In this document: positions 1 through 64,000 of the stretch, one piece after another
Layout of the letters: every line of letters begins with the position of its first letter
Position numbering within the stretch: the stretch's first letter is position 1
Source: Thermoplasmata archaeon
GTDB taxonomy: Archaea; Thermoplasmatota; Thermoplasmata; Lutacidiplasmatales; UBA184
Assembly (NCBI GenBank): GCA_021819135.1
Contig: JAKASE010000002.1
Coordinates: 1-64,000, forward strand
Direction: 5' to 3'
DNA: 64,000 nt
Notes under the pieces: model-generated
The model's database searches: none
What the model was told of the DNA's origin: nothing
What the model saw: the letters and a program-made list of their open reading frames with translations, nothing else
Program-made: the position numbers and the translations under genes

Positions 1-76
1 GCGCCCAGTCTTTCGGGCAAGCTCGCCCGTAGGGCGGCTCAAAGTGGAACCCGGGCGCCGTGGGCTCGAGACCACA

Positions 77-89
77 CCCCCTATGGGGG
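77..89 (-). terminator. Hairpin just after the LigB-like gene
   Basis: Five C's (77-81), a TAT loop and five G's (85-89) form a hairpin directly downstream of the minus-strand stop at 95-97. Position suggests transcription termination or mRNA 3'-end stabilisation. Further left, 14-18 pairs with 25-29, and 1-6 can pair with 53-58, so the first 60 bases may fold, but no known RNA family is recognised there. Confidence 0.4.
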
Positions 90-94
90 CGCGG

Positions 95-775
95 TCATAA
101 TGCGGCTGATTTCCTCGGGGTCTTCCGGGCATCGAACGCGCCGAGCGCGGTCGAGTCCCGCGCGAGGATCCGCTCGACCATCTCCCGCTCGACCGCCTCG
201 GCCTCCGGCCATGAGGCCCGGGGATCCGGGTCGAACCGGCCAAAGTTGTGCACGATCGAACCGGTCGCGAGGAAGACGACCCGACGGCCCTCTTCCTCGA
301 GGATCGTACGCATCGCTCGGCCCCATCGGAGATGGAGGGACGGGTTCCGCCGGAGGATCGAGATCGGAACGACCGGGACGGAGGCTCCCGACGCGAAGTG
401 GAGGAGGGGAGCCCACGCGCCGTGGTCGAGCCCCCAGTCCTCGGTCGTCTCGGCCGCGAGACCGGCCCGTCGGCCCGCCTCGGCGAGGCGTCCCGCGAGC
501 TCGGCATCGCCGGGAGGTTCGTACCGGACCCGGGAGAGCGCCGGGGGGAATCCGGAGAAGTCGTAGAGCTGCCTCGGGCGAGCCCCCGCGTGCACTCGGA
601 AGACCGGGTCGGTGACCCAGTGAGGGCTCGAGACGACGATCGTATCCGGGCGGAAGCGTTCGATGACCCGGAGCCCGTCCAGCGCGCGATTCGCCTCGGT
701 CCCCACGCCCCCGAACTCGGCGGGGGCGATGAGGAACGGGGCGTTGGGCGCGTACGCCGCGTAGACGATCGTCAC
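95..775 (-). CDS. Class III extradiol dioxygenase-like (LigB/DODA family) protein
   Basis: 226 aa with the LigB/DODA layout: a SPHW motif in the first third, DHGAW in the middle and ATGSIVHNF near the end. Relatives open aromatic rings between or beside hydroxyls using non-haem Fe(II); some family members are not enzymes. Two oddities bear on function. The N-terminal metal His of the usual P-H-x-P motif is Asn here (APNAPF, residue 11). The protein also ends about 30-40 residues earlier than typical DODA proteins, losing the C-terminal region. A frame change near the end would extend it only slightly. Start 775 lies 28 nt downstream of the FMN reductase stop on the same strand, so the two are probably co-transcribed. 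The fold assignment is fairly safe; the substrate is unknown and activity is doubtful. Confidence 0.72.
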   Translation of the reverse strand: MTIVYAAYAPNAPFLIAPAEFGGVGTEANRALDGLRVIERFRPDTIVVSSPHWVTDPVFRVHAGARPRQLYDFSGFPPALSRVRYEPPGDAELAGRLAEAGRRAGLAAETTEDWGLDHGAWAPLLHFASGASVPVVPISILRRNPSLHLRWGRAMRTILEEEGRRVVFLATGSIVHNFGRFDPDPRASWPEAEAVEREMVERILARDSTALGAFDARKTPRKSAAL

Positions 776-803
776 GGAACGATGGGTCGGGGGGTCGGCG
801 CGT

Positions 804-1424
804 TCATGCCGCGCCGGTGGCCAAGGACGGGGCGACCCTGTGGGCCTCGACGGCTACCGGCGGCGGGGAGGGCCGGAGCGTCTTCAGCGCGTTCCCCCAG
901 GCGACCAGCTGGTCGAGCATCGTGCGGACCGAGCCCTCCTTCGAGGGATCCGGCCGGAACGCGCGGAAGTTCTCGAAGTCGGTGAAGAGCGAGAACCACG
1001 CCTGGGCGCGGACGTCCGCGACCTGGAGCTCGGCCATGATGAGGCGAAGATGCTCGACGGCGCGGATCCCGCCCGCGCTTCCGTAGCTCACGAACCCCGC
1101 CGCCTTGTTCCCCCACTCGGCGTAGAGGAAGTCGATCGCGTTCTTGAGCGCGCCCGAGGTGCTGTGGTTGTACTCGGGCGTGACGAAGACGAACGCGTCC
1201 AGCGAGGCGATCTTCTTCGCCCATGCCTTCGTGTGCTCCTGCGAGTACTTCCCGGCGGAGGCCGGGATCGGTTCGTCGAGATGGGGGAGCCGATAATCGA
1301 GCAGGTCGATCAGCTCGTACTCGGCGTCGTTCCGCGTCTTCGCGATGTCATAGACCCACCGGGCGACCGATTCCCCGAGGCGGCCCGGTCTCGTGCTCCC
1401 GATGATGATCCCCACGCGAATCAT
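804..1424 (-). CDS. NADPH-dependent FMN reductase / quinone or chromate reductase
   Basis: 206 aa flavodoxin-like reductase. The FMN-phosphate loop GSTRPGRLGESVA is at residues 9-21, followed by the family signature TPEYNHSTSGALKNA and the glycine-rich YGSAGGIRA. Members use NAD(P)H to reduce FMN, quinones, azo dyes or chromate as cytosolic dimers. About 35 residues after the conserved core are low-complexity and probably a flexible tail. The ATG at 1424 overlaps the stop of a 30-codon upstream ORF (ATGA), suggesting coupled translation. The downstream partner is the LigB-like protein, so a role in aromatic or quinone detoxification is a reasonable inference, not shown. Confidence 0.88.
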   Translation of the reverse strand: MIRVGIIIGSTRPGRLGESVARWVYDIAKTRNDAEYELIDLLDYRLPHLDEPIPASAGKYSQEHTKAWAKKIASLDAFVFVTPEYNHSTSGALKNAIDFLYAEWGNKAAGFVSYGSAGGIRAVEHLRLIMAELQVADVRAQAWFSLFTDFENFRAFRPDPSKEGSVRTMLDQLVAWGNALKTLRPSPPPVAVEAHRVAPSLATGAA

Positions 1425-1513
1425 GCGCTCGCTCCCCGAGGGGCGACCCCGCAGGCGGTTCGTCGGTCCGGCTTCGCGTCCTCGGTGAGGGGGGCGTTCC
1501 CATTCGCTGTCAT
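1421..1513 (-). CDS. Small leader ORF, 30 aa, coupled to the FMN reductase
   Basis: ATG at 1513 begins a 30-codon frame whose TGA overlaps the reductase ATG (ATGA, 1421-1424). The TATA element TTATAT (1541-1546, minus) is centred about 30 nt upstream of this ATG, so the mRNA should begin at or within a few bases of it; the reductase itself lies some 90 nt further on. This matches the leaderless starts seen throughout the window. The peptide starts MTANGNAPLTEDAKPD and has no recognisable domain. It may be a real small protein, a leader peptide, or a ribosome-loading device for the reductase. Confidence 0.5.
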   Translation of the reverse strand: MTANGNAPLTEDAKPDRRTACGVAPRGASA

Positions 1514-1524
1514 ATGTCTACCAC

Positions 1525-1546
1525 GTAACCTAGGGTAACCATATAA
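1525..1546 (-). promoter_or_regulatory. TATA box with repeated GTAACC element over the start site
   Basis: On the plus strand the hexamer GTAACC occurs twice (1525-1530 and 1535-1540), separated by TAGG, so copies are 10 bp apart. The minus-strand TATA (TTATAT) abuts the second copy. A repressor bound here would cover the stretch between TATA and transcription start. The regulator is not identified. Confidence 0.5.
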
Positions 1547-1720
1547 GGACGCGCGAGCGCACACACCACCAGCTCACGCCCGCGTCGTGAACCGGCTTGG
1601 CACGGACCGACCGAAGGAATCGGACCCGACCGACGCGGTCCTCGGCCTGGGGGAGGCACGCGCGTCCTCGCGCTCGCGGGGCCGCCGTACGCTTATCTCC
1701 CGTCCCCGTGTGCGAGGGCC

Positions 1721-4700
1721 GTGGACACGTATTTTCGCGCCATCGACGCCGCGGTCGACCGCGCGTACGCGGTCGCCGAGAGGGCGCGACGGGTGGGATA
1801 CGATCCCGAGCCCGTCCCCGAGATTCCCCGGGCCCACGACATGGCGACGCGGGTCGAGAAGCTGCTGAGCCACCTCGGGATCGAGGGGATCGCCGAGGAG
1901 ATCCGCGCCCTCGCGGCGACGATGCCCCGCGAGGAGGTCGCGGTCACGATCACCCGGCGCCTCGCCCGGGACCCCACCCGTCCCGGGCCGCTCGCCGCGC
2001 GGGTCGACACGGCGCTCCGGGTCGGGCTCGCGGTCCTGACCGAGGGGATCCTGGTCGCCCCGCTCGAGGGCCTCGCCGAGGTCCACATCCGAGAGAACGG
2101 CGCGGGGTCCCGCGGATATATCGAACTGTACTACGCCGGTCCGATCCGCGCCGCGGGAGGGACCGCCCAGGCGCTGAGCGTCCTTCTCGCCGATATCGTG
2201 CGGCGGGACCTCGGGCTCGACGCCTTCCGCCCCGAGCGGGGCGAGGTCGAGCGGTACAAGGAGGAGATCCCGCTCTACAAGTACCACCAGCATCTGCAGT
2301 ACGTTCCGACCCCCGAGGAGATCGAGCGGGTCGTCTCGAACATCCCGGTCGCGATCTCGGGCGAGGCGACCGAAGGCGAGGCAGAGGTCTCCGCGTTCCG
2401 GAACCTGCCGCGCGTGCCGACCAACGGGATCCGGGGCGGGGCCTGTCTCGTCATCGCTGAGGGCCTCTGCCAGAAGGCGGCCAAGCTGCGGAAGGTCGTC
2501 GACAAGCTCGGCCTCGACGGCTGGGAGTTCCTTGCCGAGATCGGCCACCGCGCGACCGATGACGAGGACTCGCACACGCCGAAGTACCTTCAGGACTCCG
2601 TGGGGGGACGGCCGGTCCTCGCGCACCCGAGCCACCCGGGAGGGTTCCGGCTGACCTACGGCCGTGCGCGGACGACCGGTCTCGCGTCGTGCGCCGTGAA
2701 CCCGGCGACGATGGTGATCCTGCAGCACTTCGTCGCGATCGGCACCCAGGTCAAGCTCGAGTACCCGGGCAAGGCCACGGCGATGGCCGTCTGCGACACC
2801 GTCGAGGGCCCGATCGTCGCACTGGACGACGGCACGGTGACCGCGGTGCACGACGTCGCCCGCGCCGAGGAGCTCCGGCCCCGGGTGCGTCGGATCGTCG
2901 ACCTCGGGGAGATCCTGGTCTCGTTCGGCGAGTTCCTCGAGAACAACCGGTCGCTCGTCCCCGGGAGCTACTCGATGGACTGGCACGCCGAAGAGCTCCG
3001 GGCGGCCGGCGTCGATCCGCGGGAGGCGCTCCGTGTCGCCTCGTACGACGAGGCGGTCCGCCTCTCCCGGGACCACGCCGTCCCGCTGCATCCCCGCTGG
3101 CTGCTGTTCTGGCACGACCTCACGAGCGCCGAGATCCGGGCGCTGTCGGCGTTCGTCGAGCGGTCGGGCCAGTGGGTGGAGGACCATCTCGAGCTCCCGG
3201 CCGACCCCGCGTGGCGGGGGACCCTCGAGCGCCTCGGCTTCCTGTTCTATCCGATCGACACGGACCGCATGCGGGGCGAGCCGGACCCGAGCGCGGCTCT
3301 GGTCGGGGGCCTCGGCCTCGAGGCCACCGATCGGTCCCTGGTCCGGCGCACTCCGGCGGAGCCGATCGATCCGGACCCGATACGGTACGTGAGCCGCCTC
3401 GCGGGGGTCACGGTCCGGGCCCGCAGCCCCTCGCGCGTGGGGGGCCGGGTCGGCCGGCCCGAGAAGGCCTACCAGCGGACGATGCAGCCGAACGTGCACG
3501 GCCTCTTTCCGGTCGGCGCGGCCGGAGGTCCGACCCGTTCGCTCGTGGTCGCCGCGCGCGAGACGATGCGCGAAGGGGTCGCGGTCGACCTTGGGATCCG
3601 CTCGTGCCCGGCGTGCGGACGAACGACCGTCTGGGCCCGCTGCCCCTGCGGGACGCACACGCGTCCGACCGGGACCGTAGGCCGGCAGGAGCTCCCGATC
3701 GCGCGCCTGTGGAGCGACGCGCTCTCGCGCCTGCACCTCGTCAAGGTCCCGCCGGCGAAGGGCGTGAAGGGGCTCACCTCGCCGGGGAAGGTCCCAGAGG
3801 CGATCGAGAAGGCGATCCTGCGGGCGGTCCACGGGGTCTCGGTCTACCAGGACGGCACGACACGCTTCGATCTCACGGACCTGCCTCTCACGCACTTCCG
3901 TCCGGCAGAGATCGGGGTCGATCTCGCGACCCTGCGCCGGCTCGGGTACGCGACCGACTGGTCCGGCGCACCGCTCACCGACCCCCAGCAGCTGGTCGAA
4001 CTGCGGCCCCAAGACCTCATCGTCTCCCGGTCGTGCGGGGAGTACCTGACCCGGCTCGCGCAGTTCGTCGACGATGAGCTCGTCCGGTTCTACAACCTCG
4101 ACCCGTTCTACTCGGCCGAGCGGCCCGAGGACCTCGTGGGACAGTTGGTCGCCGCGCTCGCCCCCCACACCTCGGGGGCGGTCGCGGGCCGGCTCCTCGG
4201 GTTCACGGATGCCGAGGCGTGCTTCGCCCACCCGGTCTTCCACGCCGCGAAGCGGCGGAACTGCGACGGGGACGAGGACTCGGTCACGCTCCTCCTCGAT
4301 GCCCTCCTCAACTTCTCGCGCGCGTACCTGCCCGAGAGCCGCGGCGCGCTCATGGACAAGCCGCTCGTCCTCACGACCCGCCTCGTGGCGACCGAGGTCG
4401 ACAAGGAGGCGCACAACGTCGACGTCTCGAGCCGCCATGCCCTCGCGCTCTACCGCGCGGCGGCGGAGGGACGGCCCGCGAAGGAGATCGAACCGCTCCT
4501 CGACCTGGTCGGCCACCGCCTCGAGTCCGACCGGGCCCTCGAGGGGTACGGCTTCACGCACGACACCGCCCGGATCGCCGGCGGCCCGGTCCGCTCGGCG
4601 TACCGCGACGGCCGCTCGATGAGCGACATGGTCGAGCGGTCGGTGCTCCTCGCGACCCAGATCCGTGCGGTCGACGTCGCCGAAGCGGTCACGCTCGTGC

Positions 4701-5092
4701 TCAATGCCCACTTCCTCCCCGACGTCATGGGGAACCTGAAGAGCTACGCGACCCAGCGGTTCCGCTGCAAGGACTGCGGCGCCTCCTACCGCCGCCCGCC
4801 GCTCGCGGGGCGGTGCTCGGCGGTCGGGCCGGGGAAGGAGCGGTGTGACGGCGAGCTCCTCTCGACGGTCTACGAGGCCTCGGTCCGGAAGTACCTGCCG
4901 CTCTCCCAGCGTCTCGGGGAGATCGAGGGGATCACGCCGTACGTCCGCCAGCGGATCCAGGTCCTCTCCGACTCGATCGCCACGCTCTTCCCGGGGTCCA
5001 CCGCGCAGACGACGCTCGACCGGTTCCGTACGGCCGGGGCGCCGGGCGGCTCCGGCGCGCCGGCAGGCCCCGGCCGCGGAACGGCCAAATAG
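1721..5092 (+). CDS. polC: DNA polymerase II (PolD) large subunit DP2
   Basis: 1123 aa, catalytic subunit of the archaeal replicative PolD heterodimer. Visible landmarks: the N-terminal YYAGPIRAAGGTAQA block (about residues 136-150), EAEVSAFRNLPRVPTNGIRGG, a zinc motif CPACG...CPCG near 628-642, the catalytic NCDGDEDS signature near 847-853 with its acidic metal ligands, and a C-terminal zinc-ribbon-like region beginning CKDCG that holds the DP1/PCNA-interaction end. No intein interrupts it, unlike many euryarchaeal copies. The GTG at 1721 is chosen because CTTATCT at 1692-1698 lies 26-27 nt upstream, giving a leaderless mRNA. The small subunit DP1 is not in this window. Confidence 0.97.
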   Translation: MDTYFRAIDAAVDRAYAVAERARRVGYDPEPVPEIPRAHDMATRVEKLLSHLGIEGIAEEIRALAATMPREEVAVTITRRLARDPTRPGPLAARVDTALRVGLAVLTEGILVAPLEGLAEVHIRENGAGSRGYIELYYAGPIRAAGGTAQALSVLLADIVRRDLGLDAFRPERGEVERYKEEIPLYKYHQHLQYVPTPEEIERVVSNIPVAISGEATEGEAEVSAFRNLPRVPTNGIRGGACLVIAEGLCQKAAKLRKVVDKLGLDGWEFLAEIGHRATDDEDSHTPKYLQDSVGGRPVLAHPSHPGGFRLTYGRARTTGLASCAVNPATMVILQHFVAIGTQVKLEYPGKATAMAVCDTVEGPIVALDDGTVTAVHDVARAEELRPRVRRIVDLGEILVSFGEFLENNRSLVPGSYSMDWHAEELRAAGVDPREALRVASYDEAVRLSRDHAVPLHPRWLLFWHDLTSAEIRALSAFVERSGQWVEDHLELPADPAWRGTLERLGFLFYPIDTDRMRGEPDPSAALVGGLGLEATDRSLVRRTPAEPIDPDPIRYVSRLAGVTVRARSPSRVGGRVGRPEKAYQRTMQPNVHGLFPVGAAGGPTRSLVVAARETMREGVAVDLGIRSCPACGRTTVWARCPCGTHTRPTGTVGRQELPIARLWSDALSRLHLVKVPPAKGVKGLTSPGKVPEAIEKAILRAVHGVSVYQDGTTRFDLTDLPLTHFRPAEIGVDLATLRRLGYATDWSGAPLTDPQQLVELRPQDLIVSRSCGEYLTRLAQFVDDELVRFYNLDPFYSAERPEDLVGQLVAALAPHTSGAVAGRLLGFTDAEACFAHPVFHAAKRRNCDGDEDSVTLLLDALLNFSRAYLPESRGALMDKPLVLTTRLVATEVDKEAHNVDVSSRHALALYRAAAEGRPAKEIEPLLDLVGHRLESDRALEGYGFTHDTARIAGGPVRSAYRDGRSMSDMVERSVLLATQIRAVDVAEAVTLVLNAHFLPDVMGNLKSYATQRFRCKDCGASYRRPPLAGRCSAVGPGKERCDGELLSTVYEASVRKYLPLSQRLGEIEGITPYVRQRIQVLSDSIATLFPGSTAQTTLDRFRTAGAPGGSGAPAGPGRGTAK

Positions 5093-5117
5093 ACGGCGGA
5101 CCGTGGCACGTTCGGTC

Positions 5118-5222
5118 GGGCTTGTGGGGTAGTCTGGACTATCCTGTTGGCCTTCGGAGCCAACGACCTGGGTTCGAATTCGCGGCGACGCGGGGTCCGC
5201 GACGGAACTCCCAGCAAGCCCG
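5118..5222 (+). tRNA. tRNA-Arg (anticodon UCG) with a T-loop intron
   Basis: Acceptor stem GGGCTTG (5118-5124) pairs with CAAGCCC (5215-5221), with G73 at 5222 and no encoded CCA. The anticodon arm is TTGGC-CTTCGGA-GCCAA, giving anticodon UCG. The T stem CTGGG (5168-5172) pairs with CCCAG (5210-5214), but the T loop TTCGAAT (5173-5179) is followed by about 30 extra bases (roughly 5180-5209). These can form CGCGG (5181-5185) with CCGCG (5197-5201), beside a possible GTTC/GAAC helix, a bulge-helix-bulge-like substrate for splicing endonuclease. Non-canonical introns near positions 59/60 are known in archaeal tRNAs. The exact splice junctions are uncertain by one to a few bases. Confidence 0.88.
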
Positions 5223-5235
5223 TCCGCCCGCCGCG

Positions 5236-5541
5236 CTAGCGGAAGTAGCCCGGGGACTGCGTCGACTCGACCCGCTTTTCCTCCTCGGGCTTCGCGGCCT
5301 CGAGGATGTCGACCGTCAGGATCGCGGGGATCGGGACGAGGCGCACGCGCCCCTTCTCGTCCTTCTCCGACCCGTCGAGCTCGATCGCGAGGGCGTTGTC
5401 GCCGCCGATCGAGACGAGGCCCCGGAAGGTGCCGGTCGAGACGATCGCGGTCTCCTCCGGGCCGGCCGATCGCAGGCGGACGAGCGACCCCGGCGTGAGC
5501 GCGATCGCGGGCTTCTTGCCGCCGGCGCCCGTGGCGCTCAC
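5236..5541 (-). CDS. Small Sm-fold-like protein encoded with a winged-helix regulator
   Basis: 101 aa. The core, SLVRLRSAG then VSTGTFRGLVSIGGDNALAI, ending RLVPIPAILTVDIL, has the strand spacing and the G-D/N pattern of Sm-like barrels, followed by a charged tail. The GTG at 5541 overlaps the stop of the upstream regulator gene (GTGA, 5538-5541), so the two are translated together. Sm-fold proteins bind RNA or nucleic acid or act as oligomerisation domains; which applies is not known. The frame stays open upstream, but the coupling supports this start. The Sm-like assignment is pattern recognition only. Confidence 0.65.
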   Translation of the reverse strand: MSATGAGGKKPAIALTPGSLVRLRSAGPEETAIVSTGTFRGLVSIGGDNALAIELDGSEKDEKGRVRLVPIPAILTVDILEAAKPEEEKRVESTQSPGYFR

Positions 5542-6056
5542 CGCGGACCTCCGCGCTCCCGACCCACCCGGACGGCGGGAACGGCCCTCGGCGTCGGCTC
5601 GCTCATCGATTTCTCCACCAATGTCTGCAAGTGATTCACCGTCTCCCGATAGCGGCGCAGGGCGTTCTGGGCGTTCGCCTCGGTGAAGTCCCAGGCGCGG
5701 GCGAAGCTCCCGTAGCGCAGCCGGTAGCCCTTGCGCCCCTTGCCGTCGGCCGCGCCTCCCACCTCCTCCAAGAGGTCGAGGGCCTTGAGTTTGTTGATGT
5801 GTCGGTAGACGGTCGGCTTCGAGGTCTTGAGGACCGCGGTGAGCTCCTCGACGTACCACGGCCGAGCGGGGTCGCGGAGGAGGCAGTCGTGGACGAGCCG
5901 GTAGGCGAGGCTCTGACCGACGGGCCCCTCGGAGCCCCGGCCCTCCTCTCCCTCGGGGAGGTAGCCGATCAGGCGGAGGAACTCCCGAAGGACCTCGTCC
6001 AGGTCCGCGATCGGGGTGAGGGGCGTCGAGTAACGCAACGCGAGTTCGAATGGCAT
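5538..6056 (-). CDS. Winged helix-turn-helix transcriptional regulator
   Basis: 172 aa. The region RPWYVEELTAVLKTSKPTV then YRHINKLKALDLLEE is a clear helix-turn-helix with a wing (RKGYRLRYGSFARAW), followed by a helical segment that may dimerise. ATG 6056 is chosen because the AT-rich run at 6082-6095 (minus strand TTTATCTTTA) lies about 29 nt upstream. It shares a 102-bp divergent promoter region with the molybdenum hydroxylase operon, so control of that operon and of itself is plausible. The Sm-like gene overlaps its 3' end. No ligand-binding domain is evident. Confidence 0.82.
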   Translation of the reverse strand: MPFELALRYSTPLTPIADLDEVLREFLRLIGYLPEGEEGRGSEGPVGQSLAYRLVHDCLLRDPARPWYVEELTAVLKTSKPTVYRHINKLKALDLLEEVGGAADGKGRKGYRLRYGSFARAWDFTEANAQNALRRYRETVNHLQTLVEKSMSEPTPRAVPAVRVGRERGGPR

Positions 6057-6081
6057 GCCGACCGGTTGCCGAAGCCGCTCT

Positions 6082-6133
6082 AAAGATAAAAAAACGGGGT
6101 CGGCCGGGGCACCTTCCGCGGGAAACGTAAAAC
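6082..6133. promoter_or_regulatory. Divergent promoter region, regulator versus Mo-hydroxylase operon
   Basis: Two TATA-like elements lie back to back: the A-rich run 6082-6095 reads leftward to the regulator start at 6056, and ACGTAAAAC (6125-6133) reads rightward to the ATG at 6159. Both spacings fit leaderless transcription. The 30 bp between them could hold a shared operator, but no clear dyad is visible. Confidence 0.5.
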
Positions 6134-6158
6134 CCCAGCGAGCGCGTGAACCGCGGCG

Positions 6159-7001
6159 ATGACCGAGTTCGACCTGATCGTCCCCTCGACCCCGGACGAG
6201 GCGGTCGCCGTCCTGCACGCGCACCCCCCGGAAGAGGTGGCGGTGCTCGCGGGCGGCACCGACCTCCTCTTCGACCTGGACGGGGGCCGCCTCCGCGCCC
6301 GTCACGTCGTGTCGCTCCGCCGCCTCCCGTGGCGGACGCTTGACTGGAACGGCGCGACCCTGACGATCGGGAGCACGCTGCCGCTCCGGGCGATCGAGAA
6401 CGACCCCGATGTCCGCGCCCGGCTCCCGGGCCTGTATACCGCGGTCCGCGCCGTGGGAAGCGTCGCGCTCCGGCACCGGGCGACGCTCGGCGGGAACCTC
6501 GGCCGGGCCTCCCCCGCCTCCGACCTCGTCCCGATGCTGCTCGCCCTCGATGCCGAGGTCGAGCTCGTCGGACCCTCGGGGGAGCGGACCGTCCCGGTCG
6601 ACCGGTTCGTCGAGGCGTCCCGGAAGACCGCGCTCCGGCCGTCCGAGCTCATCCGGGCGGTCCGCATCCCCGAGGCCCGGCCCTCGGCGTACCTCTGGCA
6701 GCGGGTCCGGCCGTTCCACGACATCTCCCACATGGCGGTCGCCGTCGCCTTCTCCCCGGCCGGAGCTCGCTGGCGTGTCGCTGTCGCCGGGTTCCCGCCG
6801 CGCCCGATCCTCGTCCCGGCGGCGGAAGCGGCCCTCGGCCCCGCCCACCCGAGCGACCCCGATCTCGAGCGGGCCGCGGAGTCGATCGTCCGGGAGGCCC
6901 CGATCGTCGCCGACCGGCGCGCCTCGGAGGAGTACCGCCGCCGTCTCGTGCGCCCGCTCCTCACCCGGGCGGTCCGCGCGTGCGGGGAGGAGCTCCGATG
7001 A
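6159..7001 (+). CDS. Molybdenum hydroxylase FAD subunit (CoxM/XdhB-like)
   Basis: 280 aa medium subunit of a xanthine dehydrogenase-family complex. FAD-binding motifs are LAGGTDLLFDL near residue 31 and ATLGGNLGRASPASD near 108-122. The C-terminal domain ends the usual CO-dehydrogenase-flavoprotein fold. It passes electrons from the 2Fe-2S subunit to NAD+, O2 or another acceptor. First gene of a five-gene unit in which each stop overlaps the next start by 4 nt. ATG 6159 sits about 30 nt after a TATA-like element. Length is normal for the family. Confidence 0.92.
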   Translation: MTEFDLIVPSTPDEAVAVLHAHPPEEVAVLAGGTDLLFDLDGGRLRARHVVSLRRLPWRTLDWNGATLTIGSTLPLRAIENDPDVRARLPGLYTAVRAVGSVALRHRATLGGNLGRASPASDLVPMLLALDAEVELVGPSGERTVPVDRFVEASRKTALRPSELIRAVRIPEARPSAYLWQRVRPFHDISHMAVAVAFSPAGARWRVAVAGFPPRPILVPAAEAALGPAHPSDPDLERAAESIVREAPIVADRRASEEYRRRLVRPLLTRAVRACGEELR

Positions 7002-7483
7002 CGGCCCCGGCCCCGCCCCGGTGCCGGGTCAACGGCCGATCGGTGGACCTCGGCGACGTGCCGCCGGGCGAGCGTCTCCTCGACACCCTGCGCTGGCGCC
7101 TCGCGCTCAAGGGGACCAAGGAAGGGTGCCGGACGGGGAGCTGTGGGGCGTGCACCGTGCTCGTGGACGGCAAGAGCGCCCTCTCCTGCCTCACGCTGAC
7201 GCGCGAGATCGAGGGGAGCGCCGTGACGACGATCGAGGGCGCCCCGGATGACCCGGAGGGGGCGCGGGTCCGTGCGGCGTTCGAAGCGGTGGGCGCGCTC
7301 CAGTGCGGCTACTGCACGCCGGGGTTCGTGATGGCCCTGGCCGGGCTCCTGAAGGAGCGCGGACGGGGCGGGTCGTTCGACGAGCTCCTCGAGGACCTCG
7401 GCGGCAATCTCTGCCGCTGCACCGGCTACGCGGCGATCGTCCGGGCGGCGGCCTCGCTGCGCACCGAGGAGGCCGAGCCATGA
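6998..7483 (+). CDS. Molybdenum hydroxylase 2Fe-2S subunit (CoxS-like)
   Basis: 161 aa. The plant-ferredoxin-type cluster motif is GCRTGSCGACTVLVDG with a further Cys in ALSCLT; the second cluster in the four-helix domain uses GALQCGYCTPGFV and NLCRCTGY. All expected cysteines are present. ATG 6998 overlaps the preceding stop (ATGA), preferred over an in-frame ATG at 6980. The subunit relays electrons from the molybdopterin centre to FAD. Confidence 0.94.
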   Translation: MTAPAPPRCRVNGRSVDLGDVPPGERLLDTLRWRLALKGTKEGCRTGSCGACTVLVDGKSALSCLTLTREIEGSAVTTIEGAPDDPEGARVRAAFEAVGALQCGYCTPGFVMALAGLLKERGRGGSFDELLEDLGGNLCRCTGYAAIVRAAASLRTEEAEP

Positions 7484-9705
7484 CCGGCCCCCTCCGTCCG
7501 GACCTCGCCGAGAAGCTCGCCGGGGCCGCGGGATACGGGGTCGACCTCGACGTCCCCGGCATGCTCTGGGGCGCGCTCGTCCTCGCCCCGGTCGCCCACG
7601 GACGACTCACCGGGGTCGACCTCGCGCCCGCGCGGGCGCTCCCGGGGGTCGTCGCCATCGGGGCGGAGGACCTGCCCCGCCTGCTTCCCGGTCGAGAAGG
7701 CGACCGCGAGCGACCGGCATTCCCGACCGACACGATCGTCTACCGGAACCAGCCGGTGGCGGCCGTCGCCGCGCCGACCCTCGCGCGGGCCCGGGAGGCG
7801 GCGCGGGCCGTGACCGTGCATGTCGAGCCGCTCCCCGCCGTCGTCGACGTGGAGAGCCGGTTCCCCGACTGGCCAGGACCGGAGGCCGCCGGACGGCCCG
7901 AGATCGCGGCCCACGTCCGCGCCCGCCACGGGGACGTTGAGGCCGCGTTCCGCGACGCCGGCACCGTCGTGCGCGAGATCTACCGTACCGCGAGCGTCCA
8001 TCCGGTCGCCCTCGAGCCGCACGCGTGCGTCGCGGACGTGGAGGGGGACCGCTGGCACGTCCGGACCTCCACCCAGAGCCCGTTCGGGGTACGGGAGGAC
8101 GTCGCATCGATCCTCGGGCTCCCCGAGTCATCGATCGTGGTCGAGGGCACGTGGGTCGGGGGCGGCTTCGGAGGCAAGGGGGCCTCGTTCGTCGAACCGT
8201 GGGCCCTGCTCCTCGCGAAGGCCGCCGGACGGCCCGTGCGGCTCGCCCTCACCTACCGGGAGGAGTTCCTCCTCGGACGGACGACCCTCCCCGCGGTCGT
8301 GCGCATGGAGACCGCGGTCCGCGACGGACGGATCACGGCGCGGCGCGTCCGGCTGCTCCTCGACGTCGGCACCTCGTTGCCCGGCCGGGATTTCACGACC
8401 GGTTACTCGATCGGGTTCCTCCTGGGGCCGTACCGGACGCCGGTGTTCGAGGTCGAGGGGTACGCCGTGCGGACGAACAAGCCGCCGTTCGGGCCGCACC
8501 GGGCCCCGTTCGCCCCCCAGTGCGCGTTCATGGTCGAGTCGCATCTCGAGCACGTCGCGCGCGAGGCGGGGCTCGACCCGCTCGCGTTCAAGGCCGACCA
8601 TCTCTGGCAGGAGGGAGACACGACCCCGCTCGGACAACCGGTGCTCCCCTTCGGGCTCCGGACCGCGTTCGAGGCGGCGCGCGGGCTGGCGGCGGAGTGG
8701 CGACGCTCGGCCCCGCCCGGGCACGGCATCGGGGTCGGGGTCGGCTTCTGGTCGACGTCGACCGGAGCCGGAGGCGAGGCGCGCGTGACCCTGACCCCCG
8801 AGGGGATCCGGATCGACCAGGCGGAGCGCGACATCGGCAGCGGGAGCGTCCTGGTCGGCCTCGCCGCGGTGGCGGAGCGCCGGAGCCACCTTCCGCGCGA
8901 GCGGATCCGGGTCGCGTACGCCGACACCGCCCACGCCCCGTACGACGCCGGCGTCTTCGGCAGCCGGACGGTCGGGGCCCTCGGCCGGGCGGTCGATGAG
9001 GCGCTCGTCGAGATCCTCGGTCGCCTCGGCGCCCGCCTCGCGGCGCGGGGGCCGGTCACGCTCGGGGTCGAGGACGGCGAGGTCGTGGTCCGGGCCGACG
9101 GCGGGTCGAGACCGCTCCGGGCGCTCGTCACCCCCGAGGAGGAGCGCGCGGGAGGGCTCACCGCGAGCGGGAAGCACTACGGCCGGTCGGGCGTGATCGA
9201 CGAGCATCGTGTGCTCGATGGCACGTTCTACGCGTACACCGACTTCACCGGCGCGGCGCACGTCGCCGAGGTCGCGGTCGACCGCGATACCGGGTCCGTC
9301 CGGGTCGTCCGGTACGCCGCCTTCCACGACGTCGGGACGGTCATCGACCCGTTCACGGCGCGCGCCCAGGTCGAGGGCGGTGTCGGGATGGGGATCGGGA
9401 CCGCGCTCACCGAGGAGGCGATCTGGTCGCCGGAGGGGCGGCTCGTGAATCCCGGGCTCCTCGACTACCGGATCCCGACGCTCGGGGAGGTCCCCCCGAT
9501 CGACGTGACGTTCGTCGAGGGGTTCCGGGGCGCCGGCCCGTTCGGCGCGAAGGGTCTCGGCGAGCCGCCGATCATCCCGGTGCCGGCGACGATCGCCTCT
9601 GCGGTGCGGGATGCGGTCGGCGCCCACGTCACCGAGCTGCCGCTCAATCCCGAACGGGTCACGCGAGCGTTAAGCCGAACGAACGGTACCGAACAGGGGC
9701 CATGA
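7480..9705 (+). CDS. Molybdenum hydroxylase large, molybdopterin-binding subunit
   Basis: 741 aa catalytic subunit. The order is an N-terminal aldehyde oxidase a/b hammerhead, then the Mo-pterin domains with GGGFGGKGASFVEPW, the active-site loop GPHRAPFAPQCAF, and near the C-terminus GAKGLGEPPIIPVPAT, which carries the catalytic Glu. The loop differs from the Cys-containing AYRCSFR of true CO dehydrogenase (CoxL), so CO oxidation is unlikely; the Arg there recalls the xanthine dehydrogenase loop. Substrate is undecided between purines, aldehydes and N-heterocycles. ATG 7480 overlaps the CoxS-like stop. The next gene is PurP, which makes a purine-related substrate worth considering. Confidence 0.9.
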   Translation: MTGPLRPDLAEKLAGAAGYGVDLDVPGMLWGALVLAPVAHGRLTGVDLAPARALPGVVAIGAEDLPRLLPGREGDRERPAFPTDTIVYRNQPVAAVAAPTLARAREAARAVTVHVEPLPAVVDVESRFPDWPGPEAAGRPEIAAHVRARHGDVEAAFRDAGTVVREIYRTASVHPVALEPHACVADVEGDRWHVRTSTQSPFGVREDVASILGLPESSIVVEGTWVGGGFGGKGASFVEPWALLLAKAAGRPVRLALTYREEFLLGRTTLPAVVRMETAVRDGRITARRVRLLLDVGTSLPGRDFTTGYSIGFLLGPYRTPVFEVEGYAVRTNKPPFGPHRAPFAPQCAFMVESHLEHVAREAGLDPLAFKADHLWQEGDTTPLGQPVLPFGLRTAFEAARGLAAEWRRSAPPGHGIGVGVGFWSTSTGAGGEARVTLTPEGIRIDQAERDIGSGSVLVGLAAVAERRSHLPRERIRVAYADTAHAPYDAGVFGSRTVGALGRAVDEALVEILGRLGARLAARGPVTLGVEDGEVVVRADGGSRPLRALVTPEEERAGGLTASGKHYGRSGVIDEHRVLDGTFYAYTDFTGAAHVAEVAVDRDTGSVRVVRYAAFHDVGTVIDPFTARAQVEGGVGMGIGTALTEEAIWSPEGRLVNPGLLDYRIPTLGEVPPIDVTFVEGFRGAGPFGAKGLGEPPIIPVPATIASAVRDAVGAHVTELPLNPERVTRALSRTNGTEQGP

Positions 9706-10859
9706 CGCTCCCGATCGCGGAGGCCCGGGCGCTGGTCGACGCGTATCCCCGATCGCCGACCGTTGCCGCGGTCGGCTCCCACTCCGCGCTCGACATCGCG
9801 GACGGCGCGGTCACCGAGGGGCTGGCGAGCCTGGTCCTCGCCCAGGCCGGACGCGAATCGACGTATGCCCAGTACTTCCGGACGACCCGGGACCATGCGG
9901 GAGGCCGCCGTCGGGGGTGCGTCGACGATGTCTGGACCTACCCGAAGTTCGCCGACCTCGCCTCCCCCCCATCGCAGCAGCGCCTGCGGGACCACGGGGT
10001 GCTCCTGGTCCCGAACCGGGCGCTGAGCTCCTACGTCCCCCTCTCGACGATCGAGGAGGAGCTCCGCGTCCCGATCGTCGGCTCCCGCGCGCTCCTGCGG
10101 ATCGAGGAGCGGTCCGAGCGGGAGAACTACTACACGCTGCTCGAGTCCGCGGCGATCCCGGTCCCGAAGGCGGTCCCCGACCCGAAGGCGATCGACCGGC
10201 TCGTGATGGTCAAGCTCCCGCACGCGAAGCGGCGGCTCGAGCGCGGCTTCTTCACGGCGGCGAGCCCCGAGGAGTACCGGACGAAGAGCGACGGTATGCA
10301 GCGGCGGGGCACGATCACCGCCGAGGACCTCGCGCACGCCCGGATCGAGGAGTACGTGATCGGGCCGGTCTTCAACTTCAACTTCTTCTTCTCTCCGCTC
10401 GTGCCGCGGGCGCGGGGGCTCGAGCTCCTCGGCGTGGACGAACGGCGGGAGAGCAACCTCGATGGCCTCGTCCGGATCCCGGCGGCCCAGCAGCTCGAGC
10501 TCCCCGAGGCCGACCGGGTCCCCCTCCTCACCGTCGTCGGGCACGGGACGCTCACGGTCCGCGAATCGATCCTCGAGGACGTCTTCCGCATGGGGGAGAA
10601 GTTCGTCGACGCGGCGGCCCGGCGCTATCCGCCCGGCATCCTCGGGCCGTTCTGCCTGCAGACGTGCATCGATCGGGACGGCCTCCCCACGGTCTTCGAC
10701 GTCGCCGCGCGGATCGGCGGGGGGACGAACATCCATCTCGGGCTCGGGCACCCGTACGGGAACGCGCTCTGGCGGATGCCGATGAGCACGGGCCGTCGCA
10801 TCGCCCTCGAGATCCGCCACGCCATCGATTCCGGTCGACTGAAGGAGATCATCACATGA
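9702..10859 (+). CDS. purP: FAICAR synthetase, formate-dependent (PurP)
   Basis: 385 aa. The N-terminal VGSHSALDIADGA, VLLVPNRALSSYV and VPIVGSRALLR blocks, and the ATP-grasp end with CIDRDGLPTVFDVAARIGGG, match archaeal PurP. The enzyme converts AICAR to FAICAR using ATP and free formate in late purine biosynthesis, replacing the folate-dependent PurH step. ATG 9702 overlaps the Mo-subunit stop and its own stop overlaps gcvT. Linkage to a Mo hydroxylase is unusual. No other pur gene is in the window. Confidence 0.93.
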   Translation: MTLPIAEARALVDAYPRSPTVAAVGSHSALDIADGAVTEGLASLVLAQAGRESTYAQYFRTTRDHAGGRRRGCVDDVWTYPKFADLASPPSQQRLRDHGVLLVPNRALSSYVPLSTIEEELRVPIVGSRALLRIEERSERENYYTLLESAAIPVPKAVPDPKAIDRLVMVKLPHAKRRLERGFFTAASPEEYRTKSDGMQRRGTITAEDLAHARIEEYVIGPVFNFNFFFSPLVPRARGLELLGVDERRESNLDGLVRIPAAQQLELPEADRVPLLTVVGHGTLTVRESILEDVFRMGEKFVDAAARRYPPGILGPFCLQTCIDRDGLPTVFDVAARIGGGTNIHLGLGHPYGNALWRMPMSTGRRIALEIRHAIDSGRLKEIIT

Positions 10860-12043
10860 ACGAGGCCACGCCGATCGCCGCACCCGCGAGTCCGCTGAAG
10901 CACACCCCGCTCTACGACTTCCACCGCCGCCACGGCGCCCACCTCGTGCCGTTCGCCGGCTTCGAGATGCCCCTCTACTACTCGAGCATCCTCGCCGAGC
11001 ACCGGGCCGTCCGCGCGTCGGTCGGCCTGTTCGACGTCTCCCACATGGGGATCCTGACCGTGGAGGGCGGTCGGGCGGGCGAGCTTCTGAGCCGCCGGAC
11101 GACGGCGAACGTCCCCTCCCTCGTGCCGGGCCAGGTCCGCTACACGTTCCTGCTCGAGTCGACCGGGTTCATCGTCGACGACCTCCTCGTGAGCCGGCTC
11201 GACGCGGGCGGGGACCTCGCCCACGCGTTCGGGGTCGTCCCCAACGCGAGCCGGGCGGACGAGATCGAGGAGATCCTCCGCCAGCACCGTGCGCCCGACA
11301 CGCGGATCGGCCGCTGGAACGCGAAGTCGGCGCTCCTCGCCCTCCAGGGACCCGGTTCCCGCACGATGCTCGAGACCCTCTACGGGTGGGACCTCTCGAA
11401 GCTCGGCTTCTACCACGTCGCGTTCTTCCCCGCGTCGGGCTCCGCCGACCGAACGGGAAAGCTCGGCCTGCCGTTCCCGGGCGCGCTCGGCGACTGGGTC
11501 ATGGTGAGCCGCACCGGCTACACCGGCGAGCTCGGCTACGAGCTCTTCGTCCCCCCGGGGGACGCGGACCCGCTCGCGGAGCGACTCTTGGCGGCGGGCG
11601 CGGTCCCCTGCGGACTCGGCGCCCGGGACACCCTGCGTCTCGAGAAGGGCTACCTGCTCAGCGGGCAGGAGTTCCACCGGGACCACACCCCCCTCGAGGC
11701 GGGGCAGGACCGTTTCGTCGATTTCGACCACGACTTCGTCGGCCGGCCCACGCTCGAGAAGGAGCACCGCGAAGGCCCCGCCCGCCGCCTCGTCGGCATC
11801 GAGGTCACCGAGCCGGGAGCGATCCCCCGGCACGGGACCCCCGTCCGGGTGGACGGGAAGGTCGTCACCGAGGCGACGAGCGGCGTCCTTTCCCCGATCC
11901 TCGGCAAGGGGATCGCCCTCGCCTACCTGCCGAAGGGGCACACCGGGGTCGGCACCGCGGTGACGCTCGACCTCCGGGGCCGGGAGGTCCCGGGGACGGT
12001 CGTCGCCCTCCCGTTCCTCCGGTCCGCTCCGCCGCGCGCCTAA
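10856..12043 (+). CDS. gcvT: Glycine cleavage T-protein / aminomethyltransferase
   Basis: 395 aa, GcvT fold. Landmarks: HLVPFAGFEMPLYY, LFDVSHMGILTVEG, SRTGYTGELGYELFV and the C-terminal domain with GVLSPILGKGIALAYL. T-protein takes the aminomethyl group from H-protein and makes methylene-tetrahydrofolate (or a pterin analogue) plus ammonia. GcvH and GcvP are not in the window, so a different aminomethyl or methyl donor cannot be excluded. Last gene of the overlapping operon; ATG 10856 overlaps the purP stop. Its TAA lies inside the TATA element of the next gene. Confidence 0.93.
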   Translation: MNEATPIAAPASPLKHTPLYDFHRRHGAHLVPFAGFEMPLYYSSILAEHRAVRASVGLFDVSHMGILTVEGGRAGELLSRRTTANVPSLVPGQVRYTFLLESTGFIVDDLLVSRLDAGGDLAHAFGVVPNASRADEIEEILRQHRAPDTRIGRWNAKSALLALQGPGSRTMLETLYGWDLSKLGFYHVAFFPASGSADRTGKLGLPFPGALGDWVMVSRTGYTGELGYELFVPPGDADPLAERLLAAGAVPCGLGARDTLRLEKGYLLSGQEFHRDHTPLEAGQDRFVDFDHDFVGRPTLEKEHREGPARRLVGIEVTEPGAIPRHGTPVRVDGKVVTEATSGVLSPILGKGIALAYLPKGHTGVGTAVTLDLRGREVPGTVVALPFLRSAPPRA

Positions 12044-12050
12044 ATACTCG
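12041..12050 (+). promoter_or_regulatory. TATA element overlapping the gcvT stop codon
   Basis: TAAATACTCG begins with the gcvT TAA and lies about 32 nt upstream of the ATG at 12078. The intergenic gap is only 34 bp, so the signalling ATPase gene probably has its own start despite following gcvT closely. Confidence 0.5.
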
Positions 12051-12077
12051 GACCTCCCCATCTATCCGGGCAACGCC

Positions 12078-14477
12078 ATGGCGGCCGAGTCCGGGGACGG
12101 CCGCCCGTTCGTCGGTCGCGCGGAGGCGGTGGACGCCCTCTACCGACGGTTCGAGGACGCACGGGCGGGCAGCGGAGGGGTGACGCTCCTGGTGGGTCCC
12201 ACCGGGGTCGGCAAGTCGACCCTGGTCGCCGAGCTCGTCCGGACGATGCGTCGCCGCGGCGCCCAGGTCCTGGTCGGGCGGGCCCCCCCGCTCGATGCGC
12301 CTCCCCCGTTCCTATTGATCCGCTCGGCGCTCGAGGAGGCCCGGGGGGACGCCCGGCCCGCCGGTGGCGTGGTCCCCGGGGGAGCGGGCCGGGACGGGTT
12401 CCTGATCGGGTTCGCCCCGCGCCTCGATGACGGCGCGCTCTCCTCGCCGGTCGAGATCGAGGAGCGTCTCCTCTCCGCGCTCGGCGAGGCCGACGAACGG
12501 GGGGAGTCGGTCCGCGACCCGCTCTGGATGGGGATCACCGAGCAGTTCGTCGAGTTCACCCGGCGGGGGCCGACCGTGCTGGTCCTCGAGGACCTCCACC
12601 GGAGCGACGAGCCGAGCCTCGAGGCCCTCGAGTTCCTCGCCCGCCAGATGCAGAACCGCCCGCTCTGGATCGTGGCGACGACCCGCCCGTTCGAGGCGCT
12701 CTCCGCCTCCCGCCGGTCCCGCCTCGAGGCGCTCGAGGCCGCAACGCGCGCCCGCCGGATCCTCCTGCGACCGCTCTCGTCCGACGAGGTCGCCCACTTC
12801 CTCCGGATGCGGGAACCGGATCGGGAGTTCTCCCCGGAGGAGGTCGCCCGGCGGTTCAGCGAGACCGGCGGGATCCCGCTCCTCCTCGAGCAGTTCGACC
12901 GCCGGGCGATCGGCCACGCGCCCGGAGCGCCGGTCGAGAGCGGCGCGGCCGAGCCCGGCCCTCCGCTCTCCGAGGAGGAGGAACGGACCCTCGCGCTCGC
13001 GGCGGTCCTCCGGGCGGAGTTCCCGTTCTCGCTCCTGCTCCGGGCCTCCGGCGAGGAGGAAGAGCGGCTCGCCGAGGTCGTCGACCGGCTCGTCAACCGC
13101 GGCCTCCTCATCGAGCGCCCGGGAGAGGTCCTCGCGTTCGGGGACGACCGCCGCCGGGAAGCGATCTACGACGCGCTCACCGAGAGCCGGTGCCGTCTCC
13201 TCCACCGGAAGGCCGGGGAGGCGCTCGAGGCGATGGGCAGCGCCGACATCGAGACGATCTACGCCCTCGCGCGCCACTTCTATCTCGGCCGCCTCGACGA
13301 GAAGTCGCTCCAGTACAACCGCGCGGCCGCCGAGATCGCCGAGCGGGCGTTCTCCCCCGAGTTCGCCCGCGACCACCTCGGTCGGGCCCTCGAGAGCCAC
13401 CGCCGCATCCGTCCGGAGGACGCCGACGGCGAGGCGGAGATCCTTCTCGAGATCGCCCAGCAGGCCGACCACCTCGGCCAGCTCAAGGAGGCCGAGGACC
13501 TCCTGCGGGAGCACCTCGGCCGGCGGGAGGTCGCCGCGCGGATCTCGCCCCATGTCCGCGCGCTGCTCGAGCTCTACCTCGCGCAGGTCCTCACGGACCG
13601 CGGCGAGTGGGCCGCCGCGGAGGCGGCGATCGAGCGGGTCGTGGCCTCGATCGACCTCGCCCATCACCCGCTCGTCCGGCTCGGCTTCCACCGCCTGCGC
13701 GGCGAGGCGCTCTACTACCAGGGCCGCTACGCGGACTCGCTTGCCGAGCATTCCGAGGAGCTCCGTCTCGCCCGGGAGACCGGCAACGAGCGGGCGACCG
13801 CGCTCGCGCTCGTGCGCCGCGGCTACGTCCTCGCGATGCAGGGCCAGGAGGAGGGGGCGATGGCCGAGGCCCGGGACGCGGCCCAGATCCTCGAGCGGCT
13901 CGGGGACGTCCGCGAGGCGGCCCAGGCCCATCTGTTCCTCGGGGTCGTGATCGCGGGGAACCCGTCGCCGACCCCGCGGTACGCCGAGGCGTCGGCCGAG
14001 TTCGCCGAGGCGATCCGTCTCGCGGAGAAGGCGCACGACTCGCGGCGGGTCGGCTGGGCCCTGTTCAACTCGGCCGACATCCTGCGCGAGGTCGGCCGCC
14101 TCGATGAGGCCGCCGAGCGGAGCCAGCGGGCCCGGGAGATCCTCGAGCGGCTCGGCGACCGGTTCGGCCTGGTCCAGTCGATGATCGTCCTCGGGAAGAT
14201 CGAGCTCGACCGGGGCGAGTACGACCGGGCCGAGGCGGACCTGCTCGACGCCTACCGGCTCGTCCGGGAGCTCCGGGCCCCCGCCGACGAGGTCGACGTC
14301 GTCCTCCGCCTCGCCCAGCTCTCCTACGCCCGGGGAGACGCGGCGACCACCCGTCGCCGCCTCGCCGACCTCGAGCACCAGAACCTGCCGGCGCTCCGTC
14401 CCGACGTCGTGCCGGACTTCGAGCGCCTCAAGCGGGCGTTCGCTCGGAAGGAGGGGGAGGGTGGCCCGCCGTCGTAG
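12078..14477 (+). CDS. AAA ATPase with TPR-like repeats (STAND-type signalling protein)
   Basis: 799 aa. An N-terminal FVGRAEAVDAL entry motif is followed by Walker A GPTGVGKST (residues 40-48) and Walker B TVLVLEDLHRSDEPS (about 164-178), the arrangement of MalT/AAA_16 NTPases. Residues from about 400 to the end are alpha-helical TPR-like repeats (for example ERATALALVRRGYVLAMQG, AEKAHDSRRVGWALFNSA). No DNA-binding or effector domain is visible at either end, so its output is unknown; it may scaffold a regulatory complex. Its last 17 nt overlap nadC. Confidence 0.85.
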   Translation: MAAESGDGRPFVGRAEAVDALYRRFEDARAGSGGVTLLVGPTGVGKSTLVAELVRTMRRRGAQVLVGRAPPLDAPPPFLLIRSALEEARGDARPAGGVVPGGAGRDGFLIGFAPRLDDGALSSPVEIEERLLSALGEADERGESVRDPLWMGITEQFVEFTRRGPTVLVLEDLHRSDEPSLEALEFLARQMQNRPLWIVATTRPFEALSASRRSRLEALEAATRARRILLRPLSSDEVAHFLRMREPDREFSPEEVARRFSETGGIPLLLEQFDRRAIGHAPGAPVESGAAEPGPPLSEEEERTLALAAVLRAEFPFSLLLRASGEEEERLAEVVDRLVNRGLLIERPGEVLAFGDDRRREAIYDALTESRCRLLHRKAGEALEAMGSADIETIYALARHFYLGRLDEKSLQYNRAAAEIAERAFSPEFARDHLGRALESHRRIRPEDADGEAEILLEIAQQADHLGQLKEAEDLLREHLGRREVAARISPHVRALLELYLAQVLTDRGEWAAAEAAIERVVASIDLAHHPLVRLGFHRLRGEALYYQGRYADSLAEHSEELRLARETGNERATALALVRRGYVLAMQGQEEGAMAEARDAAQILERLGDVREAAQAHLFLGVVIAGNPSPTPRYAEASAEFAEAIRLAEKAHDSRRVGWALFNSADILREVGRLDEAAERSQRAREILERLGDRFGLVQSMIVLGKIELDRGEYDRAEADLLDAYRLVRELRAPADEVDVVLRLAQLSYARGDAATTRRRLADLEHQNLPALRPDVVPDFERLKRAFARKEGEGGPPS

Positions 14478-15339
14478 CGAGCCCGGGGTCCCCGGGATCG
14501 CCGCGCTCGCCCGCCGGGCGCTCGCCGAGGACCGGGCCGGGCGGGACCGCACGACCGCGCTCCTCTTTCCCCGCCCGATCGCGGCCGAGGGAACGGTCAC
14601 CGCCCAGGCCCCCGGGGTCCTGTCGGGGATGGCGGCCGCCCGGGCGATCGCCGACGCGCTCGGGCTCCGCGTGCGCTTCGCCCGCCCGGACGGCGCCCGG
14701 GTCCGGCCGGGGACGCGCGTCCTCACGCTCTCGGGGGATGCCCGGCGCATCCTCGCGGCCGAGCGCACGGTCCTCAATTTCCTGATGCACGCGAGCGGGG
14801 TCGCGACCGCGACCGCGCACGCCGTCCGGGCGGCCCGGGCCGCCGGGGGCGGGCTCGAGGTCTGGGCGACCCGCAAGACCCTGCCCGGCCTCCGCGACCT
14901 CGAGAAGGCCGCGGTCGTGCACGGCGGAGGCCGGCCGCACCGCCGGGACCTCTCCGATGCGGTCCTGATCAAGAACAACCACCTCGCCCTCCTCCCGATG
15001 CGAACGGCGGTCGGTCGGGCCCGCGCCCGGGCCCGGCCCGGGGAGCGGATCGAGGTCGAGGTGCGCTCGGTCGCGGAGGCGCTCGCGGCCGCCGCGGAGG
15101 GGGCCGATTTCCTCCTCCTCGACAACACGCCGCCCGCGCGCGCCGCGGCGATCGTGCGTGCGCTCGAACGGGCCGGCCGGCGCGGCCGGGTCACGCTCGA
15201 GCTCTCGGGAGGGATCACACCCGAGACCGTCGGGCGGTACCGCCGGGTCGGGGCCGACCTCGTCAGCCTGGGGGCCCTTACCCATTCCGCTCGGGCGCTC
15301 CCGTTCCACCTCACCCTGCGTCCGGTCCGGGCCGCTTAA
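14461..15339 (+). CDS. nadC: Quinolinate phosphoribosyltransferase (decarboxylating)
   Basis: 292 aa. Conserved blocks: LNFLMHASGVATAT, ATRKTLPGLRDLEKAAVVHGGG, LSDAVLIKNNHL, the IEVEVRSVAEA strand and a glycine-rich LELSGGI near the end. It converts quinolinate and PRPP to nicotinate mononucleotide, the entry to de novo NAD synthesis. The GTG at 14461 overlaps the ATPase gene by 17 nt and lies after an AG-rich stretch. nadA follows 37 nt later. Length is typical. Confidence 0.96.
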   Translation: MARRRSEPGVPGIAALARRALAEDRAGRDRTTALLFPRPIAAEGTVTAQAPGVLSGMAAARAIADALGLRVRFARPDGARVRPGTRVLTLSGDARRILAAERTVLNFLMHASGVATATAHAVRAARAAGGGLEVWATRKTLPGLRDLEKAAVVHGGGRPHRRDLSDAVLIKNNHLALLPMRTAVGRARARARPGERIEVEVRSVAEALAAAAEGADFLLLDNTPPARAAAIVRALERAGRRGRVTLELSGGITPETVGRYRRVGADLVSLGALTHSARALPFHLTLRPVRAA

Positions 15340-15376
15340 GTCGCCCCACGACCTAGAACCCCCGGAGGTTGAGGGG

Positions 15377-16282
15377 ATGACGCTCGAGGCGGAGGTGCTT
15401 CGGCTCAAGGACGAGAAGGACGCGGTCCTGCTCGCCCACAACTATCAGCGGCCCGAGGTCCAGGACCTCGCGGATTTCGTCGGGGACTCGCTGTACCTGT
15501 CCCGGAAGGCGATGGAGTCCGACCGCTCGGTGATCGTCTTCGCGGGCGTGCGGTTCATGGCGGAGACGGCGAAGATCCTCAACCCGACGCGGACGGTCCT
15601 GCTTCCGGACCTCAAGGCGGGGTGCGGCCTCGCCGACGCGATCACGGCCCCGCAGCTCCGGACCTGGAAGGCGGAGCACCCCGGCGCGGTGGTCGTTGCC
15701 TACATCAACACCTCGGCCGAGGTCAAGGCCGAGGCCGACTACTGCTGCACGAGCTCGAACGCGGTCAAGATCGTCGAGCAGATCCCCGCCGACCGGGAGA
15801 TCCTGTTCCTGCCGGACATGTTCCTCGGCGACTACGTGCGCCAGCGGACCGGGCGCCGGATGCACCTGTGGGTCGGGGACTGCCCCGTCCACGCGAAGCT
15901 GAGCCCTCCGGTCCTCGCGCGGGCGCGGCAGGCGCACCCCGGGGCGCCGCTCATCGCCCACCCGGAGTGCGGCTGCGCGACCCAGGCGCTCCCGCACGTC
16001 GACCGCGTCCTTTCCACCGACGGGATGCTCCGGTTCGCGGAGGAGACGCGGGCCCCGGAGGTCCTGGTCGCGACCGAGGTCGGGATCCTGCACCGGATGC
16101 ACAAGCTGAACCCGACGACCCACTTCTCCCCGATCGACGGGGGCGCGATCTGCCCGTACATGAAGGAGATCGAGCTCGAGGACGTCCGCGACTCCCTCGC
16201 CCTGGGCCGGTACGAGATCGAGGTCCCGGCCGACGTCGCATCGAAGGCCCGGCGGGCCCTCGACCGGATGGTCGCCGCGTAG
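15377..16282 (+). CDS. nadA: Quinolinate synthase A
   Basis: 301 aa. Starts MTLEAEVLRLKDEKDAVLLA then HNYQRPEVQDLADFVGDS. The three [4Fe-4S] ligands are visible in DLKAGCGLAD, HPECGCATQA and GGAICPYMKE; YINTSAEVKA is also conserved. NadA condenses iminoaspartate with dihydroxyacetone phosphate; the cluster makes it oxygen-sensitive. ATG 15377 is preceded by a GGAGG-like site (15363-15369 region). NadB or aspartate dehydrogenase is not in the window. Confidence 0.97.
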   Translation: MTLEAEVLRLKDEKDAVLLAHNYQRPEVQDLADFVGDSLYLSRKAMESDRSVIVFAGVRFMAETAKILNPTRTVLLPDLKAGCGLADAITAPQLRTWKAEHPGAVVVAYINTSAEVKAEADYCCTSSNAVKIVEQIPADREILFLPDMFLGDYVRQRTGRRMHLWVGDCPVHAKLSPPVLARARQAHPGAPLIAHPECGCATQALPHVDRVLSTDGMLRFAEETRAPEVLVATEVGILHRMHKLNPTTHFSPIDGGAICPYMKEIELEDVRDSLALGRYEIEVPADVASKARRALDRMVAA

Positions 16283-16293
16283 GCGGCACGCCG

Positions 16294-16314
16294 CCCGCCC
16301 CTCACAGGGGCGGG
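16294..16314. terminator. Bidirectional terminator hairpin between nadA and a convergent gene
   Basis: CCCGCCCCT (16294-16302), loop CAC, AGGGGCGGG (16306-16314): a perfect 9-bp stem. It sits between the ends of convergent genes and contains the stop codon (16302-16304) of the minus-strand one. Confidence 0.6.
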
Positions 16315-16658
16315 ATACGGGTCCCGGCCGGCAGGAGCGAGTAGGCGTACGCGAGGAGCCCGAGCGCCCCGAGGAAGACGGCGCCGACCGCGGCCCACGA
16401 CGGCTTGCGCGTCAGGTAGAAGTGCGGGCTCAGCGGGTTGAGCCGCGTCGACAGGAAGGAGAACCCGGAGACGAGGAGGACGACCCCGAGCACCCCCGGC
16501 GCGAGGAACGTATACTGGCCGAGGTACAGGCCCACGATCACCACCGCGACCGCGACCGGTACGGCGGCGTTCGACCGGCGGACCTCGGCCTCGGCCGCCC
16601 GGGTCGGCCGGGCGACGGGCCGCTCGTAGGCCCGGGGATACTCCCGTCCGTTCGACAC
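16302..16658 (-). CDS. Small three-helix membrane protein, function unknown
   Basis: 118 aa. A charged cytosolic N-terminus of about 30 residues is followed by hydrophobic segments near residues 32-46, 51-69 and 88-108, separated by FLSTRLNPLSPHFYLTRKPS. No family is recognised. GTG 16658 is the only good start before the hydrophobic part. It is convergent with nadA and divergent from a zinc-motif gene; no obvious TATA lies at leaderless distance. Confidence 0.6.
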   Translation of the reverse strand: MSNGREYPRAYERPVARPTRAAEAEVRRSNAAVPVAVAVVIVGLYLGQYTFLAPGVLGVVLLVSGFSFLSTRLNPLSPHFYLTRKPSWAAVGAVFLGALGLLAYAYSLLPAGTRIPPL

Positions 16659-16730
16659 GGCGGGGGGCTCGCGGACGGCCGTACATGAACCTCCGGGTCC
16701 ATCGGAAGCGGGTCCGTGTTATACGTAGCT

Positions 16731-16740
16731 CTTTTAAGGG
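16731..16740 (+). promoter_or_regulatory. TATA box for the zinc-motif gene
   Basis: CTTTTAAGGG is centred 27 nt before the ATG at 16762, the spacing expected for a leaderless archaeal mRNA. A second AT-rich stretch, GTTATAC at 16718-16724, could serve either direction. Confidence 0.55.
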
Positions 16741-16761
16741 GTACGACGTGGGCCCGGAGCG

Positions 16762-17106
16762 ATGGCAGGCCCCCCCCGCCCGGCCCCTACCCGCCGCCCC
16801 ACCCGGCCCCTGTCCCCCGAGGAAGGGTCCCCCCGGGTCCGGCTCCCCGAGCCCCCGCCGTTCCGGGCCCGCCCGATCGGGGCCCTCGCGGCCTGTGTGA
16901 ACTGCGCGGCGCCGATCCCGTCGAAGTCGGCCCCCCCGCTCTGCTGGGGGTGCGGACGCCCGCTCTGCCCGGATTGTTACTGGCGCCACGGTCTGACCCC
17001 GACCGCCCACCGCTGCGCGAGCTGCCTCGCGCGTGGCCCCTCTGACCCGCTCGCCATCTCCGGCGGTCGGGCCGGCGCCCCCTCCCGGCTCACCGCGAGA
17101 CGATAG
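16762..17106 (+). CDS. Small zinc-finger-like protein
   Basis: 114 aa. A Pro/Arg-rich N-terminus (about 45 residues) precedes CVNC, CWGCGRPLCPDC and CASC: four Cys pairs, enough for two zinc sites in a B-box or double zinc-ribbon arrangement. No catalytic motif is visible; protein or nucleic-acid binding is likely. The TATA box 27 nt upstream supports the start. The last 17 nt overlap the 3' end of polX on the other strand. Confidence 0.65.
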   Translation: MAGPPRPAPTRRPTRPLSPEEGSPRVRLPEPPPFRARPIGALAACVNCAAPIPSKSAPPLCWGCGRPLCPDCYWRHGLTPTAHRCASCLARGPSDPLAISGGRAGAPSRLTARR

Positions 17107-18754
17107 GTCTCCGCGAGCCCGCGGAAGAGGTCGGCGGGCGCACCCGCACCTCGTCCGCGGCGGTTCCCGCCCGCCGCGCGAGACCGAGGGCGATCGGTCC
17201 GGTCGGGTCGTCGGCGGCCGCACCCACTCCGGTCGGGATCCCGATCGGGACCCCCGCCTCGCGCGCGAGCCGGGCCCCGTTCGAGTCCAGCCGCTCGGGC
17301 CCGGGTCCGACCTCGAGGGCGCATCCCTCGGCCCGTGCCCGGTCGACCCAATGACGCACCCGCTCCGCGGGCTCCCCCGGGGAGGGCCCGAGGTGGGCGA
17401 GGAGTAACGCGGGCGGTCCACGGGCCGACGCCGCTACCGGCCCGGGCGGCGCGGCCGTCGGCCGGATCACACGGTAGTCGGCCCGGATCCCCGACGGCAG
17501 GTCGACCGACCGCTCGCCGTCCGTCTCGATCGCGACCCCCACGGTGAGCCCCTTCGGCCGGGCGGAGGCGATCCGCGCGATCGCGGCCGGGGCGAGGGCG
17601 AAGGGCCGTCCGTCGGCCCCGAAGCCGGCCACGACGATCCCGAGATAGTCGAGGTGCCGCGCCCGGGCCTCCTGGAGGAGCCGGTCGATGTCCTCCGCGC
17701 TCGCCTCCGAGGGGAGGTGGACGTGGAGGTCACCGGTGAGGTCGGCCGGACCGACGAGCGGGGGGAGCGGCCCCTTCGCCGCCGCCTCGATCTCGCCGCG
17801 GTTCTCCCGGAGCTCGGGCGGGATCCAGGCGAGCCCGAGGCTCGCGTAGACCTCCTCCTCCGTGCGGCCCGCGACCCGCTCCTCGCCCCGGAAGACCCCG
17901 TACTCGTTGACCTTCAGGCCCCGGTCGCGGGCGATCGTGCGGAGGTGGACGTTGTGGTCCTTCGAGCCGGTGAAGTACTGGAGGGCCGCGCCGAAGGCGT
18001 CCGGCTCGACGACGCGCAGGTCGACCTGGAGGCCGTTCGCGAGAACGACCGTCTCCTTGGTCCCGCCCCGCAGGCGCACCTCGCGGACGTCCGGGAGCGC
18101 GGAGAACGCGTCGAAGATCGCGTCCGGAGTGTTCGAGGTCGCGAGGATGTCGAGGTCGCCGACCGACTCGCGCCGTCGCCGGAAGCTCCCTGCGACCTCG
18201 ATGGACTCGCTCCCCGGCACCGCCCGGAGGGCCCGGAGGATCCGCTCCGCGACCGGGAACGCCGCCTCGAGGGGAAGGCGGGCGGCGCCGCCCGGGGGCG
18301 CGGCGGTCGCCGCCCGCAGCGCCGAGGCGATCTGCTCGATCTTCTTCGGGCCGAAACCCTTGACACCGAGGAGCCTCCCCTGGGAGATGGCGTCCGAGAG
18401 CTCCCCGGGACCCTCGATCCCGAGCTCGACCCAGAAGCGACGGGCCGTCTTCGGCCCGAGGCCCGGCAGGCGCATCAGCTCGGCCAGTCCCGGAGGGACC
18501 TCGCGCCGAAGCCGCTCGTAGTACGGGATCGTGCCGGTGGCGAGGTACTCCCGGATCTTCTCCTCGATCGCCGCCCCGACCCCCGGGATCGTCCGCAGCT
18601 CGTTCCGGGCCGCGACGCGGCCGAGGTCCTCGGAGAGGGTCTCGATCGACCGGGCGGCCCGCCGGTAGGCGTCGGGCTTGAACTTCTCCCCGAGCACGTC
18701 GAGCAGGTCCGCGATGAGGGAGAAGATCTCCGCGGCCTCCGCGTTCGACGGCAC
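17090..18754 (-). CDS. polX: Family X DNA polymerase (PolX) with a degenerate PHP domain
   Basis: 554 aa. Helix-hairpin-helix motifs (TIPGVGAAIEEKI, RLPGLGPKTARRF, GVKGFGPKKIEQI) precede the nucleotidyltransferase core GSFRRRRESVGDLDIL; the third acidic residue is in GLQVDLRVV. Polymerase residues look intact, fitting gap filling in base-excision repair. The C-terminal PHP domain keeps DLHVH but has IVVAGFG where ITDHS is usual, AHLGPS for GHPTGR and IPTGVG for NTDAHS, so most metal ligands are gone and the 3'-5' exonuclease/phosphodiesterase is probably dead. GTG 18754 is chosen from the first conserved helix (SNAEAAEIF); the frame stays open far upstream without protein-like content. Confidence 0.9.
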   Translation of the reverse strand: MPSNAEAAEIFSLIADLLDVLGEKFKPDAYRRAARSIETLSEDLGRVAARNELRTIPGVGAAIEEKIREYLATGTIPYYERLRREVPPGLAELMRLPGLGPKTARRFWVELGIEGPGELSDAISQGRLLGVKGFGPKKIEQIASALRAATAAPPGGAARLPLEAAFPVAERILRALRAVPGSESIEVAGSFRRRRESVGDLDILATSNTPDAIFDAFSALPDVREVRLRGGTKETVVLANGLQVDLRVVEPDAFGAALQYFTGSKDHNVHLRTIARDRGLKVNEYGVFRGEERVAGRTEEEVYASLGLAWIPPELRENRGEIEAAAKGPLPPLVGPADLTGDLHVHLPSEASAEDIDRLLQEARARHLDYLGIVVAGFGADGRPFALAPAAIARIASARPKGLTVGVAIETDGERSVDLPSGIRADYRVIRPTAAPPGPVAASARGPPALLLAHLGPSPGEPAERVRHWVDRARAEGCALEVGPGPERLDSNGARLAREAGVPIGIPTGVGAAADDPTGPIALGLARRAGTAADEVRVRPPTSSAGSRRPIVSR

Positions 18755-18798
18755 GGCACCGACCTCTCGAGCCTCCCCGGCGCTTATCGGTTCGCGGG

Positions 18799-19596
18799 CT
18801 ACGGAGCGAGCCCCGCCCCGAGGTCGACCCATACCCGTCGGCCCACGGGACGGAAGCCGACGCTCTGGTAGAGGGCCCGGGCGGGGGAGCGGTCCTCCCG
18901 GACGTACAGCGCCGCGGTCGCGCCGGCCCCCTCCGCGCCCCGGAGCGCCGCGCCCAGTAGCTCCCGTCCCCAGCCGCGCCCCCGGGCCTCGGGCTCGACG
19001 TAGACCCCCCCGAGGACCCAGACGCGCGGAAGACGGACCTCGGCCCGTACGGCGCCGACCAGGCGCCCGCTCTCGAACGCTCCCCACGTGACGTCGACGT
19101 CGGGGTCGAGGAACGGGTACTCCGCCGTCACCGGGTCGTCCTGGCGTCGGGCCCAGGACTCGAGCGCCGGGACGTCGGCCCGGGAGAGCCTTCGCACGAG
19201 CTTCGCCGAGTCCGGGGGGACCCACACGCCGCCCGTCTCCCGGGCGAGGATGAGCTCGCGGTAGGTCGGCCCGGCGCCGCGCGCCGCCCGGACGAACGGC
19301 ACGGCGTGCTCCGGCACGATCGCGACGCAGGGACGCCGGGGAAGCCATTCCGCGAGACGGGCCGCCTCTCGCTCCGCCCCGAACCAGTGGACGACCGGCG
19401 CCCGGGGGTGACCGAGCCAGACGAGCAGGTAGCCGAGGGTCGTGTCCCCCTCGACCGCCGAGAAGAACCGGATCCGACCGGGGTTCCAGTCGAGGTCCCA
19501 CAGGGCGAACGCGTGGGTCACCGGGTCCCGGGCGGCGGCCCGTTCGAGCCAGGCCCGATCGATCGTCGGACGGACCTCCACTTGCGTGGCGGCCAC
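18799..19596 (-). CDS. GNAT-family N-acetyltransferase
   Basis: 265 aa. The C-terminal half carries the acetyl-CoA site GGVYVEPEARGRGWGRELL and the closing strand ALYQSVGFRPVGRR. The N-terminal half resembles the partner domain of double-GNAT (FR47-like) proteins. Substrate unknown. GTG 19596 is preceded by an AT-containing element near 19617-19625 at about leaderless distance. The stop is 44 nt upstream of the polX start, so the two may be co-transcribed. Confidence 0.85.
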   Translation of the reverse strand: MAATQVEVRPTIDRAWLERAAARDPVTHAFALWDLDWNPGRIRFFSAVEGDTTLGYLLVWLGHPRAPVVHWFGAEREAARLAEWLPRRPCVAIVPEHAVPFVRAARGAGPTYRELILARETGGVWVPPDSAKLVRRLSRADVPALESWARRQDDPVTAEYPFLDPDVDVTWGAFESGRLVGAVRAEVRLPRVWVLGGVYVEPEARGRGWGRELLGAALRGAEGAGATAALYVREDRSPARALYQSVGFRPVGRRVWVDLGAGLAP

Positions 19597-19693
19597 GTTC
19601 CGGTGAGCCCCCGAGGCTAGTTAGTGGTTCGGGGGGGCTCCCCGGAGGGCGGTCGGGTCGCAAGCGTATATCCCCCGCCTCCGTCGCGTCGCC

Positions 19694-20563
19694 GTGCGGG
19701 TCCATCGCCCCACGCCCGAGTTCCCCCGGCACCTCGAGCGGCTCTATGCGGAGTTCCCGTTCGAGCGGTCGATCGCCGACGATCCGATCTCCGTGCTCCG
19801 GCCCCTCGCCTGGGACCCTCGACGGGCGGAGATTGCCGGGATCTTCGGCGCCACGCTCGCCATCGGCAACACCACCGCGATCCGGGGGGCGATCACGCGC
19901 CTCGCCGCGGCCGCGCAGGGGGATATCGCCCGTCTCGTGGACCCGCGCTGGGCCCGCGAGCGCCGCACGGCCCTCCGGGCGTTCCGCCACCGCTGGATCC
20001 GGGGGGACCAGCTCGACCACCTCGCGGCGGTGCTGACCCGCTACTACGACCGGCACCCCTCGCTCGAGTCGGCGTTCCTGGCCGGCTTCGAGACCGGCGA
20101 GTTCGCGGGCGGGCTCGATGCCCTCGCGCGGACCCTCCGCGGGAACGGCCGGGCGCCGCCGGGGTACCGCGCCCTGTTCCCGAGCCCTCTCGACCGGCCG
20201 CGAAGCCCGTGCAAGCGGCTCACCCTGTTCGTCCGCTGGATGGTCCGGGACCGATACCCGGACCTCGGGTGCTGGCATCGGGTGCCGACCGGCGCGCTCC
20301 GGATCCCGCTCGACCAGCACGTCGCCTGGATCACCTACCACATGGGCCTCACGGCCCGGCGGACGCGCTCCTGGGCGGCCGTCGAGGAGGTCAGTGAGGC
20401 GCTGCGACGCATCGACCCGGTCGACCCGACGCGGTTCGACTTCGTCCTCTGCCATACCGGCATCTCGGGCGACTGCCCGAAGGAGCGGGACCTCGCCGTC
20501 TGCGGGCCGTGCTCGTTGCGGCCGGACTGCCGGCTCTGGCGGCGCGGGGGGGCGGCTGCATGA
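19694..20563 (+). CDS. DUF2400 / TIGR02757 family HhH-like protein
   Basis: 289 aa. Matches the family in order: DDPISVLRPLAWDPR, IFGATLAIGNTTAI, CKRLTLFVRWMVRD, IPLDQHVAWITYHMGL, a DFVLCHTGISGDCPKE block and a closing CGPCSLRPDC. The Cys arrangement (C-x5-C ... C-x2-C-x5-C) suggests an Fe-S cluster as in endonuclease III-type glycosylases, to which the fold is related. Biochemical function is not established. GTG 19694 lies 25 nt after GTATATCC (19666-19673). Confidence 0.88.
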   Translation: MRVHRPTPEFPRHLERLYAEFPFERSIADDPISVLRPLAWDPRRAEIAGIFGATLAIGNTTAIRGAITRLAAAAQGDIARLVDPRWARERRTALRAFRHRWIRGDQLDHLAAVLTRYYDRHPSLESAFLAGFETGEFAGGLDALARTLRGNGRAPPGYRALFPSPLDRPRSPCKRLTLFVRWMVRDRYPDLGCWHRVPTGALRIPLDQHVAWITYHMGLTARRTRSWAAVEEVSEALRRIDPVDPTRFDFVLCHTGISGDCPKERDLAVCGPCSLRPDCRLWRRGGAAA

Positions 20564-20958
20564 CCGACCCGAGCCCGCTCCCGATCGATGCGGGCCTCCT
20601 CGCGCGCTTCCGGGCCGCGGGTCCCCGGATCACCTGGCGCCCCGCGACCGACGGTCCCCGGCCTCCCCGGGGCCGGTCGGCGCGGATCGCGCACCTCCAC
20701 GACGAGGAGGCCCGGATCGAGTCGTGGGGCCGCGCGCCGACCGGTGGGCTCGAGGTCGAGTCAGGCCCGCTCGGGGCGCTCGTCGTTCTGCTCGAATCCG
20801 ATCGTCGGGGATCGCTGCCGTCGGTCGCGTCGAGGGAGGCCGGCGCCGATCCGGGGTTTCCCCAGGGGGCGCTGCGGGCCGTCTGGGGCGGGGCGCCCGT
20901 TCCGGGCGGCCCCACGGTCCGGGACCTGGTCGACCTCGCCCGGTACGCGCTCACCTAG
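20560..20958 (+). CDS. Hypothetical protein coupled to the DUF2400 gene
   Basis: 132 aa, not recognised. ATG 20560 overlaps the DUF2400 stop (ATGA), so translation is coupled. Composition is Arg/Gly/Pro-rich with short strand-like stretches (GGLEVESGPLGALVVLLES) and a C-terminal helix (TVRDLVDLARYAL). No signal peptide, membrane helix or Cys motif. A partner role for the DUF2400 protein is inferred only from the overlap. Confidence 0.6.
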   Translation: MTDPSPLPIDAGLLARFRAAGPRITWRPATDGPRPPRGRSARIAHLHDEEARIESWGRAPTGGLEVESGPLGALVVLLESDRRGSLPSVASREAGADPGFPQGALRAVWGGAPVPGGPTVRDLVDLARYALT

Positions 20959-20959
20959 C

Positions 20960-20976
20960 CCGGTTCGCGGAACCGG
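20960..20976 (+). terminator. Terminator hairpin after the DUF2400 operon
   Basis: CCGGTTC-GCG-GAACCGG is a perfect 7-bp stem one base after the stop codon, followed by TTGTTTCGT. Placement fits termination before the marR promoter. Confidence 0.55.
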
Positions 20977-20985
20977 TTGTTTCGT

Positions 20986-21028
20986 CCACCGAATATTTTG
21001 TGGTAAGTACTGTTAAGTAGTCTAACTA
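20986..21028 (+). promoter_or_regulatory. marR promoter with an 18-bp palindrome and TAAGTA repeats
   Basis: CCACCGAATATTTTGTGG (20986-21003) is a dyad of form CCAC-nn-AATATT-nn-GTGG, typical in size for a MarR operator. TAAGTA then occurs at 21004-21009 and 21014-21019, 10 bp apart. The likely TATA, CTAACTA (21022-21028), is about 28 nt before the marR ATG. This is the most AT-rich stretch for kilobases. Autoregulation by the adjacent MarR protein is the simplest reading. Confidence 0.62.
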
Positions 21029-21053
21029 TCTGGCCGCGGCACCGAGTGCGATC

Positions 21054-21533
21054 ATGTCGACCCCCGCCCCCTCCCGAGGCGTCAGCGAAGCGGACCTTCT
21101 CGAAGCGATCCGGGATGCCTCCCAGACGGTGGTCCACCTCCTGATGCCCCGGGTCGCCGCCGAGGGGCTCATCGCGCCGACGTTCTGGCACCTCCACCAC
21201 CTCGAGCGCAGCGGGGTGAAGCACCCGGGCGAGCTCTCCCGGCTGCTCGGGATCACGCCGGCCACCTGCACCGGGTCGATCGACCAGCTGGTCGAGCGCG
21301 GGTACGTCGCGCGCCACCCCTCGGCGACCGACCGGCGGCAGGTCGTCCTCGAGGTCACGCCGAAGGGCCGACGGACCCTCGAGACGGTCTGGCGGGGGTT
21401 CAACGCGTCGCTCGCCGAGGTTCTCGCGACCCTTCCCCCGAGGGACCTCGATGTCACGGCCCGGACCCTGCGGACGATCACCGCGAGCCTAAGGAAGGCG
21501 GCCGAGCACCGGGTCCCGGAGGCGCGCGCGTGA
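21054..21533 (+). CDS. MarR-family transcriptional regulator
   Basis: 159 aa. The winged helix-turn-helix lies at about residues 60-115: KHPGELSRLLGITPATCTG, SIDQLVERGYVARH and the wing DRRQVVLEVTPKG. Flanking helices would form the dimer interface. It overlaps the downstream efflux gene (GTGA), the classic marR-pump arrangement, so ligand-relieved repression of the pump and itself is expected. ATG 21054 is supported by TATA spacing. Confidence 0.9.
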   Translation: MSTPAPSRGVSEADLLEAIRDASQTVVHLLMPRVAAEGLIAPTFWHLHHLERSGVKHPGELSRLLGITPATCTGSIDQLVERGYVARHPSATDRRQVVLEVTPKGRRTLETVWRGFNASLAEVLATLPPRDLDVTARTLRTITASLRKAAEHRVPEARA

Positions 21534-23140
21534 GCGACGCGAACGACCACCTCGCCCTCACGGCGGCGGGGACGCCGTTCCACCCGCGGTCCGCCCGCAA
21601 CGTGCTGATCGTCCTGGCCCTGATGGCGCTCATGGTCACCTACGTCGAGACGATGGTGATCCCGGCGTTCAAGGCGTTCTCGATCTTCTTCGACTACGCG
21701 CCCGCGACGTCGGTGGTCTGGATCGTCTCGGCCTACCTCCTGGTCGGGACGGTGGCGACGCCGATCTTCGGCAAGCTCGGGGACAAGTACGGCAAGAAGC
21801 AGGTCCTCGTCCTCGTGATGGGCCTCTACGCGGTCGCCGTGTCCCTCGCGGGGTTCTCGCCGAACATCGGGGCGGCGTTCGGGATCGACCGTGCGAACCA
21901 GATCTACGTCCTGATCGGGGTCCGGGCGTTCCAGGGCCTCGGGATGGGGATGTTCCCGCTCGCGTTCGCGATGATCCCCGAGGTGTACCCGGCGGCGCGC
22001 GTCGGCCAGGCCCAGGGGATCGTCTCCGCGATGTTCGCGAGCGGGGCGGCGATCGGCCTCGTCGGGGGCGGGTGGATCTCATACAACTGGGGCTGGCAGC
22101 TCACCTACCATACGGTGATCCCGGTCGCGGTCCTCCTCGCCGTCCTCGCCTACCTCATCCTCCACGAGTCGCCCACCCGCTCCCCGCACCCGATCGACTT
22201 CCCCGGCATCGCGAGCCTCGGGTTCGCCCTCGGGACGCTGATGTTCGGGTTGACCGAGGGAACCTACTGGGGCTGGTCGAACGGGGCGGCGGTGCACTGG
22301 GGCGCGCTCCCCTGGGGGGTGCCGGAGTTCTTCCTCCTCTCGGTGCTCGGCCTCGTGTTCTTCCTGCTCTGGGAGCCGCGGGCCCCGTTCCCGGTCGTGT
22401 CGTTCGCGGCGCTGAAGCAGCGCAACGTCTGGGTCTCCAACGTCAACGGCGTCTTCGTCGGGATGGGGATGTTCCTCGTCTTCGTCGCCCTCACGATCCT
22501 CGGGGAGTACCAGTTCGCGCCGGGGTTCGATCTCACGGAGTTCCAGATGGGGCTCATCTCGGTCCCGGCGGCGCTGTCGATGCTCGCCCTCGGCCCGGTC
22601 TGGGGCTCGCTGGTCTCCCGGTGGGGGCCGAAGCCGGTGATGCTCCTCGGGTTCGGCGTGATGGGGGCCGGCGCCGCCGGGCTCGCCACGTTCAACTCCA
22701 CCGTCCTCGACCTGATCCTGTTCTCGATGCCGACGCTCGCCGGGAACGTCGCGGTCCTGATCGCGATGTCGAACGTCATCGTGCTCTCGGTCCCGCCGAA
22801 GGAGCTCGGGGTCCAGACCGGGATGAACCAGACGTTCCGGAACCTCGGGAGCGCGGTCGGGCCGGTGGTCGCCGCGACCGTCACGGCGAGCTACATGACG
22901 ACGATCCTGGTGGGTCCTCCAGGGTACCAGCAGGCCGCGCCGACGTACCAGGTCCTCGGTTTCCAGCTCGTCTTCGCGATCACCGCGGCCGTGTCGGTGG
23001 TGGGCCTGCTGCTCTCGCTCGCCCTGCGCAACTACCGCTTCCGGGCGGACGGGAGCCGGGCCAGCCATCCGACCGAGGCCCCGACGGGGTCCGCGCTCCG
23101 GGGCGAAGAGCCCGCGGTCGGTCTCGGAACGCGGACGTAG
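21530..23140 (+). CDS. MFS drug-efflux transporter, DHA2-like
   Basis: 536 aa with about 14 hydrophobic segments. Motif A is FGKLGDKYGKKQVL after TM2; VRAFQGLGMGM precedes TM4, as in 14-TM H+/drug antiporters. The last 30 residues are hydrophilic and probably cytosolic. GTG 21530 overlaps the marR stop, so expression should follow the regulator. Likely exports hydrophobic toxicants; substrate unknown. Confidence 0.9.
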   Translation: MSDANDHLALTAAGTPFHPRSARNVLIVLALMALMVTYVETMVIPAFKAFSIFFDYAPATSVVWIVSAYLLVGTVATPIFGKLGDKYGKKQVLVLVMGLYAVAVSLAGFSPNIGAAFGIDRANQIYVLIGVRAFQGLGMGMFPLAFAMIPEVYPAARVGQAQGIVSAMFASGAAIGLVGGGWISYNWGWQLTYHTVIPVAVLLAVLAYLILHESPTRSPHPIDFPGIASLGFALGTLMFGLTEGTYWGWSNGAAVHWGALPWGVPEFFLLSVLGLVFFLLWEPRAPFPVVSFAALKQRNVWVSNVNGVFVGMGMFLVFVALTILGEYQFAPGFDLTEFQMGLISVPAALSMLALGPVWGSLVSRWGPKPVMLLGFGVMGAGAAGLATFNSTVLDLILFSMPTLAGNVAVLIAMSNVIVLSVPPKELGVQTGMNQTFRNLGSAVGPVVAATVTASYMTTILVGPPGYQQAAPTYQVLGFQLVFAITAAVSVVGLLLSLALRNYRFRADGSRASHPTEAPTGSALRGEEPAVGLGTRT

Positions 23141-23172
23141 GCCGGCGCGGGGGAGGGAGGGAACGGCCCTCG

Positions 23173-23189
23173 GCCCCCGATCAGGGGGC
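23173..23189. terminator. Hairpin between convergent MFS and glycosyltransferase genes
   Basis: GCCCCC-GATCA-GGGGGC type stem spanning the minus-strand stop codon (23181-23183). It lies in the 40-bp gap between convergent gene ends and could end transcription from both sides. Confidence 0.45.
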
Positions 23190-24926
23190 GAGGGGGGCGG
23201 CGGCGAAGGCGCCCCCGATCGACCGGCGCTCGCGGGTGAGCGACGCGTGCACCCAGGTCTCGAGGACCTCGTGCGACGCGACCTCCTCCGAGCGGGCCGG
23301 CACCGACCGGGGACCCTCGCCCGGACGGGGCGGGCCGCTGAACCGCAGGATCACGGCCGGGGCCAGGATCATCGGGATGAGCCAGATGGCGTTGAAGATC
23401 CCGCCGAGCGGGTTCACGAGGAAGAGGCCCGCGAGGATCGCCCCCTCGAGCACGAGCGAATAGCGCGCGATGTGGACGACCTCGCCGACGCGGAGCGGCG
23501 CCTCGTTCTTCGGGGTCACCGGCACCTGGCCCAGGCGGCGGCGCAGGTAGGAGACCATGCTGATCGCCTCGTACGGCAGCGAGACCGCGCTCACCGCGGC
23601 GCTCAGCCAGCGGTGGCGCCAGTACGTCCCCCAGCCGATCGCGCAGTGCCGGTAGACCAGGACCGTCGGGATCGCCGTGAGGAGGCTGACGATGAGGAGG
23701 TAGCGCAGCAGCGGGATCGCCGCGAACGTCGCGACGGGGTTCGAGACGAGCGCGTGGAGGAACGCGAGCGCGCCCGCCGGCGTCGAGGCGAAGCCGAAGA
23801 CGGTGAGCAGCATGCCGAGCGGGAGGATGAGGTTCGTGAAGTGCGACCAGGGGGTCTGCCAGAGGTGGAACTTGCGGCCCGGTCCGATCCGGGACCGACG
23901 CGAGAGCTCGACGAACTCCATCGCGCCCCGGGTCCACTTGTTCTGGCGCTTGATGAACCCGCGGACGTTCTCGGGCATCGCCTCGTAGGTGTGGAGCGGG
24001 ACGAACCGGGAGTGCCAGCCCCGGTCGGCCATCGCGATCGCGGTCGCGAAGTCTTCGGACACGTACCCCTCCACGAACCCGCCGATCTCGGCGACCGCCG
24101 CGGTCCGGACGAGGACGTTGTGGCCGTAGCAGAAGACCGCGTCGAGCGCGTTCGCGAGGCGGGACTCCCAGACGAACTGGCCCACCCGGGACATCGGGGC
24201 GAGGGTCTGCACGAACCGGGTGTCGAGGTTCCACAGGTTGATCTGGCCCTGGAAGACCGCCACGCGCCGGTTCGCCGGATGCTCCGCGTAGCGGAGCGCC
24301 TCCCGGACCCAGTCGGACGGCAGGTAGGAGTCGGCGTCCAGGAGCACGAAGTACTCGTACCGGGAACCCCACCGCGCGTACCAGTCGTTGATCGCACCGG
24401 CTTTGAACCCCCGCCGGGCCGCGCGGCGCACGACCGTGTACCCGCGGTCGGAGGCGATGCGGTCGACCGTCCCTCGGGCCTCGGGGTCACGGGAATCGTC
24501 GAGGACATACACATCGACCGGATATTCCTGCCGGATCGACGCGAGGCACTCCGGGACGACGTCGTTCATGGTCGTGTAGAGGACCGCGACCCTCGGCCGG
24601 CGCTCGAGAAGGTCGAGCGCGGGCAGCTCCCCGCCCCGGAACAGGAGCGCCACGGTCTGGCGGGCGAGGCCGTAGGCCCCGCCGACGAACAGGACCGAGA
24701 GGACCGCGAAGAGGGCGACCGACGCCGGATGGTTCCACCGGATGACGAAGTAGCCCATCCCTCCGACCAGCGCGGCGTAGAACGCCGCGTACAGCCCGAA
24801 GAACAGTGCCCGCACTCCGGGGCGGTGGGGCGGGGCGGTCGCGTAGTCGACCGGGGCGGGGTCCGGGCCTGTCGGGCCGGGCACCGGGGCGAACGGTCCC
24901 ACGAGCCGATCCCGCCGGTGACCCAT
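23181..24926 (-). CDS. Membrane glycosyltransferase, family 2 (cellulose synthase-like)
   Basis: 581 aa. Two N-terminal membrane helices (about residues 40-85) precede a GT-A domain with VAVLYTTMND, VYVLDDSRD, VLLDADSYLPSDW (DxD metal site) and a KRQNKWTRGAMEF acceptor/QxxRW-like motif, then four or more C-terminal helices. This is the architecture of processive synthases that polymerise and extrude polysaccharide. ATG 24926 lies 26 nt after the TATA GGATAACT (24948-24955, minus). Two 17-bp boxes lie upstream of that TATA. Role in envelope or exopolysaccharide synthesis is inferred. Confidence 0.88.
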   Translation of the reverse strand: MGHRRDRLVGPFAPVPGPTGPDPAPVDYATAPPHRPGVRALFFGLYAAFYAALVGGMGYFVIRWNHPASVALFAVLSVLFVGGAYGLARQTVALLFRGGELPALDLLERRPRVAVLYTTMNDVVPECLASIRQEYPVDVYVLDDSRDPEARGTVDRIASDRGYTVVRRAARRGFKAGAINDWYARWGSRYEYFVLLDADSYLPSDWVREALRYAEHPANRRVAVFQGQINLWNLDTRFVQTLAPMSRVGQFVWESRLANALDAVFCYGHNVLVRTAAVAEIGGFVEGYVSEDFATAIAMADRGWHSRFVPLHTYEAMPENVRGFIKRQNKWTRGAMEFVELSRRSRIGPGRKFHLWQTPWSHFTNLILPLGMLLTVFGFASTPAGALAFLHALVSNPVATFAAIPLLRYLLIVSLLTAIPTVLVYRHCAIGWGTYWRHRWLSAAVSAVSLPYEAISMVSYLRRRLGQVPVTPKNEAPLRVGEVVHIARYSLVLEGAILAGLFLVNPLGGIFNAIWLIPMILAPAVILRFSGPPRPGEGPRSVPARSEEVASHEVLETWVHASLTRERRSIGGAFAAAPLAP

Positions 24927-24947
24927 GCTCCCGACAGAACGGGGAGG

Positions 24948-24999
24948 AGTTATCCTCCCTTTTGGCGCAAGCCCCGAAGTCGTTGGCGCAAGCTCCGAA
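24948..24999 (-). promoter_or_regulatory. Glycosyltransferase promoter: TATA plus two copies of a 17-bp box
   Basis: Reading the minus strand, TTCGGAGCTTGCGCCAA (24999-24983) and TTCGGGGCTTGCGCCAA (24978-24962) are direct repeats offset by 21 bp, two helical turns. The second is followed by AAGGGAGGATAACT, with the TATA at 24948-24955. A third copy precedes the surface-protein gene at the same distance from its TATA. Position upstream of TATA suggests an activator site; overlap of BRE could also allow repression. Confidence 0.7.
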
Positions 25000-25038
25000 A
25001 AATTGAGATGGGGGCGCGTTCCCGTAGGAAGGGTGCCC

Positions 25039-25329
25039 ATGGACCTACTGACGCTGTTCCTCGGAGTCCTCCTGGCCGGCCTCTCGGCGATCCTCGCCGC
25101 GATCGGAGGGGTGACGGCGGCGCGGTTCCGCGACGTTCGGCTCGCGGCGGTAAGCGCCGCCCTCGCCCTCTTGGCGGCCGTCGGGCTGCTCACGGTCCTC
25201 CACGAGGTCTCGCCGCGCTACGGCGGACCGTTCGCGGTCGCGCCGTGGCCGCTCGGGGTGCTCGTGCTCGCCGTCGCGTTCCTGTACGCCGCGATCGTCC
25301 GGGGGGCTCCGCGTCGGCCTCCTGAGTAA
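25039..25329 (+). CDS. Small three-helix membrane protein
   Basis: 96 aa. Hydrophobic segments lie at about residues 2-24, 33-52 and 66-86, with short Arg-containing loops and a basic tail RGAPRRPPE. No family recognised. ATG 25039 follows GGAAGGGTG, a possible ribosome-binding site; an AAAAATTGAG element is 38 nt upstream. It shares the intergenic region holding two promoter boxes with the divergent glycosyltransferase and is followed 5 nt later by the winged-helix regulator, suggesting co-transcription. It could be a membrane partner of that regulator. Confidence 0.65.
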   Translation: MDLLTLFLGVLLAGLSAILAAIGGVTAARFRDVRLAAVSAALALLAAVGLLTVLHEVSPRYGGPFAVAPWPLGVLVLAVAFLYAAIVRGAPRRPPE

Positions 25330-25334
25330 GCAGC

Positions 25335-25859
25335 ATGGATCCCCTTCTCGAGCAGCCGACCCGCCGCCGGATCTTCGACGTCGTGTCGGAGCACCCCGGG
25401 TCGAGCGGCCGGGAGGTCCAGCGGAGGGCCGGGCTCGGCTGGGGCGAGACCGCCTACCACCTCGACCAGCTGACCCGCGCGGGGGTCCTGCGCCGCGAGC
25501 GGGGCGGACGACGCGACTACTACTTCCCCGCGAGCATGACCTGGGAGGACCGCCGGCTCTTCCAGGCGCTGCGGAGCGATGCGGAGCGCCGGATCCTCCT
25601 CGAGCTCGCCGACCGTCCGGGGCGCACCCTCAACGAGCTCACCGCGTCGGTGGGCCTCAGCCTCTCCACGACCTCGTTCCATCTCCGCCTGCTCCTCCAG
25701 CAGTCCGTGGTGGAGGGGTACCGGGAGGGCCCCCGTCGGCTCTACCGCACCGGGCAGCCGCAGAAGGTGCGCGAGCTCCTGAGCCGCTATCGCGAGTCGT
25801 TCGCGGACCGCTGGGTCGACCGGTTCGTCGAGGCGTGGAGCGGCCTCCTGGGAGGATGA
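25335..25859 (+). CDS. Double winged-helix transcriptional regulator
   Basis: 174 aa with two winged-helix units: residues 1-65 (TRRRIFDVVSEHPGSSGREV, WGETAYHLDQLTRAGVLRRE, wing RRDYYF) and about 75-140 (DAERRILLELADRPGRTLNE, LSLSTTSFHLRLLLQQSVVE, wing GPRRLYR). Such tandem proteins are common in archaea and often sense membrane or envelope signals through a partner. It sits between the two promoters that carry the 17-bp box, making it the obvious candidate to bind it. Confidence 0.85.
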   Translation: MDPLLEQPTRRRIFDVVSEHPGSSGREVQRRAGLGWGETAYHLDQLTRAGVLRRERGGRRDYYFPASMTWEDRRLFQALRSDAERRILLELADRPGRTLNELTASVGLSLSTTSFHLRLLLQQSVVEGYREGPRRLYRTGQPQKVRELLSRYRESFADRWVDRFVEAWSGLLGG

Positions 25860-25903
25860 GGCGCACCGGCCGACCGCCCGTCGCTGGGGTTCGCACCAGC
25901 GAT

Positions 25904-25933
25904 TACGGAGCTTGCGCCAAAAGAGAGGTATCC
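25904..25933 (+). promoter_or_regulatory. Third copy of the 17-bp box with the surface-protein TATA
   Basis: TACGGAGCTTGCGCCAA (25904-25920) is followed by AAGAGAGGTATCCCC, with the TATA at about 25928-25933 and the ATG at 25958. Box, spacer and TATA align base for base with the glycosyltransferase promoter on the other strand (AAGGGAGGATAACTC). Confidence 0.7.
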
Positions 25934-25957
25934 CCCGAACGCGCGTCGCGCTCTTCG

Positions 25958-26938
25958 ATGGGTGTCGTGCTCCGTCGGGGGCTGATCGTCTGGATCACGG
26001 CCGCCGTCCTGATCGGCAGCCTCGGCGTCGGGCTCGCCGCGGGCGCCCCGGCCCCGCACACCCTAACGGTGTCCCCGGCCGGTTCCCCCTCTCAGCTCAC
26101 GATCTCGAACGGGCTCATGTCGGCCTCGTTCGCGAGCCCCCAGCCGTCCGTGACGCTGAACGCGACGGCGAGCCCCGTCGTCGTCTCCCAGACGCTGCGC
26201 GGGCTCGCCGAGGTGACGGGGTCGGGGCAGATCGTGGCCTACGCCGACTTCGTGAGCCCGGGGCTCGTGTGGAACCTGACGCGTACCTCCTCCTCCGGTG
26301 GGAACGTCGTCCAGTGCACGGCGACCGTTCCGGCCTACGCGGCCTCCGGGGACTGGGAATCCAGCGACGGATCGGGCCAGAACCTCTCGCTGGGAACGGT
26401 GAACGTATCGGTCGTCTACACGCTCAACGGCTCGAGCGTTCCTTCCCCGTGGACGCTCTCGTACACCCTCAACGTGAGCGGATGGCCCTGGGGCGAGTCC
26501 AACGATTCGCTCGGCCTCGACGTGCGGACGAACGCGACCGGAGCGACCGGGCTCTGGACCCCCACGGGCCCGAACGCGCTGAGCATGCTCGCGGACGGGG
26601 CCGGCACCCGCTATTCCACGTTCGCCTGGGGGGCGTCGGCGGTCGCCCACTACGGCGGCGGGCAGGAGGACGAAAGCCCGGTCTCCGCCTATCACAACGT
26701 CTCCTCGAATGGCCTCGACTCCCTGGTGCGCCTCGCCTTCACGGCGGTGCCGGGAGGATACGATGCGCTGGGGTTCGACCCGTGGCTCACCCTGTTCTCG
26801 GTGCTCCCCGGGGTCCCGGTCCCCGCCTGGGTGTTCGGACCGGCGTCCCTCACGACGATCGGGGTCGGCACGGCGCTCACGATCGGGCTCGCGGTCCTCG
26901 CGGTCCGGCGCCGCCGGTCCGTCGGGGAGGGTCTATAG
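25958..26938 (+). CDS. Secreted, C-terminally anchored surface protein
   Basis: 326 aa. Residues 1-30 form a signal peptide (LRRGLIVWITAAVLIGSLGV then Ala/Gly-rich). The body is Ser/Thr/Asn/Gly-rich with several N-x-S/T sites (NATASP, NVSVVY, NGSSV), suggesting a glycosylated beta-rich exterior. A C-terminal helix near 295-317 followed by VRRRRSVGEGL anchors it in the membrane. No enzymatic motif. ATG 25958 is 27 nt after the TATA, favouring it over upstream in-frame starts. The shared promoter box links it to the glycosyltransferase, which might modify or accompany it; that is inference. Confidence 0.78.
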   Translation: MGVVLRRGLIVWITAAVLIGSLGVGLAAGAPAPHTLTVSPAGSPSQLTISNGLMSASFASPQPSVTLNATASPVVVSQTLRGLAEVTGSGQIVAYADFVSPGLVWNLTRTSSSGGNVVQCTATVPAYAASGDWESSDGSGQNLSLGTVNVSVVYTLNGSSVPSPWTLSYTLNVSGWPWGESNDSLGLDVRTNATGATGLWTPTGPNALSMLADGAGTRYSTFAWGASAVAHYGGGQEDESPVSAYHNVSSNGLDSLVRLAFTAVPGGYDALGFDPWLTLFSVLPGVPVPAWVFGPASLTTIGVGTALTIGLAVLAVRRRRSVGEGL

Positions 26939-26998
26939 GATATGGCGATGGTTAGAGATACTCAACGGCACTGGGGACGGCGGACCGACGGGGCGACG

Positions 26999-27097
26999 AT
27001 GACCGAGCAGTCACGGAGAACGACCGCGGCCTCCGGCCGCACCGGGCCCTTGACGTCCCGGCCGCCCAGGTCGGTCGGGTCGCGAGGGGAGGCCTAG
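26999..27097 (+). CDS. Possible small ORF, 32 aa, before a membrane-protein gene
   Basis: ATG 26999 to TAG 27097; the next ATG follows after one base (27099). Third codon positions are almost all G or C, like the genes around it. An AT-rich GAGATACTC lies about 40 nt upstream, allowing a short leader. The peptide is Arg/Ser/Thr-rich with no motif. It resembles the coupled leader ORF at 1421-1513 in arrangement only. Coding status is uncertain. Confidence 0.3.
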   Translation: MTEQSRRTTAASGRTGPLTSRPPRSVGSRGEA

Positions 27098-27098
27098 G

Positions 27099-27602
27099 AT
27101 GGCGACCCCGTTCCCCCCGCCCCCACCGCCCTCCCCGCCTCCCCCGGGCGCTCCGGGGTCGGTCGACCACGGGAACCTCGTCTCGTTCTTCGGGGCGACC
27201 CGGACGATCACGAAGGTCTGGGTGCTGATCGGCGCGCTGGTCGCGCTGCTCAGCCTGCTCTCCATCGTGCTCTCCCTGCTCGTCCTCCATTTCCCCGGCG
27301 GCGGGATCGGCGGGCTGGTCTACGCGATCCTCTGGATCGGGGTCGACCTGCTGATGCTCGACCGGATGGGCGGCTGGGCGTCGCAGCTCGCCGAGGGCCG
27401 GTATTCCGCTCTCAAGGAGCCCCTCCTCCTCTGGGGGATCCTCTCGCTGATCTTCGGGGTCGTCCCGGGGGTCATGGTCCTCGTCGTGTACGCCCGGCTC
27501 CTCCCGTGGGCCGACCGGCCGGCAGGGTTCGCCGAACCCCCGATACCGGCCGGAGCCGCCGGTCCGGCGGCCCCCGGGCCGTTCCCGCCCGGCTCCCCCT
27601 AG
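27099..27602 (+). CDS. Membrane protein, Pro-rich N-terminus, paralogue of the next gene
   Basis: 167 aa. A proline-rich cytosolic start (PFPPPPPPSPPPPGAPG) precedes hydrophobic segments near residues 44-66, 69-86 and 108-131, then a Pro/Ala tail. LLLWGILSLIFGVVPGVM closely matches LVLGILSLFLGLIPGIL of the downstream gene, and EGRYSALKEP matches RGEYRAAQAP, so they are paralogues. The GAGGGGAGG at 27084-27092 is a strong ribosome-binding site for ATG 27099. Function unknown. Confidence 0.72.
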   Translation: MATPFPPPPPPSPPPPGAPGSVDHGNLVSFFGATRTITKVWVLIGALVALLSLLSIVLSLLVLHFPGGGIGGLVYAILWIGVDLLMLDRMGGWASQLAEGRYSALKEPLLLWGILSLIFGVVPGVMVLVVYARLLPWADRPAGFAEPPIPAGAAGPAAPGPFPPGSP

Positions 27603-27708
27603 GTCGGTCCCGACCGCCGCGGGGGCGGGGGTCCCCGTCACCGGGGGCCCGCCCGCGTGAACTGCGGTTCACCGACCTTCTAACGGCTCGGAACGCGGTC
27701 GCCCCGGC

Positions 27709-28239
27709 ATGTCCGCGGCATACCCTCCGTCCACCGCGTGGGATTCGGCCCGAGCCCGCCCCCCCTCGGGCGTCACGGCGGAGACCCTGGTCCTCATCGG
27801 CCTCATCCTTCAGGTCATCGGTGGGGCGCTCGTCATCGGCGGGATCGCCTGGTTCTTCGGATACTCGGCGTTCCATCCGTTCCCGTACGTCTGGGCCGTC
27901 GTGACCGCGGCGGCCGTGGTCGTGGTGGCCGTCGTGATCTTCCTCTACTTCGCCTACACGCTCTCCTACGAGCGGATCCGCCGCGGCGAGTACCGGGCGG
28001 CCCAGGCCCCGACGCTCGTGCTGGGGATCCTTTCCCTGTTCCTCGGGCTCATCCCCGGGATCCTCTACCTCGTCGGGTACGCGAAGCTCGACGCGGCGAT
28101 CCGGGAGCAGCAGGGGGGTCTCGGAGGCGGTCCGGGCGCGGTTCCGACGGCGCTGATCGCCTGCCGTGGGTGCGGGCGGGTACACCCGGTCGGCGCGTAC
28201 GTTCACTGTCCGGAGTGCGGCCAGAAGCTCTCCGCGTGA
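27709..28239 (+). CDS. Membrane protein with a C-terminal zinc ribbon
   Basis: 176 aa. Three hydrophobic segments (about residues 26-50, 61-84, 103-123) are followed by a linker and a zinc ribbon, CRGCGRVHPVGAY then CPECGQKL. Homologous to the preceding gene but with the zinc ribbon instead of a Pro-rich tail. TATA-like CCTTCTAACGG (27676-27686) centred 28 nt upstream supports ATG 27709. The ribbon probably binds a cytosolic partner; function unknown. Confidence 0.75.
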   Translation: MSAAYPPSTAWDSARARPPSGVTAETLVLIGLILQVIGGALVIGGIAWFFGYSAFHPFPYVWAVVTAAAVVVVAVVIFLYFAYTLSYERIRRGEYRAAQAPTLVLGILSLFLGLIPGILYLVGYAKLDAAIREQQGGLGGGPGAVPTALIACRGCGRVHPVGAYVHCPECGQKLSA

Positions 28240-28289
28240 GCCGGGGCCGGCCGGACCCCTGCCCCCGGGTAGGGGGGCGGGGGCCGCGC

Positions 28290-31085
28290 CTACGAGCAGC
28301 CGCTCGTCGAGCCGCAGACCGTGCACGCGTAGCACGTGCCCGATCGTACCATGATCCCGCCGCAGACCGCGCACGACGGCGCGTCCTCGCTGGAGGAGCC
28401 GGCCGACGGGAGCTCCGGGAGGAAGGCGTCCAGCGCCTTCGTCTCGAACTTGACGGTCTGGCTGGCGGCGGCCGCCGGCTTCGCCGGGGCCGCGGGCGCG
28501 ACGCCGTGGCCGTTGCCGTTCCCCTCGGCGGGGGCCTCGAGCCCGATCGCCCGGCGCTCGTCCTCGGTCAGGAACTCGAGCGCGAGCCAGCGCGCGACGT
28601 AGTCCGGGATCGACTTCGCGAACCGGATCTTCGGGTTGTTGGTCGCCCCCGCCGGTTCGAAGCGGAGGTGGGCCAGCTTCCGCACGAGGTCCTTGAGCGG
28701 CACCCCGTGCTGGAGCGCCATCGACATCGAGATCCCGAGCGAGTCCATGAGGCCGTTCACGGTCGACCCCTCCTTTGTCACCCGGAAGAACACCTCGCCC
28801 GGGCGACCGTCGGGGTAGAGCCCGACCGTCACGTAGCCGTCGTGGCCGCCGACCGAGAAGTGGTGGGTGATCGCTTTGCGCTCGTCAGGTAGGCGCTCGC
28901 GGGCCGGTCCGCGGGGGCCGACAGGGGCGGTCGAGCGGCCCTTGCCGGTCTCGAACGGCTGGGAGGCCTTGCAGCCATCCCGGTAGAGGGCGACCGACTT
29001 AATCCCGAGCTTCCACGCCTCGAGGTAGATCTTCTCGATGTCCTCGACCGTCGCGTCGTTCGGCAGGTTGATCGTCTTCGAGGCGCCGCCCGAGAGGAAC
29101 GGCTGGACCGCGCCGAGCATCTTCAGGTGTCCCATCGGGGCGATCGTGCGGGTCCCCCCGGGGGGAGCGAGCGCGCAGTCGAAGACCGGGAGATCCTCCG
29201 GGTCGAGATCGGGCGCCCCCTCGATGGTGCCGGTCTTCTCGAGGTGCTCGGTGATCGCCTTGATCTCGGCGGCCGAGTAGCCGAGCGCGGCGAGGCCGTC
29301 CGGGACCGTGCGGTTGATCATCCGCAGGACCCCACCGCCCACGAGGTTCTTGATCTTCACGAGCGAGAGCTCGGGCTCGAGGCCGAGCGTGTCGCATCCC
29401 ATCAAGAGACCGATCGTCCCGGTCGGCGCGATGACCGATACCTGCGCGTTGCGGTACCCCCACAGCTCCCCGGCCTTCACCGTGTCGTGCCAGCGGTCGG
29501 CCGACGCCCGGACGAGCGCGGTCAGGCGGGGGTCGTTGAGCGCGATCGTCTCTGCCGCCTTCGCGTGCTTGCCCATCACGCGGAGCATCGGTGCCCGGTT
29601 CTTCTCGAACCCGGCGAACGGGCCCATGCGCTTCGCGATCTCGCTCGACATGTGGTAGCCCTCGGCCGAGAGGAACGCCGAGAGGGCCCCGGCGAGGGTG
29701 CGTCCCGCGTCGGAATCGTAGGCGAGCCCGTAGTGCATGAGGAGCGCGCCGAGGTTCGCGTAGCCGAGCCCGAGCGGCCGGTAGTCGTGGGAGTTCTGGG
29801 CGATCGCCGCGGTCGGGTAGCTCGACGCGTCGACGATGATCTCCATCGCGAGGGTCATCGTGCGGACCGACTGACGGAAGAACTCGAAGTCGAACTGGCC
29901 CTTGGCGTCCAGGAACTTCATCAGGTTGATCGACGCGAGGTTGCACGCGGAGTCGTCGAGGAAGAGATACTCGCTGCAGGGGTTCGACGCGTTGATCCGC
30001 GCGGTGTTCGGACAGGTGTGCCAGTCGTTCGTCGTGTCGTCGAACTGGACGCCCGGGTCACCGCAGCGCCAGGCGGCGTAGGCGAGCTTACGCCAGAGCT
30101 CGCGGGCGGGGTACGTCCCCCCGACCGAGTGGTCGGTGCGGTTGTACGTCTTCCATTCCTTGTCCCGCACGACCGCGTCCATGAACGAGTCCGGGATCCG
30201 GACCGAGTGGTTCGCGTTCTGGTAGGCGATCGACGCGTAGGCGGAGTCGGGGTCGGTCCCGTCGAAGTTCGACGAGTACCCCTCGCGGATCAACGCGAGC
30301 GCCTTGTCCTCCTCGCGGACCTTGCAATCGATGAAGTCGATGACGTCGGGGTGGTCCATGTTGAGGATCACCATCTTCGCGGCGCGTCGGGTCGTTCCCC
30401 CGGACTTGATCACGCCGGCGAGCGCGTCGAACGCCCGCATGAACGACACCGGGCCCGAGGCGATCCCTCCGCCGGCGAGCCGCTCTCGGCTCCCGCGGAG
30501 CGGTGAGAGGTTCGTGCCGGTCCCGCTGCCGCCCTTGAAGAGGCGTCCCTCGCTGGTGGCGAGGTGGAGGATCGAGTCCATGTCGTCGGTGATCGACTGA
30601 ATGAAGCAGGCCGAGCACTGCGGCGGGTCCCGGACACCGACATTGAACCAGACGGGGCTGTTGAACGCCGCCATCTGCTGGACCATGAGGTAGGAGAGGC
30701 TCTCCTCGAGCGTGGTCGCCTCGTCGGCGGTGTCGAGGTAGCCGAGCTCGAGCCCGCGCTCGGCGATCCAGTGGCAGACCCGACGGATCATCCCGTCGAC
30801 CGAGCTCTCGCGGCGGCCCTGGACGATGCGGAAGTACTTCGACGCGGCGATGTTGACGCTCGTCTCCGACCAGGTGGTCGGGGCGCGGATCCCCTTCTGC
30901 TCGAAGATCACCTTGCCTTCGGCGTTCTTGATGAGGGCGTCGTGGCTCCTCCACGACACGGTGTCGAGGGCGGTCTTGCCGCGGGGGACCAGGCGGGGGA
31001 CAGGAATCGGTTCGCGCCCGATCCGGCCCGGCTTCGAGGCCGGCTCTTCCGCCGCGGGCGCCGCACGTTTCTTGGCAATAGCCAT
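28290..31085 (-). CDS. nrdJ: Adenosylcobalamin-dependent ribonucleotide reductase (class II)
   Basis: 931 aa. Class II features: SLSYLMVQQMAAFNSPVWFN, VRDPPQCSACFIQSI with the first redox Cys, the active-site NPCSEYLFLDDSACNLASIN with the catalytic Cys/Glu pair, and IAPTGTIGLLMG. The C-terminus has a zinc ribbon (CAVCG...CYACTVCGSTSGCS) that ends in the mobile redox cysteines delivering electrons from thioredoxin. It reduces all four ribonucleotides using B12 radicals. ATG 31085 is preceded by AGGAG at a good distance. A TATA-like CCTTATACT lies about 200 nt upstream, which would give an unusually long leader. Confidence 0.95.
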   Translation of the reverse strand: MAIAKKRAAPAAEEPASKPGRIGREPIPVPRLVPRGKTALDTVSWRSHDALIKNAEGKVIFEQKGIRAPTTWSETSVNIAASKYFRIVQGRRESSVDGMIRRVCHWIAERGLELGYLDTADEATTLEESLSYLMVQQMAAFNSPVWFNVGVRDPPQCSACFIQSITDDMDSILHLATSEGRLFKGGSGTGTNLSPLRGSRERLAGGGIASGPVSFMRAFDALAGVIKSGGTTRRAAKMVILNMDHPDVIDFIDCKVREEDKALALIREGYSSNFDGTDPDSAYASIAYQNANHSVRIPDSFMDAVVRDKEWKTYNRTDHSVGGTYPARELWRKLAYAAWRCGDPGVQFDDTTNDWHTCPNTARINASNPCSEYLFLDDSACNLASINLMKFLDAKGQFDFEFFRQSVRTMTLAMEIIVDASSYPTAAIAQNSHDYRPLGLGYANLGALLMHYGLAYDSDAGRTLAGALSAFLSAEGYHMSSEIAKRMGPFAGFEKNRAPMLRVMGKHAKAAETIALNDPRLTALVRASADRWHDTVKAGELWGYRNAQVSVIAPTGTIGLLMGCDTLGLEPELSLVKIKNLVGGGVLRMINRTVPDGLAALGYSAAEIKAITEHLEKTGTIEGAPDLDPEDLPVFDCALAPPGGTRTIAPMGHLKMLGAVQPFLSGGASKTINLPNDATVEDIEKIYLEAWKLGIKSVALYRDGCKASQPFETGKGRSTAPVGPRGPARERLPDERKAITHHFSVGGHDGYVTVGLYPDGRPGEVFFRVTKEGSTVNGLMDSLGISMSMALQHGVPLKDLVRKLAHLRFEPAGATNNPKIRFAKSIPDYVARWLALEFLTEDERRAIGLEAPAEGNGNGHGVAPAAPAKPAAAASQTVKFETKALDAFLPELPSAGSSSEDAPSCAVCGGIMVRSGTCYACTVCGSTSGCS

Positions 31086-31443
31086 CGGGATTGCTCCTGG
31101 GAGGGATCGAAACGGATCCTTCGAGCCAACCGTACCACGTCGCGAGCCTCTATGGCCGTCTCGGCCGGCCGCTGAAACGCCCTCGGAAAGGGACCGTTTC
31201 TCGCCGGATGAGGTCGGACAAGGACGCGCGTGGTGCCGCTCGGGACACCGCGAGAACCCTCCGCGGGCCGCCCTACCGTGAGCCAGTATAAGGTTGCTCG
31301 GGTCGACGCCACGCCGAAATGTGCCGACGCGCGTCGTCCGAAGCGCTCGGGCCATTACTGAGTCTCGCGATTGCGCGTCGACCGCGACCGGATCGCGTCC
31401 GTCGCGCGACCGAAGCGGACGCACCGGGGGCGACGGTGCCCGG
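31086..31443 (-). promoter_or_regulatory. Long nrdJ upstream region with a distant TATA box
   Basis: No gene is supported here. A minus-strand TATA-like CCTTATACT is at 31285-31293; if used, the nrdJ leader is about 175 nt. The leader contains short self-complementary segments such as GGATC...GATCC (31104-31119 region). The consensus B12-riboswitch box was looked for by eye and not seen. A weaker element near 31148-31156 could give a shorter leader. Confidence 0.35.
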
Positions 31444-31590
31444 CTACGGCGGTGGGGGCGGAAGGAGGCGCATCGTGCAGGGCATCAGCGCGCCGCAATC
31501 CCCGCAGTACAGCCCTTCCTCGGCGACCCAGAGGAACGCGCCGCAGCGCTCGTACTTCCGCGGATCGTCCGGGTCGTTGCGGCAGACCAT
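31444..31590 (-). CDS. 48-residue zinc-ribbon protein
   Basis: 48 aa beginning MVCRNDPDDPRKYERCG, continuing LWVAEEGLYCGDCG, ending MPCTMRLLPPPPP. Five Cys, arranged C-x12-C ... C-x2-C-x5-C, suggest one zinc site. The minus-strand TATA GGATATAC (31617-31624) is centred 30 nt before ATG 31590, so a leaderless mRNA starts here; an in-frame ATG at 31626 would overlap the TATA. Likely a small adaptor; family not recognised. Confidence 0.6.
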   Translation of the reverse strand: MVCRNDPDDPRKYERCGAFLWVAEEGLYCGDCGALMPCTMRLLPPPPP

Positions 31591-31688
31591 GGGACGGGAG
31601 CCCCACTCTTCTCGGGGTATATCCACCCGAGGTCGGAGGATCGATCGCCGGAAGGAACGAAAGAAGGAGGGAAAGTGGGAAGGAATTG

Positions 31689-31712
31689 GGGGACCTCGGA
31701 ACCGAGGTCCCC
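31689..31712. terminator. Perfect 24-bp palindrome between two small minus-strand genes
   Basis: GGGGACCTCGG-AA-CCGAGGTCCCC: 11-bp arms. It lies 24 bp past the stop of the 71-aa protein gene and upstream of the 48-aa gene's TATA, so it most likely terminates the former. An operator role is possible. Confidence 0.6.
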
Positions 31713-31736
31713 GGGAAAGGTTGGTCGGGGCGCCGT

Positions 31737-31952
31737 TCAGGCGTTCTTCATCTTGGCGCGCGAAACGAAGCCCTTCTTGTCCAGGAAGTACATGTAGCCG
31801 TCCTGGCGCGAGATCTTCTCCGTGCCCACGCGGCCCTTCTTCCCCGACTTGTTCAGCTTCGTCGGCGTCTTCCAGAGGTACCCGTCCTTCCCGAGGTAGT
31901 ACAGGTATCCCTTCTCTCGCTTGATCTGCTCTTTGCCTACGCGCTCCGCCAT
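31737..31952 (-). CDS. Small basic protein made of two tandem repeats
   Basis: 71 aa built from two copies of a 37-residue unit: residues 5-26 begin VGKEQIKREKGYLYYLGKDG and residues 42-63 begin VGTEKISRQDGYMYFLDKKG. Each gives G-Y-x-Y-x-L-x-K-x-G, an aromatic beta-hairpin pattern. Lys-rich and probably an abundant cytosolic or nucleic-acid-associated protein; function not known. ATG 31952 is preceded by GTAGAGGTC, a plausible ribosome-binding site, and by minus-strand CTAAATAG (31987-31994). Codon use is less GC-extreme than neighbours, consistent with high expression (inference). Confidence 0.78.
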   Translation of the reverse strand: MAERVGKEQIKREKGYLYYLGKDGYLWKTPTKLNKSGKKGRVGTEKISRQDGYMYFLDKKGFVSRAKMKNA

Positions 31953-32008
31953 GTTGGCGACCTCTACCGGCGAGAGATTGCCCCCTCTATTTAGATGTAC
32001 TGACGGAG

Positions 32009-33262
32009 TTACGCCGAGAAAACGGCGTTTCCCTGACGAGAAACGAGCGCCGGTCTTGCGTCGAACCGGTAGCCGAGGTGATCGGCCGATGGAAGGTCGA
32101 AGAGCGCGAAGTCCGCCGGGAGACCGGCGGCGATCCGACCGGCGACCTCGAGCCCGCTCGCGTACGCGGCGTTCACCGTCGCCGCCGTGAGCGCCTCCGC
32201 CGGCGTCATGCGTCCACCGTGGACGGCGTGGGCGATCACCGCCGGCATCGACTCGACCCAGGAGTTCGGCGAGCAGTCGGAGCCGAGCGCGACCGGGACC
32301 CCCGCGTCGACCATCTCCCGTCCGGGGATCACCCGCCGGGGCGAGGCGGCGAACGCCGTGAACGGCAGCAGGACCGCCGTCACGCCGGCCCGGGCGAGCG
32401 CGGCACGGTCCCCGCGGTCCGCGGCGAGCAGGTGGTCGGCCGAGCGGGCTCCGAGCTGCGCCGCAAGTCGCGCTCCGCCCGAGCGGACGAACTCCTCGGC
32501 GTGCACCTTCACCCGGAGGCCGAGGGCGATCGCGGCCCGGAGGATGCGCGAAGACTGCGCCGGCGTGAAGAACCCCGGCTCGCAAAAGACGTCACAGAAG
32601 CGGGCCCAACGTCCCCGGGCGACCGCCGGCAACGTACGACGCACGATCCCGTCGACGTAGTCGTCCGGCCGGGACCGGTACTCGGGAGGGATGGCGTGGG
32701 CGCCGAGGTACGTCGGAACGAGGCGAAGCCCCGTCCGCCGCTCGAGGAGCGGGATGAGCCGGAGGAGACGCAGCTCCCCGTCATGTCCGAGCGCGTAGCC
32801 GGTCTTCACCTCGATCGAGGTCGTGCCCCCGGCGGCCATCCGCCGTAGACGCGCCTCGGTCTCGGCGAGCAGGGCATGATCGGTCGCCCGCCGGGTCGCC
32901 CGCACGGTCGCATAGAGGCCTCCGCCCTTCCGAGCGATCTCCGTGTAGGACGCCCCGCCGATCTTGAGCGGAAGCTCGAACGCCCGGTCCCCGGCGAAGA
33001 GGACATGGGTGTGCGCGTCAACGAACCCGGGGACGAGCGTGCCACCGTTCCCCTCCACCCGCGTGCCCCCGGAACGAAGGCGGACCGCCCGGGCCAACCC
33101 TCGGCGGGGTCCGACCCAGACGACCCGTCCGCCCCGGACCGCGACCGCTCCGTCCGGGACCCGACCGAGCTCTCGCATGGCTTCCCCGACGCGGGGGATC
33201 GGACCGGTGTCGAGCGTCACGACCTCGGCCAGGTCGGTGACCAGGAGGTCCGCGAGGATCAT
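32009..33262 (-). CDS. hutI: Imidazolonepropionase
   Basis: 417 aa amidohydrolase. VPGFVDAHTHVLFAGDR carries the first metal His pair; SIEVKTGYALG, LGAHAIPPEYR, KVHAEEFVRSGG and ALGSDCSPNSWVESM follow in HutI order. It hydrolyses imidazolone-5-propionate to N-formimino-glutamate in histidine degradation. ATG 33262 overlaps the RNase Z stop (ATGA). HutH, HutU and the last hut enzyme are not in this window, so the pathway is scattered or incomplete. Confidence 0.94.
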   Translation of the reverse strand: MILADLLVTDLAEVVTLDTGPIPRVGEAMRELGRVPDGAVAVRGGRVVWVGPRRGLARAVRLRSGGTRVEGNGGTLVPGFVDAHTHVLFAGDRAFELPLKIGGASYTEIARKGGGLYATVRATRRATDHALLAETEARLRRMAAGGTTSIEVKTGYALGHDGELRLLRLIPLLERRTGLRLVPTYLGAHAIPPEYRSRPDDYVDGIVRRTLPAVARGRWARFCDVFCEPGFFTPAQSSRILRAAIALGLRVKVHAEEFVRSGGARLAAQLGARSADHLLAADRGDRAALARAGVTAVLLPFTAFAASPRRVIPGREMVDAGVPVALGSDCSPNSWVESMPAVIAHAVHGGRMTPAEALTAATVNAAYASGLEVAGRIAAGLPADFALFDLPSADHLGYRFDARPALVSRQGNAVFSA

Positions 33263-34161
33263 GGTTGGTGGATCAGGTGGTCCAATAGGTCCTTCGCCGC
33301 CCGCGTGCCCGGGAAGGCGACGCGCGCCTCCGCCTCGAGCGGCTCGAGCTCCTTGTACCGGGCGCTGAAGTGCGTGAGGAAGAGCGCCCCGACCTTCGCC
33401 GACTGCGCGAGCTCGGCCGCCTGCCGCGCCGAGGAGTGCCCCCACTCGTTCGCCTCGGTCTCGAGGTCGTGAGCGGCGGTCGACTCGTGGATGAGGACGG
33501 TCGCGTGGTCGGCGAGCTGGCGCACCGTGTCGGTCGGGGCGGTGTCCCCCGAATAGACGACCGAGCGGCCCGGGCGCGGCGGGCCCATCACATCGGCCGG
33601 ATGGACCACCCCGTGGCCGACGTGGACCGATTCCCCGGCCTCGAGCCGGGCGAAGTCCCGGCCGTGGATCCCGAGCGAACGGGCGAGCGCGCCATCGAAA
33701 CGGCCGCGCTTCGGCGCCTCCTCGATCCGGTAGGCGACCGCAGGGACCGGGTGGTCCGCCTGTGCGGTCCGCACCGAGTAGCCCTCGAGCTCGACGGATT
33801 GTCCCGGCGACAGGGCGTGGACCTCAATCGGGAAGCGGAGCGTGAAGTAGCCCATCCGGAGCGCCCGGCCGACCATCTCCTCCGCGTCGGGAGGACCGTA
33901 GATGTCGAGCGGCTCGGTCCGGTGGTTGAGGCACATGCTCTGGATGAGGCCGGGGAGACCGAGGAAGTGGTCCCCGTGGAAGTGGGTCAGGAAGATCCGC
34001 CGGACGCGCATGAACGACGCGCTCGACTGGAAGAACTGACGCTGCGTCCCCTCGCCGCAGTCGAGGAGGATCAGCTCCGACTCGAGGTCGAGCGCGATCG
34101 CGCTCGCGGACCGTTCCTTGGTCGGCCAGGACCCCGCGGTCCCGAGGAAGGTGAGGCGCAT
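33259..34161 (-). CDS. rnz: Ribonuclease Z (tRNA 3' endonuclease)
   Basis: 300 aa metallo-beta-lactamase. LDCGEGTQRQF and the zinc motif LTHFHGDHFLGLPG are at about residues 34-75, with SGDTAPTD, HESTAAHD and FLTHFSARY supplying the later ligands. It removes 3' trailers from pre-tRNAs, needed here because the tRNA in this window lacks an encoded CCA. ATG 34161 lies 29 nt after AAGTTATGG (34186-34194, minus). It overlaps hutI by 4 nt. Confidence 0.96.
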   Translation of the reverse strand: MRLTFLGTAGSWPTKERSASAIALDLESELILLDCGEGTQRQFFQSSASFMRVRRIFLTHFHGDHFLGLPGLIQSMCLNHRTEPLDIYGPPDAEEMVGRALRMGYFTLRFPIEVHALSPGQSVELEGYSVRTAQADHPVPAVAYRIEEAPKRGRFDGALARSLGIHGRDFARLEAGESVHVGHGVVHPADVMGPPRPGRSVVYSGDTAPTDTVRQLADHATVLIHESTAAHDLETEANEWGHSSARQAAELAQSAKVGALFLTHFSARYKELEPLEAEARVAFPGTRAAKDLLDHLIHQP

Positions 34162-34282
34162 TGGCGGACGGCACGCCTCCCCCTCCATAACTTCGCGGGC
34201 GGGGACGCCGCTCCCCGGCCCCTTCGGGGAAACCGGGCCGCGGAGGCAAAGGGGAATAGGCGCCGTACCGGTCCAACGGCCG

Positions 34283-35443
34283 ATGGTCGACTGGGAGCGG
34301 GTCGAGCTTCTCCGGTCCAAGGGCTGGGACTGGGAGCGGATCGCCGCGGACCCGAAGGTCGGCTTCCACCCGGACCGGTCGGTCCACGAGCCGGGTCGGG
34401 CCCTCCGGGGGCTCTACCACCGGCAGCGCTCGCGCACCCTCCGGGGCGAGCCGGCGGCCGTCCCCTCGAAGAAGGCCTCCGAGGAACGCGAGCGGCCGTG
34501 GGGGCTCGCACGGATCGGGATCCTGCTGACCCCGATCTTCGGGGTCTGGTTCGTGGCGGCCGAGCTCGCGCCGTCCCCGGTCGGGCTCGTCCTGCCCGCC
34601 CTCCCTTGGCTCGCCCTCGCCCTGGCGGTCGCGGCGTTCGTCCTGCTCTTCGGACTCTGGCGAGCGACCGGGGCCCGGTGGACCAAGCCGATGCGATCGA
34701 CGCTCGTGATCGGCGTCGTCCTCGGCCTGGTGATCTCGGGGCTGATCGGGATCGGAGGCCTCGTGATCTTCGGATGCCCGTATCTGCCTTCGGCGGCGAG
34801 TGCGACCTCCACCTCCGGCCCCGGCTGGACCGAGGTCCACGCGACCTGGCAGGACGGGGGCCGACCGGTGGTGTACTTCTATGCCGCGACCTGGTGCCCG
34901 TTCTGCTCGGCCTCCAGCTGGGCCTTGTGGAAAGCGCTCCTTTCGTTCGAGCCGAGCTCCTCCCGCGCCACCCCCGGGATGATGTACTCCGCCGAGGACG
35001 CGATCCCGGAGGTGGTCATGAGCGAGTATCCCTATTCCTCGACCGTGATCGCCTTCCAGGTCGCCGAGGACACCTCCGGGGCCGTGGGGACGTTCCCGGC
35101 GACCACGAACTGCTACCAGCAGGCATACGCGAACGCCTACGCCGGTGGGGCGATCCCGTTCCTGGCCGTGAACGGCCAGTACCTGCACGCCGGCACGTCG
35201 CTGGTCTCGCCGAGCAGCCTCTCGGCCTATGTCAACGGGGCGAACGGGGGCTACGGGAACGTGAGCCACTCGGTCCTGTTCGAGACCGGTCCCGCCTGGC
35301 AGGCGGTCCAGGGGCCGGCCTGGTGGCTGATGGCGTATATGGTCAAGAGCGCCGGGGGGACGACGAGCTCCTACGCGAGCCAGTTCGGCTGGTCGTCCGC
35401 GACCCAGAACGCGGTGCAGTCCGACCTCTCCCAGCTCGGTTGA
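34283..35443 (+). CDS. DUF929 thioredoxin-fold membrane protein, copy 1
   Basis: 386 aa. A cytosolic segment (about 75 residues, starting MVDWERVELLRSKGWDWER) is followed by membrane helices near 80-100, 106-123 and 138-160, then an extracellular thioredoxin-like domain. Its dithiol is CPFC in YFYAATWCPFCSASSW, and a family Cys lies in TTNCYQQAY. Archaeal DUF929 proteins are thought to exchange disulfides outside the membrane. ATG 34283 is 26 nt after GAATAGG. A second copy and a VKOR gene follow on the same strand. Confidence 0.85.
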   Translation: MVDWERVELLRSKGWDWERIAADPKVGFHPDRSVHEPGRALRGLYHRQRSRTLRGEPAAVPSKKASEERERPWGLARIGILLTPIFGVWFVAAELAPSPVGLVLPALPWLALALAVAAFVLLFGLWRATGARWTKPMRSTLVIGVVLGLVISGLIGIGGLVIFGCPYLPSAASATSTSGPGWTEVHATWQDGGRPVVYFYAATWCPFCSASSWALWKALLSFEPSSSRATPGMMYSAEDAIPEVVMSEYPYSSTVIAFQVAEDTSGAVGTFPATTNCYQQAYANAYAGGAIPFLAVNGQYLHAGTSLVSPSSLSAYVNGANGGYGNVSHSVLFETGPAWQAVQGPAWWLMAYMVKSAGGTTSSYASQFGWSSATQNAVQSDLSQLG

Positions 35444-35553
35444 CGGGTCCCGACCCAATGCCGAGGCCCGGCCCTTGCCCCGCGGTCGGGCCCATCTTGT
35501 GACCGGCTTGGGGCGGGCAAAAAGGGAAAAGGGGCACCCGGGTCCGTACCCTC

Positions 35554-36714
35554 GTGGTGGACTGGGACCGCGTCGAGGATCTCCGGGGCAAGGGGTGGGA
35601 CTGGGACCGGATCGCGCACGATGCGCGGGTCGGTTTCCACCCGGACGCCTCCGTGCGCGAGCCCGGACGGGCGCTGCGCAGCCTGTACCACCGGGAGCGG
35701 AGCCGCCGGAACCGGCAGGGACCCACCACCGCGCCGAGCCCGAAGAAGGACCTGGCCGCGGCCGAGCGACGCTGGACCCTTTCGCGGATCGGATACCTCG
35801 TCACCCCGGTGTTCGGGATCTGGGCGCTCGTCGCCTACCTGGTCCCCTCTCCGGTCGGCCTCGTCCTTCCGGCGATCCCGTGGCTCGTCCTCGCTCTCGC
35901 GATCGCGGCGTTCCTCCTCCTGTTCGGTCTCTGGCGGTCCTCCGGTCCCCGATGGTCGAAATCGTTCCGTGGCACCCTCGTCCTCGGGGTCGTCCTGGGC
36001 CTGGTGGTCTCGGCGATCATCGCCATCTCGGGCGCCGTGATCTTCGGCTGCCCGTACCTCCCGTCGGCCTCGACCGCAAAGGGTGAGCCGGGCCCCGGCT
36101 GGACCTCCGTGAGCGTCTCCCCCTGGCAGGACAGCGGCAAGGTCGTCGTCTACTTCTACGGAGCGACCTGGTGCCCGTACTGCTCGGCCAGCAGCTGGGC
36201 CGTGTGGAAGGCGCTGACCGAGTTCGGGTCGGTCTCGGGCGCGGCCCTGAGCTATTCGAGTCCCTCGGACGTCTACCCTTCGACACCGGAAGTGGACCTC
36301 TCGGGGATCTCGCTGGGCTCCTCGAACGTGGCGTTCCAGGTGAGCGAGGACACCTCCGGGGTCGACGGGAACTTCCCCGGAACCTCGAACTGCTTCCAAC
36401 AGGCCTATGTCTCGGCCTACAGCGCGAGCAGCATCCCGTTCCTGGTCGTGAACGGTCAGTACGTCCACGGGGGGAGCAGCCTCATCCAACCCTCCGGCCT
36501 ATCGAACTGGGCGGGCACCGGGGCCGCCACGGTGCAGCAGTCGGTCTCCTCGGAGAGCGGCCAACCCTGGTCGGTCGTCCAGGGGCAGGCGTGGTGGACG
36601 ATGGCGTTCATCGCCAAATCGACGGGGATCCCCGTCGCCCAGCTCGCGAGCACGTACCACTGGTCGTCCGCCACGCAGAGCGCGGTGGCGTCGGACGTCG
36701 CGGCGCTCGGATAG
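35554..36714 (+). CDS. DUF929 thioredoxin-fold membrane protein, copy 2
   Basis: 386 aa, colinear with the preceding protein throughout (both begin MVDW-x-RVE and share GWDW, VIFGCPYLPSA and the Trp-rich C-terminus). The dithiol is CPYC in YFYGATWCPYCSASSW, with the extra Cys in TSNCFQQAY. First GTG (35554) is chosen by alignment with copy 1; an A-rich TATA-like run (35519-35533) is about 28 nt upstream. CPYC versus CPFC suggests related redox roles with possibly different partners. VKOR follows after 18 nt. Confidence 0.85.
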   Translation: MVDWDRVEDLRGKGWDWDRIAHDARVGFHPDASVREPGRALRSLYHRERSRRNRQGPTTAPSPKKDLAAAERRWTLSRIGYLVTPVFGIWALVAYLVPSPVGLVLPAIPWLVLALAIAAFLLLFGLWRSSGPRWSKSFRGTLVLGVVLGLVVSAIIAISGAVIFGCPYLPSASTAKGEPGPGWTSVSVSPWQDSGKVVVYFYGATWCPYCSASSWAVWKALTEFGSVSGAALSYSSPSDVYPSTPEVDLSGISLGSSNVAFQVSEDTSGVDGNFPGTSNCFQQAYVSAYSASSIPFLVVNGQYVHGGSSLIQPSGLSNWAGTGAATVQQSVSSESGQPWSVVQGQAWWTMAFIAKSTGIPVAQLASTYHWSSATQSAVASDVAALG

Positions 36715-36732
36715 GCGCGGGAGCGTCGGGCG

Positions 36733-37221
36733 ATGCGCATCCGAACGATCCGGAGCCTGATCTACCTCGCCGCCGGCATCGGCCTCATCGTCTCGATCTT
36801 CGCGGCGTTCGAGTACTACGAGGCGTCGCTGCGCGCCCTCTGCACGATCTCCGCCTTCTTCTCCTGCGCCGCGGTCGACCAGAGCGGCAAGACGACGACC
36901 CTCGGGATCCCGGACTACCTCTGGGGGGTCGGCGGGTTCGTCCTGATCCTCATCGTGGCCGGGATCGCCGAGTCGCGGTCCGCCGAGCGCCGGTGGCCGT
37001 ACCTCCTGCTCGGCCTCACGGCGTTCGGGGTCGCGTTCTCATTGTACTTCCTCTACGTCCAGCTCGCCCTGATCGGCGCGTTCTGCGTCGTCTGTGCCAC
37101 CGCGGACGCCTTCGGCTGGCTCGCGTTCGCGGGGGCGATCCTCCTGGTGCGCCGGCTGACCGAGGTCACGGGTCCGGCCGACGACGACGGGGGCGCGGAG
37201 ATCCGCGGTTCCGGCGCGTAG
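36733..37221 (+). CDS. VKOR-family disulfide oxidase
   Basis: 162 aa, four-helix VKOR. The loop pair is in LCTISAFFSCAAVDQSG, the catalytic CVVC follows in GAFCVVCATADAF, and GIPDYLWGVGG is the usual Gly/Pro segment between helices. VKOR homologues pass electrons from thioredoxin-like partners to quinones, keeping the outside dithiols oxidised. Its position 18 nt after two DUF929 genes supports a complete oxidative-folding module. All four redox Cys are present. Confidence 0.92.
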   Translation: MRIRTIRSLIYLAAGIGLIVSIFAAFEYYEASLRALCTISAFFSCAAVDQSGKTTTLGIPDYLWGVGGFVLILIVAGIAESRSAERRWPYLLLGLTAFGVAFSLYFLYVQLALIGAFCVVCATADAFGWLAFAGAILLVRRLTEVTGPADDDGGAEIRGSGA

Positions 37222-37236
37222 GGTGGGGGTCCGGAG

Positions 37237-37260
37237 CCCCGTCGACCCGGTTCGACGGGG
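37237..37260 (+). terminator. Terminator after the VKOR gene
   Basis: CCCCGTCGA-CCCGGT-TCGACGGGG: 9-bp perfect stem 15 nt past the VKOR stop, followed by TCCCCGGTTTTCC with a short T run. It separates the redox module from the ATP synthase operon. Confidence 0.65.
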
Positions 37261-37345
37261 TCCCCGGTTTTCCTATCGGCCGGAGATGCCCCGGCCGCCG
37301 GTTTCGGTTATATACCCCGCCTTTCTCGACCGCCCGGGTCGTGCT

Positions 37346-37564
37346 ATGGCCACGGATTTCCAAACCCTCGCTGCCGGGATCGCGATCGCGGGCGGACTGA
37401 TCGGGACGGGCATGGCCCAGTCCGGGATCGGGGCCGCCGGGATGGGCATCATCGCCGAGAAACCGGAGAAGTTCGGCCAGGTGCTCTTCTTCTTCGTCAT
37501 TCCCGAGACGCTCTGGATCATCGGGTTCGTGCTGGGGATCATCCTCCTGCTGAACATCCTCTGA
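37346..37564 (+). CDS. atpK: A-type ATP synthase subunit K (proteolipid)
   Basis: 72 aa two-helix hairpin, the rotor ring subunit. Helix 1 is AAGIAIAGGLIGTGMAQSG; after the polar loop GIIAEKPEKFGQ, helix 2 holds FVIPETLWIIGF with the ion-carrying Glu. No sodium-specific Gln/Thr set stands out, so H+ coupling is the default inference. Single-hairpin size, not the duplicated form. A strong TATA, GTTATATACC (37307-37316), is about 34 nt before the ATG. First gene of the plus-strand K-E-C operon. Confidence 0.93.
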   Translation: MATDFQTLAAGIAIAGGLIGTGMAQSGIGAAGMGIIAEKPEKFGQVLFFFVIPETLWIIGFVLGIILLLNIL

Positions 37565-37588
37565 CGTCCGAGGAACGGTTCGCAGCGC

Positions 37589-38140
37589 ATGTCCCTCGAG
37601 GACCTGGTCGGGGAGATCCGCCGTCGCGGTGAGGCGGAGCTCGCCCAGATCGAGTCGACCCGCGCGGGCGATGAGGGGCGCCTCGCGAAGGAACGGGAAG
37701 GAAAGCTCGCCGAGATCCGCGACCACGCGAAGCGGACCGCCGATCTCGATGCGATGCGGGAGCGCACCCAGCGCCTCGCCGCGGCGAAGCTCAAGTCGCG
37801 GAAGCTCCTCTACGAGGCCCGCGAGGCGCGGCTCGAGACCGCGGTCACCGAGACCCGGGAGCTCCTGCGCCGGTTCACCACCACCGCCCAGTACGACGCG
37901 GTGCTCCGTCGCATGGTCGACAGCGCCACCGGATCGCTCGGCAAGCCGATCCGGGTGAGCGGCCGGGCCGAGGACGCGGGCCGCCTGCAGAAGGTCGCGG
38001 GGAAGTCGTTCGACCCCACCCCGCAGCCGATCCTCGGCGGGATCATCGCAGAGAGCCAGGACGGGTCGCGCCGTCTCCACCTCTCGTTCGACGAGCTCCT
38101 ACGACTGCGCGAGGACCGGGTCCGCGAGCTCCTGGCCTAA
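37589..38140 (+). CDS. atpE: A-type ATP synthase subunit E
   Basis: 183 aa. The N-terminal two thirds is a charged helix (RRGEAELAQIESTRAGDEG, REGKLAEIRDHAKRTADL), the coiled peripheral-stalk arm that pairs with subunit H. The globular end carries GGIIAESQDGSRRLHLSFDE, a conserved E-subunit motif. It follows atpK by 24 nt and precedes atpC by 19 nt. Its H partner is encoded in the opposing operon. Confidence 0.93.
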   Translation: MSLEDLVGEIRRRGEAELAQIESTRAGDEGRLAKEREGKLAEIRDHAKRTADLDAMRERTQRLAAAKLKSRKLLYEAREARLETAVTETRELLRRFTTTAQYDAVLRRMVDSATGSLGKPIRVSGRAEDAGRLQKVAGKSFDPTPQPILGGIIAESQDGSRRLHLSFDELLRLREDRVRELLA

Positions 38141-38159
38141 AGGAGTCCCCGAGGGTGCG

Positions 38160-39236
38160 ATGGCCGGCTCCCCCTACGCCAGCGCTCTCGGCCGCCTGAA
38201 GCCGGACTTCTCGGTCTTCCTCTCCCGGGAGGTCTACCCCGGACTCGTCGCCGCCAAGGACGCGAACGAGCTCGCGAAGGTCCTCGAGACGACGCCGTAC
38301 GCCACCGACATCGCCCAGGCCCGGGCCACGCACTCCGGCGCCTCGATGGTCCGTCTCGCGTTCAACCGGACGCTGGTGCGGCGGATGCGTCATGCCTACG
38401 AGTCGACCCCGTTCGCCGGCCGGGTCGTGGTCGCCGCCTACCTCTCCCGGTGGGACCTGCGGAACATCGAGATGATCCTCTCGGCGAAGGCTCTCGGGCG
38501 GACGATCACCGAGACCGACGACTACCTCGTCTCGAGCCGCGAGATCCCGGCGGGGCTCTACGCGGGGGTCATGACGCTCGACGACTTCCGCATCCTCCTC
38601 GCCCAACCGAGCCTCGAGGCGACCGTCACGGCGCTCGTCAAGCACGGCCACGGCCAGACGATCCTGCCGCTCCTCGAAGCGTTCGAGCGGACCCACGACA
38701 TCTTCCCGGTCCTTCAGGCGCTCGACCGACAGTACTACCGCACGGTCCTCGAGGCGTCCCGGTTCTTCCAGGGGGACGAGTGGGTCGTCCGCGCCTTCCT
38801 CCAGAGCGAGATCGACGTGCGGAACGCCCTCCTCCTCCTCTCGGGCAAATCGAACGACCTCCCGCTCGAGACGGTCCTCGGACGCTGGCTCGAGGGGGGA
38901 GCGCTCACCGCCGCCCAGGCGCCCGACCTCTACGGAGCCCGGGGGGTCCCCGAGCTCGCGGAGCGTCTCGCGACGCGCTTCCCCTCCGCCGCGGAGGGCA
39001 ACGAGGAGTACGCCGACGGCCGGAGCCTTACCGGCTACGAGGTCGCGCTCCAGCGGGACCGTGCGGTCCTCGAGCTCAAGCGCATGCGGACCTACCCGCT
39101 CTCCCTCGGCGTGATCTTCACGTACATCTTCTTGGCCGAGCTCGAGCGGGCCGATCTGAGGCGCATCCTCTTCGGGCGCCTCTACGGGTTCTCCCCCGAG
39201 CGCCTGACCCCGCTCCTCATCACGCCCCGCCTCTAG
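38160..39236 (+). CDS. atpC: A-type ATP synthase subunit C
   Basis: 358 aa, all-helical V0d/AC39 family, the socket connecting the central stalk to the proteolipid ring. Typical segments: LSRWDLRNIEMILSAKA and SEIDVRNALLLLSGKS, the repeated domain pattern, and AELERADLRRILFGRLYG at the end. Last gene of the plus-strand operon; its stop is 7 nt before a strong bidirectional hairpin. Confidence 0.94.
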   Translation: MAGSPYASALGRLKPDFSVFLSREVYPGLVAAKDANELAKVLETTPYATDIAQARATHSGASMVRLAFNRTLVRRMRHAYESTPFAGRVVVAAYLSRWDLRNIEMILSAKALGRTITETDDYLVSSREIPAGLYAGVMTLDDFRILLAQPSLEATVTALVKHGHGQTILPLLEAFERTHDIFPVLQALDRQYYRTVLEASRFFQGDEWVVRAFLQSEIDVRNALLLLSGKSNDLPLETVLGRWLEGGALTAAQAPDLYGARGVPELAERLATRFPSAAEGNEEYADGRSLTGYEVALQRDRAVLELKRMRTYPLSLGVIFTYIFLAELERADLRRILFGRLYGFSPERLTPLLITPRL

Positions 39237-39242
39237 GCGCAG

Positions 39243-39264
39243 GGCGCCGGGCGGACCCGGCGCC
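39243..39264. terminator. Bidirectional terminator between the two ATP synthase operons
   Basis: GGCGCCGGG-CGGA-CCCGGCGCC: perfect 9-bp stem, 4-nt loop, filling the gap between the convergent atpC stop (39234-39236) and atpI stop (39265-39267). Confidence 0.7.
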
Positions 39265-41268
39265 TCAGTGTTCCGGCAAGCGGACGATCGGCCCCGTCAC
39301 CGCGGGGCGTCCGTCCATCCCGATCGAGCTCACGGTGTGGACGCGCGTCCCGCCGAACGGCCGGAACGGCTTGCCGTTCCCGCTGAAGTACTTCGAGAAG
39401 TGCTCGACGAAGATCAGCCGTGCCCCTTGGATCCCGGGCTCGAAGACGCCGAGGATGACGTTGAACGCCTGGCCGACCACGACGACGATGACGGCCAGGA
39501 GGATCCCCACGATCGGTCCGAGCCCGTGCCAGGCGAGCACCGCGATGTCGTTGATGACGATCGCGAGCACGACGGAGGAGAGCAGGATCCCCACGAGCCG
39601 CGTGTAGGAGAGGATGTGGCTGATGATGTCGATCAGGCTCAGGATCCCGAGGGCTCCCTCGCCGACGACGAGCATCCCGACCCCGGCCGCGAGGCCGACG
39701 TAGGAGAGGAGGACGAGCGGGTTCGGGGCAAGGGCGATCGAGTGCTGGTGGATCATCTGGAGGCCGAAGTCGGCGATCCCCCAGGCGAAGATGATCCCGC
39801 CGACCTTGCCGATCCCCTCGCGCCGGTGGCCATGGAAGAACGCCTTCAGCGCGCCGAGCAGGAAGCCGAGCGTCACCATGCCGAGCCCGAAGTACCCGGC
39901 GATCAGGAGGAGCGTCGGGACCTGGTGGAGCGGGTCGGAGGTCGAGGTGTACCCGACCAGGAGGTGGAGGAGGTTCAGGCCGAAGAACTCGTCGTAGAGG
40001 AGGCCGAGCGCGATCGCGAGACCGCAGCCGGGCAGGAGCGTCCATGCGAGCTGCTGCATCCCTTTCGGGCCCATGATCAGCTTCACGAAGTTCCGGCCCA
40101 TCCGCGGGAGGTACCGGGCCCCGGGGAACCCCCGGATCATCCACAGGGAGATCAGGAGGATCGTGAGGCCGTAGCCCCAGTCCCCGAGCATGATGCCGAA
40201 GAAGATCGGGAAGATGATCGAGAAGATCAGGGTCGGGTCCCACTCGGTCGCCTGGGGGAGCGAGTAGAACCGGATGAAGAACTCGAACCGGCGTACGCCG
40301 CTCGGGTTGCTCATCATCGTCGGCGGCTCCTCGTGCGTCGGGATCGTGTAGAAGTGGACGCGGCCGCCCACGGCCTCGCCGACCACGGACCGCAGCCGGT
40401 CGAGGTCCCGGGCGGGGACCCAGGACTCGAGCGCGAAGACCGACTGGCTCGCGCCGAGCTTGGCGAGGACCTCCGACTTGCGGTTCTCGATCTCGAGCGC
40501 CTCGTCGATCGCGGCGACGGTGGGGTACCACTCGGTCGCGATCGCGCGGAGCCGCTCGGCGATCGTCGTGCGGCGCGAGTCGATGGCGGCGATCCGCGCC
40601 TCGAGGTCGGCGCGCTCCTCCGACGCGGTACGTCGGAGGGGAGGGAGCGGCGTGAGGCGGGCGCCCCGCTCCTGCGCGGCCCGGCCGAGCGCGTCGGCCC
40701 CGGAGAGGCGGCTCACGACCACGAACCGGGTCGTCTCCTCCCCCGGACCGACCAGGAAGCGGGCGTCGGCCTCGGGCGGGAGCGACCCACGGAGGGTCTC
40801 GAACGCCTCGGTCGGCATCTCGCCGTAGAAGGTGAGGAAGCTCGAGGACTGGAGGTACTCGAGCCGGTCGGTATAGAAGTCGAGGTGCCCGAGGAGCTGC
40901 ACGGTGTCCCGCGCGCCCTTGCGCTCCGTCTGGAGCCGGTCGTCCTCCCGCGAGAGCGCGCCGACCTCGTCATCGATCGGCACCCGCTGGGCGGCGGCGA
41001 GGATGTCGAGGACGGTGTCGAACCGGCGCGGCTCCCGGACCGGGACCTTCGGGAGCACGCTCATGAGCCCCCGGAAGCGCAGGGTCTCGTCGGCGACGCG
41101 CCGCAGGGTCTCGGGCCCGCGCTCCGGCGCGAGCTCGGCCATCGCCTCGGGGCGGACCGGGTCGACCTGGGCGACCCGGAGGTCGTGGAGGGTCGTGAGG
41201 ACCCGCTCCTCGTCCTCGCGGAGGCCGAGGAAGCCGACCTTGACCATCCGGACCGGCCGCAGCGTCAT
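39265..41268 (-). CDS. atpI: A-type ATP synthase subunit I (membrane stator)
   Basis: 667 aa, V-type 116-kDa/a-subunit family. Residues 1-330 are the soluble arm with coiled segments; the rest has seven or eight membrane helices, starting near YSLPQATEWDPTLIFSIIFP then FFGIMLGDWGYG, typical of subunit I. Late helices include SHILSYTRLVGILLSSVVLA with the Arg that faces the rotor Glu. It forms the ion half-channels. Last gene of the minus operon, 12 nt after atpH. Confidence 0.96.
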   Translation of the reverse strand: MTLRPVRMVKVGFLGLREDEERVLTTLHDLRVAQVDPVRPEAMAELAPERGPETLRRVADETLRFRGLMSVLPKVPVREPRRFDTVLDILAAAQRVPIDDEVGALSREDDRLQTERKGARDTVQLLGHLDFYTDRLEYLQSSSFLTFYGEMPTEAFETLRGSLPPEADARFLVGPGEETTRFVVVSRLSGADALGRAAQERGARLTPLPPLRRTASEERADLEARIAAIDSRRTTIAERLRAIATEWYPTVAAIDEALEIENRKSEVLAKLGASQSVFALESWVPARDLDRLRSVVGEAVGGRVHFYTIPTHEEPPTMMSNPSGVRRFEFFIRFYSLPQATEWDPTLIFSIIFPIFFGIMLGDWGYGLTILLISLWMIRGFPGARYLPRMGRNFVKLIMGPKGMQQLAWTLLPGCGLAIALGLLYDEFFGLNLLHLLVGYTSTSDPLHQVPTLLLIAGYFGLGMVTLGFLLGALKAFFHGHRREGIGKVGGIIFAWGIADFGLQMIHQHSIALAPNPLVLLSYVGLAAGVGMLVVGEGALGILSLIDIISHILSYTRLVGILLSSVVLAIVINDIAVLAWHGLGPIVGILLAVIVVVVGQAFNVILGVFEPGIQGARLIFVEHFSKYFSGNGKPFRPFGGTRVHTVSSIGMDGRPAVTGPIVRLPEH

Positions 41269-41280
41269 CGCGTCGTTCCC

Positions 41281-41646
41281 CTACTCGCCCCGGAACCCGC
41301 CGAGGACGACCGCGAGGATCTCCTCCGAGCGGTCGGCGACGCGCCGGCCCGCCCCCTGCGAGGCGGCCTGGGCGGCGCGCTCCCCGTCCGCGACGATCGC
41401 CCGCGCCTCGATCTCCGCCTCGTTCCGGGCCCGGTCGACCGCCTTCGTGCGGTCCGTCTCGGCCTCGGCGCGTGCGGTCGCGAGGGCGACCTCCGTGGCC
41501 TCCCGGAGGCGCTGGAGGGAGGCCTCTGCCTCCCGGCGCGCGCCCGCGAGCTTCTCCTGCCACTCGGTCTCGGTGAGCTTGATCCGTTTCAGTGCGTCGA
41601 TGGTCGCGCGGTCGTCCGAGGTCGACGGCAATCCTTCTGCGGTCAT
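41281..41646 (-). CDS. atpH: A-type ATP synthase subunit H (peripheral stalk)
   Basis: 121 aa, nearly all one charged helix (WQEKLAGARREAEASLQRL, ARNEAEIEARAIVADGE), as expected for subunit H/G that coils with subunit E. The last 20 residues (VADRSEEILAVVLGGFRGE) form the short conserved end. ATG 41646 overlaps the stop of the 42-aa membrane protein (ATGA). Confidence 0.88.
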   Translation of the reverse strand: MTAEGLPSTSDDRATIDALKRIKLTETEWQEKLAGARREAEASLQRLREATEVALATARAEAETDRTKAVDRARNEAEIEARAIVADGERAAQAASQGAGRRVADRSEEILAVVLGGFRGE

Positions 41647-41771
41647 GCAGACCCTCCCAGGTAGTGGACGAGGAGGTAGACGAAGAGCCCGAGCGCGACG
41701 AGCTTCACCGCGATCGAGAGCCCCCAGGCGAGCGTGAACCGCTTCAGGGCGGTCTCACGCGGCAGCGACAC
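41643..41771 (-). CDS. 42-residue single-helix membrane protein inside the ATP synthase operon
   Basis: GTG 41771 to TGA 41643. The peptide begins MSLPRETALKRFTLAWGLSI; one hydrophobic helix spans about residues 13-38, with basic residues before it and GGSA at the end. It overlaps the end of atpD by 17 nt and the atpH start by 4 nt (ATGA), so it is wedged into the operon without a free base. Third positions are mostly G/C. In Methanosarcina mazei (from memory) the order is HIKECFABDG, with ahaG, a small hydrophobic protein of unknown role, after subunit D; this ORF sits in the equivalent place. No sequence similarity is claimed. Confidence 0.72.
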   Translation of the reverse strand: MSLPRETALKRFTLAWGLSIAVKLVALGLFVYLLVHYLGGSA

Positions 41772-42399
41772 TCTCCGCCTCCTGTTCCATCTTCCGCTTC
41801 ACGGTCTTGAGCATGCTGAAGGAATCGCGTTCCATTTCGTCGAACCGGAACTTGATGTAGCGCACGGTCGACTCGAGGCGTGGGATGAGGACGTTCTCGA
41901 TCGCGCTCGCGCGGCGCTTGGTCTTCTCGATCTCCTTGAGGAGCCGGCGGAGGGCGTTCTCTTTCTCCGCGATGTCGAGCACGACCTCGTAGATCCCCTG
42001 GAAACGGTGGATCGCCTCCTGGACCGACGTCGGGAGGTCGAGCAGGACGTCCGCCGGGGTGAGCGCGAAGCCGTGACGGTCGAGGCGCGGGGTGCGCACG
42101 CCCATGACGTTCTTCGTGGAGACGGCGACCGGGCGCAGGTCCTGCAGGAGCATCGAGATGTTCTCGAGGCGGATCGCCCCTTCGAACATCTCCGCCTTGC
42201 GGATCGAGTCGTACCCGCGGGCGATCCGTTCCTGGAGGTTCCCGCGCAGCTTCAGCGCCTCGCGGGAGATCGCGAAGAACTCGGTGATGAGCGCGGTGCG
42301 CTTCAGCTTCAGGAGGTTCAGGCCCCGCTTCGCCACGCCGATCCGCCGTCGCGTACGCAGGAGCTCGAGCCGCGTCGGGCGGATGTTCTCGGCCGGCAT
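41755..42399 (-). CDS. atpD: A-type ATP synthase subunit D (central stalk)
   Basis: 214 aa. RPTRLELLRTRRRIGVAKRG and LNLLKLKRTALITEF open the long antiparallel coiled coil; the closing helix contains ALRRLLKEIEKTKRRASAIE then NVLIPRL, the V-ATPase D signature. It is the rotor shaft inside the A3B3 head. ATG 42399 is preceded by GGAGGAGGGG, a strong ribosome-binding site, preferred over the upstream open frame. Confidence 0.95.
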   Translation of the reverse strand: MPAENIRPTRLELLRTRRRIGVAKRGLNLLKLKRTALITEFFAISREALKLRGNLQERIARGYDSIRKAEMFEGAIRLENISMLLQDLRPVAVSTKNVMGVRTPRLDRHGFALTPADVLLDLPTSVQEAIHRFQGIYEVVLDIAEKENALRRLLKEIEKTKRRASAIENVLIPRLESTVRYIKFRFDEMERDSFSMLKTVKRKMEQEAESVAAA

Positions 42400-42428
42400 G
42401 GCGGTTCCCCCCTCCTCCGTGCGGGTGC

Positions 42429-43859
42429 CTAGGTGCCACCGACCGGTGGGTGGACGCGGAACTGCGCGATGAACTCCGGCCGGATCCGCTTGAGCTCGGA
42501 GTCCGGGAAATCGCTGAGGATGTCCCACGCGAGCGCGAGGCTCTGATCGATCGTCCGGTCCTCGTCCGGCCGCTGGTTGACGAACTCCTTCTCGTACCGG
42601 TCGGCCGCCCGCAGGTAGATCCGGTCGGTGGCGCTGAGCGCCTCCTCGCCGACGATCGCGGAGAGGGCCCGCTGGTCCTTCCCCGTCGCGTACGCCGCGA
42701 ACAGCTGGTCGGAGACCCCGCGGTGGTCCTCCCTCGTGCGGCCCTTGCCGATCCCGAGGCTCATGAGCCGCGAGAGGCTCGGCAGGACATCGATCGGCGG
42801 GTAGACCCCCTTGCGCTGGAGCTCCCGGCTGACGTAGACCTGACCTTCGGTGATGTACCCGGTGAGGTCCGGGATCGGGTGCGTCACGTCGTCGGCCGGC
42901 ATCGTGAGGATCGGGAGCTGCGTGATCGAGCCCTTGCGGCCGTGGATCTTCCCCGCCCGCTCGTAGATCGTCGCGAGGTCGGTGTAGAGATACCCCGGAT
43001 AGCCCCGGCGGCCCGGCACCTCGTCCCGCGCGGCCGAGACCTCACGGAGCGCCTCGCAGTAGCTCGTCATATCGGTGAGCACCACGAGCACGTGGAGGTC
43101 CTTCTCGTAGGCCAGGTACTCCGCGGCGGTGAGCGCCATTCGCGGCGTCACGACCCGCTCCATCGACGGGTCGGAGGAGAGGTTCAGGAAGACGACGGCC
43201 CGCTCGAGCGCGCCGGTCGACTCGAACTCGCGCAGGAAGAAGTTCGCCTCCTCGCTCGTGATCCCCATCGCGGCGAAGACGACCGCGAACCCTTCGCTCG
43301 AGTCGCGGAGCTTCGCCTGCCGGACGATCTGGGCGGCGACCTGGTTGTGGGGGAGACCCGCCGCGGAGAAGATCGGAAGCTTCTGGCCCCGCACGAGGGT
43401 GTTGTTGACGTCGATCGTGGAGATCCCCGTCTGGATGAACTCGCTCGGCTCCTGCCGGGAGTACGGGTTCATCGCGTTCCCGACGATCTCGAGCCGGGTC
43501 TCGCTGACGATCTTCGGGCCGCCGTCGCGCGGCTCGCCGAGGCCGTTGAAGACGCGGCCGAGGAGCTCGTCGGAGACGGCGAGGGTGGCGACCTCGCCGA
43601 GGAACTTCACGCTCGTCTGTTCGACGTTGATCCCCATCGTCGGTCCGAAGACCTGGACGATGGCGAGGCCCTTGCGCGAATCGAGGACCTGGCCCTGGCG
43701 GCGCTCGCCGTTCGGGAGCGCGATCTCGACGATCTCCCCGTAGGCGGCGTTCGCCACGTCCCGGACGAACAGGAGCGGACCGGCGACCCGATCGATCGTG
43801 CGGTAGTCGATGGGGACATCGGGGACCGTCTTTGATGGGGCGGCGCTCTTCGCGGCCAT
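42429..43859 (-). CDS. atpB: A-type ATP synthase subunit B
   Basis: 476 aa non-catalytic subunit. It has [18 protein letters not shown] at the start, [20 protein letters not shown], and [19 protein letters not shown] where subunit A has a P-loop: the GxxGxGKT motif is absent, as normal for B. ATG 43859 shares one base with the atpA stop (TGATG). It contributes Arg and other residues to the interfacial nucleotide sites. Confidence 0.97.
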
Positions 43860-45619
43860 CAGCTCCCTCCGGGGGCGGTCGCGGCGACGGCCTGCGTCAT
43901 CTCGAGATCGAGCTGGTCGAACTGGGTCTTCATCTCGGCCTCCGGGATCCACTTCATGCGCGAGAGCTTCGTCCGAACGGGGAGCCGCTGCAGCGCCGCG
44001 ACGGTCGAGCCCTTCGCGATCGCCTCCTGCTCCCGGTCGCCGAAGGCGAGGATCGTGCGGAGCATCCTTAGCTGCTTCTGGATCGACGTGTAGGTGTCGA
44101 CCTCGTCGTAGGCGCTCTGCTGGAGGAAGTCCTCCCGCAGCATCCGCGCAACGTCGAGGGTCGCCTTCTCCCGCTCGGGGAGCGCGTCGACCCCGACCAG
44201 CTGGACGATCTCCTGGAGCTCGGCCTCCTTCTGGAGGGTCTCGAGCGCCCGCTGGCGGAGATGCACGAACTCCGGCGAGAGCTCCTTCGTGTACCAGGGA
44301 GCGAGGTCGTTGCCGTACAGCGAGTAGCTCTGGAGCCAGTTGATGGACGGGAAGTGGCGGCGCGACGCGAGCGACGCGTCGAGCGCCCAGAAGACGCGCG
44401 TGACCCGTAGCGTGTTCTGGCTCACCGGCTCCGACGTGTCCCCGCCCGGCGGCGACACCGCCCCGATGACCGAGACCGAGCCCATGCGCCCCTCCGGAGA
44501 GAGGGTGACGACCCGACCGGCCCGCTCGTAGAACTCGGCGACGCGGCGACCGAGGTAGGCGGGATATCCCTCCTCCCCGGGCATCTCCTCGAGCCGACCG
44601 GAGATCTCGCGCATCGCCTCGGCCCACCGGCTCGTCGAATCGGCCATGAGCGCGACATCGTAGCCCATGTCGCGGTAGTACTCTGCGATGGTGATGCCGG
44701 TGTAGACGCTCGCCTCGCGGGCCGCGACGGGCATGTTCGAAGTGTTCGCGATCAGGATCGTCCGCTCCATCAGTGGGCGCTTCGACTTCGGGTCCTGGAG
44801 GCTCGGGAACGTCGCGAGGACTTCCGTCATCTCGTTGCCGCGCTCGCCGCACCCCACGTAGACCACGATGTCCGAGTCCGCCCACTTCGCGAGCTGCTGC
44901 TGCGTGACCGTCTTCCCCGACCCGAACGGCCCGGGGATGGCGGCGGTGCCGCCCTTCGCGACCGGGAAGAAGCTGTCGATGACCCGCTGCCCGGTCACGA
45001 GGGGGATCTCGGGCGGGAGCTTCTGCGTGACCGGTCGCGGCACCCGCACGACCCACTTCTGGGCGAGGCTGAGCGGCACGGCGCCGCCCGCCGTCGTGAC
45101 CGACCCGATCGGATCGTGCACGGTGTAGGTCCCGCTCTTGAGCTCCTTCAGGGTCCCGCGCATCCCCGGAGGGACCATGATCTTGTGGAGGACGATCGGC
45201 GTCTCCTGGACCGTCCCGAGGATCGTGCCGGCCGTGACCTCGCTGCCGACCTTGGCGGTCGCGGTGAACTCCCACTTCGCCTTTGGGTCGAGGGGGGCGG
45301 CGACCGCCCCTCGGGTGATGAAGTCCCCGGCGGCCTTCTGGATCACGTCGAGCGGCCGCTGGACCCCGTCGTAGATCGACTTCAGGAGGCCCGGCCCGAG
45401 CTCGACGCTCAGCGCCTGGCCGGTGTTCTCGACCGGGTCGCCCGGACGGATGCCGGTCGTGTCCTCATAGACCTGGACGGTCGCCGTCCCGCCCACGAGG
45501 CGGATGATCTCCCCCACCAGCCCGAGCGAGCCGACGCGAACGACATCGTACATCTTCGCGTCTGTGAGACCCTCGGCGATGACGACCGGACCGGTGACCC
45601 GTGCGATGACCCCTGCCAT
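43859..45619 (-). CDS. atpA: A-type ATP synthase catalytic subunit A
   Basis: 586 aa. P-loop [12 protein letters not shown] (near residue 230), [16 protein letters not shown] with the catalytic Glu, and [15 protein letters not shown] with Walker B. The non-homologous region (about residues 110-200) unique to A/V-type catalytic subunits is present. No intein. It starts 10 nt after atpF. The head is encoded in order F-A-B-D, as in other archaea, but away from K-E-C. Confidence 0.98.
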
Positions 45620-45629
45620 CTTCCCTCTC

Positions 45630-45968
45630 CTACGACGGAACTTGGAGCGTGACCCCGAGGACGCGCTTCGCGAGCGCGTTGATACTCTCGACCTCGAACT
45701 CCCCGGTGGGGGTCGGGACGAAGACGGCGAGCGGGTGGATCGAGGCGTCCGCGCTCGAGCGCTGGGCCTCGTTCAGGTGAGCCCGGATCGACTGGCTCGC
45801 GATGACCAGGCTGTAGCGTCCCTCGGTCATCACGCGCTGGAACTCGGAGACCGCGTTCTCGGGGGTGATCTCGAGGACGTCCTTGATGCCGATCAGACGG
45901 AATCCGATCGCGAGCTCCCGCTCGCCGAGAACGACGGTGGCGGCCGGCTCCTTCGGCGTCTCGGGCAC
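45630..45968 (-). CDS. atpF: A-type ATP synthase subunit F
   Basis: 112 aa. [20 protein letters not shown] then [16 protein letters not shown] matches the Rossmann-like subunit F, which binds D at the base of the rotor and regulates hydrolysis. GTG 45968 lies 28 nt after minus-strand GTTAAGTAGG (45991-46000), so this is the first, leaderless gene of the F-A-B-D-x-H-I operon. Confidence 0.92.
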
Positions 45969-45990
45969 AACGGTGTCGCCGGGGTTTTGG

Positions 45991-46000
45991 CCTACTTAAC
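45991..46000 (-). promoter_or_regulatory. TATA box of the minus-strand ATP synthase operon
   Basis: GTTAAGTAGG on the minus strand, centred about 28 nt before the atpF GTG. TTAACGCTAA on the opposite strand makes the region partly symmetrical. Confidence 0.5.
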
Positions 46001-46062
46001 GCTAACCCCGGGAGTCGCGTTAGCTCGAGGGAAAATCTCCACCGGACGGGACCCGGACCCGC

Positions 46063-46341
46063 TCACTTGTAGACCGAGTTGTGGATGTTCCCTTCGTCGT
46101 CGGTGATCAGGATGCATTCGCCTTCGCATTCGAACAGGCAGGCCTCGCAGACGATGCAGTCCGGCCCGTGGATCGCGACCGACTTCTCGCCCCGGAACTG
46201 GAACTTGGCCCCCACCGCGGTGTCGTCGACGAGGTCCGGGAACTGGTCCCGGGGTCGCAGCTCGAAGACGTTGACCGGGCAGACGTCGCGGCAGTGGGCA
46301 CAACCGGTACACTTCGCAAGTTCGATATCGACCGTGACCAT
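46063..46341 (-). CDS. Two-cluster ferredoxin-like 4Fe-4S protein
   Basis: 92 aa. Cluster motif 1 is CTGCAHCRDVCP, motif 2 CIVCEACLFECEG; both have C-x2-C-x2-C-x3-C. The motifs are separated by about 37 residues, longer than in clostridial ferredoxins, with a RGEKSVAIHGPD segment between. Probably a soluble electron carrier. ATG 46341 is preferred over 46365 because the TATA at 46373-46384 leaves only 14 nt to the latter. Confidence 0.88.
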   Translation of the reverse strand: MVTVDIELAKCTGCAHCRDVCPVNVFELRPRDQFPDLVDDTAVGAKFQFRGEKSVAIHGPDCIVCEACLFECEGECILITDDEGNIHNSVYK

Positions 46342-46372
46342 GGGCTCGCTCTCGGAGGAATCCAACCGGGTT

Positions 46373-46384
46373 CCCTATATAGGG
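46373..46384 (-). promoter_or_regulatory. Palindromic TATA box of the ferredoxin gene
   Basis: CCCTATATAGGG is a perfect 12-bp palindrome about 38 nt before ATG 46341, giving a leader of some 11 nt. Being symmetric it could also fire rightward, but the HEAT gene has its own element GTCATACC (46441-46448). Confidence 0.55.
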
Positions 46385-46469
46385 TGTGCCCGGGAGCGGA
46401 CCCGTGCGTCGGACATCCACCGTTCTCCACGTCGAGCGAAGTCATACCACGCCGGGGAATCCAGGGAAC

Positions 46470-47996
46470 ATGTCCGGAGCCAAGGCGGGGGCCCGCCCGC
46501 GGCGTGGGGGACGCCGGCCGCGACGCCCTCCCGTTCCCGCGGCTCGCTCCGGGGACCGGGCGCGGACCGAGGCCGGTGCGCTCCTCCGTGACCTCACGTC
46601 TCCCTTCGCCTCCGATCGCCGCCGGGCCGCCCACCAGCTGGCCCGCTTCCCCCGATCCGCGGTCCGGATCGCGCTCGAACGGTCGCTCGGGGACCCGGAT
46701 GCCGGCGTACGCCTCGCGGCCTCGTCGTCGTTGGGGTCGATCGGCGACCCGCGGGCCCGTCCGGCGCTCGAGGGACTCCTCGCGGACGTCCACTGGAACG
46801 TGCGGGCCCAGGCAGCGTACGCGCTCTCGCGTACCCCTCACCCGAGCTCCGTGCCGCTCCTGGTCGATCACCTCGCGCACGACGAGAGCGCGCTCGTGCG
46901 CAACGCGTGCGCGCTCACCCTCACCCACATCGGCGACCCGCGGGCGGCGCCCGCGCTCGAGCGGGCGCTCACGGACGAGTCCGACCGTGTCCGGCGGGAA
47001 GCGGTCCTCGGTCTCGAGCGCTCGGGAGGTCCCGAGGTACCGGCCCGGATCCGCCCGCTCCTCGCCGATCCCGCCCGACGGGTCCGCATCGCGGCGGCGA
47101 TGGTCCTCGGCGCCCGTCGGGACCGTGAGGCGACCCCCCTTCTCCTGGATCGGTTGCGTCGGGCCGACCCGTGGGAGCGTCCCGCGCTCCTGGTCGCGCT
47201 CGGACGGATCGGCGCGCCCGAAAGCGTCGAGGCACTCGCCCGGGCCGCGGAGGACCCGATGCACTCGGTGCGGGTCTGCGCGATCCACGCCCTCGGGGAG
47301 ATGCGGTCGCCTCGGGCACTCGAGGTCGCCGCCGCCAAGCTCTCCGACCGCTCCTGGGCGGTGCGGGGCGCGGCGGCGCTCGCGATCGGTAAGGCCGGCC
47401 GCCGTTCGGACGCCCCGGTCGTCGTCCCGCTCCTCCGAGACCCGCATCCCTGGCCACGACGGGGGGCGATCTATGCCTTGGGCGAGCTCCGGGCCGAGGC
47501 CGCTCGGGCGGAGCTCCGTCGGGCCCTCGACGACGAGGACCCCGAGGTGAGGCTGGCGGCGATCTGGGCGTTGGGGCGTCTCGCCGACCTCGAAGCCCGA
47601 CCCCGCCTCGAGGAAGAGCTCCGGCATCTCGAGGCGGCCCCGTCGGTGCCCGGGTCGACCGTGGCTCGCGGAGAGGGAGCGGTCCGGCTCGTTTCGGACG
47701 CGGAGTCCCGGCTCTTCGACACGCTCGTCGAGGCGCTCGGCGCGCTTCAGGCCCGGACCCCGGAGATTTCGACGGCCCGTCTCCTGGTCCGTGCCGCCCG
47801 CCGTCTGACCGACGAGGAGTGGTCCCGGCCGGCCCGGTTGCCGGCCCCGGTCGGGGGCGGGACTCCGGGGGGCAGCCGCCGCGAGCTCTTCGCGCGGATC
47901 GGGATCGTGCGGCCCCGTCCGACCCCCGAGGACAAGTCAGGCCGAGTGTACAAAGGTTTTAGAACCGTAAGTCCACGGACCCCCGGGGACGCATAG
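46470..47996 (+). CDS. HEAT-repeat protein, copy 1
   Basis: 508 aa. After a basic leader (AGARPRRGGRRPRRPP), about ten HEAT/PBS-lyase-type repeats follow, each with a D-x-x-x-x-VR-x-x-A pattern (for example DPDAGVRLAASSSLGSIGD). No catalytic motif. Repeats of this kind scaffold protein complexes. ATG 46470 is chosen because GTCATACC is 25 nt upstream. Colinear with the protein at 54066-55571: both share VRVCAIHALGEMR, DPHPWPRR and a closing RLPAP/RLPMP. A glycosyltransferase follows after 19 nt. Confidence 0.85.
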   Translation: MSGAKAGARPRRGGRRPRRPPVPAARSGDRARTEAGALLRDLTSPFASDRRRAAHQLARFPRSAVRIALERSLGDPDAGVRLAASSSLGSIGDPRARPALEGLLADVHWNVRAQAAYALSRTPHPSSVPLLVDHLAHDESALVRNACALTLTHIGDPRAAPALERALTDESDRVRREAVLGLERSGGPEVPARIRPLLADPARRVRIAAAMVLGARRDREATPLLLDRLRRADPWERPALLVALGRIGAPESVEALARAAEDPMHSVRVCAIHALGEMRSPRALEVAAAKLSDRSWAVRGAAALAIGKAGRRSDAPVVVPLLRDPHPWPRRGAIYALGELRAEAARAELRRALDDEDPEVRLAAIWALGRLADLEARPRLEEELRHLEAAPSVPGSTVARGEGAVRLVSDAESRLFDTLVEALGALQARTPEISTARLLVRAARRLTDEEWSRPARLPAPVGGGTPGGSRRELFARIGIVRPRPTPEDKSGRVYKGFRTVSPRTPGDA

Positions 47997-48015
47997 GTCG
48001 CAGGGGCCCGGTCGG

Positions 48016-49299
48016 ATGCAGTCCTGGATACTTCCTACCATCCTGTTCTTCGTCGGGCTGGTCCCGGTCGTCTACTTCGTCGTGAACGCCCGGTTCTCCC
48101 GGCGACGGAGCAAGAACGGTCGGGTCCCCCCGTCCGACCCGCAGGCGGTGACGATCATCGTCCCCGTCCATGCCGAGCCGATCGAGCGGTTCGACTCCTG
48201 CCTCCGCTCCGTCGTCTCGCAGGGCTCCCGCGTGGTGGTCGTGGGAGACGGCTCGTACGAGCCGTACGCCTCCCGGACCCGGGCGGCCGGTGCCGAGTTC
48301 CTCGCCCTGCCCGAGCAGGGAGGGAAGAAGCGGGCCCTCGCCGCGGGCCTCGAGCGGGTGTCGACGCCGTTCGTCCTCTTCGTGGACAGCGACACGGTGC
48401 TGCCAGAAGGGGGGGTCCGGGACCTCACGAGGTACTTCGGCCCCGCCGTCGGCGGGGTCGGCGCGAACCTCCTCGTGCGCGACACCGGGACCCTCGCCGC
48501 CGGCTCGGCCGAGTTCGTGGAACGCTCCCGGGAGGTCGTCCTCCGCGCGATGAGCTCGCGCGGGAACGTGATGTACCTGGATGGGGCGTGCATGATGTTC
48601 CGCACCGAGCTCATTCGAGAGTTCGTCCGGTCCCCGGAATTCCTCGACCTGAAGGTCCTCGGCCGTCCGTCCCGTCTCGGCGATGACTGGCTCCTGACCG
48701 ACCATGTCCTGAGCTCCGGTTTCCGGACCGTGAAGGCGTTCGACGTCGGGGTGATGACCGAGGCACCGACGACCCTCTCCGGGTTCGTCCGGAGGAACGT
48801 CCGGTGGGCCCGGTCGAGCTGGATCCGCTTCGGCCGGTACCTCATGGGGAAGGGGCCGCAGAACCCCGGCCGGTTCTACCGGCTCGAGCTCCTCGGCACC
48901 TACGCGCTGCCGCTCGTTTCGCTCGGGGTCGTGCTGCTGCGGCTCCCGTTCATCCTCCACGGCATGCAGCTCTGGCTCGGCGACACCGCCATGGCCGCCC
49001 GCCACGCCGCGCCCGCGATGGCCCTCCGGATCCCCGCGACCGTGCGGTTCCACGGCGTCGGCCTCCTCCAGACGGCCATCGGCCTCGTCGGGACCGGCAC
49101 GTTCCTCGGGGCCGTGGCGGACCGCCTGCCGAGGCACCGGCGGCTCCGTACGCTCGCCTGCGGCGCCCTCGGTTCGGGGCTCCTGTTCGTGACGATGATC
49201 TACGGCCTCGCGACCTTCTGGCGCTCCCCCGCATGGCGAAGCCCCACGGGCTCGCCCGCCCCGTCGACCGTTCCGCCCTCCCGCCCGACCCGGACCTAG
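48016..49299 (+). CDS. Membrane glycosyltransferase family 2 (hyaluronan synthase-like)
   Basis: 427 aa. One N-terminal helix precedes a GT-A domain with TIIVPVHAEP, LFVDSDTVLPEGG (DSD), GDDWLLTDHVL (catalytic Asp) and FVRRNVRWARSSW (acceptor motif), then three or four helices. Such enzymes build and export linear sugar polymers or modify lipid-linked sugars. It follows the HEAT gene by 19 nt and may be co-transcribed with it. ATG 48016 precedes the first hydrophobic segment. Confidence 0.86.
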   Translation: MQSWILPTILFFVGLVPVVYFVVNARFSRRRSKNGRVPPSDPQAVTIIVPVHAEPIERFDSCLRSVVSQGSRVVVVGDGSYEPYASRTRAAGAEFLALPEQGGKKRALAAGLERVSTPFVLFVDSDTVLPEGGVRDLTRYFGPAVGGVGANLLVRDTGTLAAGSAEFVERSREVVLRAMSSRGNVMYLDGACMMFRTELIREFVRSPEFLDLKVLGRPSRLGDDWLLTDHVLSSGFRTVKAFDVGVMTEAPTTLSGFVRRNVRWARSSWIRFGRYLMGKGPQNPGRFYRLELLGTYALPLVSLGVVLLRLPFILHGMQLWLGDTAMAARHAAPAMALRIPATVRFHGVGLLQTAIGLVGTGTFLGAVADRLPRHRRLRTLACGALGSGLLFVTMIYGLATFWRSPAWRSPTGSPAPSTVPPSRPTRT

Positions 49300-49373
49300 A
49301 CCTCCGGGTCGCCGCGGATGGGGCCGGCGGCCGGCTTTAACCGGCCGGGTGCCATACTCCCGCCCACCGGTCC

Positions 49374-50162
49374 GTGAGCGACGTCCTCCTCGGCACCAGC
49401 GGCTGGGACTACCCGGAGTGGGTCGGCCGGGTCTACCCGCCGCGCGGGGTCACCGACCGGCTCCGCTACTACACGAAGCTCTTCCCGATCGTCGAGGTCA
49501 ACTCGACGTTCTACCGGCTCCCGCCCCCGTCCGTCACCGCGTCGTGGGTCCGGCGGACCCCCGCGAAGTTCCGGTTCGCGGCGAAGTTCCCGCAGACGAT
49601 CACGCACGACCTGCGGCTCGTGGGGACCGACGAGGAGCTCGCGCGGTTCCTCGCGGTCCTCAAGCCGATCCGTGACGGGGGGAAGTTCGTGGCCGCGCTC
49701 CTCCAGCTGCCGCCGTCGCTCCCGTTCGAGGCCGCGACCGTGCGGCACTTCTACGAGTCGCTGCCCCGGGACCTCCCCGTGGCGGTCGAGTTCCGCGAAC
49801 GCTCCTGGCTGGTCCCCGAGTCGTACGCGCTCCTCCGAGAGTTCGGGCTCTCCCACGCGATCGTCGACGGGCCCCACCTCCCGATCGCCCTCGAGGTGAC
49901 CGGGCCGTTCGCCTACGTGCGCTGGCACGGGCACGGGAGCCCGCTCTGGTACGACTACACCTACTCGTCCCCCGAGCTCCTCGCCTGGGTCCCCCGGCTC
50001 CGCACGCTCACCGAGCACGTCGCGACCGTCTACGGGTTCTTCAACAACCACTTCCGGGGCGACGCCGCCGTGAACTGCCGGACCCTCTCGGAAGAGCTCG
50101 GCCTTCCCGCCCCGCCGGGGAGCGGACGCCTCGACACCTCCCCTCCTCTCCGGGACCCCTAG
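49374..50162 (+). CDS. DUF72 family protein
   Basis: 262 aa TIM-barrel-like DUF72. LLGTSGWDYPEWVGRVYPP opens it; YTKLFPIVEVNSTFYRLP, FAAKFPQTITHD, VAVEFRERSW and FNNHFRGDAAVNC follow in family order. Biochemical role is unknown, though repair or nucleic-acid processing has been suggested for the family. GTG 49374 follows a TTTAA element at 49336-49340 that lies inside the dyad CCGGCCGG-CTTTAA-CCGGCCGG. Confidence 0.9.
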   Translation: MSDVLLGTSGWDYPEWVGRVYPPRGVTDRLRYYTKLFPIVEVNSTFYRLPPPSVTASWVRRTPAKFRFAAKFPQTITHDLRLVGTDEELARFLAVLKPIRDGGKFVAALLQLPPSLPFEAATVRHFYESLPRDLPVAVEFRERSWLVPESYALLREFGLSHAIVDGPHLPIALEVTGPFAYVRWHGHGSPLWYDYTYSSPELLAWVPRLRTLTEHVATVYGFFNNHFRGDAAVNCRTLSEELGLPAPPGSGRLDTSPPLRDP

Positions 50163-50225
50163 GAACGCTCCGTTCCCGGCCCGTTTCATCGTCCCCCGAA
50201 CCGCCGCTTTAGAGCCGTCCCCGCG

Positions 50226-51125
50226 ATGGATCCGACGGAGGTCCGGAGTACGCTCTCGCTCGAGGCCGAACCGTTCGCCCGGCCGTTCCCGGCGGAGGAG
50301 GATACCCCGTACGCGCCGTCCGTTCCGGAGGGAGCCGGGCCGCGGTCCATCGCGTTCCCGACCCGGATCCGCCTCTCGCACCGCCCCCGACGGACCCGGA
50401 CCGCCCCGGTCCTTCCCTCGGAGCCGGCGCTGTTCCCCTGGCTCGCCCGGCGCCTGGCGCCCGGGGAGGCGACGCTCTGGTGCGGCCCCGGCGCGGCCGT
50501 CGAGCCGATCCTCGAGCTCCTCTACGCGGGGAACGCCGTCGCCCGCGGACGGATCTCGCTCCTCGAGGGGGCGAACCGGTTCGATCCGTACCGCATCGGC
50601 GAGCTCGGCCGCGCCTTCGGGGTCGACGCGACCCGGACGCTCGAGGGGATCCGGCTCGCGCGGGCGTTCACCGCCTACCAGATGGTCGCGCTCGTCGACG
50701 GCTGGGCCCGGGAAGCGAAGCGGCACCGGCCGACGCTCCTCGTCGGCCACGACCTGCCGGCGCTCTTCACCGCGGACGCGGTCCCTCCCGAGGAGCGGAC
50801 CGCGCTGCTCGGGCACATGGCCCGGACGCTGGGCGCGCTCCTATGCGAGGTCCCGGCCCCGCTCCTCCTCACGCTCGGACCCGGCGGGTTCTCCGGGTTC
50901 CCCGGTCTCGCGGAGGCGGGACCCCGCTGGGCGGACCTCGTCACCTTCGCCCGGGGACCCGGCACCCTCCGGTTGCGCGCGATGCGGGATGACGCCCGCC
51001 TTTCCCTCGTGCCGCGGCCCGCCGGCCAGACCGGGATCGAGGAGTTCGGCGGAGGCTCCGCCGAGGAGGTGATCGCGTGGGACGCACTGCCCCGACCTAC
51101 CGCCAGGCGCTCGAGGAGCGGATGA
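50226..51125 (+). CDS. Degenerate RecA-like protein of the PolB2 cassette
   Basis: 299 aa. The core resembles a RecA/KaiC ATPase without a working P-loop: TLWCGPGAAVEPILELLYAG replaces GxxxxGKT, then RISLLEGANRFDPYRIGE takes the Walker-B-side strand, followed by LARAFTAYQMVALVDGW. The N-terminal 60 residues are Pro-rich. ATG 50226 has no convincing TATA at leaderless distance, so the start is less certain. Its stop overlaps the next ATG. By analogy with bacterial ImuA, a degenerate RecA partner of an error-prone polymerase is a reasonable hypothesis. Confidence 0.72.
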   Translation: MDPTEVRSTLSLEAEPFARPFPAEEDTPYAPSVPEGAGPRSIAFPTRIRLSHRPRRTRTAPVLPSEPALFPWLARRLAPGEATLWCGPGAAVEPILELLYAGNAVARGRISLLEGANRFDPYRIGELGRAFGVDATRTLEGIRLARAFTAYQMVALVDGWAREAKRHRPTLLVGHDLPALFTADAVPPEERTALLGHMARTLGALLCEVPAPLLLTLGPGGFSGFPGLAEAGPRWADLVTFARGPGTLRLRAMRDDARLSLVPRPAGQTGIEEFGGGSAEEVIAWDALPRPTARRSRSG

Positions 51126-51331
51126 AGCGCTGGGACGAGTTCGCCCGCCTCCTCACGACGCCCGAGGAGCGCGAGGCGTTCGAGCTCGTCCGCACCGGGG
51201 CCCGCCGCTACGCCGCCCAGGCGACGTACGTCGGGAGCCCCGACCTCCTCGAGTCGATCCTGCTCTCGGTCCTCACCGACCTCGCCGCGCGGATCCGCTC
51301 CGCGCCCGGCGAGCCCCGCGCGCGTCCGTAG
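51122..51331 (+). CDS. Small helical protein between RecA-like and PolB2 genes
   Basis: 69 aa from ATG 51122, which overlaps the RecA-like stop (ATGA) and is preceded by GAGGAG; an alternative GTG at 51077 would add 15 residues. Almost all helix: WDEFARLLTTPEEREAFELV and SPDLLESILLSVLTDLA. No Cys, no clear helix-turn-helix. Ten bases separate it from the polymerase gene. Likely an adaptor in the same complex; family not recognised. Confidence 0.68.
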   Translation: MKRWDEFARLLTTPEEREAFELVRTGARRYAAQATYVGSPDLLESILLSVLTDLAARIRSAPGEPRARP

Positions 51332-51341
51332 CGCCGGAGCG

Positions 51342-53678
51342 ATGGCCCCGTTCCCCGACGGCTGGCTGCTCGACGTCACTGAGAGCGACGACGGACGGTC
51401 GGTCGTCCTCTGGGTGAAGTCCCGACGGACCGGCCGGGTCCGCCGCACCGCGGTCGAGTACCGGCCCCCGTTCCGGGTCACCGGGCCGCGCACCGAGCTC
51501 GCCCCGCTCGCGCGGTACCTCGGGGATCGGCCGGAGGTCGAAACGGTCACGCTCGGCTCCGGGCGTCCCTCGCTCTTCGATCGCCGGCCCCGCCCGATGC
51601 TCACGGTGACGCCGGCGCGCCTTCCGGCCCGACGGGCCCTCGCCCGGGCGGTCGACGCCTTCGGCGGGTACACCGCGTTCACCCTCTACGACGTCGACCT
51701 CGGCGCGCCGCAGCTCTACCACCTCACCCATGGCCTCTACCCCTTCGCCCCGGTCGTCGGCGCCGGCGCGGCGCTCGTCGCGACCGAGCCGCCCGAGACG
51801 ATCGACTACGCGACGCCCCCACTCCGCGTCGCCCGGCTCGAGGTCCGCATCGCCGGCGAGCGGCGGGGCCGGATCCCGCCGCCGGACGGACGGATCGGCG
51901 CGGTGCGCCTCGGGGACGTGACACTCGAGGGACCCGACGAGGCGGACCTGTTGCGGGCCCTCGTCGGCGAGCTCGCCGCGAGCGACCCGGATGTCCTGCT
52001 CACGCAGGGCGGGGACTCGTTCGACCTCCCCTGGCTCTACCGGCGCGCGGCGGCGTGCGGGATCGCGCCGGGGGAGTTCGCGCTCGGCCGCGAGCGGGCC
52101 GGCTTCCGCCCGACCCGGCCCGCCCGCACGTTCGAGTCGTACGGCCGGGTCCTCCACCGCGACGCGACGTTCCCCCTCCCCGGCCGGTTCCACATCGACC
52201 GGGAGAACTCGTTCCTCTACGACGACGCCGAGATCGCCGGGCTCGTCGACGCCGCCCGCCTCTCGCGCCTGTCCCTCCAGACGGTCGTCCGCCAGTCGCC
52301 GGGGACCTGCTTCACCGCGATGGAGATGGCGCACGCGCTCGCCCTCGGCGCGCACGTGCCGTGGAAGAAGAACCGCCCCGAGGGGTTCCGCCGGGGCGAC
52401 CGCCTGGTCGCCGCCGACCGGGGGGGCGTCATCTTCCTCCCGCCGGTCGGCGTGCACGACCGCGTCGACGAGTTCGACTTCGCGAGCCTCTACCCGCACA
52501 TCATGGTCCGCAAGAACCTCTCCGCGGAGACGCTCGAGTGCCGCTGTTGCCCGCGGACCCCGATCCGCGCTCCCGGCCTCGGCTACCGCTCGTGCGTCCG
52601 GCGGGTCGGCCTCATCCCCCGGACGCTCGCCCCGCTCCTCGCCCGTCGCCTCGCCTACAAGGCGGCGCTGAGGCAGCCGGGGATCTCGCCCGAGGAGGCC
52701 TCCCGCCTCACGCGCCGGGTGCGGATGCTGAAATGGATCCTCGTCACGGCGTTCGGGTACCAGGGGTACCGGAACGCGCGGTTCGGCCGGATCGAGTGCC
52801 ACGAGGCGATCAACGCCTACGCGCGCGACCTCCTCGCCTCGCTGATCCCCGTGGCGGAGCGGAGCGGCTACGCGGTCCTCCACGGGATCGTCGACTCGCT
52901 CTGGGTCCGCCCGGCGGACCCGCTCCGTCCGCCGGATCCCGAGGCGTTCGCGCGGGCGGTGACCGAGCGCTTCGACCTGCCGCTCGGCTACGAGGGCCGG
53001 TACCGCTGGATCGTGTTCCTCCCGGCGGTGACGCACGGGCTCGGCGTCCCGAACCGGTACTACGGGCTCTACGAGGACGGCGAGTTCAAGCTGCGCGGGA
53101 TCGGCGGTCGCCGCCATGACACGACCGGGCTCGTTCGGCGGTTCGAGAGCGAGGTCCTCTCGCTCTTCCGGCGAGCCCGGGACGCGGCCGGGGTGCACGC
53201 GCTCCTCCCGCGGGCGCTCGCTCGCGCCGACCTCATCGCCGCGCGCGTCGCCGCCGGCGACTGGCCGGTCGACGAGCTCCTCGTCCGCCACCGCGTCGGC
53301 CAGGACCCCGACGCGTTCGTCACGTTCACCGACTCGGTCGCGGCCCTCCGCCAGCTGGCCGAGGCCGGAGCCCGACGCGGCGCGGGGGAGTCGGTGCGGT
53401 TCGTCCTCCTCGACCGGGAGAGCCGCTCGTTCCGCCATCGGGTACGGGTCGCGGAGCTCCTCACCGGGGAGGAGCGGTACGACCGGGAGGCCTACCTCGA
53501 CCTCCTCGCACGGGACACGGAGACGCTCCTCGCCCCGCTCGGAGTGGAGCGGACCGCGCTCCTCGAGCGATGGGGGGTGGGGCCCGCACCCCCCCGCGGA
53601 CCGTACCGCTCCCCCGAGACGGCCGCCCAGTCGACCCTCGACGGCGCGCCCCGACCAGGGCCGCGCGCGCCAGCGTAG
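51342..53678 (+). CDS. Family B DNA polymerase, PolB2/Dpo2-like
   Basis: 778 aa. Motif A is DFASLYPHIM (Asp379), motif B keeps Lys464 and FGYQGYRN (471-478) but has lost the usual Asn, motif C is HGIVDSLWV: the first Asp of DTD is Ile516 while the metal-binding second Asp (518) remains. So polymerase activity may survive. The exonuclease domain looks inactive: RLEVRI stands where D-x-E is expected, though GGDSFDLPWL keeps one Asp. PolB2 proteins differ from replicative PolB and are linked to damage tolerance in Sulfolobus (from memory). PolD is presumably the replicase here. Confidence 0.85.
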   Translation: MAPFPDGWLLDVTESDDGRSVVLWVKSRRTGRVRRTAVEYRPPFRVTGPRTELAPLARYLGDRPEVETVTLGSGRPSLFDRRPRPMLTVTPARLPARRALARAVDAFGGYTAFTLYDVDLGAPQLYHLTHGLYPFAPVVGAGAALVATEPPETIDYATPPLRVARLEVRIAGERRGRIPPPDGRIGAVRLGDVTLEGPDEADLLRALVGELAASDPDVLLTQGGDSFDLPWLYRRAAACGIAPGEFALGRERAGFRPTRPARTFESYGRVLHRDATFPLPGRFHIDRENSFLYDDAEIAGLVDAARLSRLSLQTVVRQSPGTCFTAMEMAHALALGAHVPWKKNRPEGFRRGDRLVAADRGGVIFLPPVGVHDRVDEFDFASLYPHIMVRKNLSAETLECRCCPRTPIRAPGLGYRSCVRRVGLIPRTLAPLLARRLAYKAALRQPGISPEEASRLTRRVRMLKWILVTAFGYQGYRNARFGRIECHEAINAYARDLLASLIPVAERSGYAVLHGIVDSLWVRPADPLRPPDPEAFARAVTERFDLPLGYEGRYRWIVFLPAVTHGLGVPNRYYGLYEDGEFKLRGIGGRRHDTTGLVRRFESEVLSLFRRARDAAGVHALLPRALARADLIAARVAAGDWPVDELLVRHRVGQDPDAFVTFTDSVAALRQLAEAGARRGAGESVRFVLLDRESRSFRHRVRVAELLTGEERYDREAYLDLLARDTETLLAPLGVERTALLERWGVGPAPPRGPYRSPETAAQSTLDGAPRPGPRAPA

Positions 53679-54065
53679 CCGCATTCCGGGCCCGTGTCGT
53701 CCGGACCCCGCGCTGGGCCTCCCCCGCGCCGCGAGACCCGGCAGTTCGCCCGGAAGGCCGTGCGCGTTCCATGCTCCCGTCCTCGAACCGGCAGGGCGCA
53801 AGATCCGGGTGCCCGGGTCGTTTGCCCGCATGCCGCCTCGCAGGGTGCCGTCCGCCGAGCGCGTGGGACCGGACCGGACCGGTCGCCGAGCTTCGCCGGT
53901 GACCGTAGCGGCGCCGCTTTCGCACGATCCGCGGGAAGGGATGCGCGGGGGGGCCGGTTCCGGTGGAGGGCACCGATCGGGCGGACGGAGGTCGCGGGGC
54001 GAGCGCCCGTCGCTTTCCCGCGGTGGTCCGTCGGTCCTTTTAGCTCAGGGGCCCGTCGACCCGGA
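53679..54065 (+). other. 387-bp gap without a supportable gene
   Basis: Open frames cross it on both strands, but their products are Arg/Pro/Gly-rich and resemble no protein. No tRNA, rRNA or snoRNA box was recognised. The right end holds the TATA CCTTTTAGCT (54036-54045) of the HEAT gene. It is less GC-biased at third positions in every frame than the flanking genes. Confidence 0.5.
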
Positions 54066-55571
54066 GTGCGCGCCCGTGTCCGAAGGCCGGGCCTTCACGA
54101 TCCGCCTCGGAGCCGGGCCCGGCCGAAACCCGATCCCTCTCCACCGCCCACGGCCTCCCAGCGCGCGGCGGCGATCCGGGAGAGCGTCGTCCCCGGGGCG
54201 GTGCCCGACCTGGGCTCGCTCCTCGTGGCGCTCAGCGACCCCGTCGCGGGCGTGCGCCAGACGGCCGCGATCGCGCTCGGTCTCCTGAAGGACCCCCGGG
54301 CCCGGACCACGCTCGCGCTCGTGCTCTCCGACCCGGACGCGGCGGTGCGCGCCTCGGCGGCCGAGGCGCTCGGGGCGATCGGCCGGCCCGAGAGCCGCCC
54401 GGACCTCGAGCGGGCGCTGGACGACGGCGACGAGAAGGTCCGGACGAACGCGGGGTACGCGCTCGCCTACCTCGGCGACGCGCGTTCGCTCCCCGGATTG
54501 CGGGCCCATCTCGAGGACGCCTCCCCCGCGGTCCGTCGGGCGATCGCGACGGCGCTTGGCTCGGTGGGGAACGACGATGCGGTCTTCCTCCTCCACCGAA
54601 TGCTCCGGGACCCGGTCGACCGGGTCCGTCGCGAGGCGGTCCTCGCGATCGGCCGCTCGGAGTCCGCGCGCGAGCTCGAGGTGCTGCGGGAGTCCCTGTG
54701 GGACCCCTCGCGGCGGGTGCGGGTCGCGGCGGCGATCGTGCTGGGGCGGCACCGCGACCGGGCCGCAGTCCCGCTGCTGCTCGAGCGGCTCCGCGGACCG
54801 GAGACCTGGGAGAAGCCGGCCGTCCTGGTCGCCCTCGGGCGGATCGGGGCGCGCGAGGCCATCCCCATGCTCGTCGACGCGGCCGGCCATCCCGCCCACT
54901 GGGTGCGCGTCTGCGCGATCCATGCCCTCGGGGAGATGCGGGCTCCCGAGGGCCTTGCGATCGCCCGGGCCCACCTCGACGACGAAGCCTGGCCGGTCCG
55001 CGGGGCGGCCGCCATGGCGCTCGGGGACGTCGGAAGCGCCGAGGATCTTCCCGCGCTCCTCAAGCACCTCGCCGACCCGCATCCGTGGCCCCGCCGCAGC
55101 GCGACCTACGCGCTGGGGTACCTCGGGCTCGCGGAGGCGGCGCCCCGCATCCGGGAAGAGCTCGCAGACCCGGCCGCCGAGGTCCGTCTGGCCGCGGTGT
55201 GGGCGCTCGGTCGCCTGCACGACGACGGGGCACGCGACGCGCTCGTCCGCATGCTCTACACGGTCGCCCCGGACGGGCCGGAGAGCTCCCGGGGCGGCGA
55301 GCCCACGGAAGAGGGGGCGGTCCCCTCGGACGCCGAGGTCCGCCTCTTCCCCGCGGTCATCCAGGCGCTCGGGCGAATCGGTCACGGCGAGGAACCGGAT
55401 CCGATCGTGCACCGGGCGTTGCTCGCGGCCCGGGAGCGCTTGAGCGACGAGGAGCTCGACCGGACCGCGCGTCTTCCGATGCCCGAGGTCACCGTCGACC
55501 ATCCCGCGCCGACGGTCCGTCGCCTGTTCGAGAGCATCCTCCCGAGCCTCTCGGAGGATGACGGCACGTGA
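54066..55571 (+). CDS. HEAT-repeat protein, copy 2
   Basis: 501 aa. A short basic leader precedes about ten HEAT repeats (for example DPDAAVRASAAEALGAIGR, DPVDRVRREAVLAIGRS). Same length and order as copy 1 at 46470. GTG 54066 is chosen over the frame's upstream start at 53694 because a TATA box lies 26 nt before it and the upstream stretch is not protein-like. Its stop overlaps the GNAT gene (GTGA), so the scaffold is co-translated with an acetyltransferase. Confidence 0.85.
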   Translation: MRARVRRPGLHDPPRSRARPKPDPSPPPTASQRAAAIRESVVPGAVPDLGSLLVALSDPVAGVRQTAAIALGLLKDPRARTTLALVLSDPDAAVRASAAEALGAIGRPESRPDLERALDDGDEKVRTNAGYALAYLGDARSLPGLRAHLEDASPAVRRAIATALGSVGNDDAVFLLHRMLRDPVDRVRREAVLAIGRSESARELEVLRESLWDPSRRVRVAAAIVLGRHRDRAAVPLLLERLRGPETWEKPAVLVALGRIGAREAIPMLVDAAGHPAHWVRVCAIHALGEMRAPEGLAIARAHLDDEAWPVRGAAAMALGDVGSAEDLPALLKHLADPHPWPRRSATYALGYLGLAEAAPRIREELADPAAEVRLAAVWALGRLHDDGARDALVRMLYTVAPDGPESSRGGEPTEEGAVPSDAEVRLFPAVIQALGRIGHGEEPDPIVHRALLAARERLSDEELDRTARLPMPEVTVDHPAPTVRRLFESILPSLSEDDGT

Positions 55572-56509
55572 TCGTCCGCGAGCTGAGGGTCCGGGATGCG
55601 GCCGACCTCCTCGGCTTCCTCCAGCGGTACTTCCCCGAGGAGGAGGCGCTGCTCGGCACGCGGCCGGAGGGGTTCCTCGAGATCGTCCGCCGGCTCTTCC
55701 GCTGGGACGTACGGCTCGTCCTCGCGCTCCTGCGGCTCGTGCGGCGTCCGATCTTCCGCTTCTTCGTGATCGAGGACGGAGGGCGGCTGGTGGCGACGAC
55801 GCTGCTCACCTTCTCCAAGGCCGCGGGGTACGTCAGCATGGTCGTGGTCGACCCCGCGTACCGGCGCCGGGGGCTCGCCCGCGAGCTCCTCGACCGGGCG
55901 CGCCGGGCGACCCGCTCCCGGGGCAAGCCGTTCCTCGTCCTCGATGTCCTGGCCGCGAACGCGCCGGCCCGTGCGCTCTACGAACGCATCGGCTTCCGGA
56001 CGCTGCGCGCCACGGCGTACTATGTCCAGGACGCGCCCGAGTCGCTCCTTCCCGGTCCGACGGGGATCCCGGGGATCCGCCCGTTCGACCGGCGCGACGC
56101 GCCGGCGCTCGCGGCGATCGCCGGCCGCGGACGGCCCCCCGAGGTCGAGCGGGTCCTCCCCTCGACCCCTCGCGAGCTGACGGGATCGTCGTGGGAGGGC
56201 GCGTTGCTCGCGAGCGAGCTCACGGCATGGGTCTACGACCCGGGCTCCGGTCCCCAGGCCTGGGTCTCGGCCGCCGTCTCCCGGGCGACCGAGGCCGGTC
56301 ACCTCTCCTCGCCGATCGTCGGCCCTTCGGTCCCGGCCGAGGCGGCGGCATCGCTCGTGCGGACGGCCGCGGCGTGGTGCGCGGCACGCCGGGTCCCCCG
56401 CGTCATGACGATGGTCCCCGAGGAGAACACCGGCGGACGCGCGGCGCTCGAGGGGGTCGGCTTCCGATCGGTGATCCCGGTCCTGACGCTCTACCGGTCC
56501 GTCGCGTAG
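55568..56509 (+). CDS. Tandem-GNAT acetyltransferase
   Basis: 313 aa with two GNAT units. The first has a full acetyl-CoA site, MVVVDPAYRRRGLARELLDR, and ALYERIGFR; the second (about residues 165-310) has VPEENTGGRAALEGVGF with a weaker cofactor loop and is probably non-catalytic. GTG 55568 overlaps the HEAT protein stop. An acetylation target held by the HEAT protein is possible but unproven. Confidence 0.83.
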   Translation: MIVRELRVRDAADLLGFLQRYFPEEEALLGTRPEGFLEIVRRLFRWDVRLVLALLRLVRRPIFRFFVIEDGGRLVATTLLTFSKAAGYVSMVVVDPAYRRRGLARELLDRARRATRSRGKPFLVLDVLAANAPARALYERIGFRTLRATAYYVQDAPESLLPGPTGIPGIRPFDRRDAPALAAIAGRGRPPEVERVLPSTPRELTGSSWEGALLASELTAWVYDPGSGPQAWVSAAVSRATEAGHLSSPIVGPSVPAEAAASLVRTAAAWCAARRVPRVMTMVPEENTGGRAALEGVGFRSVIPVLTLYRSVA

Positions 56510-56524
56510 CCCCGTAGGTAGACG

Positions 56525-57808
56525 ATGCGCGTGGACGTCTACCTCTTCCCGGCGGTGGTGGGGGGAGGTCTCGGGGACATCGAGGAGGTGCTCGCCGCCG
56601 GTCGCCGGCTCGCCCGGGCCGGACACCCCGTCCTCCTCTACCGGCGTCGCGGCGTTCCGCTCCCCCGGTCGGTCGACGGGCCGTGGGACTGGCCCGCCGG
56701 CCTCGTGCGGACCGACCGTCCCGTCCCCAGGAACCGGGGGGCGCTCACCGTGGCCCCCGCGTGGGGCGTGAGCGCAGCAGCCGACCGGCCGGGGCGCCTC
56801 GGCCGGGGAGGGGCGTGGGCCGGCGAGGCCGCGGAGATCGAACGGGTGTACGGCGAGACGCGGACGCTGCACGTCAGTCTCGAGGAGTTCGCCCGGACGC
56901 TCACGAGCGGGGCGGAGTCCCGGGAGCGCCTGCGCGAGGGCGGGGTCCGATCGCGGGAGCTCGGGAAAGGCATGCGCGGGGTGCGGTCGCGGGGGGAGGT
57001 CACGGAGTTCCGCGCGGCGTTCGCCCGGTTCCGGGCGTTCGACCGGCCGAACCTCCTCCACCTGTTCACGACGTTCCGCTACGATCCGGGTTTCGCCCGG
57101 GAGTTCCCGAACGCGGTCGAGGTCGGCCCGCTGTGGCCCCAGCGGTTCCGGCCGGTCCCTCCGAGGCGCCCGGGGCGCCGGGCGACCGCGCGCCGATGGG
57201 TCTGGTACGCGAGCCCGTCGAGCGCCGCCGCGATCCTGCCGAGCGTTCTCGAGGGGCTGGCCGAAGACACCCGTCCGCTCGCCTCGCTCTACGTGCGGTC
57301 CCCGCGTCCGCTGCCGGCGACGTCTCCGAGCCCGGTCCCGCTCCTCGTGGAGACCGACCCGGTCGACCCCCGACGGTGGAACGCGCGGTTCCGCGCGGCG
57401 GACGTGCGGATCGTCACCGGGAGCCGCTCGCTCCTCGAGGCGATCGAGGTCGGCGGCCCGTTCCTCTACTTCAACGGGATCCTCGGGAGCGGCGCGCGCC
57501 GGCGTCGGCACCGACCGGAGAAGCTACTCGCGCTCCTCGATCTGGCGCGACGCGCCGGCGTTCCGCCTGACGTGCGCCGCGATCTCGCCGACTTCTCGAT
57601 CGGGCGGCGGGTCGCGCGTGTCGTGCATCGGGTCGCGGTCCGGGACGGGGGCTGGCGTCGTTTCGCGCGCCTCCCGAGGGGGACCGGGTTCGCGCCCCCG
57701 TTCGAGGACGCCGGCCGGCTGATCGCCCGGGTGGCGGCCGCGCTCGCGAGACCGGGTTCGGATGCGACGCGCATCGTTGCACGCGTCCGGGCGCGTTCGA
57801 ATCCTTAA
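56525..57808 (+). CDS. Unknown protein, possibly glycosyltransferase-like
   Basis: 427 aa, no family recognised. The start MRVDVYLFPAVVGGGLGDIE resembles the first strand and glycine loop of GT-B glycosyltransferases, and a second Rossmann-like half is suggested by VWYASPSSAAAILPSVLE, SPVPLLVETDPVDP and RIVTGSRSLLEAIEVGGPF. The last resembles the donor-side helix of nucleotide-sugar enzymes. The middle (about 100-185) is Arg-rich and probably disordered. No membrane segment. It follows the GNAT gene by 15 nt. The GT-B reading is a guess. Confidence 0.62.
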   Translation: MRVDVYLFPAVVGGGLGDIEEVLAAGRRLARAGHPVLLYRRRGVPLPRSVDGPWDWPAGLVRTDRPVPRNRGALTVAPAWGVSAAADRPGRLGRGGAWAGEAAEIERVYGETRTLHVSLEEFARTLTSGAESRERLREGGVRSRELGKGMRGVRSRGEVTEFRAAFARFRAFDRPNLLHLFTTFRYDPGFAREFPNAVEVGPLWPQRFRPVPPRRPGRRATARRWVWYASPSSAAAILPSVLEGLAEDTRPLASLYVRSPRPLPATSPSPVPLLVETDPVDPRRWNARFRAADVRIVTGSRSLLEAIEVGGPFLYFNGILGSGARRRRHRPEKLLALLDLARRAGVPPDVRRDLADFSIGRRVARVVHRVAVRDGGWRRFARLPRGTGFAPPFEDAGRLIARVAAALARPGSDATRIVARVRARSNP

Positions 57809-57810
57809 TC
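57803..57810 (+). promoter_or_regulatory. TATA box inside the end of the preceding gene
   Basis: CCTTAATC, centred 27 nt before ATG 57834, overlaps the last codons and TAA of the unknown gene. It fits a leaderless start for the M29-like gene. Confidence 0.5.
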
Positions 57811-57833
57811 GGCCGAAGTCCCTGCCCTCGCCG

Positions 57834-58943
57834 ATGCGGGGCGACGAGGCGAGCCCGCCCGCGGTCGCCCGGGCGATCGTCGGGAGCGCGCTCGCCCTCC
57901 GGCGGGGCGAGCACGTGGCCGTCGTGAGCTGGAACCACACCCTCCCCTGGGCCGCGGCGTGCGTGGCGGAGGCGCGCCGGGTCGGCGCCCGTCCGTTCCT
58001 CCTCCTCGAGGACGAGACCGCGTTCTGGCGGAGCCTCGATCTCGCCCCATCGGCCCGGGCCTGGTCGGGGATGAGCGGCCCCGTGCGCGCCGCGTTGGCG
58101 CGCGCGAACGCGCTCGTCTACTTCCCCGGTCCGGCGGACCGCCCGCGGCTCCGCGCGCTGCCCCCCTCCATCCTCGCTCCGTTTCTCGGTCGGGACGACG
58201 AGTGGCTCCGGCGCACCCGCGCCGCCCGGGCGCGCGGGGTGCGCTGTCTCCTGGGATACGCCTCCGACGCCCAGGCCGAGCATTGGGGGATTCCCGGGGC
58301 GACCTGGCGGACCCAGCTCATCCGCGGGATCACCGACGTCGATTACGGGGCCCTCCGCCGGACCGCCGTGCGCGCGAGCCGGCTCCTCCATCGGGGACGG
58401 GAGCTCTCGGTCATGGCCGCGAACGGGACGGAGCTCTCCCTCCGGCTCCGCGGGCGCCGCCCCTGGGTCGACGACGGGATGGTCGACGCGACCGATCGGA
58501 GGGAAGGCCGCCCCCTCACGACCGCCCCGGCCGGCTCGATCGTGGTGGCCGTCGATGAGCGAAGCGCCGAGGGGACCGTCGTCGCGAACCGGCCGAGCTT
58601 CCTCTCCGGTGGTCGGGCCGAGGGTGGTCAGTGGGAGATCGAGAAGGGGAGGCTGCGCAACTACTGGTACACCGAGGGCGGCGACGCCTTCGAATCGGAG
58701 TTCGTCTCGGCCCCGAGGGGCCGGGAGATCGTGAGCCTCTTCGCGCTCGGCCTCAACCCCTCCCTTCCGGGCGGGGTCCCGCAGGCGGAGGACCAGGAGG
58801 AGGGTGCGGTGACGATCGCGATCGGGGGGAACGCGCTCTACGGGGGGAGGAACCGCTGCCGGTATCTCTCCTGGCTCGCGGTCGGGGAGGCGACGGTCGC
58901 GGTCGATGGGCAGCCGCTCTGTGACCGGGGGAAGGTCCTCTAG
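57834..58943 (+). CDS. M29 aminopeptidase-like protein with lost metal ligands
   Basis: 369 aa. The fold is recognised from RRGEHVAVVSWNHTLP at the start, GTELSLRLRGRRPWVDDG in the middle and FALGLNPSLPGG near the end. In active M29 peptidases the closing region reads GTxHIALG with a later H-x-D; here it is GAVTIAIGGN and LSWLAVGEATVAVDG, so His and His/Asp ligands are absent. Either a non-peptidase relative (the fold is shared with the ring-opening enzyme NicX) or a dead copy. ATG 57834 is TATA-supported. Confidence 0.7.
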   Translation: MRGDEASPPAVARAIVGSALALRRGEHVAVVSWNHTLPWAAACVAEARRVGARPFLLLEDETAFWRSLDLAPSARAWSGMSGPVRAALARANALVYFPGPADRPRLRALPPSILAPFLGRDDEWLRRTRAARARGVRCLLGYASDAQAEHWGIPGATWRTQLIRGITDVDYGALRRTAVRASRLLHRGRELSVMAANGTELSLRLRGRRPWVDDGMVDATDRREGRPLTTAPAGSIVVAVDERSAEGTVVANRPSFLSGGRAEGGQWEIEKGRLRNYWYTEGGDAFESEFVSAPRGREIVSLFALGLNPSLPGGVPQAEDQEEGAVTIAIGGNALYGGRNRCRYLSWLAVGEATVAVDGQPLCDRGKVL

Positions 58944-59604
58944 ACGGACGGTCGGCCGCGCGTTCTTCGACCGTCCGACGGTGCGGGTCGCGCGGGACCT
59001 CCTCGGGATGGGCCTCCGGGTCCGGGACGGCCGTCGCTGGAGGGCGGTGCGGCTCGTCGAGACGGAGGCGTACGTGGCGGACGACCCCGCGAACCACGCC
59101 TACCGGGGCCCGACCCGGCGCAACCGGTCGATGTTCCTCCGACCCGGGACCCTCTATGTCTACCGGATCCACCAGGTCGTCTGCGCGAACGTCGTGACGC
59201 GGTCGGGCGAGGCGGTCCTCTTGCGCGCCGGAGAGCCCCGCACCCCCGGCCTCGCCTCGCCGTCGGGTCCGGGGCGACTGTGCCGGGTGCTGGGGCTATC
59301 CCTCGCCGATGACGGACAGGACCTCGTACGGGGCTTCCGCATCCGACTCGATGCCCGAAAGGGACCGACCGGTCGGGTGATCGTCGGGCCCCGGGTGGGC
59401 CTGCGTCGCGCAGCGGAGCGTCCGCTGCGCTTCCTGCTCGCCGAGAGCCGCTGGGTCTCCGCGCCGCGACCGCGTCCGTCCCGGCCGCTCAGCGCAGCTT
59501 GGCCCACGCGTAGCCCCGGCGGCGGGGCGAGGCGCCGAAGCCGCACGAGGCGCAGACGCCCTTCTGCCGGTGGAACGAGTGGCTGCCGCAACGCCGGCAG
59601 ATGA
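58906..59604 (+). CDS. mpg: 3-methyladenine (alkyladenine) DNA glycosylase, AAG type
   Basis: 232 aa. AAG motifs: FFDRPTVRVARDLLG, VETEAYVADDPANHAY with the catalytic Glu, RRNRSMFLRPGTLYVY and GRLCRVLGLS. It removes alkylated and deaminated purines. Either ATG 58906 or GTG 58921 may start it; both overlap the previous gene. The family core ends near VSAPRPRP (about residue 190), and the remaining 40-odd residues are Arg/Ser-rich and lie antisense to rpl37e, so the stop at 59602 is read through by default. An ogt gene sits 450 bp away: an alkylation-repair neighbourhood. Confidence 0.85.
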   Translation: MGSRSVTGGRSSRRTVGRAFFDRPTVRVARDLLGMGLRVRDGRRWRAVRLVETEAYVADDPANHAYRGPTRRNRSMFLRPGTLYVYRIHQVVCANVVTRSGEAVLLRAGEPRTPGLASPSGPGRLCRVLGLSLADDGQDLVRGFRIRLDARKGPTGRVIVGPRVGLRRAAERPLRFLLAESRWVSAPRPRPSRPLSAAWPTRSPGGGARRRSRTRRRRPSAGGTSGCRNAGR

Positions 59605-59650
59605 TGTGGACGATCTTGCCGCCGCGCCGGGCCGGTGTTCCTTTTCCCAT
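59489..59650 (-). CDS. rpl37e: Ribosomal protein L37e
   Basis: 53 aa: starts MGKGTPARRGGKIVHIIC; the zinc site is CRRCGSHSFHRQKGVCASCG and the end is RRRGYAWAKLR. Size, zinc C-x2-C...C-x2-C and basic tail match archaeal L37e. It lies 10 nt downstream of the LSm gene, a pairing conserved in many archaea. Overlaps the 3' end of mpg on the other strand by 116 nt. Confidence 0.96.
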   Translation of the reverse strand: MGKGTPARRGGKIVHIICRRCGSHSFHRQKGVCASCGFGASPRRRGYAWAKLR

Positions 59651-59660
59651 CGAATACCCC

Positions 59661-59873
59661 CTACGGAGAGATGTAGATGATCGAGTCCCCGCGGACGAGC
59701 GTCAGGCCCGTGCGGGGGGTGACCTCCCCGGCCAGGACCTCCTCGGCCGCGGAGAGGACGAGGTTGAGATGCTGGTCGTAGGCGTCGAGGACGCCGCGGT
59801 AGGAGCGTCCGCCCTTCATCTCCACGAGCACGCGCTTGTGGAGGCTCTGCTGGAGGACGTCGAGCGGCTTCAT
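59661..59873 (-). CDS. Sm-like archaeal protein (LSm)
   Basis: 70 aa Sm fold: PLDVLQQSLHKRVLVEMKGG, RSYRGVLDAYDQHLNLVL (Sm1 with the D-x-H-x-N RNA-binding residues) and LVRGDSIIYISP (Sm2 RGD). Forms heptameric rings that bind U-rich RNA. ATG 59873 is about 32 nt after minus-strand CTCTTAAGAA (59901-59910). Co-transcribed with rpl37e. Confidence 0.96.
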   Translation of the reverse strand: MKPLDVLQQSLHKRVLVEMKGGRSYRGVLDAYDQHLNLVLSAAEEVLAGEVTPRTGLTLVRGDSIIYISP

Positions 59874-60051
59874 CGGGAGGGCCGGCGAGACCGGGCCCCC
59901 TTCTTAAGAGTGGCGGAAAGGTCCCTTTCCCCGGGAGGGGCGCGCCCGGGCCGACACGGAGTTGATGGCCCATGCGGTCTCCCGGGCTGCTCTTCCGACC
60001 CGTCGTCGGCGGAGCTTCCCTCGACGATCTCTCGGTACCCCCGGGGGCGGC

Positions 60052-60606
60052 GTGGGAGACGTGGAGACGCCGATCGGCCGGTTCCGGTACGAGATCGACG
60101 ACCGGGGTCGACTCCGTGCGACCCGTTGGGCCGGTCCGCGGGCGAGCAACACCCGGACGGATCGCGCGTCCCGGCCATCCAGGGTCCGGAGCTTCTCCGC
60201 GACGCGGGACGATCCCGTGGGTAGGGCCATCATCGCCTACTTCGCCGGAGACGTCGCCGCGCTGGACCGGATCCCCGTCGTGCTCGAAGGGACGGCGCTG
60301 CAGCAGCGGGTATGGCGTCTCCTCCGGCGGATCCCGCCGGGGAGCACCCGGACCTACCGGGAGCTCGCGGAACGGGTCGGCCGGCCCCGGGCCATTCGCG
60401 CGGTGGGCCAGGCGAACGCCGCGAACCCGGTGGGGCTCGTCATCCCCTGCCACCGGGTGATCGGGTCCGACGGATCCCTCACGGGGTACGGCGGCGGCCT
60501 GTACCGGAAGCGGTGGCTCCTCGCGCATGAACGTCGCTCGGTCGGGGGCCCGGCCGCGGCGCGGACCCTGTCGCGGAGGAGGTCCGTCGGCCCTCGGTCC
60601 GGTTGA
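60052..60606 (+). CDS. ogt: O6-alkylguanine-DNA alkyltransferase
   Basis: 184 aa from GTG 60052. The C-terminal domain has FRGRxx-equivalent RVWRLLRRIPPGSTRTY, NAANPVGLVIPCHRVIGSDG with the alkyl-accepting Cys, and GYGGGLYRKRWLL. It transfers O6-alkyl groups from guanine to Cys in a suicide reaction. An upstream ATG (59965) would add a basic stretch whose codons are much less GC-biased at third positions, so the later start is preferred. No clear TATA is seen for it. With mpg it forms an alkylation-damage pair. Confidence 0.9.
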   Translation: MGDVETPIGRFRYEIDDRGRLRATRWAGPRASNTRTDRASRPSRVRSFSATRDDPVGRAIIAYFAGDVAALDRIPVVLEGTALQQRVWRLLRRIPPGSTRTYRELAERVGRPRAIRAVGQANAANPVGLVIPCHRVIGSDGSLTGYGGGLYRKRWLLAHERRSVGGPAAARTLSRRRSVGPRSG

Positions 60607-60640
60607 CGGGGCCGCCGGAACGCAGGGACCCGAAGGCACC

Positions 60641-61903
60641 ATGTCCGACCCCGCCGCCGGGACCGCCGCGCCTCCGGTCCGACGGACAAGCTACCGGGAA
60701 CTGCTCGCGAACCGGCGCTTCATCCTGTACACGCTCTCTTCGACCGCCGCCGCGACCGGCTACTCTGTCTACGCGATCTCGATCCCCTGGCTCGCGCTCG
60801 ACGTCTCGAAGAGCCTGTTCCTGGTCGGCCTGGTCCTCTTCGCGGAGTTCGGCGTGTACACGCTGACGTTCCTCGTGGCACCGTGGGTCGACCGGGCCGG
60901 GAACAAGCGGACGATCTTCCTCCTCTGCTATCCGGTCCAGGCGGTCGCGGCCGCCGGGATCGGGATCGGCCTCGCCGACCACGCGCTCGGCCCCGGCCTC
61001 CTCCTCGCCCTCGTGGTCGTGATCTCGTTCCTGTGGGACTTCGCGTGGGCCGCGAACAACATCGTCCCCCGGCTCCTGCTGCCCTCGGACCAGCTGTTCC
61101 GCGCCGAGGGGTTGCGCGGGCTCCTCTCGGGGCTCACGCAGCTCGGCGGGAACGCGGTCGGCGCCGCGCTGGTCGTCCTCGTGAGCCCCTCCGGCGGGAT
61201 GTTCCTCTACGCGGCCCTGCTCGCCGTCGGCACGGGGTTCGCCGCGCTCGTCTCCCTGCCGCAGGCGTCGGCGGTCGCGCGAGCCCCGGCCCGGTTCTGG
61301 TCGGAGTTCCGCGAGGGCTGGCAGTATTTCGGGCGGAGGACCCGGGGCTCCCTCTTCTCGCTCGGGCTGGTGGAGCTCGTGCAGGGCCTCTTCGCCGCCG
61401 CGCCGACGCTCCTGATCACGGCGATCGCGTTCCGGGTCCTCTCGGGCAGCAGCGCGGCCTACACCACGCTCTTCGTCGCGTGGGTGGTCGGCGGGGTGAT
61501 CGTCGGCCTCGCGCTCGGGGAGCTCAACCCCCGGGGCCGGATCGGCGCGATCCTCCTCGTGTCGCTCGTCGCGCAGGGCGCGCTCGTACTGGCCGCGCTC
61601 GCGGTCGCGCCCCATCTCCTCTTCGGGGCGATCCTGTGGCTCCTCATCGGAGGGGCCGCGTCGGCATACGTCTCCGCGAAGTACGTCTTCCTCCAGGGGG
61701 CGTTCCCTCCCGAGGCGCTCGGCCGGATCACCTCGAACCTCTACCTGTTCACGGGGATCTCGAGCGCCGTGGGAGCGCTGGCGCTCGGGGAGGTCGCCAC
61801 CTCCTGGAGCCCGGTGGCCTTCGGCGCCCTGGTCGGGGTCGGCTTCCTCCTCGCCGGTGCGATGGTCCTCGCGACCCCGGCGATCCGTCGGTTGACGTTC
61901 TAG
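60641..61903 (+). CDS. MFS transporter, 12-helix
   Basis: 420 aa. About 12 hydrophobic segments; motif-A-like APWVDRAGNKRTIF follows TM2. Related to the drug/macrolide-efflux or enterobactin-exporter branch of the MFS. ATG 60641 lies 34 nt past the ogt stop, preferred over an in-frame ATG at 60527 inside ogt. Substrate unknown. Confidence 0.87.
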   Translation: MSDPAAGTAAPPVRRTSYRELLANRRFILYTLSSTAAATGYSVYAISIPWLALDVSKSLFLVGLVLFAEFGVYTLTFLVAPWVDRAGNKRTIFLLCYPVQAVAAAGIGIGLADHALGPGLLLALVVVISFLWDFAWAANNIVPRLLLPSDQLFRAEGLRGLLSGLTQLGGNAVGAALVVLVSPSGGMFLYAALLAVGTGFAALVSLPQASAVARAPARFWSEFREGWQYFGRRTRGSLFSLGLVELVQGLFAAAPTLLITAIAFRVLSGSSAAYTTLFVAWVVGGVIVGLALGELNPRGRIGAILLVSLVAQGALVLAALAVAPHLLFGAILWLLIGGAASAYVSAKYVFLQGAFPPEALGRITSNLYLFTGISSAVGALALGEVATSWSPVAFGALVGVGFLLAGAMVLATPAIRRLTF

Positions 61904-62012
61904 CGCCGGGCCGCGCCCCGACCGGCCGGGGAACGACCCTCCTCAGGTGAACGTCAGCTCGAGGGAGCCGGTGTAGGATGGTGGGCGGACGTGTACGAGG
62001 CGCTGATGCGTC

Positions 62013-62792
62013 TCATCGGGCAGCGGGGGTTTCGCGTCTCTGATGTCCCTCCTCCGGCACCGCCGCTCTCCTCGTCCAAGCCGACGTAGCTCCGGGGTCG
62101 GCGCCGGACACGCGCGCGTCCAGGCGGTCGACCAGGGGGCGGTACTGCGGCCCGGTTCCCCCCATCGGTCTCGTGGCGCCGACCGACCGAAGGATGCGGT
62201 CGGCCACCGCACTTGGCGGACCCGATGCCGGGACGAAACATAGGCGCCCCGGCAGGAGCACAGCGTAGTCCTCGCGGTAGAACCGTCGCTCGAACTCCCC
62301 GATGGACTCGTGGCGGCGCGCGAGGGACGGCGGGTGGCCGGTCGGGTCTCGGGCCACTCGGGCCCGCCGGGCGGCGCGGGGCAGGTCCAGATAGACCGTT
62401 AGGTCCGGTAGCCCGAGCGGGGCGCGCTTGCGCCCCGGACCGATCGACGTGCGAAGGGCCCGCCACGGGCCCGGGGAGGCGGCCCCGGTCGCCACGAGCC
62501 CGGCCGAGTAAGTGAGCGGGCCGAGGAACCCGGTGTCGGCGACGACCGTTCGGCCCCGGGCGCGGAGGGACCGGGCCTCGGCGAAGCGCCGCCGCTCCTC
62601 GGCGAGGAGCCGCCGTTCGATCGCGAGCAGCGCCCGGTCGGAACGGAACGCGAGCGACGGGCGTCGCCGCAGCCGATCGTACGCCTCCGGGAGGAACGTC
62701 CAGCCGAACCGCTCCGCGGCCGCCCGGGCGATCGTCGTCTTGCCGCTGCCCGACGGCCCCTCGAGGGCGAGGATGAGCGCTCGCGGCCGCAT
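62013..62792 (-). CDS. P-loop kinase (nucleoside/thymidylate kinase-like)
   Basis: 259 aa. LALEGPSGSGKTTIARAAAE carries the P-loop at residues 10-17; RRRFAEARSLRARGRTVVAD then TGFLGPLTY is the DRx-like lid/substrate strand, and LTVYLDLPRAARRARVARD the base-side strand of the TMP/deoxynucleoside kinase superfamily. The last 45 residues are Arg/Pro-rich without conserved pattern. Could be a small-molecule kinase rather than a nucleotide kinase. ATG 62792 is about 34 nt after an AAACCTTTGG element. Confidence 0.75.
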   Translation of the reverse strand: MRPRALILALEGPSGSGKTTIARAAAERFGWTFLPEAYDRLRRRPSLAFRSDRALLAIERRLLAEERRRFAEARSLRARGRTVVADTGFLGPLTYSAGLVATGAASPGPWRALRTSIGPGRKRAPLGLPDLTVYLDLPRAARRARVARDPTGHPPSLARRHESIGEFERRFYREDYAVLLPGRLCFVPASGPPSAVADRILRSVGATRPMGGTGPQYRPLVDRLDARVSGADPGATSAWTRRAAVPEEGHQRRETPAAR

Positions 62793-62881
62793 GGGCACCC
62801 CAGGACCGCACGACCCCGGGCCCAAAGGTTTGCCGGCCCGGCCCACCGTCTTTTTGACGCGGTACCGGTCTCTCCTCGCCC

Positions 62882-64000
62882 GTGACGTCCGAGGCCGGCA
62901 CGGTCCGGACCGGAGGGACCCACCGGTTCGGCGCCCGGGTGCTCGAGGGGGAGACCTTGAGCGAGATCGCCCGGGAGATCGAGCGCACCGCGAGCGACCC
63001 GGAGGGGGTCGGCATCATGACCCGCAAGGGACGGGTCTTTCCCGTGCGCCTGGAGGGAGTGCCGCTCAAGGCGGCGCCGCTGTTGAAACAGGAGCTCCTC
63101 GCGGTTGGAGGCGACGTCGCGCACGCGCGCGGGGTCGCGGACCACTCGGTCGAGGCGACCCCCGCGGTCGTCCTCGCGACGTGGGGCCAGTACCAGCGCC
63201 TGCTGCCGAAGCTCAGGCGCCAGCCGTTCCGGCTGAGGGAGATCGCCGGCGAGATCGACCGGGTCCTGCGCGCCTACGTCGCCCACGGGCCGCGCACGGT
63301 CCGCGGGGCGCACCGCTCGATCGTGCTCGGGGACCGACCCCGGGTGATGGGAATCGTGAACGTGACCCCGGATTCGTTCTCCGACGGCGGCCGCTTCCTC
63401 GACCCGGACGCGGCCGTCGCCGAGGCGGAGCGGCAGGTGGCGGAGGGGGCGTCGGTCGTCGACGTCGGCGGGGAGTCGACGCGGCCGCACGCGGCCCCGG
63501 TCTCCCCCGACGCCGAGTGGTCCCGGGTCGGTCCGGTCCTCACCGCCCTCCACGGACGCCTCGAGGTGCCGATCTCGATCGACACACGCCACCCCGAGGT
63601 GGCGGCGAAGGCGGTCGATGCCGGCGCGGACATCGTCAACGACGTCGAAGGTCTCCGCTCCGACGCGATGCGGCGGGTCGTCGCGCGGACGGGGGCGGCG
63701 GTCGTGCTGATGCACATGCGGGGGACCCCCGCGACGATGCAGGACGACCTCGTCTACGACGATCTCCGCGGGGAGGTCTACGCCGGCCTCGCCGGGTCCA
63801 CGGACGCGGCGCTCGAGGCGGGGATCGCGGACGACCGGATACTGGTCGACCCGGGCCTCGGGTTCGGCAAGTCGGCCGAGCAGAGCCTCGAGCTCCTCGT
63901 CCACGCCGGAGAGTTCCGCGGGCTCGGCTTTCCGGTGGTCCTCGGGGCCTCCCGAAAGTCGTTCCTCGACGCGGTGCTCGGCGGGGGGACGAGGCCGCTC
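62882..64000 (+). CDS. folP: Dihydropteroate synthase with N-terminal domain (partial)
   Basis: 373 aa visible, cut by the window end. Residues 1-155 form an extra domain with LLKQELLAVGGDVAHARGVA and KLRRQPFRLREIAGEIDRVL. The DHPS barrel follows: MGIVNVTPDSFSDGG, VDVGGESTRPHA, ISIDTRHPEVAAKAVDAGAD, VLMHMRGTPATMQ, DPGLGFGKSAEQ and GASRKSFLDAV, all conserved. It joins a pterin diphosphate to an arylamine in folate/pterin cofactor synthesis. GTG 62882 is 28 nt after CTTTTTGAC (62850-62858). Only the last one or two strands are missing. Confidence 0.93.
   Translation, partial: MTSEAGTVRTGGTHRFGARVLEGETLSEIAREIERTASDPEGVGIMTRKGRVFPVRLEGVPLKAAPLLKQELLAVGGDVAHARGVADHSVEATPAVVLATWGQYQRLLPKLRRQPFRLREIAGEIDRVLRAYVAHGPRTVRGAHRSIVLGDRPRVMGIVNVTPDSFSDGGRFLDPDAAVAEAERQVAEGASVVDVGGESTRPHAAPVSPDAEWSRVGPVLTALHGRLEVPISIDTRHPEVAAKAVDAGADIVNDVEGLRSDAMRRVVARTGAAVVLMHMRGTPATMQDDLVYDDLRGEVYAGLAGSTDAALEAGIADDRILVDPGLGFGKSAEQSLELLVHAGEFRGLGFPVVLGASRKSFLDAVLGGGTRPL

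Follow-up and report, generated by a model that had tools for sequence, protein, structure and literature searches.

What system do three adjacent genes of a Thermoplasmata archaeon, encoding a RecA-like protein, a small protein and a family B DNA polymerase, represent, and how might their expression be controlled? The initial annotation of this locus had proposed a candidate archaeal mutasome, a damage-tolerance module in a PolD-bearing, GC-rich euryarchaeal lineage. Its placement of the module is borne out: the PolD subunit DP2 is encoded in the same window (the whole 64,000-nt stretch that was analysed), the GC content of the host genome is 0.72, and the relatives of the host are Thermoplasmata archaea, one of them named Ca. 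Lutacidiplasma. The trio is the PolB2 mutasome operon iRadA-PPB2-PolB2, and is thus an already described system and not a new candidate; the operon was noted in 2014 (PMC4104785), and a 2025 paper named PolB2, PPB2 and iRadA and modelled their complex as the 'PolB2 mutasome' (PMC11791011).

Gene content of the PolB2 operon

The features of the operon are as follows.

50226-53678, + strand: iRadA-PPB2-PolB2 operon, three adjacent genes in the same direction
50226..51125, + strand: iRadA, 299 aa, Rad51/RadA fold (Pfam, profile, fold match, motif comparison)
51027..51050, + strand: clamp-binding (PIP)-like motif QTGIEEFG, iRadA tail residues 268-275 (pattern conservation)
51065-51074, + strand: Shine-Dalgarno sequence GGAGGTGATC for PPB2, within the iRadA coding sequence (conservation in 58 loci)
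51077..51331, + strand: PPB2 (arCOG07300 family), 84 aa, GTG start, N-terminal MGRT arm (alignment of relatives)
51342..53678, + strand: PolB2, family B DNA polymerase, 778 aa (family models, alignment, fold)
52539..52595, + strand: four-Cys cluster C400-x-C402-C403-x14-C418 in PolB2, 21-39 residues past motif A Asp379 (alignment)

The outer two reading frames and the 10-nt gap between PPB2 and PolB2 are as first annotated. Among the relatives surveyed, Lutacidiplasmatales and their allies, 63 of the 73 loci having enough upstream sequence keep the three genes contiguous, and iRadA and PPB2 are present in 69. Two outcomes that would have refuted the initial annotation, a first protein unlike RecA and a trio not kept together in relatives, thus did not arise. 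An Rfam search over 49-54 kb gave no match.

iRadA is a RadA-like protein that has lost its nucleotide-binding motifs

The description of the first protein as RecA-like without a P-loop holds up. Its Pfam Rad51 score is 24.0 bits (cut-off 22), its profile matches solved RadA with E=2e-12, and its predicted fold matches Rad51/RadA with E~1e-11. Walker A reads CGPGAAVEP in place of GEFGxGKT and Walker B reads VGHD in place of VVDS, and both motifs are absent from all 37 iRadA sequences compared. The N-terminal helical domain is missing, the N-terminus being disordered and the core starting at about residue 60. iRadA is not the recombinase, because 31 of 34 congeners encode a true RadA, scoring above cut-off, as a separate gene. 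The lack of RadA and PolB3 in the host assembly, which is 91% complete, was rejected as a biological feature, given the RadA genes of these congeners and the PolB3 found in most relatives.

The iRadA tail carries QTGIEEFG, a predicted clamp-binding motif. The pattern Q..[ILM]..[FYW] occurs in 61 of 65 iRadA tails as against 1.2% of shuffled tails, while the PolB2 tail, checked for such a motif, has just QSTL and no aromatic residues. A clamp-binding-like motif on iRadA and not on PolB2 fits the mutasome criterion 'iRadA or PolB2, rarely both'.

PPB2 starts at a GTG codon inside iRadA

The small gene had been read as a 69-aa frame that overlaps iRadA by ATGA, that is, from ATG 51122 with a 4-nt overlap. 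This start is ruled out by the conservation of GRT and by the Shine-Dalgarno sequence upstream of the GTG; in many relatives the ATG position encodes Leu. (M/V/L)GRT opens the PPB2 frame in 74 of 74 relatives, with GRT as residues 2-4, and since this conserved start is GTG 51077 here, PPB2 has 84 residues and overlaps iRadA by 49 nt. Alignment shows M1, G2, R3, T4, P6, T7, Y8 and R9 to be invariant. Of 58 loci, 36 match the Shine-Dalgarno sequence at all 10 nt and 52 retain at least 8 of the 10 bases.

The overlap is exactly 49 nt in 58 loci. Dual-coding selection was considered and rejected: codon entropy at conserved PPB2 positions is 0.83 inside the overlap and 0.82 outside (p=0.50). Conservation of PPB2 residues, by placing the first stop, thus accounts for the fixed length better than selection on the iRadA tail does. 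Inspection by eye showed no frameshift signal.

PolB2 retains polymerase residues and an invariant cysteine cluster

The third gene is, as proposed, a family B polymerase with an altered motif C and a broken exonuclease motif I. NCBIfam type B polymerase models span the whole protein at 401 bits, under their cut-offs. Exonuclease I is lost, the Asn of exonuclease II is Gly, and motif C is HGIVDS (514-519) in place of SDTDS; the first motif C Asp is Ile or Leu in every PolB2 relative. The D(K/R) motif is D286-R287 here, and among relatives just the Asp is invariant while Lys or Arg varies. In motif C, the motif B signature KWILV(T/A/S)xFGYQG and the decayed exonuclease, the protein resembles haloarchaeal PolB2, unlike the PolB3 of the same lineage. 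The four-Cys cluster, which may bind a metal, is invariant in 30 of 30 aligned PolB2, its third Cys being His in Haloarcula, and sequence comparison shows it to be absent from the PolB3 of this lineage.

A PolB2 so altered could be catalytically dead, with the three proteins assembling into a complex whose role at stalled forks or origins is structural or regulatory, as was proposed in 2014 (PMC4104785). The loss of the first motif C Asp in every relative and the degenerate exonuclease favour this proposal. However, motif A Asp379 and motif C Asp518 are kept in all 30 aligned PolB2, in which motif B Lys464 and Lys583-x-Arg-Gly are also invariant, and a dead enzyme would need none of these. Furthermore, the purified Sulfolobus enzyme Dpo2 shares the IxD motif C and is active as an extender polymerase, with primer extension close to that of the replicase (PMC8764526; further Dpo2 experiments in PMC7390963). 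We therefore consider a dead enzyme very unlikely. The retained aspartates had been held to set this protein apart from 'fully inactivated PolB2', a contrast that disappears with their presence in all PolB2 aligned and with the activity of Dpo2. We give almost no credence to the idea that the trio is instead another kind of system, resembling ImuA-ImuB-DnaE2, in which gene 1 would be a homologue of ImuA/RecA that came from bacteria. The two share the logic of pairing an error-prone polymerase with a degenerate RecA-fold protein, but gene 1 matches Rad51/RadA/Dmc1 and never bacterial RecA or ImuA across all searches. In addition, the polymerase belongs to family B, and the archaeal MGRT signature is present in PPB2. 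The role of the PolB2 operon is most likely damage-inducible translesion extension synthesis.

A dyad shared with ribonucleotide reductase

The region upstream of iRadA holds a candidate operator that also occurs before a second gene in the window.

50162..50187, + strand: dyad operator candidate GGAACGCTCCGTTCCCGGCCCGTTTC, arms GGAACG and CGTTTC (conserved in relatives)
50207..50214, + strand: TATA-like box CTTTAGAG (assigned by position; putative function)
31174..31200, - strand: the same dyad, GAAACGGTCCCTTTCCGAGGGCGTTTC, upstream of RNR (conserved in relatives)
28290..31085, - strand: class II (B12-dependent) ribonucleotide reductase (RNR), 931 aa, proposed co-regulated gene (Pfam)

The dyad has the consensus GRAACG-N13..16-YGTTTC and lies ~18 nt upstream of the TATA-like box. 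The same dyad and spacing precede iRadA in 52 of 55 relatives, and the left arm is found in 45 of 46 non-redundant promoters compared with 2.3% by shuffling; the TATA-like box follows the right arm by 17-18 nt in 50 of 53 relatives that have the module. The RNR (PF02867, E=4e-134; PF08471; PF12637) keeps its dyad in 22 of 30 relatives. The common dyad suggests joint control of the PolB2 operon and class II RNR, a control that is probably damage-linked.

In 8 good genomes, 31 strict dyads were counted, of which 13 belong to RNR or PolB2; the reversed control gave 2. A wider regulon was considered and rejected, as the remaining strict sites look scattered and lack the TATA spacing. A winged-helix-like gene beside a perfect dyad (L139) was likewise set aside as the candidate regulator, being present in just 12 of 41 congeners and having no Pfam match. 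NrdR is the usual RNR regulator; it was not found in the genome by a search whose control was positive in 9 bacteria.

The dyad might instead belong to routine control of DNA synthesis genes, through a regulator that follows growth phase or dNTP level and not damage, which we regard as a serious but minority possibility. In favour of this, the known targets are just PolB2 and RNR, and no recombination or excision-repair gene with a strict dyad was seen. Set against this are the absence of NrdR, the fact that PolB2 is not a replicative enzyme and the consistent UV induction of nrdJ, the class II RNR gene, in Halobacterium (PMC2556686). Damage-linked control of the PolB2 operon remains our preferred reading. 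At somewhat under even chances, we further hypothesize that a single regulator binds the dyad and activates only the PolB2 mutasome and class II RNR, coupling mutagenic lesion bypass to dNTP supply as a minimal archaeal SOS-like circuit in this Thermoplasmata order, and that the four-Cys site by PolB2 motif A holds Zn or Fe-S.

Proposed mechanism

Taken as a whole, we think it very probable that this is a PolB2 mutasome operon with a dyad-controlled promoter, PPB2 translated from GTG and damage-linked primer extension. Transcription would start from its own promoter just upstream of iRadA, under the dyad operator common to the class II RNR gene. PPB2 would be translated from the GTG with its strong Shine-Dalgarno sequence inside iRadA, which probably couples the amounts of the subunits. 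By homology to the modelled complexes (PMC11791011), each PolB2 would hold a single iRadA by a Rad51-like oligomerisation contact and three PPB2 chains, as a trimer, by the MGRT arm, giving a heteropentamer PolB2-iRadA-(PPB2)3, which the iRadA tail may dock on PCNA. Once damage stalls PolD, PolB2, without proofreading and with an altered metal site, would extend primer ends opposite lesions.

Comparison with known systems

The Sulfolobus islandicus Dpo2 operon and its homologues (PMC4104785, PMC11791011) have the same three gene families, with the iRadA-PPB2-PolB2 order among those described, and similarly the MGRT arm, lost P-loop, IxD motif C, dead exonuclease and a nearby DUF72 gene. In contrast, the present operon has a 72% GC host, the 49-nt overlap of iRadA with PPB2, iRadA tails that nearly all carry a full PIP-like motif, and the RNR-common dyad in place of the ANTTTC element. 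That element, bound by Orc1-2 in the Sulfolobales DDR regulon (PMC9738581), is asymmetric, unlike the GRAACG...YGTTTC dyad, and just the TTTC core is alike. We found no mention of the RNR-common dyad, the iRadA clamp-like motif or the PolB2 Cys cluster in the PolB2-operon literature cited here. Haloarcula marismortui pNG600 also has iRadA, an MGRT PPB2 and a PolB2 with HGIVDS and C-x-C-(C/H)...C, but is plasmid-borne, with an extra gene between PPB2 and PolB2, orc1/cdc6 downstream and no 49-nt overlap. The E. coli Pol V mutasome (UmuD'2C-RecA) works alike in combining a recombinase-fold partner, a small arm-bearing subunit and an error-prone polymerase (compared in PMC11791011), whereas it belongs to another family, with a Y-family polymerase, active RecA and an unrelated small subunit. 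ImuA-ImuB-DnaE2, a damage-tolerance cassette with a degenerate RecA-fold protein, is bacterial, with a C-family polymerase and a Y-family-like ImuB, and no homology to the trio was found.

The evidence for mutagenesis by PolB2 and for its induction was obtained in Sulfolobales, members of a distant phylum, which weighs against the mechanism proposed here, as do the different operator of that group and the variable second residue of the D(K/R) motif. The present locus shows that a PolB2 mutasome, complete and conserved, also exists beyond the low-GC crenarchaea where the mutagenic role was established, in an acid-soil lineage that is GC-rich and bears PolD. To our knowledge, no LexA-like logic for damage-induced mutagenesis is established in euryarchaea, and the RNR-common dyad provides a specific point from which damage-induced mutagenesis in archaea can be tested. 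The PolB2 Cys cluster and the clamp-like motif of iRadA are specific targets for mutagenesis.

The operon also has a frequent but separable upstream neighbour.

49374..50162, + strand: DUF72 protein (Pfam)

DUF72 enrichment near polB2 has been reported (PMC11791011), and the gene lies at most 300 nt away in 26 of the 43 loci holding DUF72. The dyad and TATA-like box sit between it and iRadA.

The trio is a PolB2 operon

The main features of the window are listed here; the last three lie on one strand.

1730-2542, +, PolD large subunit DP2 (ORF about 1181 aa)
28290-31200, -, class II (B12-dependent) ribonucleotide reductase (RNR) with its promoter dyad
31174-31200, dyad upstream of RNR
50226-51125, iRadA
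51077-51331, PPB2 (arCOG07300 family)
51342-53678, PolB2

The initial annotation took the last three genes for a candidate archaeal mutasome. The trio is real and its kind was correctly recognized; it is, however, an already described system. Makarova et al. 2014 (PMC4104785) reported an operon of PolB2, arCOG07300 and inactivated RadA, and Timinskas et al. 2025 (PMC11791011) gave PPB2 and iRadA their names, modelled a PolB2-iRadA-(PPB2)3 complex, likened it to Pol V and highlighted the MGRT arm, clamp motifs and DUF72 neighbours. The window operon has every feature of PolB2-operon membership that was open to testing here.

Protein 1 is a Rad51-fold protein. It has a Pfam Rad51 match above cut-off, its family profile matches solved RadA at 2e-12, and its predicted model (pLDDT 83, about 97 in the core) finds Rad51/Dmc1/RadA by Foldseek at 1e-11. 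Walker A reads CGPGAAVEP where same-genus RadA has GEFGxGKT, and Walker B reads VGHD in place of VVDS, bearing out the description of a RecA-like protein without a P-loop. Of 34 congeners, 31 have the real RadA above cut-off, as a distinct gene. Both sequence and fold place protein 3 among the family B polymerases. Compared with PolB3 of the same lineage, it lacks the exonuclease I DIE, has Gly for Asn in exonuclease II, and has HGIVDS rather than SDTDS in motif C; Asp379 of motif A is kept and motif B is KWILVTAFGYQG. Haloarchaeal PolB2 carries the same changes, and next to its gene on Haloarcula pNG600 are orc1/cdc6 and the genes of an MGRT protein and an iRadA-like one.

Genes 1 and 3 match their first description, but the start of gene 2 had been misplaced. 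PPB2 starts at GTG 51077 and has 84 residues (N-terminus MGRTAPTYRQAL); the ATG chosen earlier (51122) is codon 16 of this frame, where many relatives encode Leu. The GTG is favoured by GRT at residues 2-4 in 74/74 relatives (start codons GTG 37, ATG 32, TTG 5) and by a Shine-Dalgarno, GGAGGTGATC, ending two bases before it, which is perfect in 36 of 58 loci and matches at least 8/10 bases in 52. The resulting 49-nt overlap with iRadA has the same length in 58 loci; genera that are further removed have an overlap of 31 or 37 nt. PPB2 and PolB2 are set apart by insertions of 3.4, 1.6 and 0.7 kb in loci L047, L061 and L075, and in a subgroup made up of L034, L036, L037, L040 and L046 PPB2 is lengthened to 115-120 aa and runs 61-73 nt into the PolB2 start.

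Spread and genome setting

The relatives, which are Thermoplasmata archaea, include Ca. Lutacidiplasma. Of 106 genomes in the order, 104 have a family B polymerase match, the weak matches including PolB3. Among 73 loci with enough upstream sequence, iRadA and PPB2 lie nearby in 69 and all three genes are contiguous in 63; neither iRadA nor PPB2 was detectable within the stretches examined of L041, L057, L070 and L076. The host was rightly described as GC-rich and PolD-bearing, the window having 72% GC and carrying DP2 as well as the operon. A Y-family polymerase is encoded elsewhere in the genome. A long HEAT-repeat protein lies on each side of the region (46386-47996 and 53694-55571, +), one of the two directly after PolB2.

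A clamp-like motif and a putative metal site

Three details appear to be new: a clamp-like motif in iRadA, a putative PolB2 metal site and a candidate operator. Q..[ILM]..[FYW] is present in 61/65 iRadA tails, compared to 1.2% of shuffled ones, about 32 residues before the C-terminus; directly after it come the codons that make the PPB2 Shine-Dalgarno, and then the overlap. The PolB2 C-terminal end has QxxL only, consistent with the published rule that one of the two proteins carries the clamp motif.

C400, C402, C403 and C418 of PolB2, 21-39 residues past motif A, are invariant among 30 PolB2 sequences with identity down to 39%, and all four are missing from host-lineage PolB3. The third is His in Haloarcula PolB2, a swap common among metal ligands. 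For Dpo2, seven cysteines were pointed out and disulfides proposed by its authors (PMC7390963). In the literature examined we saw no metal site described for PolB2, so we put one forward only as a hypothesis.

A candidate operator shared with ribonucleotide reductase

Between DUF72 and iRadA, 52/55 loci have GRAACG-N13..16-YGTTTC(A) followed by 17-18 nt and CTT(T/A)AG. The right arm served as the search anchor; the left, not required for a match, was found in 45/46 non-redundant promoters (2.3% by shuffling). Some sister genera, too, have a dyad ahead of iRadA. The element is retained where DUF72 is 0.6-2 kb away, so the three genes are probably transcribed as a unit of their own. Its likeness to the Sulfolobales DDRE, ANTTTC (PMC9738581), is limited to the TTTC core.

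A looser form occurs at 19 places in the window's own genome, against 3 for a reversed control, and one of these is the site upstream of RNR. The dyad precedes RNR in 22/30 congeners (0.1% by shuffling), with degenerate forms in most others. The strict dyad is rare, with 31 sites in eight good genomes, 13 of which are RNR or PolB2 as assigned by position. Since class II nrdJ is among the consistently UV-induced Halobacterium genes (PMC2556686), a damage role for the dyad is plausible, and this common operator is the part most worth following.

Starting from the observed gene content, motifs, folds and shared operator, and drawing the remaining steps from homologues, we infer that control exerted at the dyad is most likely either released or switched on when DNA is damaged or forks stall. 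The three operon proteins would then be produced together with more RNR, the iRadA tail would hold the complex on PCNA, and PolB2 would extend, without proofreading, distorted primer ends that lie opposite lesions. The Dpo2 of S. islandicus, whose motif C is IID, is catalytically active, extending mismatched and lesion-opposed primers without proofreading (PMC8764526), and damage-targeted mutagenesis requires it (PMC7390963).

RNR and the PolB2 operon share a contig in many congeners, about 15-35 kb apart. A perfect dyad, GAAACGCTTAGGGTGCCAGGCGTTTC, also lies in the window's own genome (L139, C21:3387-3412) directly upstream of a 149-aa gene whose product looks helix-turn-helix-like by eye.
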